A DNA stretch of 53,880 nt. It comes from Patescibacteria group bacterium (GTDB taxonomy: Bacteria > Patescibacteriota > Microgenomatia > UBA1406 > GWC2-37-13). A model generated the notes under the pieces. That model was not told where the DNA came from, did no database searches, and worked only from the letters and a program-made list of their open reading frames with translations. Made by a program: the position numbers and the translations under genes. The stretch spans positions 1-53,880 of the forward strand of contig BPJE01000004.1 in assembly GCA_026004455.1 (NCBI GenBank). The letters run 5' to 3'. Positions 1 through 53,880 of this stretch are shown piece by piece. How positions within the stretch are numbered: the stretch's first letter is position 1; each line of letters starts with the position of its first letter.

Positions 1-1
1 A

Positions 2-559
2 GATTATTGGAATAAAGTTAAATCCACCAGCCGGCAGAAAAAATCAAAAAATTTTTTTAATTATAGAAATTTTTTTCTTGTGGTTTCAAGACTTGAGCTT
101 TATAAAAAAATTGATTTAGTAATTAAAGTTTTTAATAAATTAAAAGAAAATTTAATAATAATTGGTATTGGATCTCAAGAAAAAAGATTAAAAAAACTCG
201 CTAATAAAAATATTACTTTTTTATCAAATTTAAGTGATATTGAGTTAGGTTATTTTTATTCAAATGCTTTAGCTTTGATTATGCCGCAAGAGGAAGATTT
301 TGGTTATGTATCTCTTGAAGCTCAATTTTTTGGTTGTCCAGTTATTGCTTATAAAAAAGGTGGAGCAATAGAGACAGTTATTGAAAATAAAACTGGTTTA
401 TTTTTTAATAATCAAAATGAGGTTGAATTGTTAAGGGCAATTGAAACTTATCATAAAATTAAGTACAATTTAAGACAATCAATTTTAAAATTTGCTGTAG
501 TAAATATAAAAAAATTTACAAAAGAAAAATTTATTAAAAATTTTTTAAAACAAATATGA
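2..559 (+). CDS. Glycosyltransferase family 4 (GT-B fold), C-terminal part, cut by window edge
   Basis: The reading frame is open to the first base, so the gene starts upstream of the window; the GTG at position 80 lies inside a conserved strand (FFLVVSRLELYKKID) and is not a plausible start. The visible part is the nucleotide-sugar-binding Rossmann domain of a group 1 glycosyltransferase. The family E-x7-E signature is present as EEDFGYVSLEAQ (about 290-325), followed by GCPVIAYKKGGAIETV. It would transfer a sugar from an activated donor to a lipid-linked or surface glycan. It overlaps the mannose-1-phosphate guanylyltransferase by ATGA, so it belongs to an exopolysaccharide operon. The stretch read as STSRQKKSK just before the conserved strand comes from a short repeat (see 22-37). 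Donor and acceptor cannot be read from sequence. Confidence 0.85.
   Translation, partial: DYWNKVKSTSRQKKSKNFFNYRNFFLVVSRLELYKKIDLVIKVFNKLKENLIIIGIGSQEKRLKKLANKNITFLSNLSDIELGYFYSNALALIMPQEEDFGYVSLEAQFFGCPVIAYKKGGAIETVIENKTGLFFNNQNEVELLRAIETYHKIKYNLRQSILKFAVVNIKKFTKEKFIKNFLKQI
22..37. repeat. Degenerate copy of the CCGCCAGCTGGCGG palindrome, inside a coding region
   Basis: The bases ATCCACCAGCCGGCAG match the palindromic core found intact at 2309-2322 and 35786-35799 with three substitutions, and the same AAAGTTAA-like left flank is present. Here it is translated in the glycosyltransferase frame as K-S-T-S-R-Q, a different frame from the NnrD copy. Confidence 0.6.
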
Positions 560-1635
560 AAGTAATCATTTTTGCTGGTGGAACAGGAACTAGACTTTGG
601 CCACTTTCTAGAAAAAAATCACCAAAACAATTTGAAAGTATTATTGATGAAAAATCTACTTTGCAATTAGCAGTAGATAGACTTTTGCCTGAATTTAAAT
701 ATGAAGATATTTATATTTCCACTAATATTTTGTATAAAGATCTTGTTAAAAAACAATTACCAAAAATTCCGAAAAAAAATTTTATTTTTGAACCAGAAAA
801 AAAAGATGTCGGTCCAGCAGTAGCTTTAGCTGTAGGTATATTAGAAAAATTAATTGATATTGATGAACCAATTGTTATTTTATGGAGTGATCATTTAGTT
901 AAACAGGTTGATTTGTTTAAAAAAATTATTTTAAAAGCCGGAGAATACATTTTAAAAAATAAAGATAAAATTGTTTTTATTGGTCATAAACCTAGATTTG
1001 CGAGTGTTAATTTAGGTTATATTAGATTTGGTAAGAAAATAAAAACTATAAGTGATATAAATTTTTATGAATTTAAAGAATTTAAATATCGACCAGACGA
1101 AAAAACAGCGAAAAAATTTTTTCTTTCCGGAGATTATTCTTGGAATTTAGGTTATTTTGTGACAACTCCAAAATTTATTATGAATCAGTTTAAAATTTTT
1201 ACCCCTGATATTTTTGAAAATACACAAAAAATTATTAAATTTTATAATACAAAAAAATTTAATCAAGTATTAAAAAAACAATATGGAAAAGTTAAAAGTA
1301 TTAGTTTTGATAATGCAGTTTTAGAAAAATTAGAAAAAGATAAAGCAGTGGTTATTGTTGAGGATATTGGTTGGAGTGATGTCGGTAGCTGGGAAGCATT
1401 AAAAGAAGCATTACAAACTCATAATTATGAGAATGTAATTCGAGGTAAAGTTTATTTAAAAGATGTTAAAGATAGTTTGATATATAATTATGAATCTAAT
1501 AAGTTGATAGTTGGTATAGATTTAGATGAAAATATTATTGTAAATACAAAAGATGTGATATTAATTGCTAAAAAAACTTCAATGTCTAAAGTAAAAGAGT
1601 TAGTTGAAAGTTTTTCTGGTACTGATTATGAATAA
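556..1635 (+). CDS. manC: Mannose-1-phosphate guanylyltransferase
   Basis: It makes GDP-mannose from GTP and mannose 1-phosphate for glycan synthesis. The N-terminus carries the nucleotidyltransferase signature AGGTGTRLWPLSRKKSPKQF (residues about 7-26). WSDHLV (about residue 110), GYIRFG and NLGYFV with EDIGWSDVGSW further on are typical of the ManC/AlgA nucleotidyltransferase domain. At 359 residues it is the single-domain form: the C-terminal phosphomannose isomerase cupin of long ManC/AlgA enzymes is missing. The ATG overlaps the stop of the upstream glycosyltransferase (ATGA), and its end overlaps the sugar transferase by 8 nt, so translational coupling is likely. Sugar specificity is inferred from family resemblance. 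Confidence 0.9.
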   Translation: MKVIIFAGGTGTRLWPLSRKKSPKQFESIIDEKSTLQLAVDRLLPEFKYEDIYISTNILYKDLVKKQLPKIPKKNFIFEPEKKDVGPAVALAVGILEKLIDIDEPIVILWSDHLVKQVDLFKKIILKAGEYILKNKDKIVFIGHKPRFASVNLGYIRFGKKIKTISDINFYEFKEFKYRPDEKTAKKFFLSGDYSWNLGYFVTTPKFIMNQFKIFTPDIFENTQKIIKFYNTKKFNQVLKKQYGKVKSISFDNAVLEKLEKDKAVVIVEDIGWSDVGSWEALKEALQTHNYENVIRGKVYLKDVKDSLIYNYESNKLIVGIDLDENIIVNTKDVILIAKKTSMSKVKELVESFSGTDYE

Positions 1636-2290
1636 ATATTTTCAGGGAAAAATTTATAAAAATACTTTGAAAAGATTTTTAGATATTATTTTAAGTTTAA
1701 TACTTTTGATATTGTTTAGCCCACTTTGTTTAATAACAGCAATTTTAATAAAGTTAGATTCTAAAGGACCTATTTTTGCTGATGTACCAGAAAGAATAGG
1801 TGAGAATGGAAAAAAATTTAAAATGTATAAATTCAGAACAATGATTATTAATGCTCATTATCTTCTTCGAACCGACCCAAAATTTAAAAAATTATTTGAA
1901 GAATATAAAAAAAGCAGTTATAAATTAAAAAATGATCCTAGAATAACAAAAATTGGTAAATTTCTTCGCAAACACTCAATTGATGAAATACCACAGTTAA
2001 TAAATGTTTTAAAAGGCGAGATGAGTCTTGTTGGTCCTCGAGCATATTATCCTGATGAATTAGAAGATCAATTAAATAAATATCCAAAAACAAAAAAATT
2101 AATTAATAAAGTTTTATCAGTTAAACCCGGAATTACGGGTTTATGGCAAGTATCAGGAAGATCAGAGATTAATTTTGATAAAAGAATTGAGATTGACTCA
2201 AAATATGTAGATGATTTATCATTATTTAATGACTTAAAAATTATTTTTAAAACTCCTTTTGTTATGATTAGTGGAAAAGGAGCGGTATAA
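1628..2290 (+). CDS. Undecaprenyl-phosphate sugar phosphotransferase (bacterial sugar transferase family)
   Basis: It initiates glycan assembly by moving a sugar phosphate from a nucleotide sugar to undecaprenyl phosphate. The ATG at 1628 is preferred over the in-frame start at 1604 because it removes a long overlap with manC and gives the usual N-terminus [10 protein letters not shown] followed by a hydrophobic segment (about residues 15-40). Conserved motifs of the PF02397 catalytic domain follow: [40 protein letters not shown] and [12 protein letters not shown]. At about 220 residues it is the short catalytic form without the N-terminal multi-span domain of WcaJ/WbaP. Third gene of the surface-glycan operon. 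Confidence 0.9.
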
Positions 2291-2306
2291 AAAAATTAAA
2301 AATTAA

Positions 2307-2325
2307 ATCCGCCAGCTGGCGGGGA
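2307..2325. repeat. Palindromic repeat, intact intergenic copy (CCGCCAGCTGGCGG)
   Basis: A perfect 14-bp palindrome at 2309-2322 lies in the 49-bp gap between the sugar transferase and the DUF4012 gene, flanked by AT-rich AAATTAAA-like sequence on both sides. The same core and flanks recur at 35786 (in nnrD) and, degenerate, at 22. Confidence 0.75.
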
Positions 2326-2339
2326 AAAATTAAAAAATT

Positions 2340-4151
2340 ATGAAAAAAAATTATAAAAAAATATTTATATCAGTAATATTAATTACAGTTTTATTGGGTT
2401 ATTTTTTTGTTTATAAGCCAGTTATTGAGATAAAAAATAAGGCTGAAAATTTAATTAAGAAAGCTAAAGAGTTAAAAACTGATTTTTCAAAAAATGATAT
2501 TAGTCTTTTAAAAAGTAAATTATTAAGTTTTTCAAATGATTATAAAGATTTTCAAAAGACCTCAGAGAAAATTTATTGGTTAAAATTTATTCCATATGTA
2601 GCTGATTTTAAAAATGGAGTTGAGGCTGGAGATTATTTAATTAAGGCTGGTGTTGAAAGTATTAATGCGATTGAGCCATATGCTGATTTGATAGGATTTA
2701 AAAAAGGAGAGTCTTCATTTGTAGAAAAAACAGCTGAAGATAGATTGCAAACCGCAATTTTAACTCTTGATAAATTAACTGAAAAAGTTGATCCAATTGC
2801 ACAAGATATTGATGAGGCTTATAAAAGAATTTCAAAAATAAATCCAAATAACTATCCAGGAAAATTAGGAAAATATAATTTAAAAGAGCAAATAAAAAAT
2901 TTTCAAGAGACTTTTGATGGATTAGCCTCGCTTTTTGTTGATGCAAAGCCCTTAATAAAAAATCTTCCAGAAATATTAGGAAGTAAAGAAGAAAAAACAT
3001 ATTTAATCCTTTATCAAAACGATAAAGAAAGACGGGCAACAGGAGGATTCTTGACATTTTATGCTGTTTTTAAAATAAAAAATGGAAAAATGAGTATTGT
3101 TACCTCAGATGACATATATTCTTTAGATAAGTCTATATCAAATCACCCTAAAGCACCGCCGGAAATTTTAACTTATCATAAGGGAGTATCTCAATTTTAT
3201 ATCCGTGATAGTAATTTATCTCCTGATTTTTATCAATCAGTGAAATTATTTGAAAGTTTGTATGAAAAAAGTAGTTTAAAAGTAAAATATGATGGCATTA
3301 TTGCTATGGATTCTAAGATTTTAATTGATATGTTAAAAATTTTTGGCGATATTTATGTTGATGGGGTGACTTTTTCAGCAAAAACTGATCCTCGATGTGA
3401 TTGTCCGCAAGCTATTTATACTCTTTTTGACATTGTTGATCGACCAGTGGCTTATGTTAAGGAAAACAGAAAAGGGATTATGGGTAATTTAATGTATACA
3501 CTTTTTCAAACTGCGCTTCGTTCATCTCCTTCAAAATATTGGGGATTGTTGACTTCTAAGATGTTGGAAAATCTACAACAAAAGCATATTTTAATTTATT
3601 TTGTTGATGAAAATTTGCAAAAAGCGATTGAGCAAGTGAATTTTGCCGGAAGAATAAAAGAATTTAATGGCGACTACATTCATGTTAATAATGTTAATTT
3701 TGCTGGCGCAAAATCTAATATGTTTGTGTCTGAGGAGGTTAATCTAAAAATATCAGGAAAATCAAGAGAATTAACTGTGAATTTTAAAAACCCTTACCCT
3801 CACTCTGATTGTAATTTAGAGCGAGGAGGACTATGTTTGAATGCTACTTTAAGAAATTGGATTAGAGTTTATGTTCCAAAAGGAGCAAAATTAATTAGTT
3901 TTCAAGGATCTTTGAAAAAAACACAAGTTTATGATGATTTAGGAAAAACAGTTTTTGAAGGTTATACAGAAGTACCAACTCAAGGTAAGGCAACTGTTGT
4001 TATTAAATATGATTTGCCCGAGATTCCAAAGGATGAATTAATGATTCAAAAACAAGCAGGAGTAGATAATCAAAAATGGCAAATAACAGTTAACAATAAA
4101 AAAATTTTTGAAGGAATTTTAGATACAGATAAAGTAATTAAATTAAAATAA
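2340..4151 (+). CDS. DUF4012 domain membrane-anchored surface protein
   Basis: 603 residues: one N-terminal membrane segment (about residues 9-26, FISVILITVLLGYFFVY), an alpha-helical region with coiled-coil character (about 30-200), then an extracytoplasmic domain. The motif NDKERRATGGFLTFYAVFKI (about residues 226-245) matches the conserved (E)xRxTGGF stretch of DUF4012 proteins from Actinobacteria and CPR. Paired cysteines occur in CDCPQ (about 353) and in SDCNLERGGLC. DUF4012 proteins are often found beside surface-glycan genes, as here, but their function is unknown to me. The start follows directly on the palindromic repeat. Confidence 0.7.
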   Translation: MKKNYKKIFISVILITVLLGYFFVYKPVIEIKNKAENLIKKAKELKTDFSKNDISLLKSKLLSFSNDYKDFQKTSEKIYWLKFIPYVADFKNGVEAGDYLIKAGVESINAIEPYADLIGFKKGESSFVEKTAEDRLQTAILTLDKLTEKVDPIAQDIDEAYKRISKINPNNYPGKLGKYNLKEQIKNFQETFDGLASLFVDAKPLIKNLPEILGSKEEKTYLILYQNDKERRATGGFLTFYAVFKIKNGKMSIVTSDDIYSLDKSISNHPKAPPEILTYHKGVSQFYIRDSNLSPDFYQSVKLFESLYEKSSLKVKYDGIIAMDSKILIDMLKIFGDIYVDGVTFSAKTDPRCDCPQAIYTLFDIVDRPVAYVKENRKGIMGNLMYTLFQTALRSSPSKYWGLLTSKMLENLQQKHILIYFVDENLQKAIEQVNFAGRIKEFNGDYIHVNNVNFAGAKSNMFVSEEVNLKISGKSRELTVNFKNPYPHSDCNLERGGLCLNATLRNWIRVYVPKGAKLISFQGSLKKTQVYDDLGKTVFEGYTEVPTQGKATVVIKYDLPEIPKDELMIQKQAGVDNQKWQITVNNKKIFEGILDTDKVIKLK

Positions 4152-4154
4152 GTT

Positions 4155-4685
4155 ATGAATGATGAAAGGATTTTTAAGACTGAAGCATTTGTTTTAAAAA
4201 AGAAAATTCTTTTAAATAAAGATCTTCTTATTTTTTTATTTACAAAAGAAAAAGGTAAGATTTTAGTCTTAGGAAAAGGGGTAAGAAAAATTACTAGTCG
4301 TCGCTTATCTTATCTGGAGACAGGTAATTTAATTGATGTAATTTTGGATAAAAAAAATGATAAATATTATTTAAAAGAGATTAATCTTATTAGTGGTTTT
4401 TATAATTTAAAAAAAAGCAAAGATAAAATTAATCTTATTTACAAATTTTTTTTTGTATTAGACAAAATTTTGCCAGAAAATCAAAAAGAAATAGAAGTTT
4501 ATAATCTAACAAAATCTTTTTTTATAAAAATAAATCAAAATAATATAAAGGAAAACATTTTTTATCAATTCATAAATAAATTATTATTAAAACTTGGGTA
4601 TTTAAAAGAAGAAATTCACGAAGAGAAAATTGACGATTTTTTCCTTCAATTAACTAATGAAAAAATTCCTTCATTTATTATATAA
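4155..4685 (+). CDS. recO: Recombination mediator RecO (short form)
   Basis: RecO loads RecA onto SSB-coated DNA in the RecFOR pathway and anneals strands. The N-terminal OB-fold pattern is clear: FKTEAFVLKKKILLNKDLLIFLFTKEKGKILVLGKGVRK, then SRRLSYLETGNLIDV. At 176 residues it is much shorter than the usual about 240; the alpha-helical C-terminal domain is reduced and no zinc-binding cysteines remain, a common state in reduced genomes. It starts 3 nt after the DUF4012 stop. Its own stop codon overlaps the -10 box of glyQS. Confidence 0.75.
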   Translation: MNDERIFKTEAFVLKKKILLNKDLLIFLFTKEKGKILVLGKGVRKITSRRLSYLETGNLIDVILDKKNDKYYLKEINLISGFYNLKKSKDKINLIYKFFFVLDKILPENQKEIEVYNLTKSFFIKINQNNIKENIFYQFINKLLLKLGYLKEEIHEEKIDDFFLQLTNEKIPSFII

Positions 4686-4686
4686 T
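4681..4686 (+). promoter_or_regulatory. -10 box of glyQS
   Basis: TATAAT lies 7 nt before the glyQS start codon and overlaps the recO stop. The expected transcription start falls almost on the ATG, so the mRNA would be leaderless or nearly so. No clear -35 was seen. Confidence 0.5.
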
Positions 4687-4693
4687 TTATATT

Positions 4694-6049
4694 ATGGATA
4701 AAATTATATCTTTAGCCAAAAGACGAAGTTTTTTTTATCCTTCATCTGAGATTTATGGAGGATTAGCTAATGCTTGGGATTTTGGTCATTATGGTGTGTT
4801 GTTAAAAGAAAATATTCGTCAGTTTTGGTTAAAAAAAATTATTCAGGAAAGAGATGATATTATTTTAATTGATAGCTCAGTGATTTTAAATCCAAAAGTT
4901 TGGGAAGCATCAGGGCATGTGTCTGGTTTTAATGATGCTTTAGTTGAATGTAAAAATTGTCATCATCGGACTCGAGCTGATCATTTAATTGAGGACAGAT
5001 TAAACAAAAAAGTTGAAGGTTTACCAATTGAAGAGTTGACAAAAATAATAAAAGAAAATAAATTAACTTGTCCCAAATGTGGATCAAAAGAACTAACTGA
5101 TGTTCGTCGTTTTAATCTTTTATTTGAAACTAATATTGGTATTATTGAAGACAAAAAATCAAAAGCGTATTTGCGAGGAGAGCTTGCTCAAGGAATTTTT
5201 ATGAGTTTTAAACAAGTTGTTGATACAATGAGGGTAAAAATTCCTTTTGGGATTGCTTCAACTGGTGTTGTTTTTAGAAATGAAATCACTTTAGGTCAAG
5301 GTGTTTTTAGAACTCTTCAATTTGATTTGATGGAATTTGAATACTTTATAAAACCTGATGAATGGGAAAAATATTATTCATATTGGCAAGAAAAGATGTG
5401 GCAAATGGCTCTTGAATTAGGATTAAATGAGAAAAAGCTTCGTTGGCGAGAACATGAGGAGTTTGAAAGATCTCATTATTCAAAAAAAACAATGGATATT
5501 GAATATCAATTTCCCTTTGGTTGGAAAGAGATGTGGGGATTGGCTTATCGAACTGATTTTGATTTATCAAATCATATGAAATATTCTGGAGTTGATTTAA
5601 GATATATTGATAAAACAACAGGTGAGAAATATGTTCCTCATGTGATTGAGCCAACTTTTGGATTGTCAAGATTGTTGATTACTGTTTTAGTTGATAGTTA
5701 TTATGAGGAAGATGTTAATGGTAAAAAAAGAGTAGTTTTAAAAATCAATCCAAAATTAGCGCCAATAAAAATAGCCGTATTTCCATTACAAAAAGATGAA
5801 AAATTAAAAGAATTATCCTTTAAAATACATAAAGAACTTAAAAATAAATATAATTGTGAATTTGATGATTCAGGAAACATTGGTAAGATGTATCGTCGTC
5901 AAGATGAAATTGGTACGCCTTATTGTGTTACAGTTGATTATCAAAGCTTGGATGATAAAACAGTAACCATAAGAGATAGAGATACGATGAAGCAAGAAAG
6001 AATAAGTCTAGATCTTTTAAATAAATATTTTAATGAAAAATTTTCTTAA
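4694..6049 (+). CDS. glyQS: Glycyl-tRNA synthetase (single-chain, class II)
   Basis: It charges tRNA-Gly with glycine. The 451-residue alpha2-type enzyme opens with the family signature RRSFFYPSSEIYGG (about residues 10-23) and has a four-cysteine zinc site at C86, C89, C126 and C129. Class II motif 2 (TGVVFRNEI...FRTLQFDLMEFEYF) and motif 3 (VPHVIEPTFGLSRLL) are present, followed by an anticodon-binding domain. This is the archaeal/eukaryal/Gram-positive-like dimer, not the tetrameric GlyQ+GlyS enzyme. It has its own -10 box inside the end of recO. Confidence 0.95.
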   Translation: MDKIISLAKRRSFFYPSSEIYGGLANAWDFGHYGVLLKENIRQFWLKKIIQERDDIILIDSSVILNPKVWEASGHVSGFNDALVECKNCHHRTRADHLIEDRLNKKVEGLPIEELTKIIKENKLTCPKCGSKELTDVRRFNLLFETNIGIIEDKKSKAYLRGELAQGIFMSFKQVVDTMRVKIPFGIASTGVVFRNEITLGQGVFRTLQFDLMEFEYFIKPDEWEKYYSYWQEKMWQMALELGLNEKKLRWREHEEFERSHYSKKTMDIEYQFPFGWKEMWGLAYRTDFDLSNHMKYSGVDLRYIDKTTGEKYVPHVIEPTFGLSRLLITVLVDSYYEEDVNGKKRVVLKINPKLAPIKIAVFPLQKDEKLKELSFKIHKELKNKYNCEFDDSGNIGKMYRRQDEIGTPYCVTVDYQSLDDKTVTIRDRDTMKQERISLDLLNKYFNEKFS

Positions 6050-6076
6050 TTTTCTATTAAAAATTAATTTTTTATT

Positions 6077-6586
6077 ATGAAACAAAACTATAAAAAATAT
6101 TTGATTTTTGGAGGATTGATTTTTGTTTTGTTAATAATTAGTTATTTTTTAATTATTAAAAATACAAAATCTAAAACAAATAATGATAGTTATGTTGTAC
6201 CAACACAAGAAGTATTGCCAACAGTTGACTCTTCTACTAAAGTTGATTTAAAGCTCATAAAAAAAGGAGAAGCTTTATTAACAGTAACAAATGAACCTAA
6301 AAATACTTCGACAATTGATTTTGAATTAAGTTATCAAGTTGTTAATAATGATGTTTCTGAAGGTGGGGAGGGAACAGTTGAACAAGGAGTAATTGGCAAA
6401 TGTTATAAACAAGAAAAAGAATGGCAGTGTGGAGAGTCAAATAATGGAGGTAGCCGAAAAATAATTCTTGGCACTTGTTCTTCTGGTACTTGTCGATATC
6501 ATAATATTGTTGGTTCAATAAAAATTCTTTTGAGATTTACTGGTGATTATGGACAAAAAATATTTGAAAAAGAATATCAATTATAA
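6077..6586 (+). CDS. Membrane-anchored extracytoplasmic orphan with two cysteine pairs
   Basis: I do not recognise the family. 169 residues: an N-terminal membrane segment (about 8-26, YLIFGGLIFVLLIISYFLII), a short Val/Pro/Thr linker and a beta-rich domain. Four cysteines sit as GKC-x7-QC (about 116 and 124) and GTC-x4-TC (about 141 and 146), well placed for two disulfides outside the cell; the DsbA-like protein at 34.6 kb could act on such a substrate (inference). It lies between glyQS and rpsT, all in one direction. Confidence 0.6.
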   Translation: MKQNYKKYLIFGGLIFVLLIISYFLIIKNTKSKTNNDSYVVPTQEVLPTVDSSTKVDLKLIKKGEALLTVTNEPKNTSTIDFELSYQVVNNDVSEGGEGTVEQGVIGKCYKQEKEWQCGESNNGGSRKIILGTCSSGTCRYHNIVGSIKILLRFTGDYGQKIFEKEYQL

Positions 6587-6605
6587 ATTTTTTAAAATAA
6601 ATTAG

Positions 6606-6613
6606 AAGGAGGT
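6606..6613 (+). promoter_or_regulatory. Strong Shine-Dalgarno site of rpsT
   Basis: AAGGAGGT ends 9 nt before the rpsT ATG. It is by far the best ribosome-binding site in the window; most other genes show none, which makes it stand out. Confidence 0.8.
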
Positions 6614-6622
6614 GGATTAATA

Positions 6623-6877
6623 ATGCCAATAACAAAATCTGCAATTAAAAAAGTAAGAAAAGATAAAAAAAGAACAAAAGAAAATTTAGCTTATATTTCA
6701 GCATATAAAAGACTTTTTGATCAGATAAAAAAAGCAGTAAAAAAAGGAAGCAAAGATGTTACTGAATTAATAAAAAAATATTATTCAATTGTTGATAAAG
6801 CAGTTAAGAAAAAAGTTATTCATAAAAATAAAGGTAATCGATTAAAATCTAAAGTTAAAAAAATTTTAGTTAAATGA
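6623..6877 (+). CDS. rpsT: 30S ribosomal protein S20
   Basis: An 84-residue, lysine-rich helical protein that binds 16S rRNA in the 30S subunit. It begins MPITKSAIKKVRKDKKRTKENLA, close to the usual S20 start (xxKSAxKRxR...R..N), and ends NKGNRLKSKVKKIL, matching the conserved NKxxRxKSRLxK tail. Length is normal for S20. A strong Shine-Dalgarno precedes it. Its stop codon overlaps the start of the PilN-like gene (ATGA), so a ribosomal protein is translationally linked to a pilus-type operon. Confidence 0.93.
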   Translation: MPITKSAIKKVRKDKKRTKENLAYISAYKRLFDQIKKAVKKGSKDVTELIKKYYSIVDKAVKKKVIHKNKGNRLKSKVKKILVK

Positions 6878-7395
6878 GATATAAAATTAATTTATTACCA
6901 GAGAAAGAAAAAAAATTTTTAGATAAATTAACTTTTTTTGCTCTTAATTATTTAAGATATATTATTGTTATTACTCAATTAGTTGTTATTGGTGTATTTT
7001 TTTATAGATTTCAACTTGATCAACAAGTGATTGATTTAAGAGAAGAAGTTAATCAAAAAAAAGAAATTGTTCAAGTTATTTTACCTTTATTAAATGAAGC
7101 AGCAAGAATTGATACAAAAACAAAAGAAATTGAAAAAATTTTAAATAATCAAAATAAATTCAAATCTATGTTCGATTATGTTATGTCAATAATTCCAGAA
7201 TCAGTTAGATTAATTAGTTTAGAAGTTAAAAATCAATCATTAACCTTAAATGGTAATACAACTAATTCAAAACAATTACAAGCTTTTTTTAATTTATTAA
7301 AAAAGGATAAAAAATTTAAACATATTGAATTAAAAAATATTAAAAGAACAGAAACAGGTTATGATTTTATTATTAATCTAAGTGATTTTTTATAA
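6874..7395 (+). CDS. PilN-like type IV pilus inner-membrane protein
   Basis: The opening MRYKINLLPEKEKK is the PilN signature (xxINLLP), which in type IV pilus systems binds the cytoplasmic PilM ATPase. A single membrane segment follows (about residues 28-47), then a coiled coil (about 50-90) and a small ferredoxin-like periplasmic domain ending in a beta strand. 173 residues is a typical PilN length. The next gene is PilO-like, the usual order. It starts inside the rpsT stop codon (ATGA). Confidence 0.75.
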   Translation: MRYKINLLPEKEKKFLDKLTFFALNYLRYIIVITQLVVIGVFFYRFQLDQQVIDLREEVNQKKEIVQVILPLLNEAARIDTKTKEIEKILNNQNKFKSMFDYVMSIIPESVRLISLEVKNQSLTLNGNTTNSKQLQAFFNLLKKDKKFKHIELKNIKRTETGYDFIINLSDFL

Positions 7396-7413
7396 TTTTT
7401 TTCAAATATTTAA

Positions 7414-7981
7414 ATGGAAAAGAATCAGTTAAAGAAAAATATATTTAGTAAAAGTCAAGATTATACTTATATAATTTTATTTTTAATTATTTTTTCTATC
7501 TTTATATTTTTTGCAATTAATCCTTCTTTAAAAACTGCTTTTTCTCTTAAAAAAGAAAAAAACGATTTAGAAGTTATTAATAATATTTATGAGCAAAAAA
7601 TAATAAATATAGCCAATATTCAAAATCAATTAGAAGAAAATCGAGAAAAAACTATATTTGATTGATCAAGCATTATCTAAATATCCTCAAGTTAATAAAA
7701 TGGTAGACGATATTAAAATAATTGCTGATGAAAATAATTTTCAAATTCAAAAAGCTAATATTACTGATGTCGATCTTTCTATATTAAAAAAAAATTCAGG
7801 TATTATAACTTTAATTATTGAGGGAAAAACAACTTTTGATAATTTAAATAATTTAATTCATGATCTTTTTAATCAAAGAAGATTAAAGACAATTGAAAAT
7901 TTAGTTATTAATCAAGATAAAGAATCAACACAAAGTAGTTTTTTAAATGTTACTTTAAAAATTAATGGTTATTATTTATGA
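7414..7981 (+). CDS. PilO-like pilus assembly protein, interrupted by one frameshift
   Basis: Two overlapping frames (7414-7665 and 7658-7981) form one protein. Deleting one A from the A6 run at 7646-7651 joins NREK to LYLIDQALSKYPQVNKM with no loss. The N-terminal part has a membrane segment (about residues 19-37) and a coiled coil; the second part is a small alpha/beta domain ending LNVTLKINGYYL, as expected for PilO, the partner of PilN. The end overlaps the next gene by ATGA in the downstream frame, which supports the reconstruction. Whether the extra A is real or a sequencing error cannot be told from sequence. Confidence 0.65.
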
Positions 7982-8163
7982 ATAAAAAAGAAGTTTTATT
8001 TATTGCCATTGGAATTTTTTTAACAGTTATTACTTGGCTTATTGCTGACTTATATCATGCAAACACAGAACAAAAAATTAAAGATAAAATCGAAATTCCC
8101 CAAATAGAAAACTACCAAATAAAAAAAGATGTTTTAGAAATTATAGAAAATAAAAAAGAATAA
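7978..8163 (+). CDS. Small single-span membrane protein of the pilus operon
   Basis: 61 residues with one hydrophobic segment (about 5-24, VLFIAIGIFLTVITWLIADL) and a charged tail ending VLEIIENKKE. I do not recognise a family. It overlaps both neighbours (ATGA upstream, TAATG downstream), so it is probably expressed as part of the PilN/PilO/surface-protein operon. Confidence 0.6.
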   Translation: MNKKEVLFIAIGIFLTVITWLIADLYHANTEQKIKDKIEIPQIENYQIKKDVLEIIENKKE

Positions 8164-9475
8164 TGATTTATTCAGATTTATATTTTAAACAAAAACAAAA
8201 AATTTCTATTGGATTAATCATTATTGCTTTTTTTCTTTCTTTTGTCATTTTTATCTCTATTTTTAAAGGTGCAAAAATTGAATCTAGAGCTTCAAAAAGC
8301 GATTTAAAAAGAATAGAGATTACTAATTTAAATCCAATTCAAACAACAATTTTTTGGCAAACAGAAACTAAAGAAACTGGTTGGTTAATTTATGGTGAAA
8401 AAGAAAATATTTTAGATAAGATTGTCTTTGATGATAGAGATCTTACCACAAGTCAAAATAAATATTTGAATCATTATGTTACTTTAAAAAATTTAAAAAA
8501 TGATACTACATATTATTTTATGATTATTTCTGATAATAAAAAAATTATTCGTCCAGATGGAAAATATTTTAGTTTTAGAACTCCAAAAACAATTTCAAAT
8601 CTTACAAAATTACCCCCAATAAGCGGAAAAATATTAAATGAAAATTTAACTCCTTTAAATAGTGGTGTAGTTTTGTTTTCAATTAAGGCTAAGAATTTAT
8701 ACTCTTTATCATTCCTTTTAAAAAGTTCTGGTGAATGGTTAATACCTTTAAATTCTTTTTATAAAAAAGATGATATTAATGAAGTAGTAATAGGAGAAAA
8801 TGATAAGGCAACTATTGAAATATTTAATGAAGATGGTAAAAAAACCAACATTGATTGGTAATGTAAAAGATTTATTATCTAAAACACATACTTTAATTAT
8901 TGGAAAAAATTATAATTTAAACTCAATCAGAAAATGTTTTATCGGCTATAGATAAAAACGAAAATAAAAAATATTATCGATGTAATTTATCCTAAAGAAG
9001 GAGCTATTATTCCTGGTAGACGACCTTTAATTAAAGGTTTTTCTTATCCTTATTCAGAAATAAGTTTAATTTTATCTTCAAAAACAAAGACGTATTCGGC
9101 AAGAATTAATAGTGATTAAAATGGTCAATGGACTTATTCTATACCGGAAATTTTAGATCTGGGCGATTATATTTTAACATTTGTAACTAAAAAATGATAA
9201 AAAACAAGATATAAAAATTATTCGTCATTTTAAAATTACTGGTAACGATGCAATTGAGGGAAAAGTATTGGGTTGAGGCGAGTAATTCAGCAGATATTAT
9301 AACTCCAACTAATGTTATTTATTCACCTTCACCATTACCCTCACCAACAATAGTTTATAGTCCAACTAAAATTGTTCCAACTAATATGCCAAAAACTGGT
9401 AATTTTGATTATCTAACAATTTTATCAAGTATAGCTTTTATTCTTGTGGGAGTAGGCATTATTCTTGTTTTTTAA
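8163..9475 (+). pseudogene. Surface protein with fibronectin-III-like domain and MPKTG sorting signal, broken by several frameshifts
   Basis: Read across about five +1 shifts (near 8840, 8933, 8966, 9196, 9272) and one in-frame TAA (9117-9119), this is one protein. It has an N-terminal membrane segment (residues about 15-36) and a fibronectin-type-III-like domain (TIFWQTETKETGWLIYG...YVTLKNLKNDTTYYFMI, about 55-140). A second beta domain follows (VIYPKEGAIIPGRRPLIKGF...NGQWTYSIPEIL), then a Pro/Thr/Ser linker, and finally NMPKTGNFDYLTIL plus a hydrophobic tail. That end is an LPxTG-like sorting signal, and a sortase is encoded at 18.5 kb. The intact frame covers only 8163-8861. Domain content argues for an originally functional gene; error or decay is unresolved. 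Confidence 0.6.
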
Positions 9476-9501
9476 TTAAAATAATGTTATAGATTATATT
9501 A

Positions 9502-9718
9502 ATGACAATCTTTCAAATTTTATCTTATATTAATAAAATTAGTTTAATTTTGTTTTTTTATAATTTTAATATTTTTAGGTTATCAGTTTTATTTATTAAA
9601 AAAAGAAATCTCTTCAACAATAAAAGAAAAACCAATACTTCCTGATTTTAATGATAATATTAAGACAAATATTAATTATACTCCTTTAAAGCCAAGAAGA
9701 AGATGTAAAATAAAATAA
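9502..9718 (+). CDS. Small membrane protein, one frameshift
   Basis: Starting at the ATG at 9502, MTIFQILSYINKISLILF leads into a hydrophobic segment. Removing one T from the T run near 9553-9559 continues it as FIILIFLGYQFYLLKKEISS and a polar tail to about 9718. The result is a one-span protein of about 70 residues. No family is recognised. Its end would overlap the start of the next surface-protein gene. This rests on a reconstructed frame, so confidence is modest. Confidence 0.4.
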
Positions 9719-10147
9719 TTTTTAAAAAAAAATCCTCAATTTTTATTTATGGTGGAATTTTAGCAATAATTACTTTTTTTATATTTTTGATTTTAAGTTT
9801 TAGAATAAATAAACAATCAAAAATTGATTATTCACAAATAAATAATAATGTTATTACTCCTACAATAAAAGAGACTTTTGTTGTTCAAATTTCTCCAACT
9901 TTAGAACCTTCAGAAAACATTATTTTAACACCAACAGACATTGTTTCAATAACACCAACAACTGAACCAATTGCTGTTAGTTCAATAATTACATCAACAA
10001 TTACACCAACTGAAGAAAAAAATGACTTATCACCAACAATCCAACCAACAGTAATTAGTAAATTACCTATTTCTGGTTTTTTTGATAAAAGTTTATTTTT
10101 AATTGGATCAGCGTTTTTTTTTGATTATTTTTTCTTTAGTTTTTTAA
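9703..10147 (+). pseudogene. Pro/Thr-rich surface protein with LPISG sorting signal, disrupted
   Basis: The open frame runs from about 9709. The likely start ATG at 9703 is followed at once by TAA, as if AAA had changed to TAA. An N-terminal membrane segment (YGGILAIITFFIFLILSF) is followed by a Pro/Thr/Ser stalk with repeated TPT/SPT units, then KLPISGFFDKSLFLIGSAF. Deleting one T from the T9 run near 10104-10112 restores a short hydrophobic tail and a stop at 10145-10147; as written the frame wanders on to 10185. LPISG is a plausible LPxTG-type sortase signal. It converges on, and overlaps by about 12 bp, the LCP gene. Confidence 0.5.
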
Positions 10148-11180
10148 TTTATCACAATTATTTTTTCCTTCTATGTTGCATCTAATAAATTTATGAATTA
10201 TGGTGTAATCATTATTTTTTGGAATTAAAACCCATAAACCACGGGTATTCATTATTAGGTATGGGTGGATTGAAAAAAAGATTTTGGTCAAGAAGTAATT
10301 TTTTTTTGCTGAAAATCTTTCTTTAAAATAATGTTTTTTAAAATTATTGCCACTTGTTGATTATTAATATCTCTTTTTATTAATTCATTAAAAATTTTAT
10401 AAAGATCTTGGTAATTTTTTATATTAAGTGATTTTAGTCTTTTGATTAATTTATTTTTGATAGCTTCGATTACTTTTTGTTGTCTTTTTTCACGAGCAAA
10501 ATCAGTTCCTTCTTTACCTTCAGCGTGACGAGAGCGAATAAATTTTAAAGCAGTTTCACCATCCATATGGGTTAATCCTTTTTGAAAAGAAATTGTTTCA
10601 TAGCGGCAATTATATTCTGGATCACCACCACAATCATCATTTTCTTTACCAGTTATTGGAAATCTTTTATCAACAAAAGAATTTTCTACTTCAACATCAA
10701 TACCTCCAAGATAATTAATAAGATTTTTAAACTGGTTAAAATTAATTACCAAAGCATAATGGATAGGCATACCAACTATTCTCTGAGATTTCAGCTTTAG
10801 CTAATATAAATCCTCCAGAGTTTGGTTTTTTTGCTTCACCATAAGCATAGGCAGAATTGATTTTATCTTTAAGACTATTGCTCCAAATATCTCTTGGAAT
10901 AGAAAATTGTCGTTAAAGTATTTGTTTTTAAATTATAATTTAAAACAGTAATTGAATCTGATAAGTTAGGACCATCATGATTTCCTCCAGCAATTCCTAA
11001 AAGTAATATATTAACTTGATCATCGTAAGTTTTTAAAGAATCTTTTGAAAAAAGAGTTTTTAAAATAGAGATATTTAAATCTTTATTAATAAAATCGAGG
11101 TATGGTTTAATAATTAAAAAAACAATTAGCAATAAAGATACTATTAAAGCAATTAATTTAATTTTTAATAATTTAGTCAT
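10136..11180 (-). pseudogene. LytR-CpsA-Psr (LCP) family glycopolymer ligase, disrupted by four +1 shifts
   Basis: LCP proteins attach lipid-linked glycopolymers to peptidoglycan. The N-terminal piece (11180-10875) has a membrane segment and NILLLGIAGGNHDGPNLSDSI, the LCP signature (LLGxD/A..R.DxI). A shift near 10903 is needed to read ISIPRDIW, the conserved SIPRD motif. A second near 10781 restores GMPIHYALVINFNQF. The piece 10770-10288 carries FIRSRHAEGKEGTDFAREKRQQKVIEA, the conserved R-x-R...D-x-x-R-x-x-R-Q block. Two more shifts (near 10306 and 10243) give a tail ending near 10136. Every key motif survives once the shifts are removed. Confidence 0.7.
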
Positions 11181-11210
11181 TATTTTTTTAGTTTTTAATT
11201 TTATTTATTT

Positions 11211-11216
11211 TATAAT
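11211..11216 (+). promoter_or_regulatory. -10 box of the UvrD-family helicase gene
   Basis: TATAAT lies 8 nt upstream of the ATG at 11225, in the gap between the divergent LCP and helicase genes; the transcript would be leaderless or nearly so. Confidence 0.45.
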
Positions 11217-11224
11217 TATACTTT

Positions 11225-12986
11225 ATGAAAAAGAATTTTTTAGAAGAATTAAATAGTTCACAAAAACAAGCTGTTTTATACATAAAAGGTCCTTCAATCA
11301 TTTTAGCTGGTGCAGGTAGTGGTAAAACAAGAGTATTGATCGCTAAAGTTTTAAATTTAATAGAAAATCATTTTGTTGATCCAAAAAAAATTTTAATGAT
11401 TACATTTACCAATAAAGCGGTTGAGGAAATGAAAAAAAGAATCGGTTTTAAATATAGTTTAGGATTTGTTGGTACTTTTCATTCATTTTGTGCAAAAATA
11501 CTTCGTCTTGATGGAAATAAAATAAATTTAAAAAAAAATTTTTTGATCTATGATGAAAATGATCAATTAAGCTTGATTAAATTAATTCTAAAGAATATTA
11601 ATTTAAATAAAAAAATTTACTCCTGCTTATTTTTTAAATAGAATCTCGGCTGCTAAAAATCGATTAATTTCTGTGGATAAATATTTAAATTTTTTTTCTG
11701 ATTATGCTGCTGAAGATGTTTTTAGAATATATGAAGAATATCAAAAACAACTAAATAAAAATAATGCGGTTGATTTTGATGATTTACTAGTTAAAACAGT
11801 CGAACTTTTTATAAATAATCCTCAAGTTTTAGAAAAATATCAAAATATTTTTGAATATATTCTAGTTGATGAATTTCAAGATACAAGATTTTGTTCAATA
11901 TATATTGACAAAAATTATTGAGTCAAAAATATAAAAATATTACTGTTGTTGGTGATTTTTCTCAAAGTATTTATTCTTGGCGAGGTGCAGAAAATTGATA
12001 ATTTAAAAAGATTTGAAAAAGATTTTGAAAATACTAAAGTTTTTTATTTAGAAAAAAATTATCGATCAACTCAATCAATTCTTAGATTTTGCTTATAATG
12101 TGATTTGCAAAAACACTACTCATCCAATCCTTAAATTAACCACTGATAAAAATGTTGGAGAAGAAATTAGTTTTTATGAAGCAGAAAATGAAGAAGATGA
12201 GGCTTTATATTTAACAGATACAATTTTAAAGTTAGTTGGTGAAAATAATATTAAATTATCAGACATTGCTATTTTATACAGAACTAACGCTCAATCAAGA
12301 GTTATTGAAGAAGTATTTTTACATAGAAGTATTCCTTATATTTTAATTGGCGGAATAAGATTTTATGAACGAAAAGAGATCAAAGATATTATTAGTTATT
12401 TAAGACTTTTAATTAATCCTAATGATAAAGTTTCTCTTGATAGGATAAAAAAAATTAGGAGTGGGAAGATTTAAGAGATTTCAAGATTATTATCAAAAAA
12501 ACAAAGATGATATTTTCAAAAAAACCACCGATCAATTAATTGAAGATATTTTTCAAGTAACTGATTATTTAAAACAATATGATATTAATGATGAGGAAGA
12601 TTATTCAAGGATTGAAAACATTAAAGAATTAAAATCAGTGGCTTTAGAATTTCCTGATTTAACCCAGTTTTTTAGAACAAATTTCTTTAGTTGAATCAGA
12701 ATATTTTGATGGAGAAAAAACTTTAAAAAATAAAAACGGAGTAAAATTAATGACCCTTCATCAAGCTAAAGGTCTTGAGTTTAAGATAGTTTTTATTGTT
12801 GGTGTTGAAGAAGGTATTTTACCACATTCTCGATCAGTAGATGATTTATATTCGCTTGAGGAAGAAAGACGACTTTTTTATGTAGGGATTACTAGAGCAA
12901 AAGAAAAACTTTATATTACTTATTCAAAGCGAAGATTTATGTTTGGAATGTCAAATTATTCAATAAAATCAAGATTTTTAGAATAA
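11225..12986 (+). pseudogene. UvrD/PcrA/Rep-type superfamily 1 DNA helicase, seven +1 frameshifts
   Basis: A 3'-5' helicase of DNA repair and replication restart, present as at least five frame fragments. Motifs appear in order: Q-motif LNSSQKQAV, Walker A AGAGSGKTR (about residues 28-36), Ia TFTNKAVEEMKKR, GTFHSFCAKILR, AVDFDDLL, Walker B/II ILVDEFQDT, III VVGDFSQSIYSWRGA, IV YRS, then [31 protein letters not shown] and [14 protein letters not shown]. Shifts lie near 11620, 11888, 11933, 11996, 12085, 12455 and 12673, each repaired by removing one base. At about 585 residues the C-terminal extension of PcrA/UvrD is missing. Intact motifs on both sides of every shift suggest recent lesions or sequence errors. 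Confidence 0.8.
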
Positions 12987-12989
12987 GTT

Positions 12990-13583
12990 TTATCTAAACC
13001 AACGAGCTCTACCTAAACAATAATTAAGATTTTTTTGTTTTCTTTCGCCAATGATTTTTGCTGGTACTCCAGCAACTATTGCATATGGAGGTACATCTTT
13101 TGTGACGACTGCTGATGCTGCGACAATTGCTCCTTTACCAATTTTAACACCTGGCAAAATGATAGCTCTTGGGCCAATAAAAACATAATCTTCAACTGTA
13201 ACTGGAGCAGAAATCGCTTTAAAATCAGAAGAATTAATATCATGTTCGCTATTGTAAATCATCACTTCACTTGCAATATCAACATGATTACCAATATCAA
13301 TATTATCTCTTCCATCTAAAACGACATTTTCTCCAATAATTGTATCTTCTCCAATTTTTATTTTTAGATCATAAAATCTTGCACCGGTATGAATTGTTGA
13401 TCCTTTACCAATTTTAATTCCAGCCAACCGATAAAAAAATCTTCGAAAATGATGGCTTGGTACTAAACCAACTAAATGTAGTAAAAAAATCTCAAATTCT
13501 AAAAAAATATTTTTTATTCGATTGATAATTTTTTTAATTATTTCTTCAGTTGATAGTTTTTTGCCCATCTTATCTTTAAACAT
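12990..13583 (-). CDS. Left-handed beta-helix acyltransferase (hexapeptide-repeat, sugar O-acetyltransferase type)
   Basis: Hexapeptide repeats (I/V-G-x-x-x-x) run from about residue 60 to 175: IKIGKGSTIHTGARF, IGEDTIIGENVVLDG, VEDYVFIGPRAIILPGVKIGKGAIVAASAVVTKDVPPYAIVAGVPAKIIG. The last block is the classic end of the LbetaH O-acetyltransferase family, and the active-site histidine is likely that of NSEHDI. It probably acetylates a surface sugar. An ATG exists at 13589, but it abuts a TATAAT box; the ATG at 13583, 6 nt downstream of the box, fits the leaderless pattern seen elsewhere. It ends 3 bp from the convergent helicase gene. Confidence 0.8.
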   Translation of the reverse strand: MFKDKMGKKLSTEEIIKKIINRIKNIFLEFEIFLLHLVGLVPSHHFRRFFYRLAGIKIGKGSTIHTGARFYDLKIKIGEDTIIGENVVLDGRDNIDIGNHVDIASEVMIYNSEHDINSSDFKAISAPVTVEDYVFIGPRAIILPGVKIGKGAIVAASAVVTKDVPPYAIVAGVPAKIIGERKQKNLNYCLGRARWFR

Positions 13584-13589
13584 AATCAT

Positions 13590-13595
13590 ATTATA
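13590..13595 (-). promoter_or_regulatory. -10 box of the acyltransferase gene (minus strand)
   Basis: The minus strand reads TATAAT directly followed by ATGATTATG. The second ATG is 6 nt from the box, the first touches it, which decides the start in favour of 13583. Confidence 0.5.
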
Positions 13596-13619
13596 GCGAA
13601 AAAATTATAATTTTATAAA

Positions 13620-15023
13620 TTAATCAGCCGTACCAACTAAATAAACAGCTTGCCAAGGTCGATAAACTGAAGTGAATTTATTATCAATAATTAATTTATC
13701 GTCTTTATAAACTTTATAAGTAAAAGATACTTTTGCACCCCAGGCGGGAAAATCTATTTGCTTTATTACTCCTTTTTTTAAAATTGGATCTTCTTGATAG
13801 CGAGGTTCTGGAGGAGGGATAATATCCCAAATATAAGGTTTTGATATCTCAACTCGTCTATTATCTTTTTTTCCATATAGCTTAAAGGTTAAGAGATTAT
13901 TTTGTTCATCAATTGATGTTTGAATGAGAATATATGATTGAGTATTGTTTTTGATTTTTAAATCAACAGTTGGAGCAAAAACTGTTGCATCAAAACCTGG
14001 TCCCATATCATTTTCATAATAAGAAACTCGATAAGCATGAGCGTTTCTTTCTATTATTTGTAGTCCTGCATTTAAAGCTGCTCGAAAAAGTGTTGTTGAT
14101 ACTTGACAAACACCACCGCCATCACCTAAAACAGTTTTTCCTTCTTTGATAATATAAGCTGGTTGATAACCAGTTAAACTAGATATTTCACCGACTGTTT
14201 CATTGAAAGAAAACGCTTTTTCCGGAGGAATTAAAACGCCATGAAATTTTGAAGCTGCTAATTTTAGATTATAAATTCGACTGGGAATTGAGTGAGAAAA
14301 ATCTGATTGACCTTGAGCAATTAATTCCTCAATGCCAAAATTGTTAATTTGTGATAGGGTTATTTCTGGTTTAAGGATAATTTTTTTAATGTTGATAATT
14401 TTATTTTCAGGATTTGTTTTTATTTTATTTAAAGCGTTTTCAAAATCAGCCAATATTGAGTTAACATTAATTTCTTGTCCGTCTTCTTCTTTGCGAAAAT
14501 TAATTACTTTATTATTTTTAAATTCAAATAAAGCATTTTTTGCTGGTTTATCGTATTGATCTTTAAATGATTGAAAGTAATTTTTGATAAAATAATCATC
14601 ATATTTAAAATTGGAAATAAATTCAAATTTTTTGATTTTTAAAAAGCTTAATAATTTTTGATATAAAGAAGATAAATAAAAATCTGATCGACCAATATGA
14701 TAGGCTCTTTCAGCTGCTGTTTCACCATCGTAACTTAAGTTAATTTGTTTTGCAGAAAAAGTAGCAATTGGTTGACTGTCTAATAAAAAAGTAAATTGAA
14801 TTTTTTTAAGTTCCTTATTTTTTTGATTAAAAAAATTAATAACATCATTTTTTGATTTACCAGAAAAATTAACATTATCAATAAAAACATTTTCGTAAAT
14901 TAAGTTGTTATGTTTTTTATTAAAATTATTAAATAAAATAAAAAAAATTATTAAAAGTCCCAAAAAAATTCCAAATAAAAAAAAAGAAAGTTTAAAGATT
15001 TTTTTTAAAATTTTTGATACCAT
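13620..15023 (-). CDS. VanW family envelope protein
   Basis: 467 residues with an N-terminal membrane segment (about 10-33), an extracytoplasmic region with a repeat of the peptidoglycan-binding-4 type (about 40-215), then the VanW domain. VanW hallmarks are IPSRIYNLKLAASKFHGVLIPP, FSFNETVGEISSLTGYQPAYII, GDGGGVCQVSTTLFRAAL and ERNAHAYRVSYY. A C-terminal beta domain resembles a G5-like module. VanW takes its name from a vancomycin-resistance accessory gene and its activity is not established; cell-wall association is the common theme and fits the neighbouring sortase and penicillin-binding protein. Its start codon is only 6 bp from that of the divergent solute-binding protein. Confidence 0.8.
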   Translation of the reverse strand: MVSKILKKIFKLSFFLFGIFLGLLIIFFILFNNFNKKHNNLIYENVFIDNVNFSGKSKNDVINFFNQKNKELKKIQFTFLLDSQPIATFSAKQINLSYDGETAAERAYHIGRSDFYLSSLYQKLLSFLKIKKFEFISNFKYDDYFIKNYFQSFKDQYDKPAKNALFEFKNNKVINFRKEEDGQEINVNSILADFENALNKIKTNPENKIINIKKIILKPEITLSQINNFGIEELIAQGQSDFSHSIPSRIYNLKLAASKFHGVLIPPEKAFSFNETVGEISSLTGYQPAYIIKEGKTVLGDGGGVCQVSTTLFRAALNAGLQIIERNAHAYRVSYYENDMGPGFDATVFAPTVDLKIKNNTQSYILIQTSIDEQNNLLTFKLYGKKDNRRVEISKPYIWDIIPPPEPRYQEDPILKKGVIKQIDFPAWGAKVSFTYKVYKDDKLIIDNKFTSVYRPWQAVYLVGTAD

Positions 15024-15029
15024 AGTAAT

Positions 15030-16514
15030 ATGGATGATATTAATGAAAATTTAGAAAAAAATCAATCAGAAGTAAGTAAAAATTCAACTTTTGAGACAAT
15101 TCCTGTTGAGGAAAATATTGATAATATAAAAGTTGAGGAAGTTCCTGAAGAAGTAGTTGATCCTGAAATAGTTAATAATTCAAGTTTTAATAATAATGGC
15201 AATTTACCACCTGTTTTTCAAGCAAATAAAAATCAATATATTTTTATAGCTATTGGAGGAATAGTAATATTTTTTTTATTTGTTTTTTTAATTGGTAAAT
15301 TATTTAGCGGAAAAAAATCGGTACAAGCAGTTAAGCTTACTTATTGGGGATTATGGGAAGACAAACAAATAATTCAACCATTAATTGATGAATATCAGCA
15401 AAAAAACCCAAATGTAAAAATAGAGTATATAAAAATGTCACCTGAAAATTATCGTGACAAGCTTTTAGCAAGAAGTAAAATTAATCAAGGTCCAGATATT
15501 TTTCGTTTTCATAATACTTGGCTTCCTGAATTAAAAGAAATTTTATCGCCTCTTCCTTCAAAAATTATGACACAAGAAGAGTTTGAAAAAACATTTTATA
15601 AAATCCATCAAAAAGATCTAAAAGCAGGTAATTATTATTATGGAATTCCTTTAGAAATAGATGGATTAGTTTTAGTATATAATGAAGATCTTTTTAAAAA
15701 AGTTGGGATAAATACAGCGCCAGTTACTTGGGATGAAATACTTGATTATGCATCAAAGTTAACAGTTAAAGATGTGAATGGTAATATTATTACTTCAGGA
15801 ATTGCTATTGGAACAGTTGGAAATTTAGAACATTTTTCAGATATTTTTGGTTTGTTTTTAGTTCAAAATGGAGGTAGTTTAGCTAATCTTACAAGTGAAG
15901 AAACTATTGGTGCTTTAGAAACTTTTAGAAAATTTGCTGAACCACCAAATAATTATTGGTCGCCAGATATGCCAAATTCTTTAAATGCTTTTATTCAAGA
16001 AAAAGTGGCGATGATTATTGTTCCTTCTTGGCAAATATTATCAATAAAAGCTGCTAATCCAGAAATAAAAATAAAAGTAACTAATGTTCCAGTTGTTCCA
16101 GGTTCATCACCAATTTCATTAGCCAGTTACTGGGTAGAAGGTGTATCACGTTATAGTAAAAATCAAATAGAAGCTTGGAAATTCTTAAAGTTTTTAGTGG
16201 AAAAGGAAAATCTAACTAAATTCTATGAAATTGCTAGTCGTTATCGACTTTTTGGTGAACCATATTCAAGAGTTGATTTAGGTTCGCTTTTGATACAAAA
16301 TGAATATATTGGACCAGTAATAAAGCAAGCAGAAAATTATGTTTCTCAGCCGTTAAATTCAAGAACTTATGATAATGGTTTAAATGATGAAATAATTCGT
16401 TATATTGAAAATGCGATTAATGCCACTATGCAAGGAGTAAGTTATAGTGAAGCTTTAAAAACAGCTGATCAAGGGATTAAGCAAGTGTTTACAAAATACA
16501 ATATTAATTATTAA
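15030..16514 (+). CDS. Membrane-anchored ABC-type extracellular solute-binding protein (family 1)
   Basis: A 494-residue protein with an acidic cytoplasmic head (about residues 1-70, rich in E/D/N), one membrane segment (about 74-95) and a periplasmic-binding-protein domain. The start of that domain, VKLTYWGLWEDKQIIQPLIDEYQQKNPNVKIEY, is typical of sugar-binding family 1 proteins, followed by GPDIFRFHNTWLPEL, YYGIPLEIDGLVLVYN and later AWKFLKFL. Usual members are lipoproteins; here an N-terminal transmembrane anchor replaces the lipobox. No permease or ATPase gene is beside it. Ligand unknown, sugar or oligosaccharide likely by family. Confidence 0.8.
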   Translation: MDDINENLEKNQSEVSKNSTFETIPVEENIDNIKVEEVPEEVVDPEIVNNSSFNNNGNLPPVFQANKNQYIFIAIGGIVIFFLFVFLIGKLFSGKKSVQAVKLTYWGLWEDKQIIQPLIDEYQQKNPNVKIEYIKMSPENYRDKLLARSKINQGPDIFRFHNTWLPELKEILSPLPSKIMTQEEFEKTFYKIHQKDLKAGNYYYGIPLEIDGLVLVYNEDLFKKVGINTAPVTWDEILDYASKLTVKDVNGNIITSGIAIGTVGNLEHFSDIFGLFLVQNGGSLANLTSEETIGALETFRKFAEPPNNYWSPDMPNSLNAFIQEKVAMIIVPSWQILSIKAANPEIKIKVTNVPVVPGSSPISLASYWVEGVSRYSKNQIEAWKFLKFLVEKENLTKFYEIASRYRLFGEPYSRVDLGSLLIQNEYIGPVIKQAENYVSQPLNSRTYDNGLNDEIIRYIENAINATMQGVSYSEALKTADQGIKQVFTKYNINY

Positions 16515-16527
16515 AATTTTTTTCTTT

Positions 16528-18517
16528 ATGAATTGGCTATTTTTTAAAAAAAATAAAGATAACGATAATCATTATTTGGGATTATTTTTAAAAGAACAAA
16601 GAGGAAGTATTTTTTTAATGAAAAAAAAAGATAATGAGATTTTTGTTATTGATCAGATTAATTTTAATTATACTAATGGTTGGGAAAATTTAATTAATGA
16701 CATTGATGAAAATCTTTATCAATTAGAGGAAAAACATAAAGTTACTCTTTCAAAAACAATTTTTTTTCTTTATTCTCACTTTATTGATGATGTTACAAAA
16801 AATATTAAAGAACCATATTTAAAAAAAATTAAAAACATAGCGAAAAATTTAGAACTTGAAGCTTTAGGATATATTGAATGTTATGAAGCAGTTTCTTTAT
16901 ATTTAGAAAAAAAAAGAACAAAATTTATTATCAGCAATAATTTTAGAATTAGATAACAATCAATTAAGCATATTTATTTATCAAGGTGGAAAATTGATTT
17001 ACAAAAATAGTTTGGCAAGAACAAGTAATATTGTTGATGATTTTATTGTTGCTATTTCTTATCTACAAGATAAAAAAATTTTTTTACCATCAAGAATAAT
17101 TGTTTATGATTCAGATGATTTAGATAAAAAAATTGATCAATTAATTAATTATCGTTGGGATAAAAACTATTTTATTCAATTGCCAAAGATTGAGATTTTA
17201 AAAGACAATGAGGTGGTTGATGCTTTAGTAAAAATTTTTTCTAAACAAATTGAGATTGAAAAAGATAATTTTAATGAATCAGAGTCAAGTTTTGGTTTTG
17301 TTATTGGTAAAGATATTGAGCAAAAAAAAATAGAAAAAACAAAAAAAATTAATTTTAATCTTAAAAAATTATTTGATTTTTCAAAATTTTCTTTACTAAA
17401 AATAAACTTTAATCTTTCTTTTTTAAATTTAAACTCAAATTTTTTAATATTTTTTGGTTTATTAATAATTTTTATTAGTCTTTTTATAAATGAATATTTT
17501 TTTCATAAAGCTTATATCACTGTTTATTTACCAAGTCAAACAATTGAGAAAAAATTAAATACTTTGATTGATTATAAAGTTGCTAGTTCTCAAGCTAATT
17601 TTTCTGAAACTGTTTTAACAACAGGAAAAAAAGAGATTGGTGAAAAAGCAAAAGGAATAGTTACCATTTACAATTTTGATGATAAGGAAGAAACTTTTAG
17701 TAAAAATACAGTTTTAGAAAGCAATAATATAAGATATTTCTTAGATAATGATGTTAAAGTAGCTTCATCAACAATAACTGCTGATGCTTCAGCAAAATTA
17801 CCAGGTAAAAAAGAAGTTTCAATAACAGCCGAAAATATTGGAGAAGAAGCAAATCTAAATAAAGGAACAAGATTTAAAATTAGCGGTATGCCAGAAAGCT
17901 TGTATTTTGCTATTAATGATAAACCTTTAACTGGAGGAAGCAGAAAACAGATAAAAACAGTTTCAGCAAATGATATTTTAAGTTTAGAAAATAAAGTTTT
18001 AGAAAAAGCAAAAAATCAAAAAATTAATTTGAAACTTAAAGATAATGAATTAATTATTAATGATTTAACTAACTATGAGATTATTGATAAAAAATTCTCT
18101 AAAGAAATAGGAGAAGAAGCTGATTCAGTATCGATTGATGCGAAAATAAATGTAGAGTTTTATGTTTATAAAAAAGACGATCTTCTAAAATATTTAACTA
18201 ATGAATTAAAAAAAGATTTAAAATTAGATTTATCTTTAGAAAAAAACAATATAAAATTTAAGATTACTCAAGCGAAAAAAAATAATGATAAATTAGAAAT
18301 ATTGTTAGATGTAAAAGCAAAAGCGATTGGTAGTTTTGATCAAGATAAGGCTTTAAGATTACTTTTAGGAAAAAATAAAAATCAAATAGAGCAAATTTTA
18401 AAAAATAATTTTAATACTCAAGGATTTGATTTATTAAATAATAATTCTTTACCGATTTTTAATAATTATTTACCTTTTTTCAAAAAAAATATTGTTTTAA
18501 AAATTTCTAGTTTTTGA
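16528..18517 (+). CDS. PilM-like/actin-fold head plus membrane-anchored beta-domain protein, one frameshift
   Basis: Frames 16528-16956 and 16994-18517 are one gene of about 660 residues. Removing one A from the A9 run at 16907-16915 joins SLYLEKKEQNLLSAIILELDNNQLSIFIYQGG across the gap. The N-terminal part resembles PilM-type actin-fold proteins (alternating strands, ILELDNNQLSIFIY). A membrane segment follows (about residues 305-325, FLIFFGLLIIFISLFI). The extracytoplasmic part has KAKGIVTIYNFDDKEETFSKNTVLES and GKKEVSITAENIGEEANLNKGTRF, which resemble proteins annotated as baseplate-J-like in CPR genomes. Function unknown; the downstream sortase suggests an envelope role. Confidence 0.55.
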
Positions 18518-18522
18518 AATTT

Positions 18523-19260
18523 ATGCCTCTTCGTGTTTATAAAAAACAAGATAATTCTTTTAAAAAAAAGACAATTAATTATTTATCATATGTTTTTTTA
18601 ATTATTGGTTGTTTAATGCTTTTTTGGTCTTTTTATCCCATTATATCCTTTGAAATTTATTCACAATTATTTTTAAAACAAAAAATTGCCTCTCCTATAA
18701 TTTCCTCTGATAACAATGCTTTATCTCAGGCTGGTAGCATTTTAGGATCATTTAATATTTTCTCAAACAATCTAAGAGATTTTACTCATGCTAGTATTTG
18801 GTTTCCTTCAATAGGAAATGTAAGTGCATCAAAGTCAATCTTATCAGTTAAAGAATATAAACTTTCTATTCCAAAATTAAATATTAATGATGCGAAAGTT
18901 GTTGTTGGTGGAGAAGATTTAAATAAAAGCTTAGTTCATTATTTACCAGAAACACTCCCTGGTGAGTATGGTAATGTCGTAATTTTTGGTCATTCAACTT
19001 TACCTCAACTTTATAATGTCAAAGACTATAAAACAATCTTTACTTTTTTACCATCGTTGGAAAAAGGAGATATTATTAAGATAAAAATTCAAGACTTAGA
19101 ATATGAATATGTGGTGTATGATATGTTTATTGTTAATCCTGATCAAGTTGAGGTATTAAAACAACAAAAAGATGGTTCGTATCTGACTCTTATTACTTGT
19201 GTGCCTCCTGGAACTTATTTAAAAAGACTGGTAGTGAAGGCAAAATTAAGATTGCTTTAG
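18523..19260 (+). CDS. Sortase (class D/E-like transpeptidase)
   Basis: It cleaves an LPxTG-like signal and joins the protein to a cell-surface amine. The ATG at 18523 (MPLRVYKKQ) is used rather than the TTG at 18514, which overlaps the preceding stop. One membrane segment (about residues 21-43) is followed by the sortase domain. Catalytic residues are visible: His157 in VVIFGHSTLP, Cys226 in LTLITCVPPG (the TLxTC motif) and Arg235 in YLKRLVV. KLSIPKLNIND starts the barrel as usual. Two candidate substrates (MPKTG and LPISG ends) lie at 8.2-10.1 kb. Class assignment is tentative. Confidence 0.88.
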   Translation: MPLRVYKKQDNSFKKKTINYLSYVFLIIGCLMLFWSFYPIISFEIYSQLFLKQKIASPIISSDNNALSQAGSILGSFNIFSNNLRDFTHASIWFPSIGNVSASKSILSVKEYKLSIPKLNINDAKVVVGGEDLNKSLVHYLPETLPGEYGNVVIFGHSTLPQLYNVKDYKTIFTFLPSLEKGDIIKIKIQDLEYEYVVYDMFIVNPDQVEVLKQQKDGSYLTLITCVPPGTYLKRLVVKAKLRLL

Positions 19261-19274
19261 CCTATAATATTTGA

Positions 19275-19280
19275 TATAAT
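19275..19280 (+). promoter_or_regulatory. -10 box of the penicillin-binding protein gene
   Basis: TATAAT is separated from the start codon at 19287 by 6 nt, again predicting a leaderless mRNA. Confidence 0.5.
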
Positions 19281-19286
19281 TATTTA

Positions 19287-21536
19287 ATGAAATTAAGGCT
19301 AAATTTTATTTTTAGATTTATTTTTCAAGGACTATATTATTTATCTTCATTTTTTATTTTTATTGGTGAGATTGTTCAACAAATCTTTCTTTTAATTTTT
19401 AATTTTATTTTTAAGATAATCAAGAAAATATTTTATTTTTTTATTCGAATAATCAATAACTTTTTACTGAAGATTAATACTGTTAAATTACCAAAAATTA
19501 GTTTACCTAAAATAAAATCATTAAAAAAAAATTACACGCCAATCAAGATAAAAAAACAACAATCAATTAATTTTATTGTTAAATTAAAGTATTTTTTTTA
19601 TGGAATAATTTTTGCCTCATTGATTTTTTTTACTTACCAAACATATATTTTTTTAAAAAGTTTACCTTCGCCAAAAAATATTGGCAAAATTAACTATCAA
19701 TTATCAACTCATATTTATGATCGAAATGGCAAAATTCTTTATGAGATATATCGAGATCAAAATAGAACCCCAATCTCTTTATCTCAATTACCAAAATATG
19801 TGATTCAAGCAACAATTGCTATAGAAGATAAAGATTTTTACAATCATAAGGGCGTTGATTTAATTGGTGGAGTTTTGAGAGCAATAAAAGAAAATATTTT
19901 TAATAAAGGTGGTATTCAGGGAGGATCAACAATAACTCAACAACTTGTCAAAAGCGCTTTGCTTTCACCTGAGCGAACTTGGGAAAGAAAAATTAAAGAA
20001 ATAATTTTAGCTTTATGGGCAGAAAGGATTTATACAAAAGATCAAATATTGGAAATGTATCTTAATCAAGTATCTTATGGAGGAGCGGCATATGGGGTAG
20101 AGGAGGCGGCAAAAACCTATTTTGGTAAATCAGCAAAAGAGTTAAATCTTGAGGAGGCAGCATTTTTAGCTGGTTTACCTCAAGCACCATCAATTTATTC
20201 TCCCTATAACGATAAAGAAGCAGCAATAAAAAGAAGAAATCAAGTATTAGAGGCAATGTATAAACAAGGGTATATTGATAAGAATTTAAAAGTCAAAAGT
20301 CAAAACTCAAAACTGGACGTTTTACCACCAAAAAATAAGATTTTAGCGCCACATTTTGTTTTCTATGTAAAAAGCCAACTTGAGGATTATTTTGGTACGA
20401 AGATGGTTGAGGAAGGAGGATTAAAAGTAGTTACCACTTTAGATTTAGATATTCAAAAAAAAGCTGAGGAGATTTTAAAAGAAGAGATTGAAAAGATAAG
20501 TTATCTTAATGTGACAAATGGAGCAATTTTGGTGACTCGCCCATCAACTGGTGAAATATTGGCAATGGTTGGATCAGTTGATTACTTTTTAGAGCCATGG
20601 GGTGCTTTTAATGTTACAACTGGCCTTCGTCAACCAGGATCATCGATAAAACCATTAATGTATTCTTTAGCTTTGCAAAATGGATTTACTGCCGCTACTA
20701 TCCTTGATGATTCACCAACAGTTTTTCAGATACCAGGAAGTGTTCCTTATAAGCCAGTTAATTATGATGGAAAATTTCATGGTAAAATACCACTTCGATA
20801 TGCTTTAGCTAATTCTTATAATATTCCGGCAGTCAAAGTCATGGAGAAAATTGGAGTAGAAAATTTTATTGATTATGCTCAAAAATTAGGAATTACCACT
20901 TGGCAAGACAAAAATCGCTATGGTTTGTCTTTGGCTTTAGGTGGTGGTGAAGTGAGAATGGTTGATATGGCGCAAGCTTTTGGAGTGTTAGCAAATTTAG
21001 GATTTAAAGTACCTTTAACTTATTATTTAAAAATTGAAAATAGTAACGAAGAGATAATAAAAGAGATTAATCCTTTTAAGATAAAAGAGATTGATCATGG
21101 AGTGGCTTATATTATTTCTGATATTTTATCAGATAATCAAGCAAGAGTTTGGGCATTTGGACCAGGATCAGCACTTGAAATTCCTGGATTTAGAGTAGCG
21201 GTAAAGACTGGAACAACAGATAATAAAAAAGACAACTGGACAATAGGTTATACGCCTGATTTTTTAGTAGTAGTTTGGGTGGGTAATAATGATGGTACAC
21301 CAATGAATCCATATTTAACTTCAGGAATCACTGGCGCAGCTCCTATTTGGAATAGAATGATGAGTTATCTTCTTAAAAATTATGTTGGTGAGGATCATTG
21401 GTATAAAAAACCAGATAATGTGGTAGAAAAATATTGTTTTTTTGGTAGAAAAGAGTATTTTATTTCTGGTACTGAAAATAAAGTCAGTTGCCAAAATCAA
21501 ATTTTTATTACTCCAACTAAAGCAGAAAATAATTAA
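19287..21536 (+). CDS. Class A penicillin-binding protein (bifunctional transglycosylase/transpeptidase)
   Basis: It polymerises and cross-links peptidoglycan. The long N-terminus is hydrophobic and basic (residues 1-130), with a clear membrane segment at about 108-124. The GT51 domain follows: IAIEDKDFYNHKGVD, GGSTITQQLVK, RKIKEIILALWAERIYTKDQILEMYLNQVSYG and LEEAAFLAGLPQAPSIYSPY. The transpeptidase has SxxK in GSSIKPLMYSLAL, SxN in ANSYNIPAVK and KTG in AVKTGTTDNKKDNW. 749 residues is normal. Residues about 335-342 (KVKSQNSK), in the linker between domains, derive from an AAAAGTC-type repeat. It shares only 9 bp with convergent serS. Confidence 0.93.
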   Translation: MKLRLNFIFRFIFQGLYYLSSFFIFIGEIVQQIFLLIFNFIFKIIKKIFYFFIRIINNFLLKINTVKLPKISLPKIKSLKKNYTPIKIKKQQSINFIVKLKYFFYGIIFASLIFFTYQTYIFLKSLPSPKNIGKINYQLSTHIYDRNGKILYEIYRDQNRTPISLSQLPKYVIQATIAIEDKDFYNHKGVDLIGGVLRAIKENIFNKGGIQGGSTITQQLVKSALLSPERTWERKIKEIILALWAERIYTKDQILEMYLNQVSYGGAAYGVEEAAKTYFGKSAKELNLEEAAFLAGLPQAPSIYSPYNDKEAAIKRRNQVLEAMYKQGYIDKNLKVKSQNSKLDVLPPKNKILAPHFVFYVKSQLEDYFGTKMVEEGGLKVVTTLDLDIQKKAEEILKEEIEKISYLNVTNGAILVTRPSTGEILAMVGSVDYFLEPWGAFNVTTGLRQPGSSIKPLMYSLALQNGFTAATILDDSPTVFQIPGSVPYKPVNYDGKFHGKIPLRYALANSYNIPAVKVMEKIGVENFIDYAQKLGITTWQDKNRYGLSLALGGGEVRMVDMAQAFGVLANLGFKVPLTYYLKIENSNEEIIKEINPFKIKEIDHGVAYIISDILSDNQARVWAFGPGSALEIPGFRVAVKTGTTDNKKDNWTIGYTPDFLVVVWVGNNDGTPMNPYLTSGITGAAPIWNRMMSYLLKNYVGEDHWYKKPDNVVEKYCFFGRKEYFISGTENKVSCQNQIFITPTKAENN
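20289..20315. repeat. AAAAGTC-type heptamer repeat inside the penicillin-binding protein gene
   Basis: AAAGTCAAAAGTCAAAACTC is the same heptamer array seen in the intergenic repeats, here translated in frame as KVKSQNSKL in the interdomain linker. The residues QNSKL also occur where the repeat enters TsaE. Confidence 0.6.
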
Positions 21537-21545
21537 TTTATTTTT

Positions 21546-22793
21546 TTATTTTTTAATTTTTTCAAAGCCAACTAAAGGTTGAAGAACTTTTGGGATTAAG
21601 ACACTACCATCTTTTTGTTGATAATTTTCAATTATGGCAATTAAAATCCGAGGTGAAGGAATAGCGGTATCATTTAAAGAATAACAATAATCAGTTTGAC
21701 CGTCTTTTTTGCGATATTTTATTTTTAATCTTCTTGTTTGAAAATCACCCATAATTGAGTTTGAGGCAATTTCTCCATAACCGCCTCGATATGGCATCCA
21801 GATTTCAGTGTCATATTTTTTAATTTGTGGTTCGCCCATATCTCCAGTACACATCAGCATTCGTCGATAGGGAATTTCAAAATCTTCTAAAATTTCTTCA
21901 GTATTATTTTGTAGTTCTTCATGAAGTTTTTTTGCTTCTTCTAAATCATTTTTAGCAATAATTACTTGTTCCACTTTCCAAAATTCATGGAGTCGATAAA
22001 GTCCTTTGGTATCTTTTCCATATGAACCAGCTTCTTTTCGAAAACAAGGAGAAAAAGCAACAAATTTTTTTGGAAGATCTTTTTCATCTAGTATCTCATT
22101 ACTAAAATAAGCAGTTACTGGCACTTCAGCTGTTCCAGCAAGATAAGCATCTTCATCATTTAATTTATAAACTTCTTGTTTTCCCCAAGGAAACTGACCT
22201 GATCCAAAAAGGGTAAAACCTTTGACAATAGCTGGGGCAATCAAAGGCGTATAACCTTTTTTAACTAATTTTTGAAAGACATAAAAAAGAATTGCTAGAT
22301 GAAGTTGGGAAGCTTGATTTTTAAGAAAATAACCACGAAATCCTGAGACTTTAGCACCTCTTTCTAAATCAAATAAATCAAGATCTAGTCCTAGTTCAAT
22401 ATGAGATTTGGGAGGAAAATCAAATTTTCTTGGTTCACCCCATTTTTTTACTTCAATATTTCCTGATGAGTCTTTGCCAATTGGGACCTCATCAAGAGGA
22501 ACATTGGGAACAAAAGCTAAAAGATTATTTAATTCCTCTTCAACTCGAGTTGATTGCTCCTCTAATGATTTTAGTTCTTCTTTAATTTTTTTTCCATGCC
22601 TGATAATTTCTGGAGTTGGTTTTGATTTAGCAAGTTTATTTCTTTCTTCTCTTAAAGTTTGAATTTTTTTGATTAATTCTCGCCTTTGATCGTCTAAAGA
22701 TAAAATTTTTTCCAGATCAATTTTTCGATTTTTGTTTTTAGCAGCCTCAAGAACTTTTTGTTTATTGTTTCGAATATAGTCTAAATCCAACAT
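21546..22793 (-). CDS. serS: Seryl-tRNA synthetase
   Basis: It charges tRNA-Ser (and tRNA-Sec where present). Starts MLDLDYIRNNKQKVLEAAKNKN, the standard SerRS N-terminus, followed by the long coiled-coil arm that grips the tRNA variable arm (about residues 28-100). The class II core has PLIAPAIVKG, LAGTAEVPVTAYF (serine binding), FSPCFRKEAGSYGKDTKGLYRLHEFWKVEQ (motif 2), GDFQTRRLKIKYR and SLNDTAIPSPRILIAIIENYQQKDGSVLIP (motif 3). Length 415 is normal. It lies 4 nt after the rdgB-like gene in the same direction. Confidence 0.95.
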   Translation of the reverse strand: MLDLDYIRNNKQKVLEAAKNKNRKIDLEKILSLDDQRRELIKKIQTLREERNKLAKSKPTPEIIRHGKKIKEELKSLEEQSTRVEEELNNLLAFVPNVPLDEVPIGKDSSGNIEVKKWGEPRKFDFPPKSHIELGLDLDLFDLERGAKVSGFRGYFLKNQASQLHLAILFYVFQKLVKKGYTPLIAPAIVKGFTLFGSGQFPWGKQEVYKLNDEDAYLAGTAEVPVTAYFSNEILDEKDLPKKFVAFSPCFRKEAGSYGKDTKGLYRLHEFWKVEQVIIAKNDLEEAKKLHEELQNNTEEILEDFEIPYRRMLMCTGDMGEPQIKKYDTEIWMPYRGGYGEIASNSIMGDFQTRRLKIKYRKKDGQTDYCYSLNDTAIPSPRILIAIIENYQQKDGSVLIPKVLQPLVGFEKIKK

Positions 22794-22797
22794 ATTT

Positions 22798-23415
22798 TTA
22801 TTTTAACAAAACTTCTTTTATTTTTGGAACTAATTTTTTTAAAGCTTTTAAACGATGATTGATAAGATTATGCTGTTTTTCTGTTAATTCATCATAATAT
22901 TTTTGATATTTTTCAACAATAAATAAAGCACGAAAAGGATAACCGTTTGTTGGTTTGTTGCTTGGTTTTTCAGCAATATAGCCTTTAATTTTTTCTTCTT
23001 GGAACATAAAGACATTTTTCTTAGCTAAATAAAAACAAATACATGTTTGTAAATAAGCAATGCGTTGGGTTTTTGAAGTATTTTTAAGTCTTTTTAAGGT
23101 ATAGTCAATAAGTTCTTGATCTGATGCTTTATAACCTAACCAGCGCCGTGATTTTACTCCAGGTTCATTGTTTAAATAGGGAATAATTAAACCACCATCG
23201 TCAGCAATTGTTGGTAAATTAGTTAAATCACCATAAGACTTGGCTTTAATTTTTGCGTTTTCACAAAAAGTTTGACCAGTTTCTTCAGGTTCTTCCTCTA
23301 CTCCAACGTCGTTTAATGTAAAAAGTTTAATATTTTCTTTTTCTAACTCTTTTAGTCCGTATTTTATCTCTTCAAGTTTTGCTTTATTTGAGGTGGCAAT
23401 TAGTAATTTTTTCAT
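22798..23415 (-). CDS. rdgB: HAM1/RdgB-type non-canonical purine NTP pyrophosphatase
   Basis: It hydrolyses ITP/XTP/dITP to monophosphates and so keeps deaminated purines out of nucleic acids. Signature motifs are LLIATSNKAKLEEI at the N-terminus, EETGQTFCENAKIKAKSY, PTIADDGGLIIPYLNNEPGVKSRRW and GYPFRALF. The usual ADDSGL is ADDGGL here and the C-terminal SHR motif is replaced by NHR (LINHRLKALKKL), so it is a divergent member and its substrate range is not certain. 205 residues is normal. A second protein of the related Maf type seems to be encoded just upstream at 23.9 kb on the other strand. Confidence 0.85.
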   Translation of the reverse strand: MKKLLIATSNKAKLEEIKYGLKELEKENIKLFTLNDVGVEEEPEETGQTFCENAKIKAKSYGDLTNLPTIADDGGLIIPYLNNEPGVKSRRWLGYKASDQELIDYTLKRLKNTSKTQRIAYLQTCICFYLAKKNVFMFQEEKIKGYIAEKPSNKPTNGYPFRALFIVEKYQKYYDELTEKQHNLINHRLKALKKLVPKIKEVLLK

Positions 23416-23439
23416 TATTTTAAATTATAACTGATAAAT

Positions 23440-23565
23440 AATAAATAAAATTAAAAATTCAAAATGCAAAAGTCCCGCCTAAAACGGCGGGCAGGCAAAA
23501 TGAGAAGTAAAAATTTAATAAAATTTAAAAAACTTTTGACTTTTAACTTTTGACTTATTAATTTA
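23440..23565. repeat. Composite intergenic repeat with GTCCCGCC...GGCGGGCAGGC core
   Basis: AT-rich arms (AAAATTCAAAATGCAAAAG on the left, CTTTTGACTTTTAACTTTTGAC on the right, roughly inverted) enclose a GC-rich hairpin core CCCGCCTAAAACGGCGGG at 23473-23490. The core plus flanks (about 35 bases, ending near 23501) is identical to the copy inside tsaE at 45856-45890. The 514-nt gap 23416-23929 contains no further gene of normal size. Confidence 0.7.
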
Positions 23566-23621
23566 TTTAAAATATTTATTATTAATTAAGAATTTATTAT
23601 TGTTTATTTATTATTTGTAAC

Positions 23622-23658
23622 AAGGACAGAACCTTTTTTTCAAAAAGGTTCTGTCCTT
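23622..23658. terminator. Perfect 17-bp inverted repeat with 3-nt loop
   Basis: AAGGACAGAACCTTTTT and its exact complement flank the loop TTC. On each strand the 3' arm lacks a long T tract directly after it, so it may be a bidirectional terminator between divergent rdgB and the Maf-like gene or a remnant of a mobile repeat. No second copy was seen in the window. Confidence 0.4.
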
Positions 23659-23661
23659 AAT

Positions 23662-23695
23662 AATTAGGTCAATTAGGTTAATTAGAAATTAGGTC
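23662..23695. repeat. Short tandem AATTAGGT(C/T) repeat
   Basis: About four imperfect 8-9 bp units of AATTAGGTC in a row, in the same gap as the composite repeat. Nothing coding is seen here. Confidence 0.45.
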
Positions 23696-23763
23696 ATTTT
23701 TTTGATTTACACGTTTCACGTTATATGTTACACAATTTCTTAGGTCGGATTGGAAATTTTCCT

Positions 23764-23791
23764 TTGAAATTTTAAAAAATATTTGCTATTA
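23764..23791 (+). promoter_or_regulatory. Promoter with extended -10 upstream of the Maf-like gene leader
   Basis: TTGAAA (23764-23769), a 16-nt spacer and TATTAT (23786-23791) preceded by TGC, an extended -10. Six nt later an ATG opens a 12-codon reading frame, the same spacing as at other start codons in this window. Confidence 0.45.
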
Positions 23792-23797
23792 TTTAAT

Positions 23798-23836
23798 ATG
23801 GAAATTAATTATTTTTATTTTTTCACCGCCCGATAA
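23798..23836 (+). CDS. Candidate attenuator leader peptide (MEINYFYFFTAR)
   Basis: A 12-codon frame starts 6 nt after the -10 box and encodes M-E-I-N-Y-F-Y-F-F-T-A-R. Its stop codon falls inside the hairpin of a terminator (23825-23851). Five of twelve residues are Phe/Tyr, resembling aromatic amino-acid attenuator peptides. TTT and TAT are common by chance in AT-rich DNA, so the composition alone is weak evidence; the promoter spacing and hairpin overlap make it worth listing. Confidence 0.3.
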   Translation: MEINYFYFFTAR

Positions 23837-23851
23837 CCGAGCGGTTTTTTT
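23825..23851 (+). terminator. Leader terminator 1
   Basis: ACCGC (23825-23829) pairs with GCGGT (23841-23845), followed by seven T. The stop codon of the candidate leader peptide lies in its loop. Confidence 0.55.
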
Positions 23852-23901
23852 AAAAATGAAAATTAAAATTAAAATTTTTAAGTCTTTAAAGACTTAATGC
23901 G

Positions 23902-23926
23902 CCCGCCGTCTTAGGCGGGTTTTTTT
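23902..23926 (+). terminator. Leader terminator 2, directly before the Maf-like start codon
   Basis: CCCGCC and GGCGGG form a 6-bp GC stem with loop GTCTTA, followed by seven T; the ATG of the next gene is 3 nt further on. A perfect palindrome AAGTCTTTAAAGACTT at 23880-23895 precedes it. No promoter fits between terminator and gene, so expression needs read-through. Confidence 0.65.
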
Positions 23927-23929
23927 GTT

Positions 23930-24925
23930 ATGAAAGTTGAATTTTCTAGAACACCAAATCCATTTGAAAGAGCTCGATTAAATAATATTCCTGAATTATT
24001 TACTTCATCTTCTTTAAGAGGCGATATGGCAAGATTTTCTCGAATTCCTGTAAATTTGGTAAAACCAGAAGTTTTGCAAGAGATAAATAAAGCTATTGGT
24101 GTTGCTGAAACAAGAACTCAAGAACAAATTATTGAAGAAAATGGCATTCATCACGCTGTTTTTCCTCCTTTTCGAAGTGAGTTATCTCCTCCTGTTATTT
24201 TAGAGTTAGCTACAGATAAAGCTGAAGCAGCGATGAGAGTGATTGCTAGAAAAATTAAAGAAAGAGAAGAAAAAGTGGCAAAATTAGTTAAAGATTATGG
24301 AAGAAGTATTAATTATACAAAAGAAGAAATAGAAGCTTTAATAGCTGCGATTTATGCAGAAGATGGTTATTTACCACCGGCGATTGTCGCAGTTGATTCT
24401 GCTTGGGCAATTGATTTTACTCCAGATAATCCTGATGATTTAAATCATGAAGCAGTGATAATTCAAAAACCAAAGGACGAAGAAGGAATAGGTAAGATTA
24501 TCAATGAATTACAAATTGCTTCTCAAAATGGTGGTCGTTTGCAGTCAGTATCAGGAATCTGTATAGCACAAATTGGTAGTGATGGAGAAATTTATTATAA
24601 ACATGCTTTTGTAGTTGTTGACGATGGAAGAATAAATCCTGATTTTGATTGGAATAAGTTAGCTAATTTAATGAGGAAAAATGGTCATTTTGCTGGAGGA
24701 TTATCAACAATTGATTTATTTAAAAACTTTAGGGATTTATTTATACCTGATTCTAACGGAATGGCAAAAGTAACAATAATCTCTGAACCAGAATTTAAAG
24801 GTAATAAAAGAGTGTCTTCATGGGAAAAGTTTTCAAGGAATCAACAACAATTTGAACTTTCAATTGATGAAACTAATATAGAAACATTAATATCATTGTC
24901 AGTTGGTTTAGTTCCACAGGCTTAA
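23930..24925 (+). CDS. Divergent Maf-like protein (putative nucleotide pyrophosphatase)
   Basis: 331 residues, longer than Maf (about 190). Weak but ordered Maf features are visible: LFTSSSLRGDMARFSRIPVNLV (about residues 23-44; compare the Maf start LASxSPRR), SPPVILELATDKAEAAM (about 88-104; the Maf P-x-x-x-V-x-x-LAxxKA block), AIVAVDSAWAID (about 151-162; Maf has the catalytic ADT), QKPKDEEGIGKIINEL (about 179-194; Maf GKPxD) and LQSVSGICIAQIG (about 205-217; Maf TGV). It also has a 30-40-residue helical insertion. The substitution of Asp-Thr by Asp-Ser leaves activity uncertain. The gene sits behind a two-terminator leader. Family assignment is inference from these motifs; an unrelated fold cannot be excluded. 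Confidence 0.5.
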   Translation: MKVEFSRTPNPFERARLNNIPELFTSSSLRGDMARFSRIPVNLVKPEVLQEINKAIGVAETRTQEQIIEENGIHHAVFPPFRSELSPPVILELATDKAEAAMRVIARKIKEREEKVAKLVKDYGRSINYTKEEIEALIAAIYAEDGYLPPAIVAVDSAWAIDFTPDNPDDLNHEAVIIQKPKDEEGIGKIINELQIASQNGGRLQSVSGICIAQIGSDGEIYYKHAFVVVDDGRINPDFDWNKLANLMRKNGHFAGGLSTIDLFKNFRDLFIPDSNGMAKVTIISEPEFKGNKRVSSWEKFSRNQQQFELSIDETNIETLISLSVGLVPQA

Positions 24926-24935
24926 GAAAGTTTGT

Positions 24936-26199
24936 TTAAGTATATAACAAAATAAATGGTATCTCCATTTCCTCTTTTGTCAATCCTCCATGATGACCAA
25001 AAAATTTTTGTTCAAAGCGATTTTTTTCCCACCACCAGACAGATTGATTTTTATAAGGTAAAATCACTAAATTACCTACTCTGCTAAGAAAAGTTTTAGA
25101 GATTTTGTTTCCAAATAAACCTTTATTTATTAAATCTTTAGTTAAATAAACATCAGCAATTCCTTTAAGTTTTTTTTCTAAATAAAATTTAGCTTCGTCT
25201 AAAAAATTATCTTTTATGTATAAAAATAAATCTCTAGGTGAACCTGCAGGAACTAAAAATTCATTTTTATTATTTGTTTTAAGATATTTTTTAATCATAG
25301 GCGCTTTTTTATTGATGTAAAAAGTAGTTTTTGGGTTAATATCCATATGGCCATGATCAGCGGTTAATAAAAATAAAGTGTCTTTTAAATAATTGAAGTT
25401 CTTTAAAAACAAATTTTCCATTACTGATAAAAACGATGAGATTTCTGCTTCTGTTTGAACTGATGATGGTCCATAATTATGGGCAATTGAGTCAATTTTG
25501 TCAAAATATAAAAAATAATAACTTTTTTCATTTATTTTATTAATTAATTCGAATAAATTTATGATGGCTTCTTGGTAATGTTTTGTAAGGTATGATATTT
25601 GCCCCTTTAAAGACTATATTTGAATATGTTGATGGAGTATATTCAATATGTTGAAAAATATAACTTTTAATACCATTTTTTTTAAGATGTTGATAGAAGG
25701 TTTTTTTAGGAAAAATTTTTTTTGGATCAATATGATTTTTCAAAGTATCTCTTTTTTTATCACCGACAAATGAAAAAATTAAAGGCGTAATTATAGCATC
25801 AACTTTAGGTTCATAATAATTCCATTCAAAAACACCACTTTCTCCAACAGTTAATCCTGTATGAATTTTAGTCACATGAGCTGAAGTGGTTGAGGGAAAT
25901 TGAGATGTAAATTTATTAATTAAGCCATTTTTTTCTGCAAATTTAAAAAAAATTGATTGAGAAAATTTTTCAAAGAATCTCCAACCAAAACCATCAATAA
26001 AAAATAAAATTACTTTTTTATATTTTTTATCTGGATAAATTAGAATATCATTAGGACATTGAAGATTGTTTGTTAATCCTAAATTATACTCAATAATATT
26101 GTTAATATTTGAAAAACAATAAGATTCATATAAAGGTTTTTTAAAATATTGATTTAAATTTGATTTGTCAACTGTCTCGATTGATTTTTTATTGATCAT
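24936..26199 (-). CDS. Type I phosphodiesterase / nucleotide pyrophosphatase (alkaline phosphatase superfamily), one frameshift
   Basis: Frames 26199-25540 and 25421-24936, with the sequence between, make one protein of about 420 residues. A shift near 25567-25577 joins YKTLP to EAIINLFELINKINEKSYYFLYFDKIDSIAHNYGP. Metal-site motifs are in place: VILFFIDGFGW (first Asp), FPSTTSAHVTKIHTG (nucleophile Thr), FDKIDSIAHNYG (Asp and His), DHGHMDINP (Asp-His) and FFGHHGG (final His). Without the bridging segment neither half could be active. It is the last gene of the T-box operon, 5 nt after lysS, and converges on the Maf-like gene with a 10-bp gap. Substrate unknown. Confidence 0.75.
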
Positions 26200-26204
26200 T
26201 TATT

Positions 26205-27791
26205 TTAATTTAAGTATTTATTTATTTTATTTATAACATTATCAATTCCAATTTTTTCTATTAAATCTGCTGCTTTTGGTCCAAAATTTTGACCAATCAG
26301 TACATTATAAAATCCTAAAAATATTTCTTTAGGTGAAAAGTTTTCTTTTTTAATTATTTCAAAAATAATTTTTTTTATATCTTCTTTTGTATAAGAATTT
26401 TTAATTTTTTCTAACTCTTCTTTTAAAATTTTTAAAAATTTTTTTTGGTTTTCAGTTAAAGAAAAAGTTTGAGAAGATTTTTGAGAAGTTTGTTTTTCTT
26501 CTCTTTCAAGTAATTTTTTAGCATATAAGATCCTCTCTTCTAAAATCTGTTTTTCTTCATCATTTAATTTTTCTTTTTTTAAATTTTCAAAAAATTGTAA
26601 AAGATTGTCTTTTTTTTGAAGTAGCAAATTATAAATTGTTCGAAAACGCGGATGATAAAGTCTTTTTTCAGGTAATTTTTTTATTGCAGAGAGCTCAATA
26701 ATTCTTGCAAAATCTTCTCTTACTTCACCTTGTTTTCCTTGAGGGATTTTATTTTCTAGTTTATCATAATAAGCTGAAAAACATCGATCATAATCATCAA
26801 AAAGATTAAATAAAGTCTCTTTATTTGGATTAAAATCAATATGAGTGGTAATTGGATTGCGAACAAATAAAAATCTAAATACTTGTGGAGGTAAGATCTC
26901 TGAAACTTCTTTGGCAGATGAGCCAACTCCTTTTGAAGATGACATTTTTCTTCCGCCAATTGTAAACCATTCATAACCACCAAAAGCTTCTGGAGGATTA
27001 TAATTAAAGACTTCTTTAGCAACATGAGAAGCAATATCATAAGAACCACCTGATGACATATGATCTTTACCTGATGATTCAATGGTAATACCAATCACTT
27101 TCCAATGAGCTGGCCAATCTATTTTCCAGACAAGTTTACCATTTTCGCCAATTGGTTCAACTTTTCCTTTATATCCACAACCGTCAGCCCAATAAACCTT
27201 ATGATATTCACATCGGTAATATATATATTTTCCATCCCAATGATAAACATCGGTTGTGCCAATTTTGCCACATTTTTGACAGATAGGATTGTAAGGATAC
27301 CAGCTTTCTGATTTTTCAGTTTTTGAAACTTTTTTATAGATTTCGCGAATTTTTTTGACATTATCAAGAACAGTTTTTATTACTTGATTCATCTTGCCTT
27401 GACGGTGAAGATCTGAAGAACGAATAATTTTTGGATGACAATTTAAATTGTTAAAAACCTCAATGAACTCTTGAGCAAAATATTCAGCAAAATTAGGATA
27501 GTTTGGGTCAGGTGAAGGAATTTTGTAAAGAGGATAACCCATATATTTTTCCCATTTTTCTTTTTCAAGATAAACAGGTAATCCATCCATTGGATCCATA
27601 TCATTAAAAACATAAGAAAATTCAGCATTAACTCCATTTTCTTTTAATACTTTATAAACTAAATCATGAATTACTACTCCTCGAAGTGAGCCAACATGAA
27701 TTCGTCCTGATGGAGTTTTCATATCATCAACCCACTCTTTTTCAAGACCTCTTTCTTTGATTTTTTTTGCTAATCGATCAACCCAGATCAT
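26205..27791 (-). CDS. lysS: Class I lysyl-tRNA synthetase
   Basis: It charges tRNA-Lys using the class I (Rossmann) fold typical of archaea and a minority of bacteria, unrelated to the common class II LysRS. The HIGH-like motif is TPSGRIHVGSLRG (about residues 26-38) and the KMSKS motif is GGRKMSSSKGVG. Zinc-type cysteines occur in ICQKCGKIG and RCEYH...ADGCGYKG. The substrate pocket block GITIESSGKDHMSSGGSYD is also typical. 528 residues is normal. It lies in a tight operon behind two M20 peptidases and a T-box; the gap to the upstream peptidase, once its frame is corrected, is 5 nt. Confidence 0.93.
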   Translation of the reverse strand: MIWVDRLAKKIKERGLEKEWVDDMKTPSGRIHVGSLRGVVIHDLVYKVLKENGVNAEFSYVFNDMDPMDGLPVYLEKEKWEKYMGYPLYKIPSPDPNYPNFAEYFAQEFIEVFNNLNCHPKIIRSSDLHRQGKMNQVIKTVLDNVKKIREIYKKVSKTEKSESWYPYNPICQKCGKIGTTDVYHWDGKYIYYRCEYHKVYWADGCGYKGKVEPIGENGKLVWKIDWPAHWKVIGITIESSGKDHMSSGGSYDIASHVAKEVFNYNPPEAFGGYEWFTIGGRKMSSSKGVGSSAKEVSEILPPQVFRFLFVRNPITTHIDFNPNKETLFNLFDDYDRCFSAYYDKLENKIPQGKQGEVREDFARIIELSAIKKLPEKRLYHPRFRTIYNLLLQKKDNLLQFFENLKKEKLNDEEKQILEERILYAKKLLEREEKQTSQKSSQTFSLTENQKKFLKILKEELEKIKNSYTKEDIKKIIFEIIKKENFSPKEIFLGFYNVLIGQNFGPKAADLIEKIGIDNVINKINKYLN

Positions 27792-27796
27792 AAAAA

Positions 27797-28865
27797 TTAA
27801 AAATTTATAATAATATTTTTAATTATTTCTTTTAATTTTAGCAAATCTTTGATTTTAATTCTTTCATTTTTTGAATGAGTGTATTCTGTAGCATCAGCTA
27901 AATTAAAAACTAATAGGTTTTTTGTCGTTAAAAATATTGGCATCAGATACTCCCCAAGCTACTTTTTCTTTAGGATTTAATTTCAAATCTTTTAAAATTT
28001 TTTTTAATTTATTGATGATTTGTTTTGCTTGTTTTGATTTGTGAAAATAACCTGGATTTTCTCTAACAAAATCTTTTTCAATTTTTATTTGATATTTTTT
28101 TTCGATTTTTTCAAGTAATTTTATAAATTTATTTTTTGTTTTAATAAGATTTTTTTCAAAAAAACTGCGAATTTCTCCATTTATAATTATTTCACCCGGA
28201 ATAGTATTTCTTACATATCCTCCTTGAATTTTTCCAATATTAAAAAGAGTAAAAGAGTCAATTTTTCCAAGTTTTTGATTGTTTAAAATCTCTTTTAATG
28301 GATAAAGAACATTTTTTGCTTGATCAGGAAGCGAGGCATGATCTTCAAGACCAATGATTTTAAGATCAAATCTCTCATAAAAAGGCGAGGCAGTGATGAT
28401 AGTGCCTAAAGGATTTGATGAGTCAAAACAAAAGCCGATTTTTGATTTTAATAATTTATAGTCAAAATTTATTGCTCCGTAATTACCGATTTCTTCAGAT
28501 AAAGTAAAAATAATTTCAAATGATAGGTTATTTTTTTCTTTAATAAGTTCTTTGGTTGCTTGAATAATTGTGGCGACAGCAACTTTATTATCAGCACCAA
28601 GAATTGTTTTTCCATCTGATGTAATATATTCACCTTTTATTTTTGGTTTGATATTTCTTCCCGGTTCCACTGTATCTAAATGAGCAGATAAAAATAACTT
28701 TGGATTATCCCCTATTCGTGCATATATATTTCCAAATTTATCTTTTTTGGCAAAAATTTTTATTTTTTTAAAATAATCTAAAATATAATTAGCAATTTTT
28801 TCTTCTTCACCAGTTGGTGAATCAATGTGACAAAGAGAAATAAATAGATTAATTAATTTTTTCAT
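27797..28865 (-). CDS. M20 metallopeptidase, PepT-like, one frameshift near the C-terminus
   Basis: A two-zinc aminopeptidase/deacylase. Metal-site motifs in order: LSAHLDTVEPG (His, Asp), LGADNKVAVA (bridging Asp), TLSEEIGNYGA (catalytic Glu-Glu) and FDSSNPLG. As written the frame stops at 27903 with DKKPISF. Removing one base from the A6 run (T6 at 27918-27923) continues it as DKNLLVFNLADATEYTHSKNERI to a stop at 27797, which restores the last zinc-binding His. The start overlaps the stop of the upstream M20 gene by ATGA. The likely role is cleaving a tri- or dipeptide or an N-acyl amino acid; substrate unknown. Confidence 0.75.
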
Positions 28866-30006
28866 AAATTTTTTTCACATTTTTTTAAAAAAGATAAGTA
28901 TATTTTATAGAGTTTAATTAAAGAACTTATTTTCACAAATTCATTTTCGCTATGAGCATTTTCACCACTTGGTCCAATTCCTAATACAGTTTTTTTTGTT
29001 AAATCCAAAAATATTATCATCAGCGACAGAAGATCTAAAATATAAGATAGGATTTTTTTTATAAACTAATTTTACAGAATTAGATAATGTTTGTAAATAT
29101 TTATTATTTTTATCTATTTCATAACTTTCTAAAAAAGGCGTTTCTCTTTTTTTAAATTTTATCTCAATTTTTATTTCTTGTTGATATTTTTCTGAAATCT
29201 TTTTTGCTATGTTTAATAATTTTTTATAGATTGTTTCATGATTATTTGGATAAATAACACAACTATCAATTTCAAAATAAATTTCATCCAATAAAGACAT
29301 TCCTTTTGATTCAGCATTAATTTTTTTTATAAAAATAAATTCTTTTTTTTTTGTTTTTAATTTTATATAATTTTTTTAGATTTTTTATAAAATCTGCTAA
29401 TAAATAATTTATATCTTTTTTAGGTTCATAAAGAGCATAATGTAAGGATTTAAAAATTATTTTTCCTTCATAAACAGCTCTACCTGATCTACCAATTGTT
29501 ATTCCTCTACCATTAAAATAAAAATCAGGTTCAGGAGATAAAATACATTCAACATCGTCTAAAAAATTGTTTTTTAATAAACTATACCCTCCTTTAGAGA
29601 TATTTTCTTCATCAACCACAAAAGCTAATTTTAATTTAAAATTTTTTGGTTGATAATATAAAAATGTTAATATATTTACAGCCATTCCTCCTTTCATGTC
29701 AAAAGATCCTAGCCCGTAACCATTATCTTTTACTATTGTTAATTTAAATGGATCATATAACCATTTTTTATTTACTGAATTTACTGTATCTAAATGTGAA
29801 TAAAAAAGAATACTTTTTTTAGCATTTCCTTTTTCAACTAAAATATTAAATCTATTTTTTTCTACTAATTGTTTTTTTATTGTTATGTTATCGCTTGATT
29901 GAGATTTTATAAAATTCATTACAAATTCTGCCAATAATTTTTCATTTGGATAAATTGAGTTGACAGAAACGAGTTTTTTTAATAGAGTAATTATTTTATC
30001 TTTCAT
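28862..30006 (-). CDS. M20 metallopeptidase, DapE/ArgE-like, two frameshifts
   Basis: The first frame (30006-29317) has FYSHLDTVNSVNKKWLYDPF, YGLGSFDMKGGMAVNI (bridging Asp), AFVVDEENISKGG (Glu-Glu) and LSPEPDF. One A too many in a 10-A run (29343-29352) shifts it. The next piece (29300-28962) shifts again at an 8-A run (28990-28997). Corrected, it ends GIGPSGENAHSENEFVKI...CEKNL at 28862, giving the final His and an ATGA overlap with the next gene. That overlap is good evidence the reconstructed frame is the evolved one. DapE/ArgE-like substrates (N-acylated diamino acids) would fit an operon with LysRS, but this is inference. Confidence 0.75.
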
Positions 30007-30007
30007 A

Positions 30008-31048
30008 TTATGTATTAAAATTCATTAAATCTTTTTGTGTTAAATATGCAACCATAAGATTATTATAACCAGTTTTATTAGTAGAACCATTAGATATAGG
30101 TACATGTTGTGGTAAAAACCAAGCGTTAGGAATGTCAAAATTTTTAGCAGTATTTAAAGCGGGGGTTCTTCCTTGTTTAGCTGCAACTGTAAGAACAGCT
30201 GGTGATTCAAGATTTAATTCGCCAAAAACTAAATGAGGAGGATTTTTCATTCTCGTAAATGTGCTTATGAGAGTATCTGAAACTACTTGATAAATACCTT
30301 TACCTCTATGTTCTAGTTTAACTGCTGCTTCAGTTATTTCTATCAATCTTAAGTTTACAGGCATATTATTTCTTTTAAAAGTTAATTCCCCAAATTCTCC
30401 TAAAACTGAACCAATTAGTGTTTGATTTTCTCCAAAAGCTGCAACTAAAATATTGTTTGGATTTGAAAGGAGAGCTTTGATATCTTCTTCATTCCAACCG
30501 AAAATTTTATATAAATCATAATACATCATTTGAATATTAGGGTTTTTTTTATCTTCTTCATTTATAACTCTTATAGTTAAATCATCTAATCGATGATTAT
30601 TATTAATAGGTTGTTTTGGGTTTAATCGATGATTATTAGAAAATATTTTCGTAGCTAACTCTTTTTGTTCAGCTAATTGTTGTTCGTTTGGCATTCTTTC
30701 GGGTTTATTTTTACCAACATAAATTAAACAACAATCATCTAAACCGCTATTTGTACCTTCAAGTGAAATTATTGTTTCAATAATTTTTAAATGTGGATTG
30801 TCTCTGTTATTGTTTATAAAATTAGATAAAATTTCTTTTAATACGCATGCTCGGACACTAATTCTTGTTGAAGTATCAAAAGGTAATAGTCTTAATGATT
30901 CAAGAAAATTTTCTAAATTTTGTGGAGTATCGATTACTTCTGGATAAACTCCTTTTTTTCTTTCAAAACTTGCTTTTTCAGGTGGCCAAGTTGTACTACC
31001 AATACTACTAGTATATTCTTTAGGAGTATCGCTAAATATTTTTTCCAT
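30008..31048 (-). CDS. GNAT-family N-acetyltransferase with unknown N-terminal region
   Basis: 346 residues. The C-terminal half (about 165-345) carries GNAT features: LTIRVINEEDKKNPNIQMMYYDL, a strand NILVAAFGENQTLIGSVLGEFGEL, and motif A at VKLEHRGKGIYQVVSDTLI (about residues 248-266; R-x-x-G-x-G/A pyrophosphate loop). The N-terminal 160 residues are not recognised; a CC pair occurs in LDDCCLIYVG. First gene behind a T-box, with M20 peptidases and LysRS following at 1-5 nt or ATGA spacing. An acetyltransferase plus deacylases plus LysRS suggests modification or salvage of lysine-related molecules, which is a hypothesis only. Confidence 0.65.
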   Translation of the reverse strand: MEKIFSDTPKEYTSSIGSTTWPPEKASFERKKGVYPEVIDTPQNLENFLESLRLLPFDTSTRISVRACVLKEILSNFINNNRDNPHLKIIETIISLEGTNSGLDDCCLIYVGKNKPERMPNEQQLAEQKELATKIFSNNHRLNPKQPINNNHRLDDLTIRVINEEDKKNPNIQMMYYDLYKIFGWNEEDIKALLSNPNNILVAAFGENQTLIGSVLGEFGELTFKRNNMPVNLRLIEITEAAVKLEHRGKGIYQVVSDTLISTFTRMKNPPHLVFGELNLESPAVLTVAAKQGRTPALNTAKNFDIPNAWFLPQHVPISNGSTNKTGYNNLMVAYLTQKDLMNFNT

Positions 31049-31350
31049 AAAAAACCGTCCTTGAAAAACTAATAATTAATTTCTCAAGGACGGCTTTTTA
31101 CCGCGGTACCACCTTGATTGCTGATTGCTTATTTTTTTCGTCAATCAGCCTCTTTTCCGACGAATTAGTCGGAATTTAAGCTATCACGGGCTTTCCCGTC
31201 GGGTTCTACTTTCCCGATTAAAATCGGGATTTCTTCCCGCCACCTTCCCGAATCATTCGGGATAAAAAGATCTTGCTAAATAAACTCAATCTAGAGAAGC
31301 CTTTCACCCTTATCTTCTCTCGCTTTACAGATTGATATTGTTTATTTAGG
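31049..31350 (-). promoter_or_regulatory. T-box riboswitch leader of the GNAT/M20/M20/LysRS operon
   Basis: The minus strand carries the exact T-box core AAGGTGGTACCGCGG (31115-31101). A terminator follows: stem CCGTCCTTG (31063-31055) paired with CAAGGACGG (31093-31085), then six T and the start codon. The core AAGG...GG can instead pair with CCGTCCTT to form the antiterminator. A 5' domain of stacked helices is visible: arms 31349-31340/31285-31276, 31335-31329/31292-31286 and 31320-31314/31299-31293, with loop ATAAGGGTGAAAGG. Several hairpins lie between. The specifier codon could not be assigned with confidence. Uncharged cognate tRNA should favour read-through. Confidence 0.9.
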
Positions 31351-31376
31351 TTCTTTTTTAGGGTGTTTATTTTAAA

Positions 31377-31404
31377 ATTATAATAAAAAATTATTTAATT
31401 TCAA
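31377..31404 (-). promoter_or_regulatory. Promoter of the T-box operon
   Basis: On the minus strand TTGAAA (31404-31399), a 16-nt spacer and TATAAT (31382-31377). It overlaps the 3' end of greA and would start an approximately 320-nt leader containing the T-box. Confidence 0.55.
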
Positions 31405-31846
31405 CTATTTTATATTTTATTTTTCCAGCAGGAACTTGAATCTCTACCCAATCACCTGGTTTTTTACCAATTAAAGCTTTACCAATTGGTGAAGTATGAG
31501 AAAGTTTTTTATTTAAAGGATCAGCTTCAAATTCACCAACAATTTGAAATAACTCTTTTTTTCCATTGATCTCGACAGTAACAGATGATCCAAGCTGAAT
31601 ATAATTTTTTTGATTATTGTTTTCAACGACTTCAACGTTTTTTAAAATTTCCTCAATCTCTTGAATTCGACCTTCAACAAAAGCTAACTCTTCTTTAGCA
31701 GCTGAATACTCACTATTTTCTGACAGATCACCCATTGCTCGAGCTTTTGACAATCTATCAACTGCTTGTTGTCTTTTTTTTGTTTTTAATTCATCCAGTT
31801 CTTTTTTTAAATTGTCATAACCTTGTTTTGTTAGTTGAGTTTTCAT
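31391..31846 (-). CDS. greA: Transcription elongation factor GreA
   Basis: It rescues backtracked RNA polymerase by stimulating transcript cleavage. 151 residues: an N-terminal coiled coil (about 1-76) with the conserved tip ARAMGDLSENSEYSAAKEE, where the acidic residues that enter the polymerase active site lie, and a C-terminal FKBP-like domain with LGSSVTVEI, SPIGKALIGKKPGD and IKYKIVEIK. Length and motifs are normal. It is transcribed divergently from tRNA-Glu and toward the T-box operon, whose promoter overlaps its end. Confidence 0.95.
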   Translation of the reverse strand: MKTQLTKQGYDNLKKELDELKTKKRQQAVDRLSKARAMGDLSENSEYSAAKEELAFVEGRIQEIEEILKNVEVVENNNQKNYIQLGSSVTVEINGKKELFQIVGEFEADPLNKKLSHTSPIGKALIGKKPGDWVEIQVPAGKIKYKIVEIK

Positions 31847-31892
31847 AATAAAAAATAAAATCCCAGTTAATTTTTTGGGATTTGATGATAAA

Positions 31893-31922
31893 ATAATACT
31901 AGATTAAGTTTTTTTTTGTCAA
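31893..31922 (-). promoter_or_regulatory. greA promoter
   Basis: On the minus strand TTGACA (31922-31917), an 18-nt spacer made mostly of A, and TATTAT (31898-31893). The short leader holds a hairpin ATCCC...GGGAT (31860-31882) ahead of a T-rich stretch just before the start codon, possibly a weak attenuator. Confidence 0.5.
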
Positions 31923-31927
31923 ATTTT

Positions 31928-32001
31928 GCTCTCATCGTCTAGCGGCCTAGGACGACAGGTTCTCAACCTGTAAATCGCGGGTTCGAATCCCGCTGAGAGC
32001 A
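31928..32001 (+). tRNA. tRNA-Glu (anticodon CTC)
   Basis: A complete 74-nt cloverleaf: acceptor GCTCTCA/TGAGAGC, D arm GTC...GAC with TAGCGG, anticodon stem ACAGG/CCTGT with loop TTCTCAA (anticodon CTC) and T arm GCGGG-TTCGAAT-CCCGC. The discriminator is A and no CCA is encoded. It reads GAG codons. A heptamer tandem repeat begins 11 nt after its end. Confidence 0.95.
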
Positions 32002-32012
32002 CAAAATCATTT

Positions 32013-32061
32013 AACATCTAACATCTAACATCTAACGTCTAACACTTAACATCTAACATTT
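32013..32061. repeat. Tandem heptamer AACATCT x 7
   Basis: Seven consecutive 7-bp units, four exact (AACATCT) and three with one or two changes (AACGTCT, AACACTT, AACATTT). It lies between tRNA-Glu and alaS. Repeat units this short without spacers are not CRISPR. The 355-nt gap 32002-32356 holds this array, the AAAAGTC-type repeat and the alaS promoter, but no gene. Confidence 0.8.
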
Positions 32062-32151
32062 AAAAAATTAATCTAAGTTCTAATTAACCTAAAATAAAGA
32101 AAATAACAAATAATAAATTTTTAATCAATAATAAATATTTCAATAAATTAA

Positions 32152-32270
32152 TAAGTCAAAAGTTAAAATTCAAAAGTCAAAAATAAAAGGCAAAAGTCAA
32201 AAGTTTTTTTTAAATTTTAAATTTTTAATTTTCATTTTGACTTTTGATTTTTGCATTTTGAATTTTATTT
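32152..32270. repeat. AAAAGTC-type intergenic repeat, copy upstream of alaS
   Basis: The left arm is built of AAAAGTC/AAAATTC heptamers and the right arm of their complements (TTTTGACTTTTG, CATTTTGAATTTT), with an AT-rich middle. The whole could fold into one long imperfect hairpin. Closely similar copies lie at 42110, 46100 and 48391. Confidence 0.7.
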
Positions 32271-32338
32271 TGTTTACTACTTACTACTTTTTTTCCTTAA
32301 TTACTTGATTACTCAACTACTTTTTATACTTATTTTTT

Positions 32339-32347
32339 TGCTATAAT
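32339..32347 (+). promoter_or_regulatory. Extended -10 promoter element of alaS
   Basis: TGCTATAAT (extended -10) ends 9 nt before the alaS ATG, so the expected mRNA has almost no leader. No convincing -35 is seen, as expected for an extended -10. Confidence 0.55.
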
Positions 32348-32356
32348 TTATAAATT

Positions 32357-34165
32357 ATGTTTAGCCATAAGAAACTTCGTGATGATTTTTCTAAATTTTT
32401 TGAGGAAACAAATCATAAGTTAGTCCCAGCAATTCCTCTTGTTCCCCAAAATGACCCAACCACTCTTTTTACAGGAAGCGGTATGCAACAGTTAGTCCCT
32501 TATCTTTTAGGAGAGATTCATCCATTGGGTAAAAGACTTTACAATATCCAACCATGTTTTCGCAGTCAAGATATTTTAGAGATCGGTGATAATCGTCATA
32601 CAACTTTTTTTGAAATGATGGGTAATTGGTCTTTAGGTGATTATTTTAAAAAAGAGCAATTAAGATGGTTTTGGCAGTTTTTAACTGAGGTTTTAGGATT
32701 TGATAAAAAAAGGCTTTATGTGACAGTTTTTGCTGGTGATCAAAAAAATAATTTAGCTCCTGATGAAGAATCAAAAAAAATTTGGTTAGATTTGGGAGTT
32801 GAAGAAAGTCACATTTTTTCTTATGGACCAGAAAAAAATTGGTGGTCAAGAGCAGGTGTGCCTGATAATATGCCAGAAGGTGAGCCGGGTGGTCCAGATA
32901 GCGAAGTGTTTTATGATTTTGGTGAAGGATTAAAACTTCATGAAAACTCTTCTTTTAAAGATCACAAATGTCATCCAAATTGTGATTGTGGTCGATTTAT
33001 GGAGATTGGTAACTCAGTTTTCATGCAGTTTAAAAAGACGAGTTCTGGTTTTCAAGAGTTACCATCAAAAAATGTTGATTTTGGCGGTGGTTTGGAGCGA
33101 ATTTTGGCAGCTTTAAATAATAATCCTGATGTTTTTTTAACTGATGTTTATTTACCAATTATAAAAAGTCTTGAAAAAACTTTGTTTAAATCTTATGAAA
33201 AAGAAGATGATAAAAGAAAAATGAGAGTGATTGCTGATCATTTAAAAGGAGCAGTGTTTTTGATAAAAACTGGTGTTTATCCATCAAATAAAGAAAGAGG
33301 TTATTATTTGCGTCGACTTTTAAGACGAATTACTGTAAAAACATATCAATTAAAAGGAAAAACTGTTGAAGCGAAAGATCTTTTTGCAGCAGTTGAGGAG
33401 ATTGTTAATATTTATCAAGGAATTTATTTTGAAAGTAAAGATTTAGATGAGATAAAAAATGTTGTCAAGGATGAGATTGATAGATTTAATAAAACTTTAA
33501 ATAAAGGATTACAAATCTTATCAAAAATTGAAAAGCCAGATGGTAAACAAGTTTTTGATTTATATCAATCATATGGTTTTCCAAAAGAGTTAACAGAAGA
33601 GTTGTTAAAAGAAAAAGGATTAAATTTTGATCAAAAACAATTTGATCAAGAATTTGAAAAACATCGTCAGTTATCACGAACTGCCTCAGCAGGAATGTTT
33701 AAGGGTGGTTTAGCTGATCATAGCGAAAAAACACTTCGATACCATACTGCTACTCATTTACTTCATCAAGCGCTTTTTGATGTTTTGGGCGAAAATGTTA
33801 GACAAGAAGGTTCTCATATTACTGGTGAGAGATTAAGATTTGATTTTTTCTCATCGATAAAACCTGGTGATAGTGATATTCAAAGAATTGAAGCTATTAT
33901 CAATGAAAAAATCAATCAAGGTTTAAATGTTAATTTTGTTTTAATGCCTAAAAATGAAGCTTATAAAATTGGTGCTAAGTCTTTTTTTAGGGAAAAATAT
34001 CCAGATACAGTTAAAGTGTATTATATTGGTGAATCAATAGATAATGCTTATTCAAAAGAGTTTTGTGGTGGACCACATGTAAAAAACACAAAAGAAATTG
34101 GTAAAATTAAAATATATAAGTTTGAAAAAATTGGTGCTAATATTTATAGAATTTATGCAAAATGA
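32357..34165 (+). CDS. alaS: Alanyl-tRNA synthetase, short form without C-Ala domain
   Basis: It charges tRNA-Ala and edits Ser/Gly mischarging. The class II catalytic core has VPQNDPTTLFTGSGMQQLVPYLLG, IQPCFRSQDILEIGDNRHTTFFEMMGNWSLGDYFK (motif 2 region) and VDFGGGLERILAAL (motif 3). The editing domain keeps its metal site: HTATHLLHQAL (HxxxH) and CGGPHVKNT (CxxxH). At 602 residues it stops after the editing domain, whereas the usual enzyme (about 870) carries a C-terminal DHHA1/C-Ala domain that contacts tRNA and dimerises. The next gene encodes a free tRNA-binding domain, which might compensate in trans (inference). Confidence 0.93.
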   Translation: MFSHKKLRDDFSKFFEETNHKLVPAIPLVPQNDPTTLFTGSGMQQLVPYLLGEIHPLGKRLYNIQPCFRSQDILEIGDNRHTTFFEMMGNWSLGDYFKKEQLRWFWQFLTEVLGFDKKRLYVTVFAGDQKNNLAPDEESKKIWLDLGVEESHIFSYGPEKNWWSRAGVPDNMPEGEPGGPDSEVFYDFGEGLKLHENSSFKDHKCHPNCDCGRFMEIGNSVFMQFKKTSSGFQELPSKNVDFGGGLERILAALNNNPDVFLTDVYLPIIKSLEKTLFKSYEKEDDKRKMRVIADHLKGAVFLIKTGVYPSNKERGYYLRRLLRRITVKTYQLKGKTVEAKDLFAAVEEIVNIYQGIYFESKDLDEIKNVVKDEIDRFNKTLNKGLQILSKIEKPDGKQVFDLYQSYGFPKELTEELLKEKGLNFDQKQFDQEFEKHRQLSRTASAGMFKGGLADHSEKTLRYHTATHLLHQALFDVLGENVRQEGSHITGERLRFDFFSSIKPGDSDIQRIEAIINEKINQGLNVNFVLMPKNEAYKIGAKSFFREKYPDTVKVYYIGESIDNAYSKEFCGGPHVKNTKEIGKIKIYKFEKIGANIYRIYAK

Positions 34166-34217
34166 AGCATAACTGTTATAATTGTTGTAACGATTATAAT
34201 AGTGATAAAAAAATATT

Positions 34218-34559
34218 ATGAAAAAAAAACTAACAATTAATTTTAATGATTTTGAGAAAATGGATATAAGAGTAGGAAAAGTAGTTGAGGCAGGAATGGT
34301 TGCAGGATCAAAAAATTTAATTAAAATGAAGGTTGATTTGGGTGAAGATTATGGAGTAGTTCAGATATTGTCAGGAATTGCTAAATATTATCAACCAGAA
34401 GATTTGGTTGGTAATAATTATCCGTTTATTGCTAATCTTGAACCAAAAAAATTTATGGGAGAGGAATCTCAAGGTATGATCCTTGTTGTTGATGCGCCAG
34501 AGAGATTTTTTTTAATTAATCTTGACAAAAATTTAAAACCTGGGACAATTATTAGATAA
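34218..34559 (+). CDS. Stand-alone tRNA-binding (EMAP-II/CsaA/Arc1p-type) OB-fold protein
   Basis: A 113-residue protein made of a single OB fold. FEKMDIRVGKVVEAGMVAGSKNLIKMKVDLG is the family start (DIRVGKI...HPxAxKLY), followed by VQILSGIAKYYQPEDLVGN and the diagnostic SQGMILVVDA. The same domain is the C-terminus of many MetRS and PheRS-beta chains, and binds the outside of the tRNA elbow. It lies 52 nt after the truncated alaS. It could be a CsaA-like chaperone or a trans-acting tRNA cofactor; sequence cannot separate these. Confidence 0.85.
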   Translation: MKKKLTINFNDFEKMDIRVGKVVEAGMVAGSKNLIKMKVDLGEDYGVVQILSGIAKYYQPEDLVGNNYPFIANLEPKKFMGEESQGMILVVDAPERFFLINLDKNLKPGTIIR

Positions 34560-34595
34560 ACACTTTTTTATAAATTAAATTTTTTTTAAAAAAAT

Positions 34596-35426
34596 ATGGT
34601 AGAAAAATCAAAAAAAAAGATCGAGCTTGTTAATGATATTTCTTTAAATAAAGATTCTACGAATAATTTTAAACCATTATATTTTTTAATGGGAATAATT
34701 TTAGTATTTAATTTGTTTTTAGCAGTAAAAGTTTTTAATATTGAAAAAAAATTAACCTCATTAGCAACTCCTCAACAACCTCAACAACAACAGCCAGTTG
34801 AAGTAAAAATCGATCAGATTAAAAAATTATTTACTAATGATTTTATTCATTTTGGTGATAAAAATAAAAAGCTTTTATTTGTTGAAGTGTCTGATCCAAG
34901 TTGTCCATTTTGTCATATTGCTGGTGGTGAAAACCCAGATTTAGCAAGTCAAGTTGGAGATAGATTTAAATATCAATCACAAGGAGGATCTTATATTCCT
35001 CCAGTTCCTGAAATAAAAAAATTGGTTGATCAAGGGAAAGCTGGTTTTGTATTTTTATACTCAAACGGTCATGGCAATGGTGAAATTGCAGCTCAAGCTT
35101 TATATTGCGCTTATGAAAAGGGTAAATTTTGGGAAGTCCATAATAAATTAATGAGCAATGAAGGTTATAATTTAATTAATGAAACTGTTCAAAATAATAA
35201 AGCTAAAATTTCCGAATTAGTAAACTTTTTAGCTAATGAGATTGATAGTAAATTTTTAACTAATTGTTTACAGTCAGGAAAATATGAAAAAAGTTTAACT
35301 CGTGATCAGCAATTATCACCAAGTTTAGGATTCCAAGGTACACCACACTTTTTAGTTAATACTACCATGTTTCAAGGTGCGTATAGTTTTTCTGATATGA
35401 AATCAATTGTTGATAAAGCATTGTAA
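34596..35426 (+). CDS. Membrane-anchored DsbA-family thiol-disulfide oxidoreductase
   Basis: 276 residues: an N-terminal membrane segment (about 28-48), a Gln/Pro linker (PQQPQQQQP), then a thioredoxin-fold domain with an all-helical insertion. The redox motif is CPFC in VSDPSCPFCHIAGG (about residues 104-107), the cis-Pro loop is GFQGTPHFLVN, and an additional pair of cysteines (LYCAY, NCLQ) follows. It probably forms or isomerises disulfides in exported proteins such as the four-cysteine orphan at 6.1 kb. No DsbB or VKOR gene is seen in the window. Confidence 0.85.
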   Translation: MVEKSKKKIELVNDISLNKDSTNNFKPLYFLMGIILVFNLFLAVKVFNIEKKLTSLATPQQPQQQQPVEVKIDQIKKLFTNDFIHFGDKNKKLLFVEVSDPSCPFCHIAGGENPDLASQVGDRFKYQSQGGSYIPPVPEIKKLVDQGKAGFVFLYSNGHGNGEIAAQALYCAYEKGKFWEVHNKLMSNEGYNLINETVQNNKAKISELVNFLANEIDSKFLTNCLQSGKYEKSLTRDQQLSPSLGFQGTPHFLVNTTMFQGAYSFSDMKSIVDKAL

Positions 35427-35443
35427 TAATTTATTTTAAAAAA

Positions 35444-36373
35444 ATGAAAGTGATTAAAACGCAAGATATTGATGTGGTAAAAAGTATTTTTAAACGTTTA
35501 GTGTTACCAGATGTTAATTCTCATAAAGGGGAAAATGGGAAAATTTTGATTATTGGCGGTTCATCTTTATTTCATGCTGCTTCACTTTGGGCAGCGGAGA
35601 CAGCTTCTTTTTTTGTTGATATAGTTCATTATTCATCAACTGAAGAAAATCAGAAAATATTTTTAAATTTAAAAACTAAATTTAGAAATGGAATTATTGT
35701 TAAAAAAGCAAATTTATTAGATTATGTCAAAGAAGATGATGTGATTTTGATGGGGACAGGGATGGTAAGACAATTAAAAGTCAATCCGCCAGCTGGCGGA
35801 CAAAAGTTAAAAGTTGAAATAAAAAAAATCTTTTCATTAAAAGATGAAGGAGAGTATACATATTTTTTGACAAAGTATTTGATTGAGAATTTTCCAGAGA
35901 AAAAGTTCGTTTTTGATGCAGGGAGTTTACAAATGATGGAAAAAGACTGGCTTTTAAATTTAAAGATAACACCAATTATTACTCCTCATCAAAAAGAGTT
36001 TGAGACACTTTTTCAAGAAAAAATCATTAATTTAAATTTTGATGACAAAATTAAGCTTGTAGAAAAAACCGCAAAAAAATATAAAATAGTTATTTTATTA
36101 AAAGCTATTAGAGATATTATTTCTGATGGAAAAAATACTTATGTTATTGAAGGTGGTAATCAAGGGTTAACAAAAGGTGGTACTGGAGATGTTTTAGCGG
36201 CCTTAGCTAGTTGTTTTTATATTAAAAATAATCCGATTGAGGCAGCATTATTGGCATCTTTGCTTTTAAAATTAACTGCTGATGAGCTTTTTAAAACTTA
36301 TGGATATTGGTATAATGTTAGTGTGGTTATTGATAATTTACCAAAAGTTTTAATGAGAAATATTAATATATGA
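35444..36373 (+). CDS. nnrD: ADP/ATP-dependent NAD(P)H-hydrate dehydratase, with a repeat-derived insertion
   Basis: It repairs hydrated NAD(P)H. The ribokinase-like YjeF C-terminal domain is recognisable by HKGENGKILIIGGSSLFHAASLWAAETAS, FVFDAGSLQMM, ITPHQKEFETLF and the catalytic block GLTKGGTGDVLAALAS. The partner epimerase NnrE is not fused, and 309 residues suits the single domain. Residues about 112-126 (LKVNPPAGGQKLKVE) are encoded by the CCGCCAGCTGGCGG repeat with its AAAGTT flanks and lie in a loop after GTGMVRQ, between conserved strands. Its stop overlaps the next gene (ATGA). Confidence 0.88.
   Translation: MKVIKTQDIDVVKSIFKRLVLPDVNSHKGENGKILIIGGSSLFHAASLWAAETASFFVDIVHYSSTEENQKIFLNLKTKFRNGIIVKKANLLDYVKEDDVILMGTGMVRQLKVNPPAGGQKLKVEIKKIFSLKDEGEYTYFLTKYLIENFPEKKFVFDAGSLQMMEKDWLLNLKITPIITPHQKEFETLFQEKIINLNFDDKIKLVEKTAKKYKIVILLKAIRDIISDGKNTYVIEGGNQGLTKGGTGDVLAALASCFYIKNNPIEAALLASLLLKLTADELFKTYGYWYNVSVVIDNLPKVLMRNINI
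35778..35818. repeat. Palindromic repeat in frame inside nnrD
   Basis: The perfect core CCGCCAGCTGGCGG (35786-35799) has flanks AAAAGTCAAT on the left and ACAAAAGTTAAAAGTT on the right, the same arrangement as in intergenic copies. It encodes P-P-A-G-G in frame; the frame used differs from that of the glycosyltransferase copy. Confidence 0.8.
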
Positions 36374-36807
36374 AAAAAGAAACACTAATTGCAATTTTTA
36401 TGGGGCTTATTTTTGGTGGATTTTTTGGGATATTTTTAATCAATAAAAACAAAGATTTAAGTTTAAGTAAAAATAAAATTTTAGCACCAACATCAATATT
36501 AACTCAAAAAAATTCTCAAAACAATGTAGTTGACTTTATTCCTTTAGAAATAAAAGAGCCAAATGATTATTTTATTACAAATGAAAATAATATTGATATT
36601 GTTGGAAAGGCAACAAAAGATTCATTAATAGTTGTTCAAACGCCAATTAAAGATATTGTTTATAAAAATGAAAAAGAAGATTTTAAAATTAATATTCCTC
36701 TAGCTTTAGGAGAGAATGTGATTAAAATTGTTGATTATCCGAAAGATAAAACTTTTGATTCTCAAGAAAAAATTTTAAGAGTTTATTATTTAAAAATTGA
36801 GTTATGA
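36370..36807 (+). CDS. Membrane-anchored Ig-like orphan
   Basis: 145 residues: N-terminal membrane segment (about 5-23, LIAIFMGLIFGGFFGIFLI), a short linker, and one beta-sandwich domain. The pattern PNDYFITNENNIDIVGKATKDSLIVV...FKINIPLALGENVIKIVDY resembles bacterial Ig-like modules (starting with a P-x-D strand and ending GxNxIxVxA). I see no catalytic motif. ATGA overlaps on both sides tie it to nnrD and to the next secreted protein. Confidence 0.6.
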   Translation: MKKETLIAIFMGLIFGGFFGIFLINKNKDLSLSKNKILAPTSILTQKNSQNNVVDFIPLEIKEPNDYFITNENNIDIVGKATKDSLIVVQTPIKDIVYKNEKEDFKINIPLALGENVIKIVDYPKDKTFDSQEKILRVYYLKIEL

Positions 36808-37514
36808 AAAAAATACTAACGATTATTTTAATTTTGATTAGTTTTTCTTTTTTAGCATTTTTTTCTTATGGTCAAACTATTACTCCTGAAGCATCATCGA
36901 CACCAAAAATAAGTATTACCAATCAAGATCAAAAAGCAATTGAAAATTTAAAAGAAAAAGTTGCTAATAAAGTTCAAGAAATCATTAAAAAAAACAATAA
37001 AGCGATTGTTGGAAGGGTAACTAGTATTTCTGATAATTTAATTAAAATAAAATCAGTTGATAATAAAGAATATGAAATAAAAATTGACAGTACTTTGACT
37101 AAATTTTATAAAATTTCAGGAGTAAATCAAAAAGAGATTAAAATTGATGATATTGCAAAAAATGATTATTTAATTGTTTCGGGTATTATTAATGATAAAA
37201 CAGTTGATGCTAATGCTGTATTTATTGATCAACCATTTTTGGTTGAGTCAGGAAAAGTAATTGAGGTTAATAAAGAAAATTACACAGTTAAAGTGATTAC
37301 TAGTGATAAAACTGTATATACATTAAGTTTTGAAACTTTTACGAAACAATATATTTTAAATATCAAAACTTTAGATATAGAAAAATCAGGTTTTTCTAAA
37401 ATGATAGTTGGTGATAGAATTCATTTTATTGCTGAGATTAAAGGTAATGAAAAAGATAATACTTATGAGGCGGCAAAAACGTTGCTTATTCCTCAAGAAT
37501 ACTTTATAAAATAA
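36804..37514 (+). CDS. Secreted or membrane-anchored beta-barrel protein (DUF5666-like)
   Basis: 236 residues with an N-terminal hydrophobic segment (about 3-21) and two similar strand-rich modules: IVGRVTSISDNLIKIKSVDNKEYEIKI...DYLIVSGIINDKTVDANAVFI and VESGKVIEVNKENYTVKVITSDKTVYTLSF. This strand pattern (G-x-V-x-x-I...I-x-V, then D-x-V-x-V-x-G) resembles DUF5666-type OB-like domains. Function unknown. It overlaps the upstream gene by ATGA and precedes secA by 3 nt. Confidence 0.55.
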   Translation: MKKILTIILILISFSFLAFFSYGQTITPEASSTPKISITNQDQKAIENLKEKVANKVQEIIKKNNKAIVGRVTSISDNLIKIKSVDNKEYEIKIDSTLTKFYKISGVNQKEIKIDDIAKNDYLIVSGIINDKTVDANAVFIDQPFLVESGKVIEVNKENYTVKVITSDKTVYTLSFETFTKQYILNIKTLDIEKSGFSKMIVGDRIHFIAEIKGNEKDNTYEAAKTLLIPQEYFIK

Positions 37515-37517
37515 TAT

Positions 37518-40166
37518 ATGCTTAATTTTTTAAAAAAACTTTTTGATTATAATCAAAAACAAATTGAAAGATTAAAGAAAAAGGTTGAAGAAATAAATAA
37601 ATTAGAAGATAAGGTAAGAGTTTTAAAAGATGAAGATTTTAAAAAAGAAACAAAGAAATTAAAAGAAGCAATTGCTGAAGATGAAAAAAAACTAGACCAA
37701 TATCTTCCTTGGGCTTATGCTTTGGTACGTGAAGCTGCTCGAAGAACTTTAAATCAACGTCATTTTGATGTGCAACTAATGGCAGCAATTGCTTTACATG
37801 AAGGAAAAATTGCCGAGCAAAAAACTGGTGAAGGAAAAACTTTATCAGCCGTGCCAGCTTTATATCTTAATGCTTTATTGGGTCGTGGTGTTCATTTAGT
37901 GACAGTTAATGATTATTTAGCACGAAGAGATGCTGGTTGGATGGGAAAAGTTTTTGATTTTTTAGGATTAAAAACAGCAGCGATAATCTCAGATAAATCT
38001 TTTCTTTATGATCCAAATTATAAAAATACTGAAGCAACTGATTGGCGACTTCAACATTTAAGACCAATTACAAGAAAAGAAGCTTATCAAGCTGATATTA
38101 CTTATGGAATAAATAGCGAGTTTGGTTTTGATTATCTTCGTGATAATATGGCTCAAAGTGTTGAGGAATTAGTGCAGCGAGATTTTTATTTTGCCATAAT
38201 TGATGAAGCTGATTCAATCTTAATTGATGAAGCAAGAACTCCTCATATCATTTCTGCACCATATGATGAAGATACTTCAAAATATTATCAATACGCAAAA
38301 ATTGTTAATATGCTTGATGAGAAAAATGATTATGTCATTGATGAAAAATTAAAAACAGCTAATTTTACTGAAAAAGGAATTGAAAAATTAGAGAAAATTT
38401 TAAATACACCCAATCTTTATGAAAAAGATTATGACACTCTTTTTCATCTTGAAGCAGCTTTAAAAGCAAAAACACTTTTTAAAAAAGATAAAGATTATAT
38501 CGTAAAAGACGGTGAGGTGATTATAGTTGATGAGTTTACCGGTAGACTTTTATATGGTCGGCGATTTTCAGAAGGAATTCATCAAGCAATAGAGGCAAAA
38601 GAACAAGTACCAATTCAAAAAGAGTCAAAAACTTTAGCAACAATTTCTTTACAAAATTACTTTCGTATGTATAAAAAATTAGCAGGAATGACAGGAACAG
38701 CTGCTACTGAAGCTGAAGAGTTTAATAAAATTTATAAAACTGAAGTCGTTGTCATTCCTACCCATCGACCAATGATTAGAAAAGATCGTCCAGATGTGAT
38801 TTATAAAACTAAAAAAGCAAAATATAATGCCGTAGTTGAAGAGATTATTAAAAATTATAAAATCGGTCGACCAGTATTAGTTGGAACGACTTCAATTGAA
38901 AATAATGAATATTTATCATTTTTACTTAAAAAAAGAGGTGTGCCTCATCAGGTTTTAAATGCAAAAAATCATGAAAAAGAAGCAGAGATTATTGCTAAAG
39001 CCGGTGAGAAAGGAGTAATTACTATTGCCACTAATATGGCTGGTCGTGGTGTTGATATTATTTTAGGCGGGGAAAATGAAAAATTAAAAATTAATGAATG
39101 GCAAAAAAGACATGATGAGGTGGTTAATTTGGGAGGATTACTTGTTATTGGTACAGAACGTCATGAATCTCGAAGAATTGATAATCAGCTTCGTGGTCGA
39201 TCAGGAAGACAAGGTGATCCAGGAGAGACAGTTTTTTATGTCTCACTTGAGGATGATTTAATGAGAATTTTTGGTGGGGAACAAATTAAAAAAATCATGA
39301 ATTTTTTAAACTTTCCTGAAGATCAACCATTATCTCACCCAATGGTATCTAAAGCGATAGAACAAGCTCAAGTAAAAGTTGAAGGATTTAACTTCGATAT
39401 TAGAAAGCACCTAGTTGATTATGATGATGTTTTAAATAAACAAAGAGAGATTATTTATTCTTTAAGACGAAAAATTCTTTTGGAAAAAGATAATTTTTAT
39501 GAAACTGTTTTTCAGATATTTAAAGAGGAAATAATCAATATTTTTAATCAATATGATTTAAGTGTTGATGATGAAGTTTTAAAAAAAGAAAATTTAAAAA
39601 TGTTAAAACAAGAATTATCAATGATTGTTGATGTCACTGAAAAAGAATTGACTGCTAACTCGATTGATTTAATTGAAAATAAAATTAAAAAAGAGTTTAA
39701 AAAAAGAGAAGAAAAATATGGAAAAGAAGTTTGGAAGCAAGTAGTCAAAACAGTGATATTGTCAGTAATTGATAAATTTTGGATGGATCATTTAACAGCA
39801 ATTGAAAATTTAAGAGAGGGAATTAATCTCCGCGGCTATGCTCAACTTAATCCGTTGATAGAGTATAAAAATGAGTCTTTTTCTATGTTTGAAAAGTTAA
39901 TTGCTGATATTAATAACGATATTACTAGAAGACTTTTTAAAATTGAGATTGTTGATCAATTAACAAAAATTCAAAAAGATCAATCATCAATGATTTTTCA
40001 ATCAGCCTCCTCTATTGATCCTTTTCATCAAAGCCAAAAATCAAATAATGATATAAAAAAACAAACTAATCAAAAAGCAATTAATCCTCATAAAAAATTA
40101 GGAAGAAATGATCCTTGTTGGTGTGGCAGTGGAAAAAAATATAAAAAATGTCATTGGCCTAATTGA
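37518..40166 (+). CDS. secA: Preprotein translocase ATPase SecA
   Basis: The motor that drives secretory proteins through SecYEG. 882 residues, intact. NBD1 has EQKTGEGKTLSAVPALYL (Walker A) and IIDEADSILIDEARTPHIIS (DEAD-like Walker B). VPTHRP-like text appears as VIPTHRPMIRKDRPD. NBD2 has VLVGTTSIENNEYLS, TNMAGRGVDIILGG and GTERHESRRIDNQLRGRSGRQGDPG. The C-terminus ends in a SEC-C zinc motif (DPCWCGSGKKYKKCHW), used for SecB and ribosome contact in other bacteria. Being the longest uninterrupted gene here, it serves as a control for the frameshift-rich regions. Confidence 0.97.
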   Translation: MLNFLKKLFDYNQKQIERLKKKVEEINKLEDKVRVLKDEDFKKETKKLKEAIAEDEKKLDQYLPWAYALVREAARRTLNQRHFDVQLMAAIALHEGKIAEQKTGEGKTLSAVPALYLNALLGRGVHLVTVNDYLARRDAGWMGKVFDFLGLKTAAIISDKSFLYDPNYKNTEATDWRLQHLRPITRKEAYQADITYGINSEFGFDYLRDNMAQSVEELVQRDFYFAIIDEADSILIDEARTPHIISAPYDEDTSKYYQYAKIVNMLDEKNDYVIDEKLKTANFTEKGIEKLEKILNTPNLYEKDYDTLFHLEAALKAKTLFKKDKDYIVKDGEVIIVDEFTGRLLYGRRFSEGIHQAIEAKEQVPIQKESKTLATISLQNYFRMYKKLAGMTGTAATEAEEFNKIYKTEVVVIPTHRPMIRKDRPDVIYKTKKAKYNAVVEEIIKNYKIGRPVLVGTTSIENNEYLSFLLKKRGVPHQVLNAKNHEKEAEIIAKAGEKGVITIATNMAGRGVDIILGGENEKLKINEWQKRHDEVVNLGGLLVIGTERHESRRIDNQLRGRSGRQGDPGETVFYVSLEDDLMRIFGGEQIKKIMNFLNFPEDQPLSHPMVSKAIEQAQVKVEGFNFDIRKHLVDYDDVLNKQREIIYSLRRKILLEKDNFYETVFQIFKEEIINIFNQYDLSVDDEVLKKENLKMLKQELSMIVDVTEKELTANSIDLIENKIKKEFKKREEKYGKEVWKQVVKTVILSVIDKFWMDHLTAIENLREGINLRGYAQLNPLIEYKNESFSMFEKLIADINNDITRRLFKIEIVDQLTKIQKDQSSMIFQSASSIDPFHQSQKSNNDIKKQTNQKAINPHKKLGRNDPCWCGSGKKYKKCHWPN

Positions 40167-40218
40167 CATTTATAAAAAAAAGGTTTATACTATAAATTGT
40201 TAGTTAGTTTTAAATAAC

Positions 40219-40314
40219 ATGAAAGAGGCTTTTGAAATGACTTCAAATATTGTATTTGATGTTTTATTTCTTCCTATTTTAGCTTTAATTAATATTCTTA
40301 ATGGAGAAAAATAA
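40219..40314 (+). CDS. Possible 31-residue membrane peptide
   Basis: A short frame encodes M-K-E-A-F-E-M then a hydrophobic stretch IVFDVLFLPILALINIL and ends NGEK, in the 148-bp gap between convergent secA and glmS. No ribosome-binding site is obvious, but TTTATAC and TATAAA-like elements precede it at 40184-40195. It may be a real small protein or chance. Confidence 0.25.
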   Translation: MKEAFEMTSNIVFDVLFLPILALINILNGEK

Positions 40315-42094
40315 TTATTTAACAGTAACACTTTTAGCAAGATTTCTTGGTTTATCAGGATCAGCACCTCGACCAATGCCTAAATAATATCCTAAAAGTT
40401 GACCAACAATAATATTAGCAAAAACAGTTAAATCACCCATATTTGGAGTTTTTATTAATTTATCAAATTCATTTGCCTCAAATGAAGCAATACCAATAAT
40501 TTTTCCACCTCTGGCTTTCATCTGTGCCGCTGAAGATAAAATTTCATCTTTAACTTGATCATTAACGGCCAAGACAAAACAAGGAGTATTTTTTTGAACA
40601 AGAGTGATGACTCCATGTTTTAACTCTCCTGAGGCAAAGGCTTCAGCATGAAGATAGCTTGTTTCTTTAAGTTTTAAAGCAAACTCAAGACTGGCAGGAT
40701 AGTTTAGATATTTACCAATAACAAAGGCATGTTCTTCATTAATTAATTCTTTAGCTAATTTGATAATTTGATCAAAAAGTTTTTTAGTTAAAAAATCAGA
40801 TAATATTTTTTTCATATTTTTTTATTTTTTGTTGCGCTTGAGAGTAATTCTTATTTAAAGCATTGGCAATAAGATATAAAGTGGCTAGTTGGGCAGTAAA
40901 AGCTTTGGTGGAAACAACAGCGATTTCTGGTCCAGCGCCAACAGGAATGACAATATCAGCCATTCTTTCCAGAGTTGAACCACGAGCATTAACAATAGCA
41001 ACAATTTTTGCTCCTAATTTTTTTGCCGACTTAGCCGCAATTAAAGTATCAGCAGTTTCTCCGGATTGAGAGATAGCAAAAATCAATGTTTTTTTATTGA
41101 CAAATTTTTCAAAAGGTAGATACTCATAAGCGCCATAAACGTCAACATCAATATTGTTGTTAGCAAAAAAATATTTTCCTGTTAAACCACAATAAAAAGC
41201 TGACCCACAACCAATAATTTTTATCTGATAGCCTTTTTTATAAAGGTCAACAATTTTTTTTATTTCATTTTCATTAATTGAGGCAGTTTTGGCAATGGTA
41301 TTTTTTTGTTCGTTGATTTCTTTAATTAAAAAATGAGGATAACCGCTTTTTTCCGCATCTTCTAATTTCCAGTCCAAAATTTGATATTTAATTATCTTTT
41401 GTTTTTTTGTTTTTAAATCATAAAGTTTTATTCCATTTTTATCAATTATTACTCCTTCACCATCATTTAAAAAATAAACTTTGTTAGTATATTTTAAAAA
41501 AGCTGGTACATCACTACCTAAAAAATGTTGTTGATTTTTTTCATCAATACCGACAACAAGCGGTGAGCCATTACGACAAGCAATAATTGTTTGTGATTCA
41601 ATATCCATCACTCCGATAGCATTTGAGCCAATAATTGAGTTAAACGAATCAAAAACTGCATCTTTAATTGATTGAGTTTTTAATTTTTCCTCGATTAAAT
41701 GAGCAATAACTTCAGTATCTGTTTGCGAGCGAAATTGATGATTATTTTTAATAAGTGTTTCTTTTATTTCTTGATAATTTTCGACAATACCATTGTGAAT
41801 AACAGCGATTTTTTCTTGACAATCTAAATGAGGATGAGCATTAAAATCGGTGACTCCACCATGAGTGGCCCAGCGAGTATGGCCAATAGCAATATCAGCG
41901 CGACCTAAAGTAGTTTTTGCTTCGCCAATTTTACCAATATGTTTTTCAAGAGAGATTTTTTTTGCTGATGAAGATAAAAAAGCAGCAATACCCCAAGAAT
42001 CATAACCGCGATACTCGAGTTTTTTTAAGCCTTCCAAAACTGTTTGGGCGGCTTTTTGAGTTTTATCATTGATGATAGCAAATATTCCGCACAT
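40315..42094 (-). CDS. glmS: Glutamine-fructose-6-phosphate aminotransferase (isomerising), one frameshift
   Basis: It makes glucosamine 6-phosphate, the first step to UDP-GlcNAc for peptidoglycan. The N-terminal glutaminase starts with the nucleophile Cys2 (MCGIFAIIND), followed by GYDSWGIA, GHTRWATHGG and HNGIVENY. Two SIS domains follow (ISQSGETADTLIAAKSAKKLGAKIVAIVNARGSTLER and LKETSYLHAEAFASGELKHG), ending KPRNLAKSVTVK as expected. The frame breaks at 40806-40812: A7 instead of A6 on the coding strand turns KKYEKILSDFL into a stop 10 codons from an overlapping ATG (40815). Corrected length is about 593 residues, normal for GlmS. Confidence 0.9.
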
Positions 42095-42109
42095 AGAAAT
42101 ATCAAATAC

Positions 42110-42224
42110 AATTCAAAAGTTAAAATTCAAAAGTCAAAAGTATAAGTTAAAATTAAAAAGTTTTTTTAAATTTTGAATTTTGAATTTTCATTTTGACTTT
42201 TGACTTTTGCATTTTGAATTTTAT
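42110..42224. repeat. AAAAGTC-type intergenic repeat upstream of glmS
   Basis: Heptamers TTCAAAAGTTAAAATTC, AAAAGTC on the left and CATTTTGACTTTTGACTTTTG, CATTTTGAATTTT on the right, nearly the same as the copy at 32152. It fills the gap between glmS and the exonuclease gene. Confidence 0.7.
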
Positions 42225-42237
42225 TTGGTTATCTTTT

Positions 42238-43152
42238 TCAAAACAAGCTTATCTGGTCTTGTTTTTTTTCGGGTTTTTTTTCTTCTTTTTTTTCGCCAAA
42301 GATTCTTTTAACAAGAGAGAAAATTTCGTATTTTTCCAAAAAATCTTTTAATTTTTTATTAAAACCATTAAATTTTAATTTATTAATATCGATCTCAATT
42401 GGCGCATCTTTGATAATAGTTGCTAATTTTTTTGATAAATAAACATTTTCTTTTTCACAAATGAGAATATTTTTAATTTTTTCTGATTCAATTTTATCAA
42501 GATTTTTATAGATATTATCAATACTACCAAATTTTTGAATAAGCTTAGCAGCATTAATTGGACCAATTCCTTTAGCACCAGGATAATTATCAGAGGGATC
42601 GCCAACTAAAGCTTTATAATCAACTACTTGAGATGGCAAAATATCTAATTTTTGCTTGATTTCAGTTTCATTGTAGATTTTTACTGTTGATAAACCAGCA
42701 ATTGGTGTAGCAACAAAAGTTTTATCATTGACAAGTTGAAAAATATCTTTATCACCAGAGACAATAATAATTTTGTAATCTTGATTGTTTTTAAAGATTT
42801 CACAAATTGTTCCAATAATATCATCAGCTTCATAACCATCTTTTTCCAAGCGGTAAATCGATGCTTCATCAATTGCTTGTTTTACCAAAGGAATTTGGAC
42901 GGCAAACTTATCATCAATTTTTGGTCTTTGAATTTGATATTTTTCATAAAGTTTATTTCTAAAAGTAGGTTTTGGAGTATCAAAAACAACTGCTAAATGA
43001 GTTGGTTTAAAATCTACAACTGTTTTATAAAGCATTGCTAAAAATCCATAAATGACATTAGTTGGTGTATTATCAGATGAAGTTAAAAGAGGATAAGCAT
43101 GAAATGCTCGGTGCATTATGGCATTACCGTCAATGAGAATTAGATTATTCAT
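42238..43152 (-). CDS. Stand-alone 5'-3' exonuclease (Pol I N-terminal-domain type) with clamp-binding tail
   Basis: A FEN-type flap nuclease that removes RNA primers and flaps. Metal ligands and motifs: LILIDGNAIMHRAFHA, VVFDTPKPTFRNKLYEKYQIQRP, YEADDIIGTI, IIIVSGDKDIFQLV and VGDPSDNYPGAKGIGPINAAKLI (helix-hairpin-helix). The polymerase domain of PolA is absent. The C-terminus is a charged linker (KKEEKKPEKKQD) followed by QISLF, which matches the bacterial sliding-clamp motif QLxLF. The ATG at 43152, overlapping the ftsH stop by 8 nt, is preferred to 43170, because the protein then begins directly with MNNLILIDG. Confidence 0.88.
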   Translation of the reverse strand: MNNLILIDGNAIMHRAFHAYPLLTSSDNTPTNVIYGFLAMLYKTVVDFKPTHLAVVFDTPKPTFRNKLYEKYQIQRPKIDDKFAVQIPLVKQAIDEASIYRLEKDGYEADDIIGTICEIFKNNQDYKIIIVSGDKDIFQLVNDKTFVATPIAGLSTVKIYNETEIKQKLDILPSQVVDYKALVGDPSDNYPGAKGIGPINAAKLIQKFGSIDNIYKNLDKIESEKIKNILICEKENVYLSKKLATIIKDAPIEIDINKLKFNGFNKKLKDFLEKYEIFSLVKRIFGEKKEEKKPEKKQDQISLF

Positions 43153-44986
43153 TTTGTTTTTTTTTACCAACTATTTTTTCAAACTCTTCTTCATCTAAAC
43201 TTTCTTTTTTTATTAATTCTTCAGCTACTTTATCGATCAGATCTCTTTGTTCTTTGATGATTTTTACCGCAGTTTTATAAGCGTCGTCAAGAATTTTCTT
43301 TATTTCTTGATCAATTTTTGACATCATTTCTTGAGAGATATTATTTTGCTCCATATAAGTTTTTCCCCATTCAGTGATATCCATTGTTGGTCCAAAATTA
43401 ACTGGTCCAAGACTGCTCATTCCATATTCAACTACCATAGCACGAGCAATTGAGGTGGCTTGATCAAAATCATTGGCAGCACCAGTGGTGATCTCATTAA
43501 ATATTACTTCTTCAGCTGCTCTACCACCCATCATCACTGCGATTCTTTCCAAGAGATGAGTTTTTGTTTCATGGACTTTATCTTTGGATGGAGGAATTAA
43601 AGTATATCCTAAAGCCATACCTCGAGAAACAATTGAAATTCGATGAACTGGATCAGTATGAGGTAAAAAATGAGAAACAATGGCATGTCCTGCTTCATGA
43701 TAAGCAGTCAGTTTTTTGTCATAGTCTGATTGATTGCGTTTTTTCTCTGGTCCAAGTTTGACTTTAGTAGCGGCTTCTTCAATATCTTCTTGAGTGATCT
43801 TATCTTGGTTTTTTCTGGCAGCATAAATAGCGGCTTCATTAAGCATATTTTCCAAATCAGCACCAGAAAAACCAACAGTTCTTTTTGCTACTTGATCCCA
43901 GTTGACTTTTTCATCAAAAGGTTTATTTTTAGCATGAATTTTAATGATTGCTTTTCTTCCTTCTAAATCTGGATAATCAACAATTATTCTTCTATCAAAA
44001 CGCCCAGGTCGAAGCAAAGCAGGATCAAGAAGATCACCACGATTGGTAGCGGCAATTACTACTATTTGCTCATTTGGTTCAAATCCATCCATTTCAACCA
44101 ATATTTGATTTAAAGTTTGTTCTCTCTCATCATGAGAAGGCATTACTCCATAAGAGCGGGCTCGACCAATAGCATCAATTTCATCAATGAAAATAATTGA
44201 TGGCGCATTTTTTTTAGCATTATCAAAAAGATCTCTCACTCTAGCAGCACCAATTCCAACCAACATCTCCATAAACTCGCTTCCAGCAATTGAGAAAAAA
44301 GGGACATTAGCTTCACCAGCAACAGCTTTGGCAAGCAAAGTTTTTCCGCAGCCAGCTGGTCCAACTAAAAGAACGCCTTTTGGAGTACGAGCACCAACTT
44401 TTTTGTATTTTTCTGGATTTTTAAGAAAATCAACCACTTCTTCAAGCTCTTTTTTTGCTTCATCGACTCCGGCAACATCAGCAAATTTTACTTTTGTCAT
44501 TGATTTATTAAATTTTTTTGCCCTTGATTGACCAAAAGAAAAAACTGAGTCTTGAGCGCCTTTTGCTTGACGAAAAAGATAAACAAAAAAAGCAATCATT
44601 AAAATTGTTGGTAAAAGATTAGCGATAAGATTAATAAGACTTCCAGCAGTGTCGAGATTTTTTACCTCAATTTTTACTTGTGAAGGATTGATTTTATTAT
44701 CTGATAAAATTTTGTTAAGAGAGTCATTTGGCTCTTTATATGAATTTGCTAAAGTGTTGTTTTTATAATAAACGATTAATTGGTTACCAATAACCTCAAT
44801 TTTTTTTACTTTATTGTTTTTAACATCAGTGATAACATCAGTGATTGGCTTTTCTGGAATAATTTTATTGATTTGGGAAGAAAAGCCTCTAAAAATTTGA
44901 ATTAAAAATAAAATAACAAAAAAAGCAATAAATAAAGTATTAATATTAATTTTAAATTCAAACTTTTTTACTTTTTTTTCTCTCAT
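43145..44986 (-). CDS. ftsH: ATP-dependent zinc metalloprotease FtsH
   Basis: A membrane AAA+ protease that removes damaged membrane proteins and regulators. 613 residues: two membrane segments (about 14-33 and 108-130) around a small periplasmic domain. The AAA module has [18 protein letters not shown] (Walker A), the pore loop [22 protein letters not shown] (Walker B) and the second region of homology ([20 protein letters not shown]). The protease domain has HEAGH in [18 protein letters not shown] and a downstream Asp in NDFDQAT. All parts are normal. It is transcribed divergently from the t6A gene through a 34-bp gap. Confidence 0.96.
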
Positions 44987-45020
44987 AAAGGTATTTTAAC
45001 AGATTTGATAAAATAATGCT
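44987..45020. promoter_or_regulatory. Divergent ftsH / tsaC-tsaE promoter gap
   Basis: In 34 bp both genes find a -10 box. On the minus strand TAAAAT sits 6 nt before the ftsH ATG; on the plus strand TAAAAT (45009-45014) sits 6 nt before the tsaC-tsaE ATG. Each predicts a leaderless mRNA, with -35 regions reaching into the other gene. Confidence 0.5.
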
Positions 45021-46109
45021 ATGAAAATTATCAATTTAAATCAAGATCTTTCAAAAGTTAACAATCAGGTAGTTGAGATTTTAAAAATAGGTGGATTAGT
45101 AATTTATCCTTCAGATACTGTTTATGGTGCTTTAGTTGATGCAACCAACAAACAAGCGGTTGAAAAATTAATAAAATTTAAAAATCGGCCACCTGGTAAA
45201 GCAATTTCTGTTTTTGTTTCTGGATGGAAAATGATGGAGGAATTAGTTGAGATGGATCAAAGACAAAGAGAGATTTTAAAAGAGATTTTACCTGGATGTT
45301 TTACAGTTGTTTTAAAATCAAGAAAAAAAGTTGTTAATCTTCTTGAATCAGAAAAGCAGACATTAGGAGTAAGACTTGTTAAATATGAACCAGTTATTGA
45401 TTTAGTTTCTAAATTCAAAAAACCAGTAACAGCGACTTCCGCGAATTTAGGTGGTAAACCACCTCATCATTCAATTGATTCTCTTTTAAAACAACTGCCA
45501 AAATACAAACAAGAGTTAATTGATTTGATTGTTGATGCAGGAAAATTACCTCGCAATAAACCATCAACAGTAATTGATTTGACAACGCCTGAGATAAAAA
45601 TTTTGCGTCATGGAGATGTTAGTTTTTATAAAAAGCAAGAGTTTATTTCAAAATCAGTTAAAGAAACAAAAGCAATTGCTAAAAAAATTATTTTTAATTT
45701 TCTTCAAGACTTAGAAAAAAAACCATTGATTTTTATTTTAGAAGGAGATTTAGGAGTTGGTAAAACAGTTTTTGTTAAAGGATTAGGTGAGTATTTTGAG
45801 ATAAAAGATATTGTTTCACCAAGTTTTGTGGTGATGTACGAGTATGAAATAAAGTCAAAAGTCCCGCCTAAAACGGCGGGCAGGCAAAATTCAAAGTTAA
45901 TTCATGTTGATTTGTATAATGTGGAGGAAAAGGAGGAGTTTAAATATTTGGGGATTAATGATTATTTAAAACCAGGAAATATTTTGGCAATTGAGTGGGG
46001 AGAAAAATCAGGAGAGATTTTTGAGAATCTAAGAAAAAAAGGAAAGGTTGTGATTGTGGATATGGAGTATATAAGTGAGAAGGAGAGAAAAATAATAATT
46101 AAAAGTTAA
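45021..46109 (+). CDS. TsaC-TsaE fusion: threonylcarbamoyl-AMP synthase joined to the t6A P-loop ATPase
   Basis: Both activities serve t6A37 modification of ANN-decoding tRNAs. Residues 1-about 205 are TsaC/Sua5 (YrdC fold): GGLVIYPSDTVYGAL, KFKNRPPGKAISVFV, LPGCFTVVLKS, LGVRLVKYEPV and TATSANLGGKP. Residues about 215-362 are TsaE: LEGDLGVGKTVFVKGLGEYF (Walker A at about 242-249), SPSFVVMYEYEI, LIHVDLYNVEEKEEFKYLGI and ILAIEWGEK. I know the two as separate genes in most bacteria. Residues 278-292 (KSKVPPKTAGRQNSK) come from a repeat insertion between two TsaE strands. The stop codon lies inside another repeat (AAAAGTTAAAAGTC). tsaD follows. Confidence 0.9.
   Translation: MKIINLNQDLSKVNNQVVEILKIGGLVIYPSDTVYGALVDATNKQAVEKLIKFKNRPPGKAISVFVSGWKMMEELVEMDQRQREILKEILPGCFTVVLKSRKKVVNLLESEKQTLGVRLVKYEPVIDLVSKFKKPVTATSANLGGKPPHHSIDSLLKQLPKYKQELIDLIVDAGKLPRNKPSTVIDLTTPEIKILRHGDVSFYKKQEFISKSVKETKAIAKKIIFNFLQDLEKKPLIFILEGDLGVGKTVFVKGLGEYFEIKDIVSPSFVVMYEYEIKSKVPPKTAGRQNSKLIHVDLYNVEEKEEFKYLGINDYLKPGNILAIEWGEKSGEIFENLRKKGKVVIVDMEYISEKERKIIIKS
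45851..45896. repeat. GTCCCGCC...GGCGGGCAGGC repeat in frame inside tsaE
   Basis: About 35 bases from 45856 to 45890 are identical to the intergenic copy at 23467-23501, including the CCCGCC-TAAAAC-GGCGGG hairpin. It is flanked by AAAGTC and TCAAAGTT heptamer pieces. In the TsaE frame it reads V-P-P-K-T-A-G-R-Q-N. Confidence 0.85.
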
Positions 46110-46218
46110 AAGTCAAAATTCAAAAGTCAAAAGTTTAAGTTAAAAGTTAAAATTTTTATTTTTAAATTTTTTAATTTTGAATTTTAATTTTGATTTTTGA
46201 TTTTTAAATTTTGAATTA
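46100..46218. repeat. AAAAGTC-type intergenic repeat between tsaC-tsaE and tsaD
   Basis: The left arm starts within the tsaC-tsaE coding end and provides its TAA (AGT TAA AAG TC). Heptamers run to about 46150, then complementary TTTTGATTTTTGATTTT units follow. It is the only sequence between the two t6A genes. Confidence 0.65.
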
Positions 46219-46227
46219 TTTTTAATT

Positions 46228-47232
46228 ATGATTCTATCCATTGATACCAGTTGTGATGAGACAGCAGCAGCAATAGTTGAAGGAAGAAAAGTTTTAGCTA
46301 ATGTGATTTATTCTCAAGTGTTAATTCATCAAAAGTGGGGTGGTGTTGTTCCTTCAATTGCTAAAAGAGCTCATGAGGAAAGAATTGATTGGGTGATAGA
46401 TAAGTTAAAAATTGATAATGTAGATTACATTGCTGTTACTCAAGGTCCGGGGCTGGCACCAGCGCTTGAGGTGGGGATAAAAAAAGCCAAAGAGTTAGCA
46501 AAAAAATACAATAAAAAATTAATTGCTGTTAATCATCTTGAAGGTCATATCTACTCGCCATTTGTTCAAAACTCAAAAGGCAATCCAAAAATTGATTTTC
46601 AATTTCCTTATTTAGTGTTAACGGTTTCTGGAGGGCATACGAGTTTAGTGATTTTTAAAGATCATCTTCAATATCAGGTAATTGGTGAGACAATCGATGA
46701 TGCTGCTGGTGAAGCTCTTGATAAAGCAGCTAAACTTTTAGGTCTTGGATATCCAGGTGGACCAGTGATTGAGAGATTGGCAGCTGAAGTTGACAATATT
46801 GATCGATATCAATTTCCTCGACCAATGGCAAAATCAAATGATCTAAACTTTTCTTTTTCTGGATTAAAAACCTCATTTTTTTATTATTTAAAAAAACTCA
46901 ACGATCGTGACAAAATTTTAAATATCAAATATTTAGCTAGTTCTTTTCAACAGGCAGTTTTTGATAGTCTTTTGATAAAAACTGAAAAAGCAATTTTAAA
47001 AACTGGAATAAAAAATTTGTCTCTTGTTGGTGGAGTCTCAGCTAATATGTATTTGCGAAAATTATTTAGACAATTAGCAAAAAAATATCAGGGGAAAGTA
47101 GTATTTCCATCATACAAATATTTAACTGGTGATAATGCAGCGATGATTGGTGTTGTTGCCTCTTACAAAGCAAAAAAAAATCTTTTTACTGATATTGAAA
47201 ATCTAGATAGATCTCCGCGAATGAGACTTTAA
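46228..47232 (+). CDS. tsaD: tRNA N6-adenosine threonylcarbamoyltransferase TsaD
   Basis: It transfers the threonylcarbamoyl group from TC-AMP to A37 of tRNA, working with TsaB and TsaE. The ASKHA fold is recognised from ILSIDTSCDETAAAIVEG, the metal-binding His pair in SIAKRAHEE and NHLEGHIYSP, LTVSGGHTSLVIF, GEALDKAAKLLGLGYPGGPVIE and LVGGVSANMYLR with GDNAAMIG. 334 residues is normal. The piece QNSKGNPKIDF after HIYSPFV is longer than I expect and starts with CAAAACTCAAAA, as in the penicillin-binding protein repeat, so it might be repeat-derived. No tsaB is seen in this window. Confidence 0.95.
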   Translation: MILSIDTSCDETAAAIVEGRKVLANVIYSQVLIHQKWGGVVPSIAKRAHEERIDWVIDKLKIDNVDYIAVTQGPGLAPALEVGIKKAKELAKKYNKKLIAVNHLEGHIYSPFVQNSKGNPKIDFQFPYLVLTVSGGHTSLVIFKDHLQYQVIGETIDDAAGEALDKAAKLLGLGYPGGPVIERLAAEVDNIDRYQFPRPMAKSNDLNFSFSGLKTSFFYYLKKLNDRDKILNIKYLASSFQQAVFDSLLIKTEKAILKTGIKNLSLVGGVSANMYLRKLFRQLAKKYQGKVVFPSYKYLTGDNAAMIGVVASYKAKKNLFTDIENLDRSPRMRL

Positions 47233-47240
47233 AATAATCT

Positions 47241-47268
47241 TTGACATTTATTATTTTTTTGTTAAACT
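47241..47268 (+). promoter_or_regulatory. Promoter of the rrf2-suf operon
   Basis: TTGACA (47241-47246), a 16-nt spacer and TAAACT (47263-47268), 16 nt before the regulator start. ATAAGG just before the ATG may serve as a weak Shine-Dalgarno. An Rrf2 binding site over this promoter is expected but no clear palindrome was identified. Confidence 0.55.
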
Positions 47269-47284
47269 ATTACTTATAAGGTAT

Positions 47285-47695
47285 ATGTTTAAAATCTCAA
47301 AATCATCAGACTATGGTTTGCTTTTGATTGAGTATCTTTTTGATAAAGGGGATTATGTATCTTTAAGCGAAATTATTGAAAAAATTAGTTTACCAAAAAG
47401 ATTTTTAGCAAGAATTGCCTCAAAGTTAGTCAGTGAGCAAATTTTAGAAAGTAAAGAAGGAAAAGTTGGTGGTTACAAATTAACAAAAAAAATTGAGTCA
47501 ATTTCGCTTTTTGATTACCTAAAAATTTTTGAAGACTTTAAGATGACAAAATGCGCTGATGATGATTATGACTGTCCTTGGGAGGAGAACTGTCGCCATA
47601 AAAATTTTTTTTCTAAAAAATTATCTAAAAATTTAATCAATTATTTAAAATCAGAAAAACTATTAAAAATTATTAAAAAAAATAAAAATGATTAG
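47285..47695 (+). CDS. Rrf2-family transcriptional regulator (IscR-like, Fe-S sensing)
   Basis: 136 residues: a winged-helix N-terminus (FKISKSSDYGLLLIEYL, then VSLSEIIEKISLPKRFLARIASKLVSEQILESKEGKVGGYKLTK) and a dimerisation helix. Three cysteines at positions 90, 97 and 103 (KC-x6-C-x5-C) match the cluster-binding pattern of IscR/RsrR-type members. As first gene of the SUF operon it probably represses the operon when its iron-sulfur cluster is loaded (family-based inference). Its end overlaps sufC by 8 nt. Confidence 0.88.
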   Translation: MFKISKSSDYGLLLIEYLFDKGDYVSLSEIIEKISLPKRFLARIASKLVSEQILESKEGKVGGYKLTKKIESISLFDYLKIFEDFKMTKCADDDYDCPWEENCRHKNFFSKKLSKNLINYLKSEKLLKIIKKNKND

Positions 47696-48398
47696 TCTAA
47701 AAAATTTATCAGTCTCAGTTGGTGAGAAAAAAATCTTAAAAAATATTAATTTTAATTTTGAAAAAAATAAAGTTTATGCGTTGATGGGGCCAAATGGTTC
47801 AGGTAAATCAACTTTAGCGAGCATCATTGTTGGCCATCCAAGTTATACTGTTGAGGAGGGAAAAATATTTTTTGAAAATGATGATATTACTGAGCTTGAT
47901 GTTGATGAAAGAGCAAAAAAGGGGATATTTTTATCGTTTCAGCAACCTTTATCTTTATCAGGAGTGACTGTGTTTCAATTACTTCGTCTAGCATTGTCTG
48001 GTAAAAAAGATCCTTTAAAAGTCAAAGAAGAGATTGATTTTTATGCAAAAAAATTAAAAATAAAAAAAGAACTAATTGAGCGTTCGCTTAATGACGGTGC
48101 TTCAGGTGGAGAAAAGAAAAAACTTGAGGTTTTGCAAGCAGCCTTGCTTGAGCCAAAATTTTTGATCTTAGATGAGGTTGATACTGGAGTAGATGTTGAT
48201 GCTTTAAAGACAATTGCTTTATTTTTGGATGAATTTAAAAAAGATAAAACAGTCCTGATCATTACTCATTATTATCGAATTTTAAAATACCTACAACCTG
48301 ATTATGTGATGGTGATGATTGATGGCGAGATAAAAAAAGTTGGTGATAAAACATTAGCAGAGAAAATTGAAAAAGAGGGATATGAAGTAATAAGTTAA
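47688..48398 (+). CDS. sufC: Fe-S cluster assembly ATPase SufC
   Basis: The ABC-type ATPase of the SufBCD scaffold. 236 residues: Walker A GPNGSGKSTL (about 34-43), Q-loop FLSFQQPLSLSGV, signature SGGEKKKLEVLQAALL, Walker B FLILDEVDTGVDVDAL and H-loop IITHYYRIL. SufC-specific features are LDVDERAKKGIFLSFQ and the D-V-D-x-G-V-D variant of the Walker B/D-loop. The stop codon is inside an AAAAGTC-type repeat (AGT TAA AAG TC), which supplies the final Ser as well. Confidence 0.95.
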   Translation: MISLKNLSVSVGEKKILKNINFNFEKNKVYALMGPNGSGKSTLASIIVGHPSYTVEEGKIFFENDDITELDVDERAKKGIFLSFQQPLSLSGVTVFQLLRLALSGKKDPLKVKEEIDFYAKKLKIKKELIERSLNDGASGGEKKKLEVLQAALLEPKFLILDEVDTGVDVDALKTIALFLDEFKKDKTVLIITHYYRILKYLQPDYVMVMIDGEIKKVGDKTLAEKIEKEGYEVIS

Positions 48399-48511
48399 AA
48401 GTCAAAATTCAAAAGTCAAAAGTTTAAGTTAAAAGTCAAAAGTTTTTTAAATTTTTAATTTTAAATTTTCATTTTGACTTTTGCATTTTAAATTTTGAAT
48501 TTTGAATTTTG
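48391..48511. repeat. AAAAGTC-type intergenic repeat between sufC and sufB
   Basis: The left arm (from 48392) is nearly identical over about 40 bases to the one after tsaC-tsaE; the right arm is CATTTTGACTTTTGCATTTT followed by TTTTGAA units. It separates two genes that are adjacent or overlapping in most SUF operons. Confidence 0.7.
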
Positions 48512-48526
48512 AAAATTTATTATATT

Positions 48527-51013
48527 ATGTCCGACGATTTAGTTTTTGATTATCGGTATGGGTTTAAGGTGCCGGAGAATTATGTTTTTAAATCAAGAAA
48601 AGGATTGGATAAAAAATTAGTAGCGGAGATTTCATATATTAAAAAAGAACCAAAATGGATGACCCAGTTTCGTCTTAATGCTTATGATGTTTTTGTTAAA
48701 AAGCAGATGCCTAATTGGGGCGCTGATTTAACGGCAATTAATTTTGATGATATTTATTATTACATCAAGCCAACTGATAACACTGTTTCTTCTTGGGAAG
48801 ATCTGCCAAAAGAGATAAAAGAGACTTATGATCGCATTGGTGTGCCAGAAGCTGAAAAAAACTTTTTAGCTGGGGTTAGTGCCCAGTACGAATCAGAGGT
48901 GGTATATAAGAGTATTCAAAAAGAGCTTGATAAAATAGGCGTAGTTTTTTTGGATATGGATTCAGGTTTAAGAGAGCATCCGGAGATTGTGAGAAAATAT
49001 TTTGGAAAATTAGTCCCTCCAGCTGATAATAAATTTGCTGCTTTAAATAGCGCTGTTTGGTCGGGTGGGTCATTTTTGTATGTGCCAAAAGGAGTGAAGG
49101 TAACTTTGCCGCTTCAAGCTTATTTTCGTATCAATGCCGAGCGTTTTGGTCAATTTGAAAGAACTTTGATTATTGCTGAGGAAGGAAGTTATGTCCATTA
49201 TATCGAGGGTTGTTTGTTGGCCGGTGAAAAGATTATTACTGATCAAGGAATAAAAAATATCGAGGCGATTAAACCAAAAGATTTTGTTTTTACTCATCAA
49301 GGCAGATATGAAAAAGTCAAAGCAGTGATGATAAGAAAATATCAAGGTGAGATCTACAAAATTACCCCTTTGTCAGCTTTAAATTCAATTACTTTAACAA
49401 AAGAACATCCAGTTTTAGCAATTAAAAGAGAAAAAGTCTTAACAAAAAGAAAACCAAGAAATAGTTGGTTGCCAGAGGTTAATACAAAAAGATTAATTCA
49501 AGAAAAACCTGAGTTTATTCCTGTGTCAGAACTTAAAAAAGGTGATTTTGTTATTTTCCCCAAAATTAAAGATGATAGTAAAAAAATTAATTTTGAATTT
49601 AGCGATGAGGAGATGGAGTTGATAGGTTTTTATTTAGCCGAAGGATCAGCTTATTATCATAAACAATTAAATCAATACGTAGTAACTTTTTCCTTTTCTT
49701 CAAAAGAAAAAGAAAATATCAAAAAAGTGATTGATTTAATTGAAAAAATTATTAATAAAAAAGCTAATTTACAAATCATTAAAGAAAAAAATGAGGCGCG
49801 AATACAGGTTTATTCAAAGACTCTTTATGATCTATTAGTTGAAAATTGTTATCGTCATTCAGATGAAAAAAAATTATCAGAGTTAGTCTTAAATCAAAAA
49901 AAAGAAAAGTTAGAAAAATTGTTTTGGGCGTATTTTAAAGGCGATGGAAATTTATCAATTAAGAAAAATTCATCAGGTAGCAAAAGTTATTTATATCGCC
50001 TCTCAACTGCTTCATCAATATTAGCTTATCAAATACAGATGATTTTAAATAATTTAGGAATTTTTGCCAGTTTGAGATTAAGAAAAGGTGGAGAAGATAA
50101 AATTTTAGACCGGAATATCAAGCGAAAAGATCAATATATTATTAGCTTTACAAAGCCTAAAAAATGGTCAGAAATTAGAGAGACTGAAGATTATTTTATT
50201 GTGCCAATTAAAAAAATTGAAAAAGAGTTTTATCAAGGTGAAGTTTTTAATCTTGAGGTAAAAAATGATAATTCTTATTTAGCAAAAGGAATAGCGCTTC
50301 ATAACTGTACTGCGCCGATTTATACGACTTCATCTTTGCATTCAGCAGTAGTTGAGATATTTGTGAAAAAAGGCGCCCGTGTAAGATACACCACTGTTCA
50401 AAACTGGAGTCATAATGTCTATAATCTTGTTACTAAAAGAGCCAAAGTTGAGGAAGAGGGAGTGATGGAATGGATCGACTGCAACATCGGAAGTTATGTC
50501 ACGATGAAGTACCCCAGTTGTGTTTTAACTGGTAGAGGAGCAAGAGGCGAGGTATTATCGATTGCTTATGCTGCTAAAAATCAACATCAAGATGCTGGTG
50601 CCAAGATGCTTCACTTAGCGCCTGAGACTTCCTCAAGAATCATCTCAAAATCAATCTCTCGCGATGGCGGTCGGACATCATATCGAGGACTTGTATATGT
50701 TGCACCAAATGCAAAAAATAGCAAAGTTTATGTCTCTTGTGATGCGATGCTTATTGATGAAAGATCACGCTCTGATACTTATCCAACAATGAAGATAAAG
50801 AATCGTCAGGTTGAGGTACAGCATGAGGCAACGGTTGAGAAAATTGGTGAGGAAAAGCTTTTTTATCTGCAGTCGCGAGGGATAAAAAAAGCTGAGGCAG
50901 AAGGATTATTAGTTAATGGTTTTATTGAGCCAGTGACTAAAGAGATACCGCTTGAGTATACAGTTGAGCTTAATCGATTGATTAATCTTGAGATGGAAGG
51001 AAGCGTAGGATAA
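48527..51013 (+). CDS. sufB: Fe-S scaffold protein SufB, precursor carrying an intein
   Basis: The ATG at 48527 (MSDDLVFDYRYGF) is preferred over the TTG at 48509, which lies in repeat sequence. The 828-residue product is an extein of 463 residues (normal for SufB) interrupted after residue 228 by a 365-residue intein. SufB features: FRLNAYDVFVKKQMPNWG, GVSAQYESEVVY, FAALNSAVWSGGSFLYVPKGVKV, then after the intein CTAPIYTTSSLHSAVVEIFVKKGARVRYTTVQNWSHNVYNLVTKRA and DIDx-like core strands to the C-terminus. With SufC and SufD it forms the cluster assembly scaffold. The protein must be spliced to work, since the intein splits the core domain at its YIEG-C-TAP site. Confidence 0.95.
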   Translation: MSDDLVFDYRYGFKVPENYVFKSRKGLDKKLVAEISYIKKEPKWMTQFRLNAYDVFVKKQMPNWGADLTAINFDDIYYYIKPTDNTVSSWEDLPKEIKETYDRIGVPEAEKNFLAGVSAQYESEVVYKSIQKELDKIGVVFLDMDSGLREHPEIVRKYFGKLVPPADNKFAALNSAVWSGGSFLYVPKGVKVTLPLQAYFRINAERFGQFERTLIIAEEGSYVHYIEGCLLAGEKIITDQGIKNIEAIKPKDFVFTHQGRYEKVKAVMIRKYQGEIYKITPLSALNSITLTKEHPVLAIKREKVLTKRKPRNSWLPEVNTKRLIQEKPEFIPVSELKKGDFVIFPKIKDDSKKINFEFSDEEMELIGFYLAEGSAYYHKQLNQYVVTFSFSSKEKENIKKVIDLIEKIINKKANLQIIKEKNEARIQVYSKTLYDLLVENCYRHSDEKKLSELVLNQKKEKLEKLFWAYFKGDGNLSIKKNSSGSKSYLYRLSTASSILAYQIQMILNNLGIFASLRLRKGGEDKILDRNIKRKDQYIISFTKPKKWSEIRETEDYFIVPIKKIEKEFYQGEVFNLEVKNDNSYLAKGIALHNCTAPIYTTSSLHSAVVEIFVKKGARVRYTTVQNWSHNVYNLVTKRAKVEEEGVMEWIDCNIGSYVTMKYPSCVLTGRGARGEVLSIAYAAKNQHQDAGAKMLHLAPETSSRIISKSISRDGGRTSYRGLVYVAPNAKNSKVYVSCDAMLIDERSRSDTYPTMKIKNRQVEVQHEATVEKIGEEKLFYLQSRGIKKAEAEGLLVNGFIEPVTKEIPLEYTVELNRLINLEMEGSVG
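49211..50305 (+). other. Intein within SufB, with LAGLIDADG-type homing endonuclease domain
   Basis: 365 residues. Block A: CLLAGEKIITDQGIKNIEAI, first residue Cys. Block B: LNSITLTKEHPVLAI, with the Thr-x-x-His of the splicing site. Endonuclease motifs: LIGFYLAEGSAY (first LAGLIDADG helix, Glu) and FWAYFKGDGNLS (second, Asp), so both catalytic acids seem present. Block F: FYQGEVFNLEVKNDNSYLAKG. Block G: IALHN, followed by Cys+1 of the extein. All nucleophiles for standard class 1 splicing (Cys1, His-Asn, Cys+1) are there. Confidence 0.95.
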
Positions 51014-51015
51014 GA

Positions 51016-51050
51016 AAGTTAAAAGTCAAAAATCAAAAGTCAAAAGTTAT
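51016..51050. repeat. Short AAAAGTC heptamer array between sufB and sufD
   Basis: GTTAAAAGTCAAAAATC, AAAAGTC and AAAAGTT units fill the 41-bp gap; only a left arm is present and no inverted partner. Confidence 0.6.
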
Positions 51051-51054
51051 AAAT

Positions 51055-51600
51055 ATGTCAGGTTTAAAAATTATTAACTTAAATAAGGAAAAAAAACAGG
51101 AGGTGGTTTTTGATAAACCAGGTGATTATCGAGTGGTTTTTAAAAATTTATCAGGTGAGTTTCATTTTAAAATAACCGCAGAAAATGTTAATGTTGAGAT
51201 CTACGGTCTTTTTATTGGCAAAAAAACTGATGAATTCAAAGTTTATACTATTCAGCATCATATTGCGCCAAATTCTACTTCTAATTTACTTATTAAAGGT
51301 GTATTTTATGATAAATCTAAATTTTTTTATCGAGGATTAGCAAGAATTGAAAAACAAGCGCAAAAATCTCATGCTTATCAAAAAAATCAAAATTTAGTTT
51401 TATCCAATGATGTCGATATTGACTCTCGACCTGATCTTGAGATTTTAGCTAATGATGTTTTTTGCACTCACGGCTCAACCACTGGCTATTTAAGCCAAGA
51501 TCAGATTTTTTACCTCAAATCCCGCGGTCTCTCCCAATCCCAATCCGAAAAACTTCTGATTGAGGGATTTGTGAAAGAGGTAGAAGAGAAGATAATTTAA
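51055..51600 (+). CDS. sufD: SufD-like minimal SufBD-family scaffold subunit
   Basis: 181 residues, less than half of a usual SufD (about 420): only the right-handed beta-helix core and C-terminal helices remain. Recognisable parts are FHFKITAENVNVEIYGLFIGKKTDEFKVYTIQHHIAPNSTSNLLIKGVFYDKSKFFYRGLARIEK and AHAYQ-like KSHAYQKNQNLVLSNDVDIDSRPDLEILANDVFCTHGSTTGYLSQDQIFYLKSRGLSQ. The SufD His and the C-terminal CTHG...YL..RG block are conserved. It probably pairs with SufB on SufC. No cysteine desulfurase gene follows in the window. Confidence 0.9.
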   Translation: MSGLKIINLNKEKKQEVVFDKPGDYRVVFKNLSGEFHFKITAENVNVEIYGLFIGKKTDEFKVYTIQHHIAPNSTSNLLIKGVFYDKSKFFYRGLARIEKQAQKSHAYQKNQNLVLSNDVDIDSRPDLEILANDVFCTHGSTTGYLSQDQIFYLKSRGLSQSQSEKLLIEGFVKEVEEKII

Positions 51601-51602
51601 TG

Positions 51603-51662
51603 TTGCACTTGTGTAATATTTTTGTTAAAATGTTACATAAAATCAATTAAATGTAACATTTT
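51603..51662 (+). promoter_or_regulatory. Promoter and operator of the Fic gene
   Basis: TTGCAC (51603-51608), a 17-nt spacer and TAAAAT (51626-51631) make a good promoter. A perfect 12-bp inverted repeat, AAAATGTTACAT (51627-51638) and ATGTAACATTTT (51651-51662), with a 12-nt spacer, overlaps the -10 box and ends 3 nt before the Fic ATG. Spacing of the arm centres is about two helical turns, so a dimeric repressor is likely. Confidence 0.65.
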
Positions 51663-51665
51663 AAT

Positions 51666-52736
51666 ATGAAAAAACCAGCTTTACCAAAAAAATTGCCTAT
51701 TAAATTAGATTATAGTGAGTTTGCTAAAGAATTATCAGAAGCTTCTTTTGAATTAGGAAAATTAGACGGTCTTCAAAGACATTTACCCAATCCTTCTTTG
51801 TTAATATCTCCTTTAATTACTAAAGAAGCAACAATTAGTTCTAAAATCGAAGGGACAAGAAGCACTATCTCTGATGTTTTTATGTTTCAAGCTACTAAAG
51901 AAAAAAAATATGATGATACTATTGAAGTTTTTAATTACAGAAGAGCAATGTTTTGGGCGATAAAAGTTTTATCTTACAGAAAATTAAATATTTCTTTTAT
52001 TAAAGATTTACACAATATTTTATTAACTGGTGCTCGTGGTGAAGAATATAAAGGAAAATTTAGAGAAGGACAAGTTTTTATAGGAAAAAGAGGAGATACT
52101 ATTGAGGATGCTACTTATATTCCTCCTAAGCCAATTTTAATTCAAGAATATATGGAAAATTTAGAAGATTATATTATAAATTATCAAGAGAATCCTTTGA
52201 TAAAATCAGCGATTATTCATTATCAATTTGAAGCGATTCATCCTTTTGAAGATGGAAATGGTAGAATAGGAAGATTGATTATACCCTTATATTTATATCA
52301 AGAAAAAATGCTTTATCAACCAATTTTATTTTTAAGTGGTTATTTTGAAAGAAATAGAGATCAATATATTGATTCTCTTAATTTAGTTGATACTACTTTA
52401 AATTATAATCAATGGATTAAATTTTATTTAATTTCAGTAAAAAATCAGTCTATTGAAACTCAAAAATTAATTTATCAAATAAAAGATCTCTTTGAAGAAA
52501 CAAGATCTAAAACAGAATCAATAAAATCACCTTATATTTTAAAAATAATAGACTTTATGTTTTCTTCTCCAATATTTTTAATAAGTGATTTAACAAAAAA
52601 TATTAAAGCAAACAGAGTCACATGTTTTCGTTTAATAAAAAAATTAGAAACAATAAAAATTGTCAAATCTTTTTTACCATCAAGAAAAAAAAGAAAACTA
52701 TTTATTTTTGAATCATTAATCAAACTTTTATCTTAA
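51666..52736 (+). CDS. Fic-family AMP-transferase (class II, N-terminal inhibitory helix)
   Basis: Fic proteins usually transfer AMP from ATP to Ser/Thr/Tyr of target proteins. 356 residues: a Fic_N region with the inhibitory motif S58-x3-E62-G63 (ISSKIEGTRST), then the Fic core with HPFEDGNGRIGR (about residues 192-203; catalytic His, metal Asp/Glu, phosphate-binding Arg). A C-terminal winged-helix-like tail follows (about 285-356, ISDLTKNIKANRVTCFRLIKKLETIKIVK). The tail makes it a candidate to bind its own operator. It could be a toxin or a regulator; no separate antitoxin gene is adjacent. It begins an accessory stretch with radC and hsdM. Confidence 0.9.
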   Translation: MKKPALPKKLPIKLDYSEFAKELSEASFELGKLDGLQRHLPNPSLLISPLITKEATISSKIEGTRSTISDVFMFQATKEKKYDDTIEVFNYRRAMFWAIKVLSYRKLNISFIKDLHNILLTGARGEEYKGKFREGQVFIGKRGDTIEDATYIPPKPILIQEYMENLEDYIINYQENPLIKSAIIHYQFEAIHPFEDGNGRIGRLIIPLYLYQEKMLYQPILFLSGYFERNRDQYIDSLNLVDTTLNYNQWIKFYLISVKNQSIETQKLIYQIKDLFEETRSKTESIKSPYILKIIDFMFSSPIFLISDLTKNIKANRVTCFRLIKKLETIKIVKSFLPSRKKRKLFIFESLIKLLS

Positions 52737-52788
52737 AATTTTGTTTGAACTTTAATTATTTTTCCTTCATTTTGTAGGTTATAGTCAA

Positions 52789-52817
52789 TTGACAAAAACT
52801 AGCTTTTGTATTAAAAA
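52789..52817 (+). promoter_or_regulatory. radC promoter
   Basis: TTGACA (52789-52794), a 17-nt spacer and TAAAAA (52812-52817), 9 nt before the radC ATG; nearly leaderless as elsewhere. Confidence 0.45.
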
Positions 52818-52826
52818 AGTTAATAA

Positions 52827-53504
52827 ATGCTAGATAAATCAAAGTTAGGTCATCGTCAAAGATTAAGAAAAAGATTCTTACAATCAGGTCTTGATGGTTT
52901 TTTAGATTATGAGATAGTTGAACTTTTACTTACTTTAGGTACACCAATTAAAGACTGCAAACAACAAGCTAAGGAATTAATAAAAAGATTTAAAACCATA
53001 AATAATGTATTAAATGCTTCAGCTGAAGACTTACAAAAAATAAAAGGCGTTGGTCCTAATAATATTTTTGGTATCAAATTATTTAAAGCTTTGTTTAGTA
53101 GATATTTAGAAGAAAAAATTCCAGAGAAAATTAATTTTAAAAATGTTGAATCAGTAGTAAAATATTTACAAGAAAAATATAGAGAACAAACAAGAGAATT
53201 TTTTTTGGTTTTATCTTTAAATTTTAGAAGTCAATTAATAAAAATTTCTGAAATTTCAATTGGAACAGTTAATATGAGTTTAGCTCATCCAAGAGAGATT
53301 TTTAAAGAAGCAATTCAAAGTTCAGCATCAGCTATTATCTTAGCTCATAATCATCCTTCAGGTGATTGTAATCCTTCTGAGGAAGATATTAATACTACTA
53401 AAAAATTAGTAGAATCTGGTAGAATTTTAGGTATAGAAGTATTAGATCACATAATTTTTACAAGTTTAAACTATTTTAGTTTTAAAAAATCTAATCTAAT
53501 ATGA
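52827..53504 (+). CDS. radC: RadC-family JAB/MPN-domain protein
   Basis: 225 residues. The N-terminal helix-hairpin-helix part (GHRQRLRKRFLQSGLDGFLDYEIVELLLTLGTP, then LQKIKGVGPNNIFGIKLFKAL) is followed by the MPN domain with the zinc motif HNHPSGDCNPSEED. The name RadC is historic: a direct repair role is doubtful, and in many genomes the family is found near mobile or defence genes. Here it overlaps hsdM by ATGA, so it is co-expressed with a type I restriction-modification system. Confidence 0.9.
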   Translation: MLDKSKLGHRQRLRKRFLQSGLDGFLDYEIVELLLTLGTPIKDCKQQAKELIKRFKTINNVLNASAEDLQKIKGVGPNNIFGIKLFKALFSRYLEEKIPEKINFKNVESVVKYLQEKYREQTREFFLVLSLNFRSQLIKISEISIGTVNMSLAHPREIFKEAIQSSASAIILAHNHPSGDCNPSEEDINTTKKLVESGRILGIEVLDHIIFTSLNYFSFKKSNLI

Positions 53505-53880
53505 TAAAAAAAGACCTTTCTTTTGAAGATAAGTTATGGCAAGCAGCTGATAAGCTTCGTTCTCGAGGAGGAATAGAGGCTTCTTCTTATAAAAATATTG
53601 TTTTAGGACTGATTTTTTTAAAATATGTTTCTGATTCATTTGAAAAGCATCGAAGTTTTTTAGAAAGAGCAGTTGCAAGTCAAGGAGTGACCGATGAAGA
53701 AGGAAGAGATTATTATATTCCACAACCTGAATTAAGAGAGTTTGCAGTTGAAGATAAATCTCAATATGCAGGTCATGGAATTTTTTATATCCCAAAAAAA
53801 GCCCGATGGGAATATCTGCTTCAAAATATAAATTCACCAGAATTGGGAAAAATTATTGATGAGGCGATGTTGGCAATTGA
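53501..53880 (+). CDS. hsdM: Type I restriction-modification DNA methyltransferase subunit HsdM, N-terminal part
   Basis: 126 codons are visible before the window ends. FEDKLWQAADKLRSRGGIEASSYKNIVLGLIFLKYVSDSFEKHR is the typical HsdM_N start (LWxAADxLRxxxxxxxYKxxVLGLIFLKYISDxF). IPKKARWEYLLQNINSPELGKIIDEAMLAIE matches the next block of the same domain. The SAM-binding methyltransferase core (GSGG, NPPF) would lie beyond the window. HsdS and HsdR are expected downstream. Start ATG 53501 is supported by the 4-nt overlap with radC. Confidence 0.9.
   Translation, partial: MIKKDLSFEDKLWQAADKLRSRGGIEASSYKNIVLGLIFLKYVSDSFEKHRSFLERAVASQGVTDEEGRDYYIPQPELREFAVEDKSQYAGHGIFYIPKKARWEYLLQNINSPELGKIIDEAMLAI

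Follow-up and report, generated by a model that had tools for sequence, protein, structure and literature searches.

A 16-nt GC-rich palindrome recurs in the genomes of many of the ultra-small Patescibacteria (CPR), both between genes and in frame within unrelated conserved and often essential genes, and we consider it probable (at about 0.8) that it is a non-autonomous small dispersed hairpin repeat, which has been copied repeatedly into new sites in this phylum and filtered there by selection. What is directly observed comprises the sequence and its distribution, its in-frame sense placement, its presence in shared loops in different frames, a difference in junctions between genes and spacers, and its location in a loop in one confident structural model. 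The proposed unit is TCCGCCA[G/A][C/T]TGGCGGA, foldable as a 6-bp hairpin, which would enter mostly A-rich period-7 arrays of the form (TCAAANN)n and replace 3-4 nt of them. Read in sense, palindrome and flanks seldom have a stop codon in any frame, and where the net change in length is divisible by three (usually +12 nt) the receiving gene would thus stay open and gain PPAGG, SASWR or IRQLAD. Selection would then keep the sense, in-frame copies in disordered surface loops, other copies lying between genes. Copying would occur in trans or by repair, and the model assigns no enzyme to it.

The palindrome in the 53,880-nt window

The window (the whole stretch of DNA analyzed, 53,880 nt) was scanned for the 14-mer CCGCCAGCTGGCGG, which occurs exactly at 2309-2322 and 35786-35799, as reported in the initial annotation. 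With up to three mismatches allowed there are three matches, where shuffled sequence gives a mean of 0.01.

The copy at 35786-35799 lies within nnrD (35444-36373, + strand), which encodes an NAD(P)H-hydrate dehydratase (PF01256), and extends to a perfect 16-nt palindrome, TCCGCCAGCTGGCGGA (35785-35800, +), read in sense as (N)PPAGG(Q) with a CAAT/ACAAA junction. It is self-complementary throughout and folds as a hairpin with a 6-bp stem and a 4-nt loop (-6.5 kcal/mol, z -3.2). Together with its A-rich heptamer-type flanks, AAAAGTCAA ... CAAAAGTTAAAAGTTGAA, it spans 35776-35818 (+) and belongs to a variable loop of the protein at residues ~111-133. The intergenic copy (2308-2323, core 2309-2322, +) has the intergenic form of the junction, AAAT, and pairs with itself at 14 of 16 positions.

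The third match is a degenerate copy with three mismatches, CCACCAGCCGGCAG, whose segment at 23-38 pairs with itself at 10 of 16 positions. It is present in the glycosyltransferase gene as claimed, the position being 24-37 (+) rather than 22-37. This GT4 gene (PF00534; ORF 2-559, +) is represented by its 3' part, as it runs off the contig end with the remainder on contig C1. The copy falls in a loop following VIYPP that is also the site of copies at two other loci (L102 and L159). It is read as STSRQ, so that the claim of different frames in the two coding copies (PPAGG in NnrD, STSRQ in the glycosyltransferase) is confirmed. Window positions 1-245 are the reverse complement of C1:1-245, and contigs C4 and C1 thus overlap and can be joined there; since the GT4 copy sits in this 245-bp overlap, it is one physical copy that a genome search counts twice.

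The flanks differ among the three copies, being AAAAGTCAAT / ACAAAAGTTAAAAGTT in nnrD, AAAAATT heptamers at the intergenic site and AAAGTTAAAT / AAAAAAATCAAAA in the GT4 gene. The AAAGT(T/C)AA-like flanks ascribed to all copies are therefore only partly upheld, as what the copies have in common is a period of 7 (consensus TCAAANN) and not one heptamer.

Distribution in the source genome and across Patescibacteria

The genome from which the window derives (G000; 895 kb, 92% complete) contains eight exact copies of the 14-mer and 40 at up to three mismatches, compared with five for the reversed control. A search for further copies was productive at both scales: 22 sites in this genome fit the pattern CCGCCARYTGGCGG (0 for the reversed control), and the exact 24-mer TCAATCCGCCARYTGGCGGACAAA, which includes conserved flanks, is found in 75 stretches among GTDB genomes. 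Among the 16 single-mismatch copies the change falls in the four-base central loop in 12 and in the ten arm bases in four (P=1.6e-4), as would be expected if the sequence has to form a hairpin, or if a protein reads the arms. When the copies are oriented by their flanks a single consensus results, (a)TCAAT-core-ACAAA, and a search with the flanks only (TCAAT-N14-ACAAAA) finds 20 places, about 13 of them with the palindrome.

About half of the copies in G000 are intragenic (~15 coding and 18 non-coding). All of the intragenic copies are in sense, and three frames are used, giving NPPAGGQ, QSASWRT and SIRQLADK. The host genes, some of them named from their sequence only, encode a MiaB-type radical SAM protein, LeuRS, NnrD, a peptidase M24, pyruvate:ferredoxin oxidoreductase, glycosyltransferases and transketolase.

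Nearly all of the named hosts of the 24-mer are Patescibacteria, and include Roizman-, Gottesman-, Shapiro-, Levy-, Davies-, Moran-, Falkow-, Kuenen-, Wildermuth-, Wolfe-, Portnoy-, Yanofsky- and Nomurabacteria. The sole named record from outside the phylum is labelled Sunxiuqinia (L133), and may reflect a misbinned contig or a transfer. The exact 14-mer is present in 31 of 57 relatives. Across the phylum the distribution of CCGCCARYTGGCGG is patchy, with 1-31 copies in each of 84 of the 287 genomes and none in the other 203; the reversed control is matched in two genomes. In distant lineages the core is often found in other contexts without TCAAANN flanks, and some of these copies are intragenic.

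Two loci have cores in close proximity. Within a miaA-like gene (L100, near 3194) two cores are 26 nt apart, in a tandem or nested arrangement, and at L224 (near 1201) a diverged copy lies immediately 5' of an intact one.

Placement within protein-coding genes

Open reading frames of at least 120 residues contain 58 of the 75 places with the 24-mer, and in 54 cases there are at least 20 residues on either side. The three frames are represented by 21, 23 and 14 copies, and there are no antisense copies. Over 42 nt of the element 2.5 frames are open in sense versus 1.0 in antisense, and stop codons alone predict a sense share of 71%, compared with the 58/58 seen (P about 3e-9); selection against a hydrophobic antisense peptide may account for part of the antisense deficit.

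Host proteins from ten homologous groups were aligned with the element masked, and the element is at the identical alignment position in 14 of 30 homologous pairs. It occupies the NnrD loop in three frames in three genomes, and two frames are used at each of the sites in LeuRS (G000 and a Wildermuthbacterium), PolI, SecF and peptidase M24 (PepP). The GT4 loop after VIYPP contains the element in four genes, and in GluRS four congeners use the IRQLAD frame and a Gottesmanbacterium the SASWR frame. The simplest reading of these sequences is that the same loops were entered independently in different frames, with re-framing by slippage in the flanks as an alternative for close relatives.

The initial annotation had named homologues with the same residues in the absence of the nucleotide repeat as evidence that would count against an inserted element. 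The interpretation stood up to this test as it did to the search for further copies: 29 relatives have either no NnrD loop or a different one, the loop being wholly missing from many congeners, and the LeuRS and GluRS loops likewise differ in homologues without the repeat. The suggestion that insertions are tolerated in surface loops agrees with a structural model of NnrD (30 sequences; mean pLDDT 90.6, pTM 0.92), in which residues 104-125 are coil and residues 111-120 have a pLDDT of 58.

Period-7 arrays and other palindromes in the same loops

The heptamer flanks, listed with the palindrome in the initial annotation, are a separate period-7 repeat, which also occurs alone at these loops. In 535 kb of sequence there is a specific excess of period-7 arrays (69 at lag 7 and 49 at lag 14, where other lags have 0-9), and the excess extends to loci chosen without regard to the element (16 and 18 arrays versus 0-6 at other lags); 50 kb of E. 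coli, a control that is not AT-matched, has none. The repeated units are widely varied in sequence, and many of the arrays are coding, with others outside genes.

Within the window, a heptamer array without the palindrome, (AAAAGTC)3.6, is situated at 20288-20312 (+) inside the ORF at 19287-21536, and three MITE-like intergenic hairpins that resemble one another (113-129 nt; z between about -4 and -4.5) are formed by opposed heptamer arrays. The first of these (32144-32272; 129 nt, -24.5 kcal/mol, z -4.45) has no palindrome core, and the others are at 42110-42222 (113 nt) and 46099-46217 (119 nt).

Congeners without the palindrome at the NnrD, GluRS and LeuRS sites often have a period-7 array there. 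In GluRS the segment is swapped at constant length, such that two congeners (G015 and G002) agree at 13/33 inside it and 32/39 downstream. The dinucleotides to the left and right of the palindrome are the same in 43 of 75 copies, compared with 15.3 expected, which places the palindrome within locally homogenized arrays; local duplication or homogenization thus also acts on these sequences.

The LeuRS loop of congeners (L226-L255) contains other palindromic families or heptamer arrays, all of them in frame. A repeat of the form CATGGTGAGC..GAACCATG is present in G006 and G009, with about ten copies in the latter genome; sequences of the GTCATTCCC..GGGATGAC type are found in G014 and G015, one of the CCTCCGAGG type in G019, and GGAACAAAAATTTTTGTTCC in G013. 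Given these several families in one loop, the phenomenon is wider than a single repeat. It is conceivable, if rather unlikely, that a general sequence-agnostic process continually rewrites permissive protein loops of Patescibacteria with repetitive DNA, a reading that would cover the 7-nt arrays and the unrelated palindromes in the NnrD, GluRS and LeuRS loops, in sister species and in any frame. If so, the CCGCC palindrome would be the best-conserved trace of a generator of loop diversity and not an ordinary transposable element.

Junctions and length change

The 3' arm of the intergenic hairpin at 42.1 kb, AAAATTCAAAATGCAAAAGTCAAA-AGT-CAAAATGAAAATTCAAAATTCAAAATTT, is a near-identical unfilled counterpart of locus L046, where the filled copy has TCTGCCAGCTGGCGGA at the position of AGT. 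From this comparison, the 16-nt palindrome takes the place of 3 nt (+13), or of 4 nt (+12) where the junction has the CAAT form. The frame-preserving CAAT form is found at 12 of 15 copies in genes of G000 and at 1 of 18 in spacers (P=1.4e-5), and a similar pattern is seen in Roizmanbacteria GW2011_GWA2_35_19 (G006), which is in the window's genus (identical sequence). The enrichment of the CAAT form in genes indicates that selection for frame filters the intragenic copies.

The effect on protein length varies among hosts. There is a net gain of four residues in peptidyl-tRNA hydrolase (Pth) relative to solved structures and in Gottesmanbacteria GluRS relative to its relatives, and gains of 15 and ~10 residues in cysteine desulfurase and PolI respectively. 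In phmmer alignments the LeuRS loop does not exceed that of T. thermophilus in length, and an ABC transporter (L217) has no clear length gain and was left out of the evidence. The GluRS proteins of four congeners have the element at a single site and are equal in length to those of congeners without it, which corresponds to replacement and to vertical inheritance. The proposal of a clean, length-adding insertion at every site was rejected: it holds for Pth and Gottesmanbacteria GluRS and fails for NnrD, because its variable loop is also filled by heptamers, and for the GluRS congeners, because at least this site was replaced without a change in length.

We infer from the distribution that the palindrome is mobile, copied in trans between loci as opposed to having arisen locally. 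The filled and unfilled sites compared belong to different loci or species, and the self-spreading proposed in the initial annotation is therefore retained as a reading of the distribution. The equal-length GluRS site of the four congeners, the matching flanking dinucleotides and the lack of palindrome ends at the two RAYT loci read (see below) weigh against the model.

Candidate mobilizers and alternative explanations

Copying of a single-stranded hairpin by a trans-acting activity, either an HUH/Y1-type transposase or repair at forks, would be the most likely route for a mobile palindrome. Retrotransposition through an RNA intermediate was also considered and is unlikely in the genus, with reverse transcriptase (PF00078, RVT_1) absent from all 20 genus genomes.

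A tenable alternative, on balance doubtful, is that no transposase is involved and that a repair or replication process, acting at forks or breaks, rewrites permissive segments through tandem duplication of 7 nt and templated insertion of hairpins, the CCGCC palindrome being one frequent product. Such a process would accommodate the specific period-7 excess of many unrelated sequences, including that at loci selected independently of the element, the equal-length replacement of the GluRS loop by varied heptamers or by the palindrome, the five or more distinct palindromic sequences that congeners hold in their LeuRS loop, and the homogenized flanking dinucleotides. However, a fixed 16-nt sequence that is shared phylum-wide needs a template copied between loci and genomes, and slippage alone supplies none.

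We regard it as improbable, though well short of negligible, that the palindrome is a REP moved by a REP-associated tyrosine transposase (RAYT; Y1, IS200-like) of the same genome. Small hairpins are known substrates of RAYTs, and a search with PF01797 finds Y1_Tnp in G000 and in 44 of the 57 relatives. Palindrome and Y1 counts are weakly correlated (rho 0.31, P=0.02), with palindromes in 27 of the 44 genomes that have Y1 and in 4 of the 13 without it; these last are drafts, such that the presence of the palindrome where no Y1 is detected weighs only weakly against a transposase. The genomic context is harder to reconcile with a RAYT. The sole Y1 gene of G000 is RAYT-like (L065:772-1479, - strand) but has another hairpin, AAGGACAGAACCT..AGGTTCTGTCCTT, at its flanks, and the RAYT gene of G006 has no adjoining CCGCC palindrome, so that neither of the two RAYT loci read has palindrome ends. 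A RAYT-like ORF is present within the fetched stretch at just 2 of the 75 element loci, and the core lacks a GTAG tag, the foot of its hairpin being TCAA / CAAA. Moreover, the flanked form is mostly intragenic (58/75), whereas REPs are mainly extragenic (PMC3733652). A sequence similar to the RAYT-flanking hairpin, GGACAGAACC, recurs at L065:4452, and G000 probably has a second repeat family.

The remaining explanations can be set aside more readily. A functional DNA motif that evolved in place by point mutation and tolerates coding positions, whether as an uptake signal, a regulator or a site associated with replication, is very improbable. Uptake sequences do occur in genes too, and Patescibacteria are thought to be competent, but DNA uptake sequences number hundreds to thousands of copies per genome, compared with 0-31 here and absence from most of the phylum genomes, and a motif of this kind would not explain the net length gains, the flanks carried along, or the fact that unrelated genes have copies in each of the three frames. 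An assembly, adapter or contamination artifact might be suspected, given that the data are all metagenome-assembled genomes and that one end of the window contig overlaps another contig, but is scarcely credible in view of the many independent MAGs, the diverged copies, the conserved natural flanks and the vertical inheritance in GluRS. Conservation of PPAGG, SASWR or IRQLAD as native protein motifs, to which the natural reading of the GluRS site as QKSIRQLADQ in four congeners might appeal, is refuted by the frame changes, with one DNA read in three frames in the same loop of homologous proteins and with relatives that lack the residues.

Relationship to known repeats

The comparison made in the initial annotation was with the Rickettsia palindromic elements (RPE), reportedly first described by Ogata et al. 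in 2000. The element described here is real and RPE-like in its mode of action, and is not a member of the RPE. The likeness is that both are palindromic and hairpin-forming (here 16 nt, z -3.2), that copies occur in spacers and in frame in unrelated conserved genes in a translatable orientation, and that no dedicated transposase is known. At 16 nt, however, with flank information falling to background within ~15-20 nt, it is far smaller than the RPE, which are about 105-150 bp long with terminal inverted repeats of roughly 12 bp (PMC2229807, PMC10969869), and it encodes 5-8 residues as opposed to tens. It also differs in using three frames about equally, in being mostly in period-7 arrays, and in spanning many families of another phylum. 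Among the aligned copies there is no CGTC next to the core, the tag of the families considered (RPE-4/RPE-6), the relation being judged by this tag; CGTC REPs are likewise without a dedicated transposase (PMC3733652).

REPs and their RAYTs share with the element the character of small GC-rich multicopy palindromes (GTAG REPs, PMC3733652; REPINs, PMC3116915), a few species are known to carry REPs within genes, and RAYT-like genes are present in this lineage. The palindrome nonetheless has neither a GTAG nor a CGTC tag, is not beside the RAYT genes read, and is mostly intragenic. MITEs are also non-autonomous, AT-rich hairpins, and the paired heptamer arrays of the window are MITE-like in size and fold, but the palindrome lacks terminal inverted repeats of known IS and a demonstrated target duplication. 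The agreement of flanking dinucleotides, which would be the sign of such a duplication, is equally explained by homogenization of the arrays, and no autonomous partner is seen.

The small dispersed repeats (SDR) of Nostoc are said by Elhai et al. (2008) to be hairpin repeats of 21-27 nt, often in tandem heptamers or nested in other repeats. By this description the element, with its 16-nt core (24-26 nt with fixed flanks) and its period-7 context, may resemble them, and they differ in belonging to another phylum; we know of no record of systematic in-frame insertion of Nostoc SDRs in housekeeping genes. To our knowledge the palindrome is the smallest protein-coding palindromic element, and among the papers searched none has the 14-mer and none deals with such repeats in Patescibacteria.

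Protein-coding palindromic repeats have so far been regarded as peculiar to Rickettsia and Wolbachia, apart from scattered intragenic REPs elsewhere. The core proteins that the element appears to have entered repeatedly, in a streamlined and mostly uncultivated phylum, include aminoacyl-tRNA synthetases, DNA polymerase I, NnrD and SecF. With the same loops occupied in different frames, its host genes would constitute natural insertional scans of the tolerance of proteins to extra sequence. Because the palindrome is associated with period-7 arrays and several families share the LeuRS loop, the movement of small repeats can be tested directly by comparing close strains.

In one complete relative genome (G053) the palindrome lies beside tRNA-Gln, within sequence resembling a tRNA remnant (L173:4690-4765), where the order is T-arm, palindrome and D-arm-like sequence.
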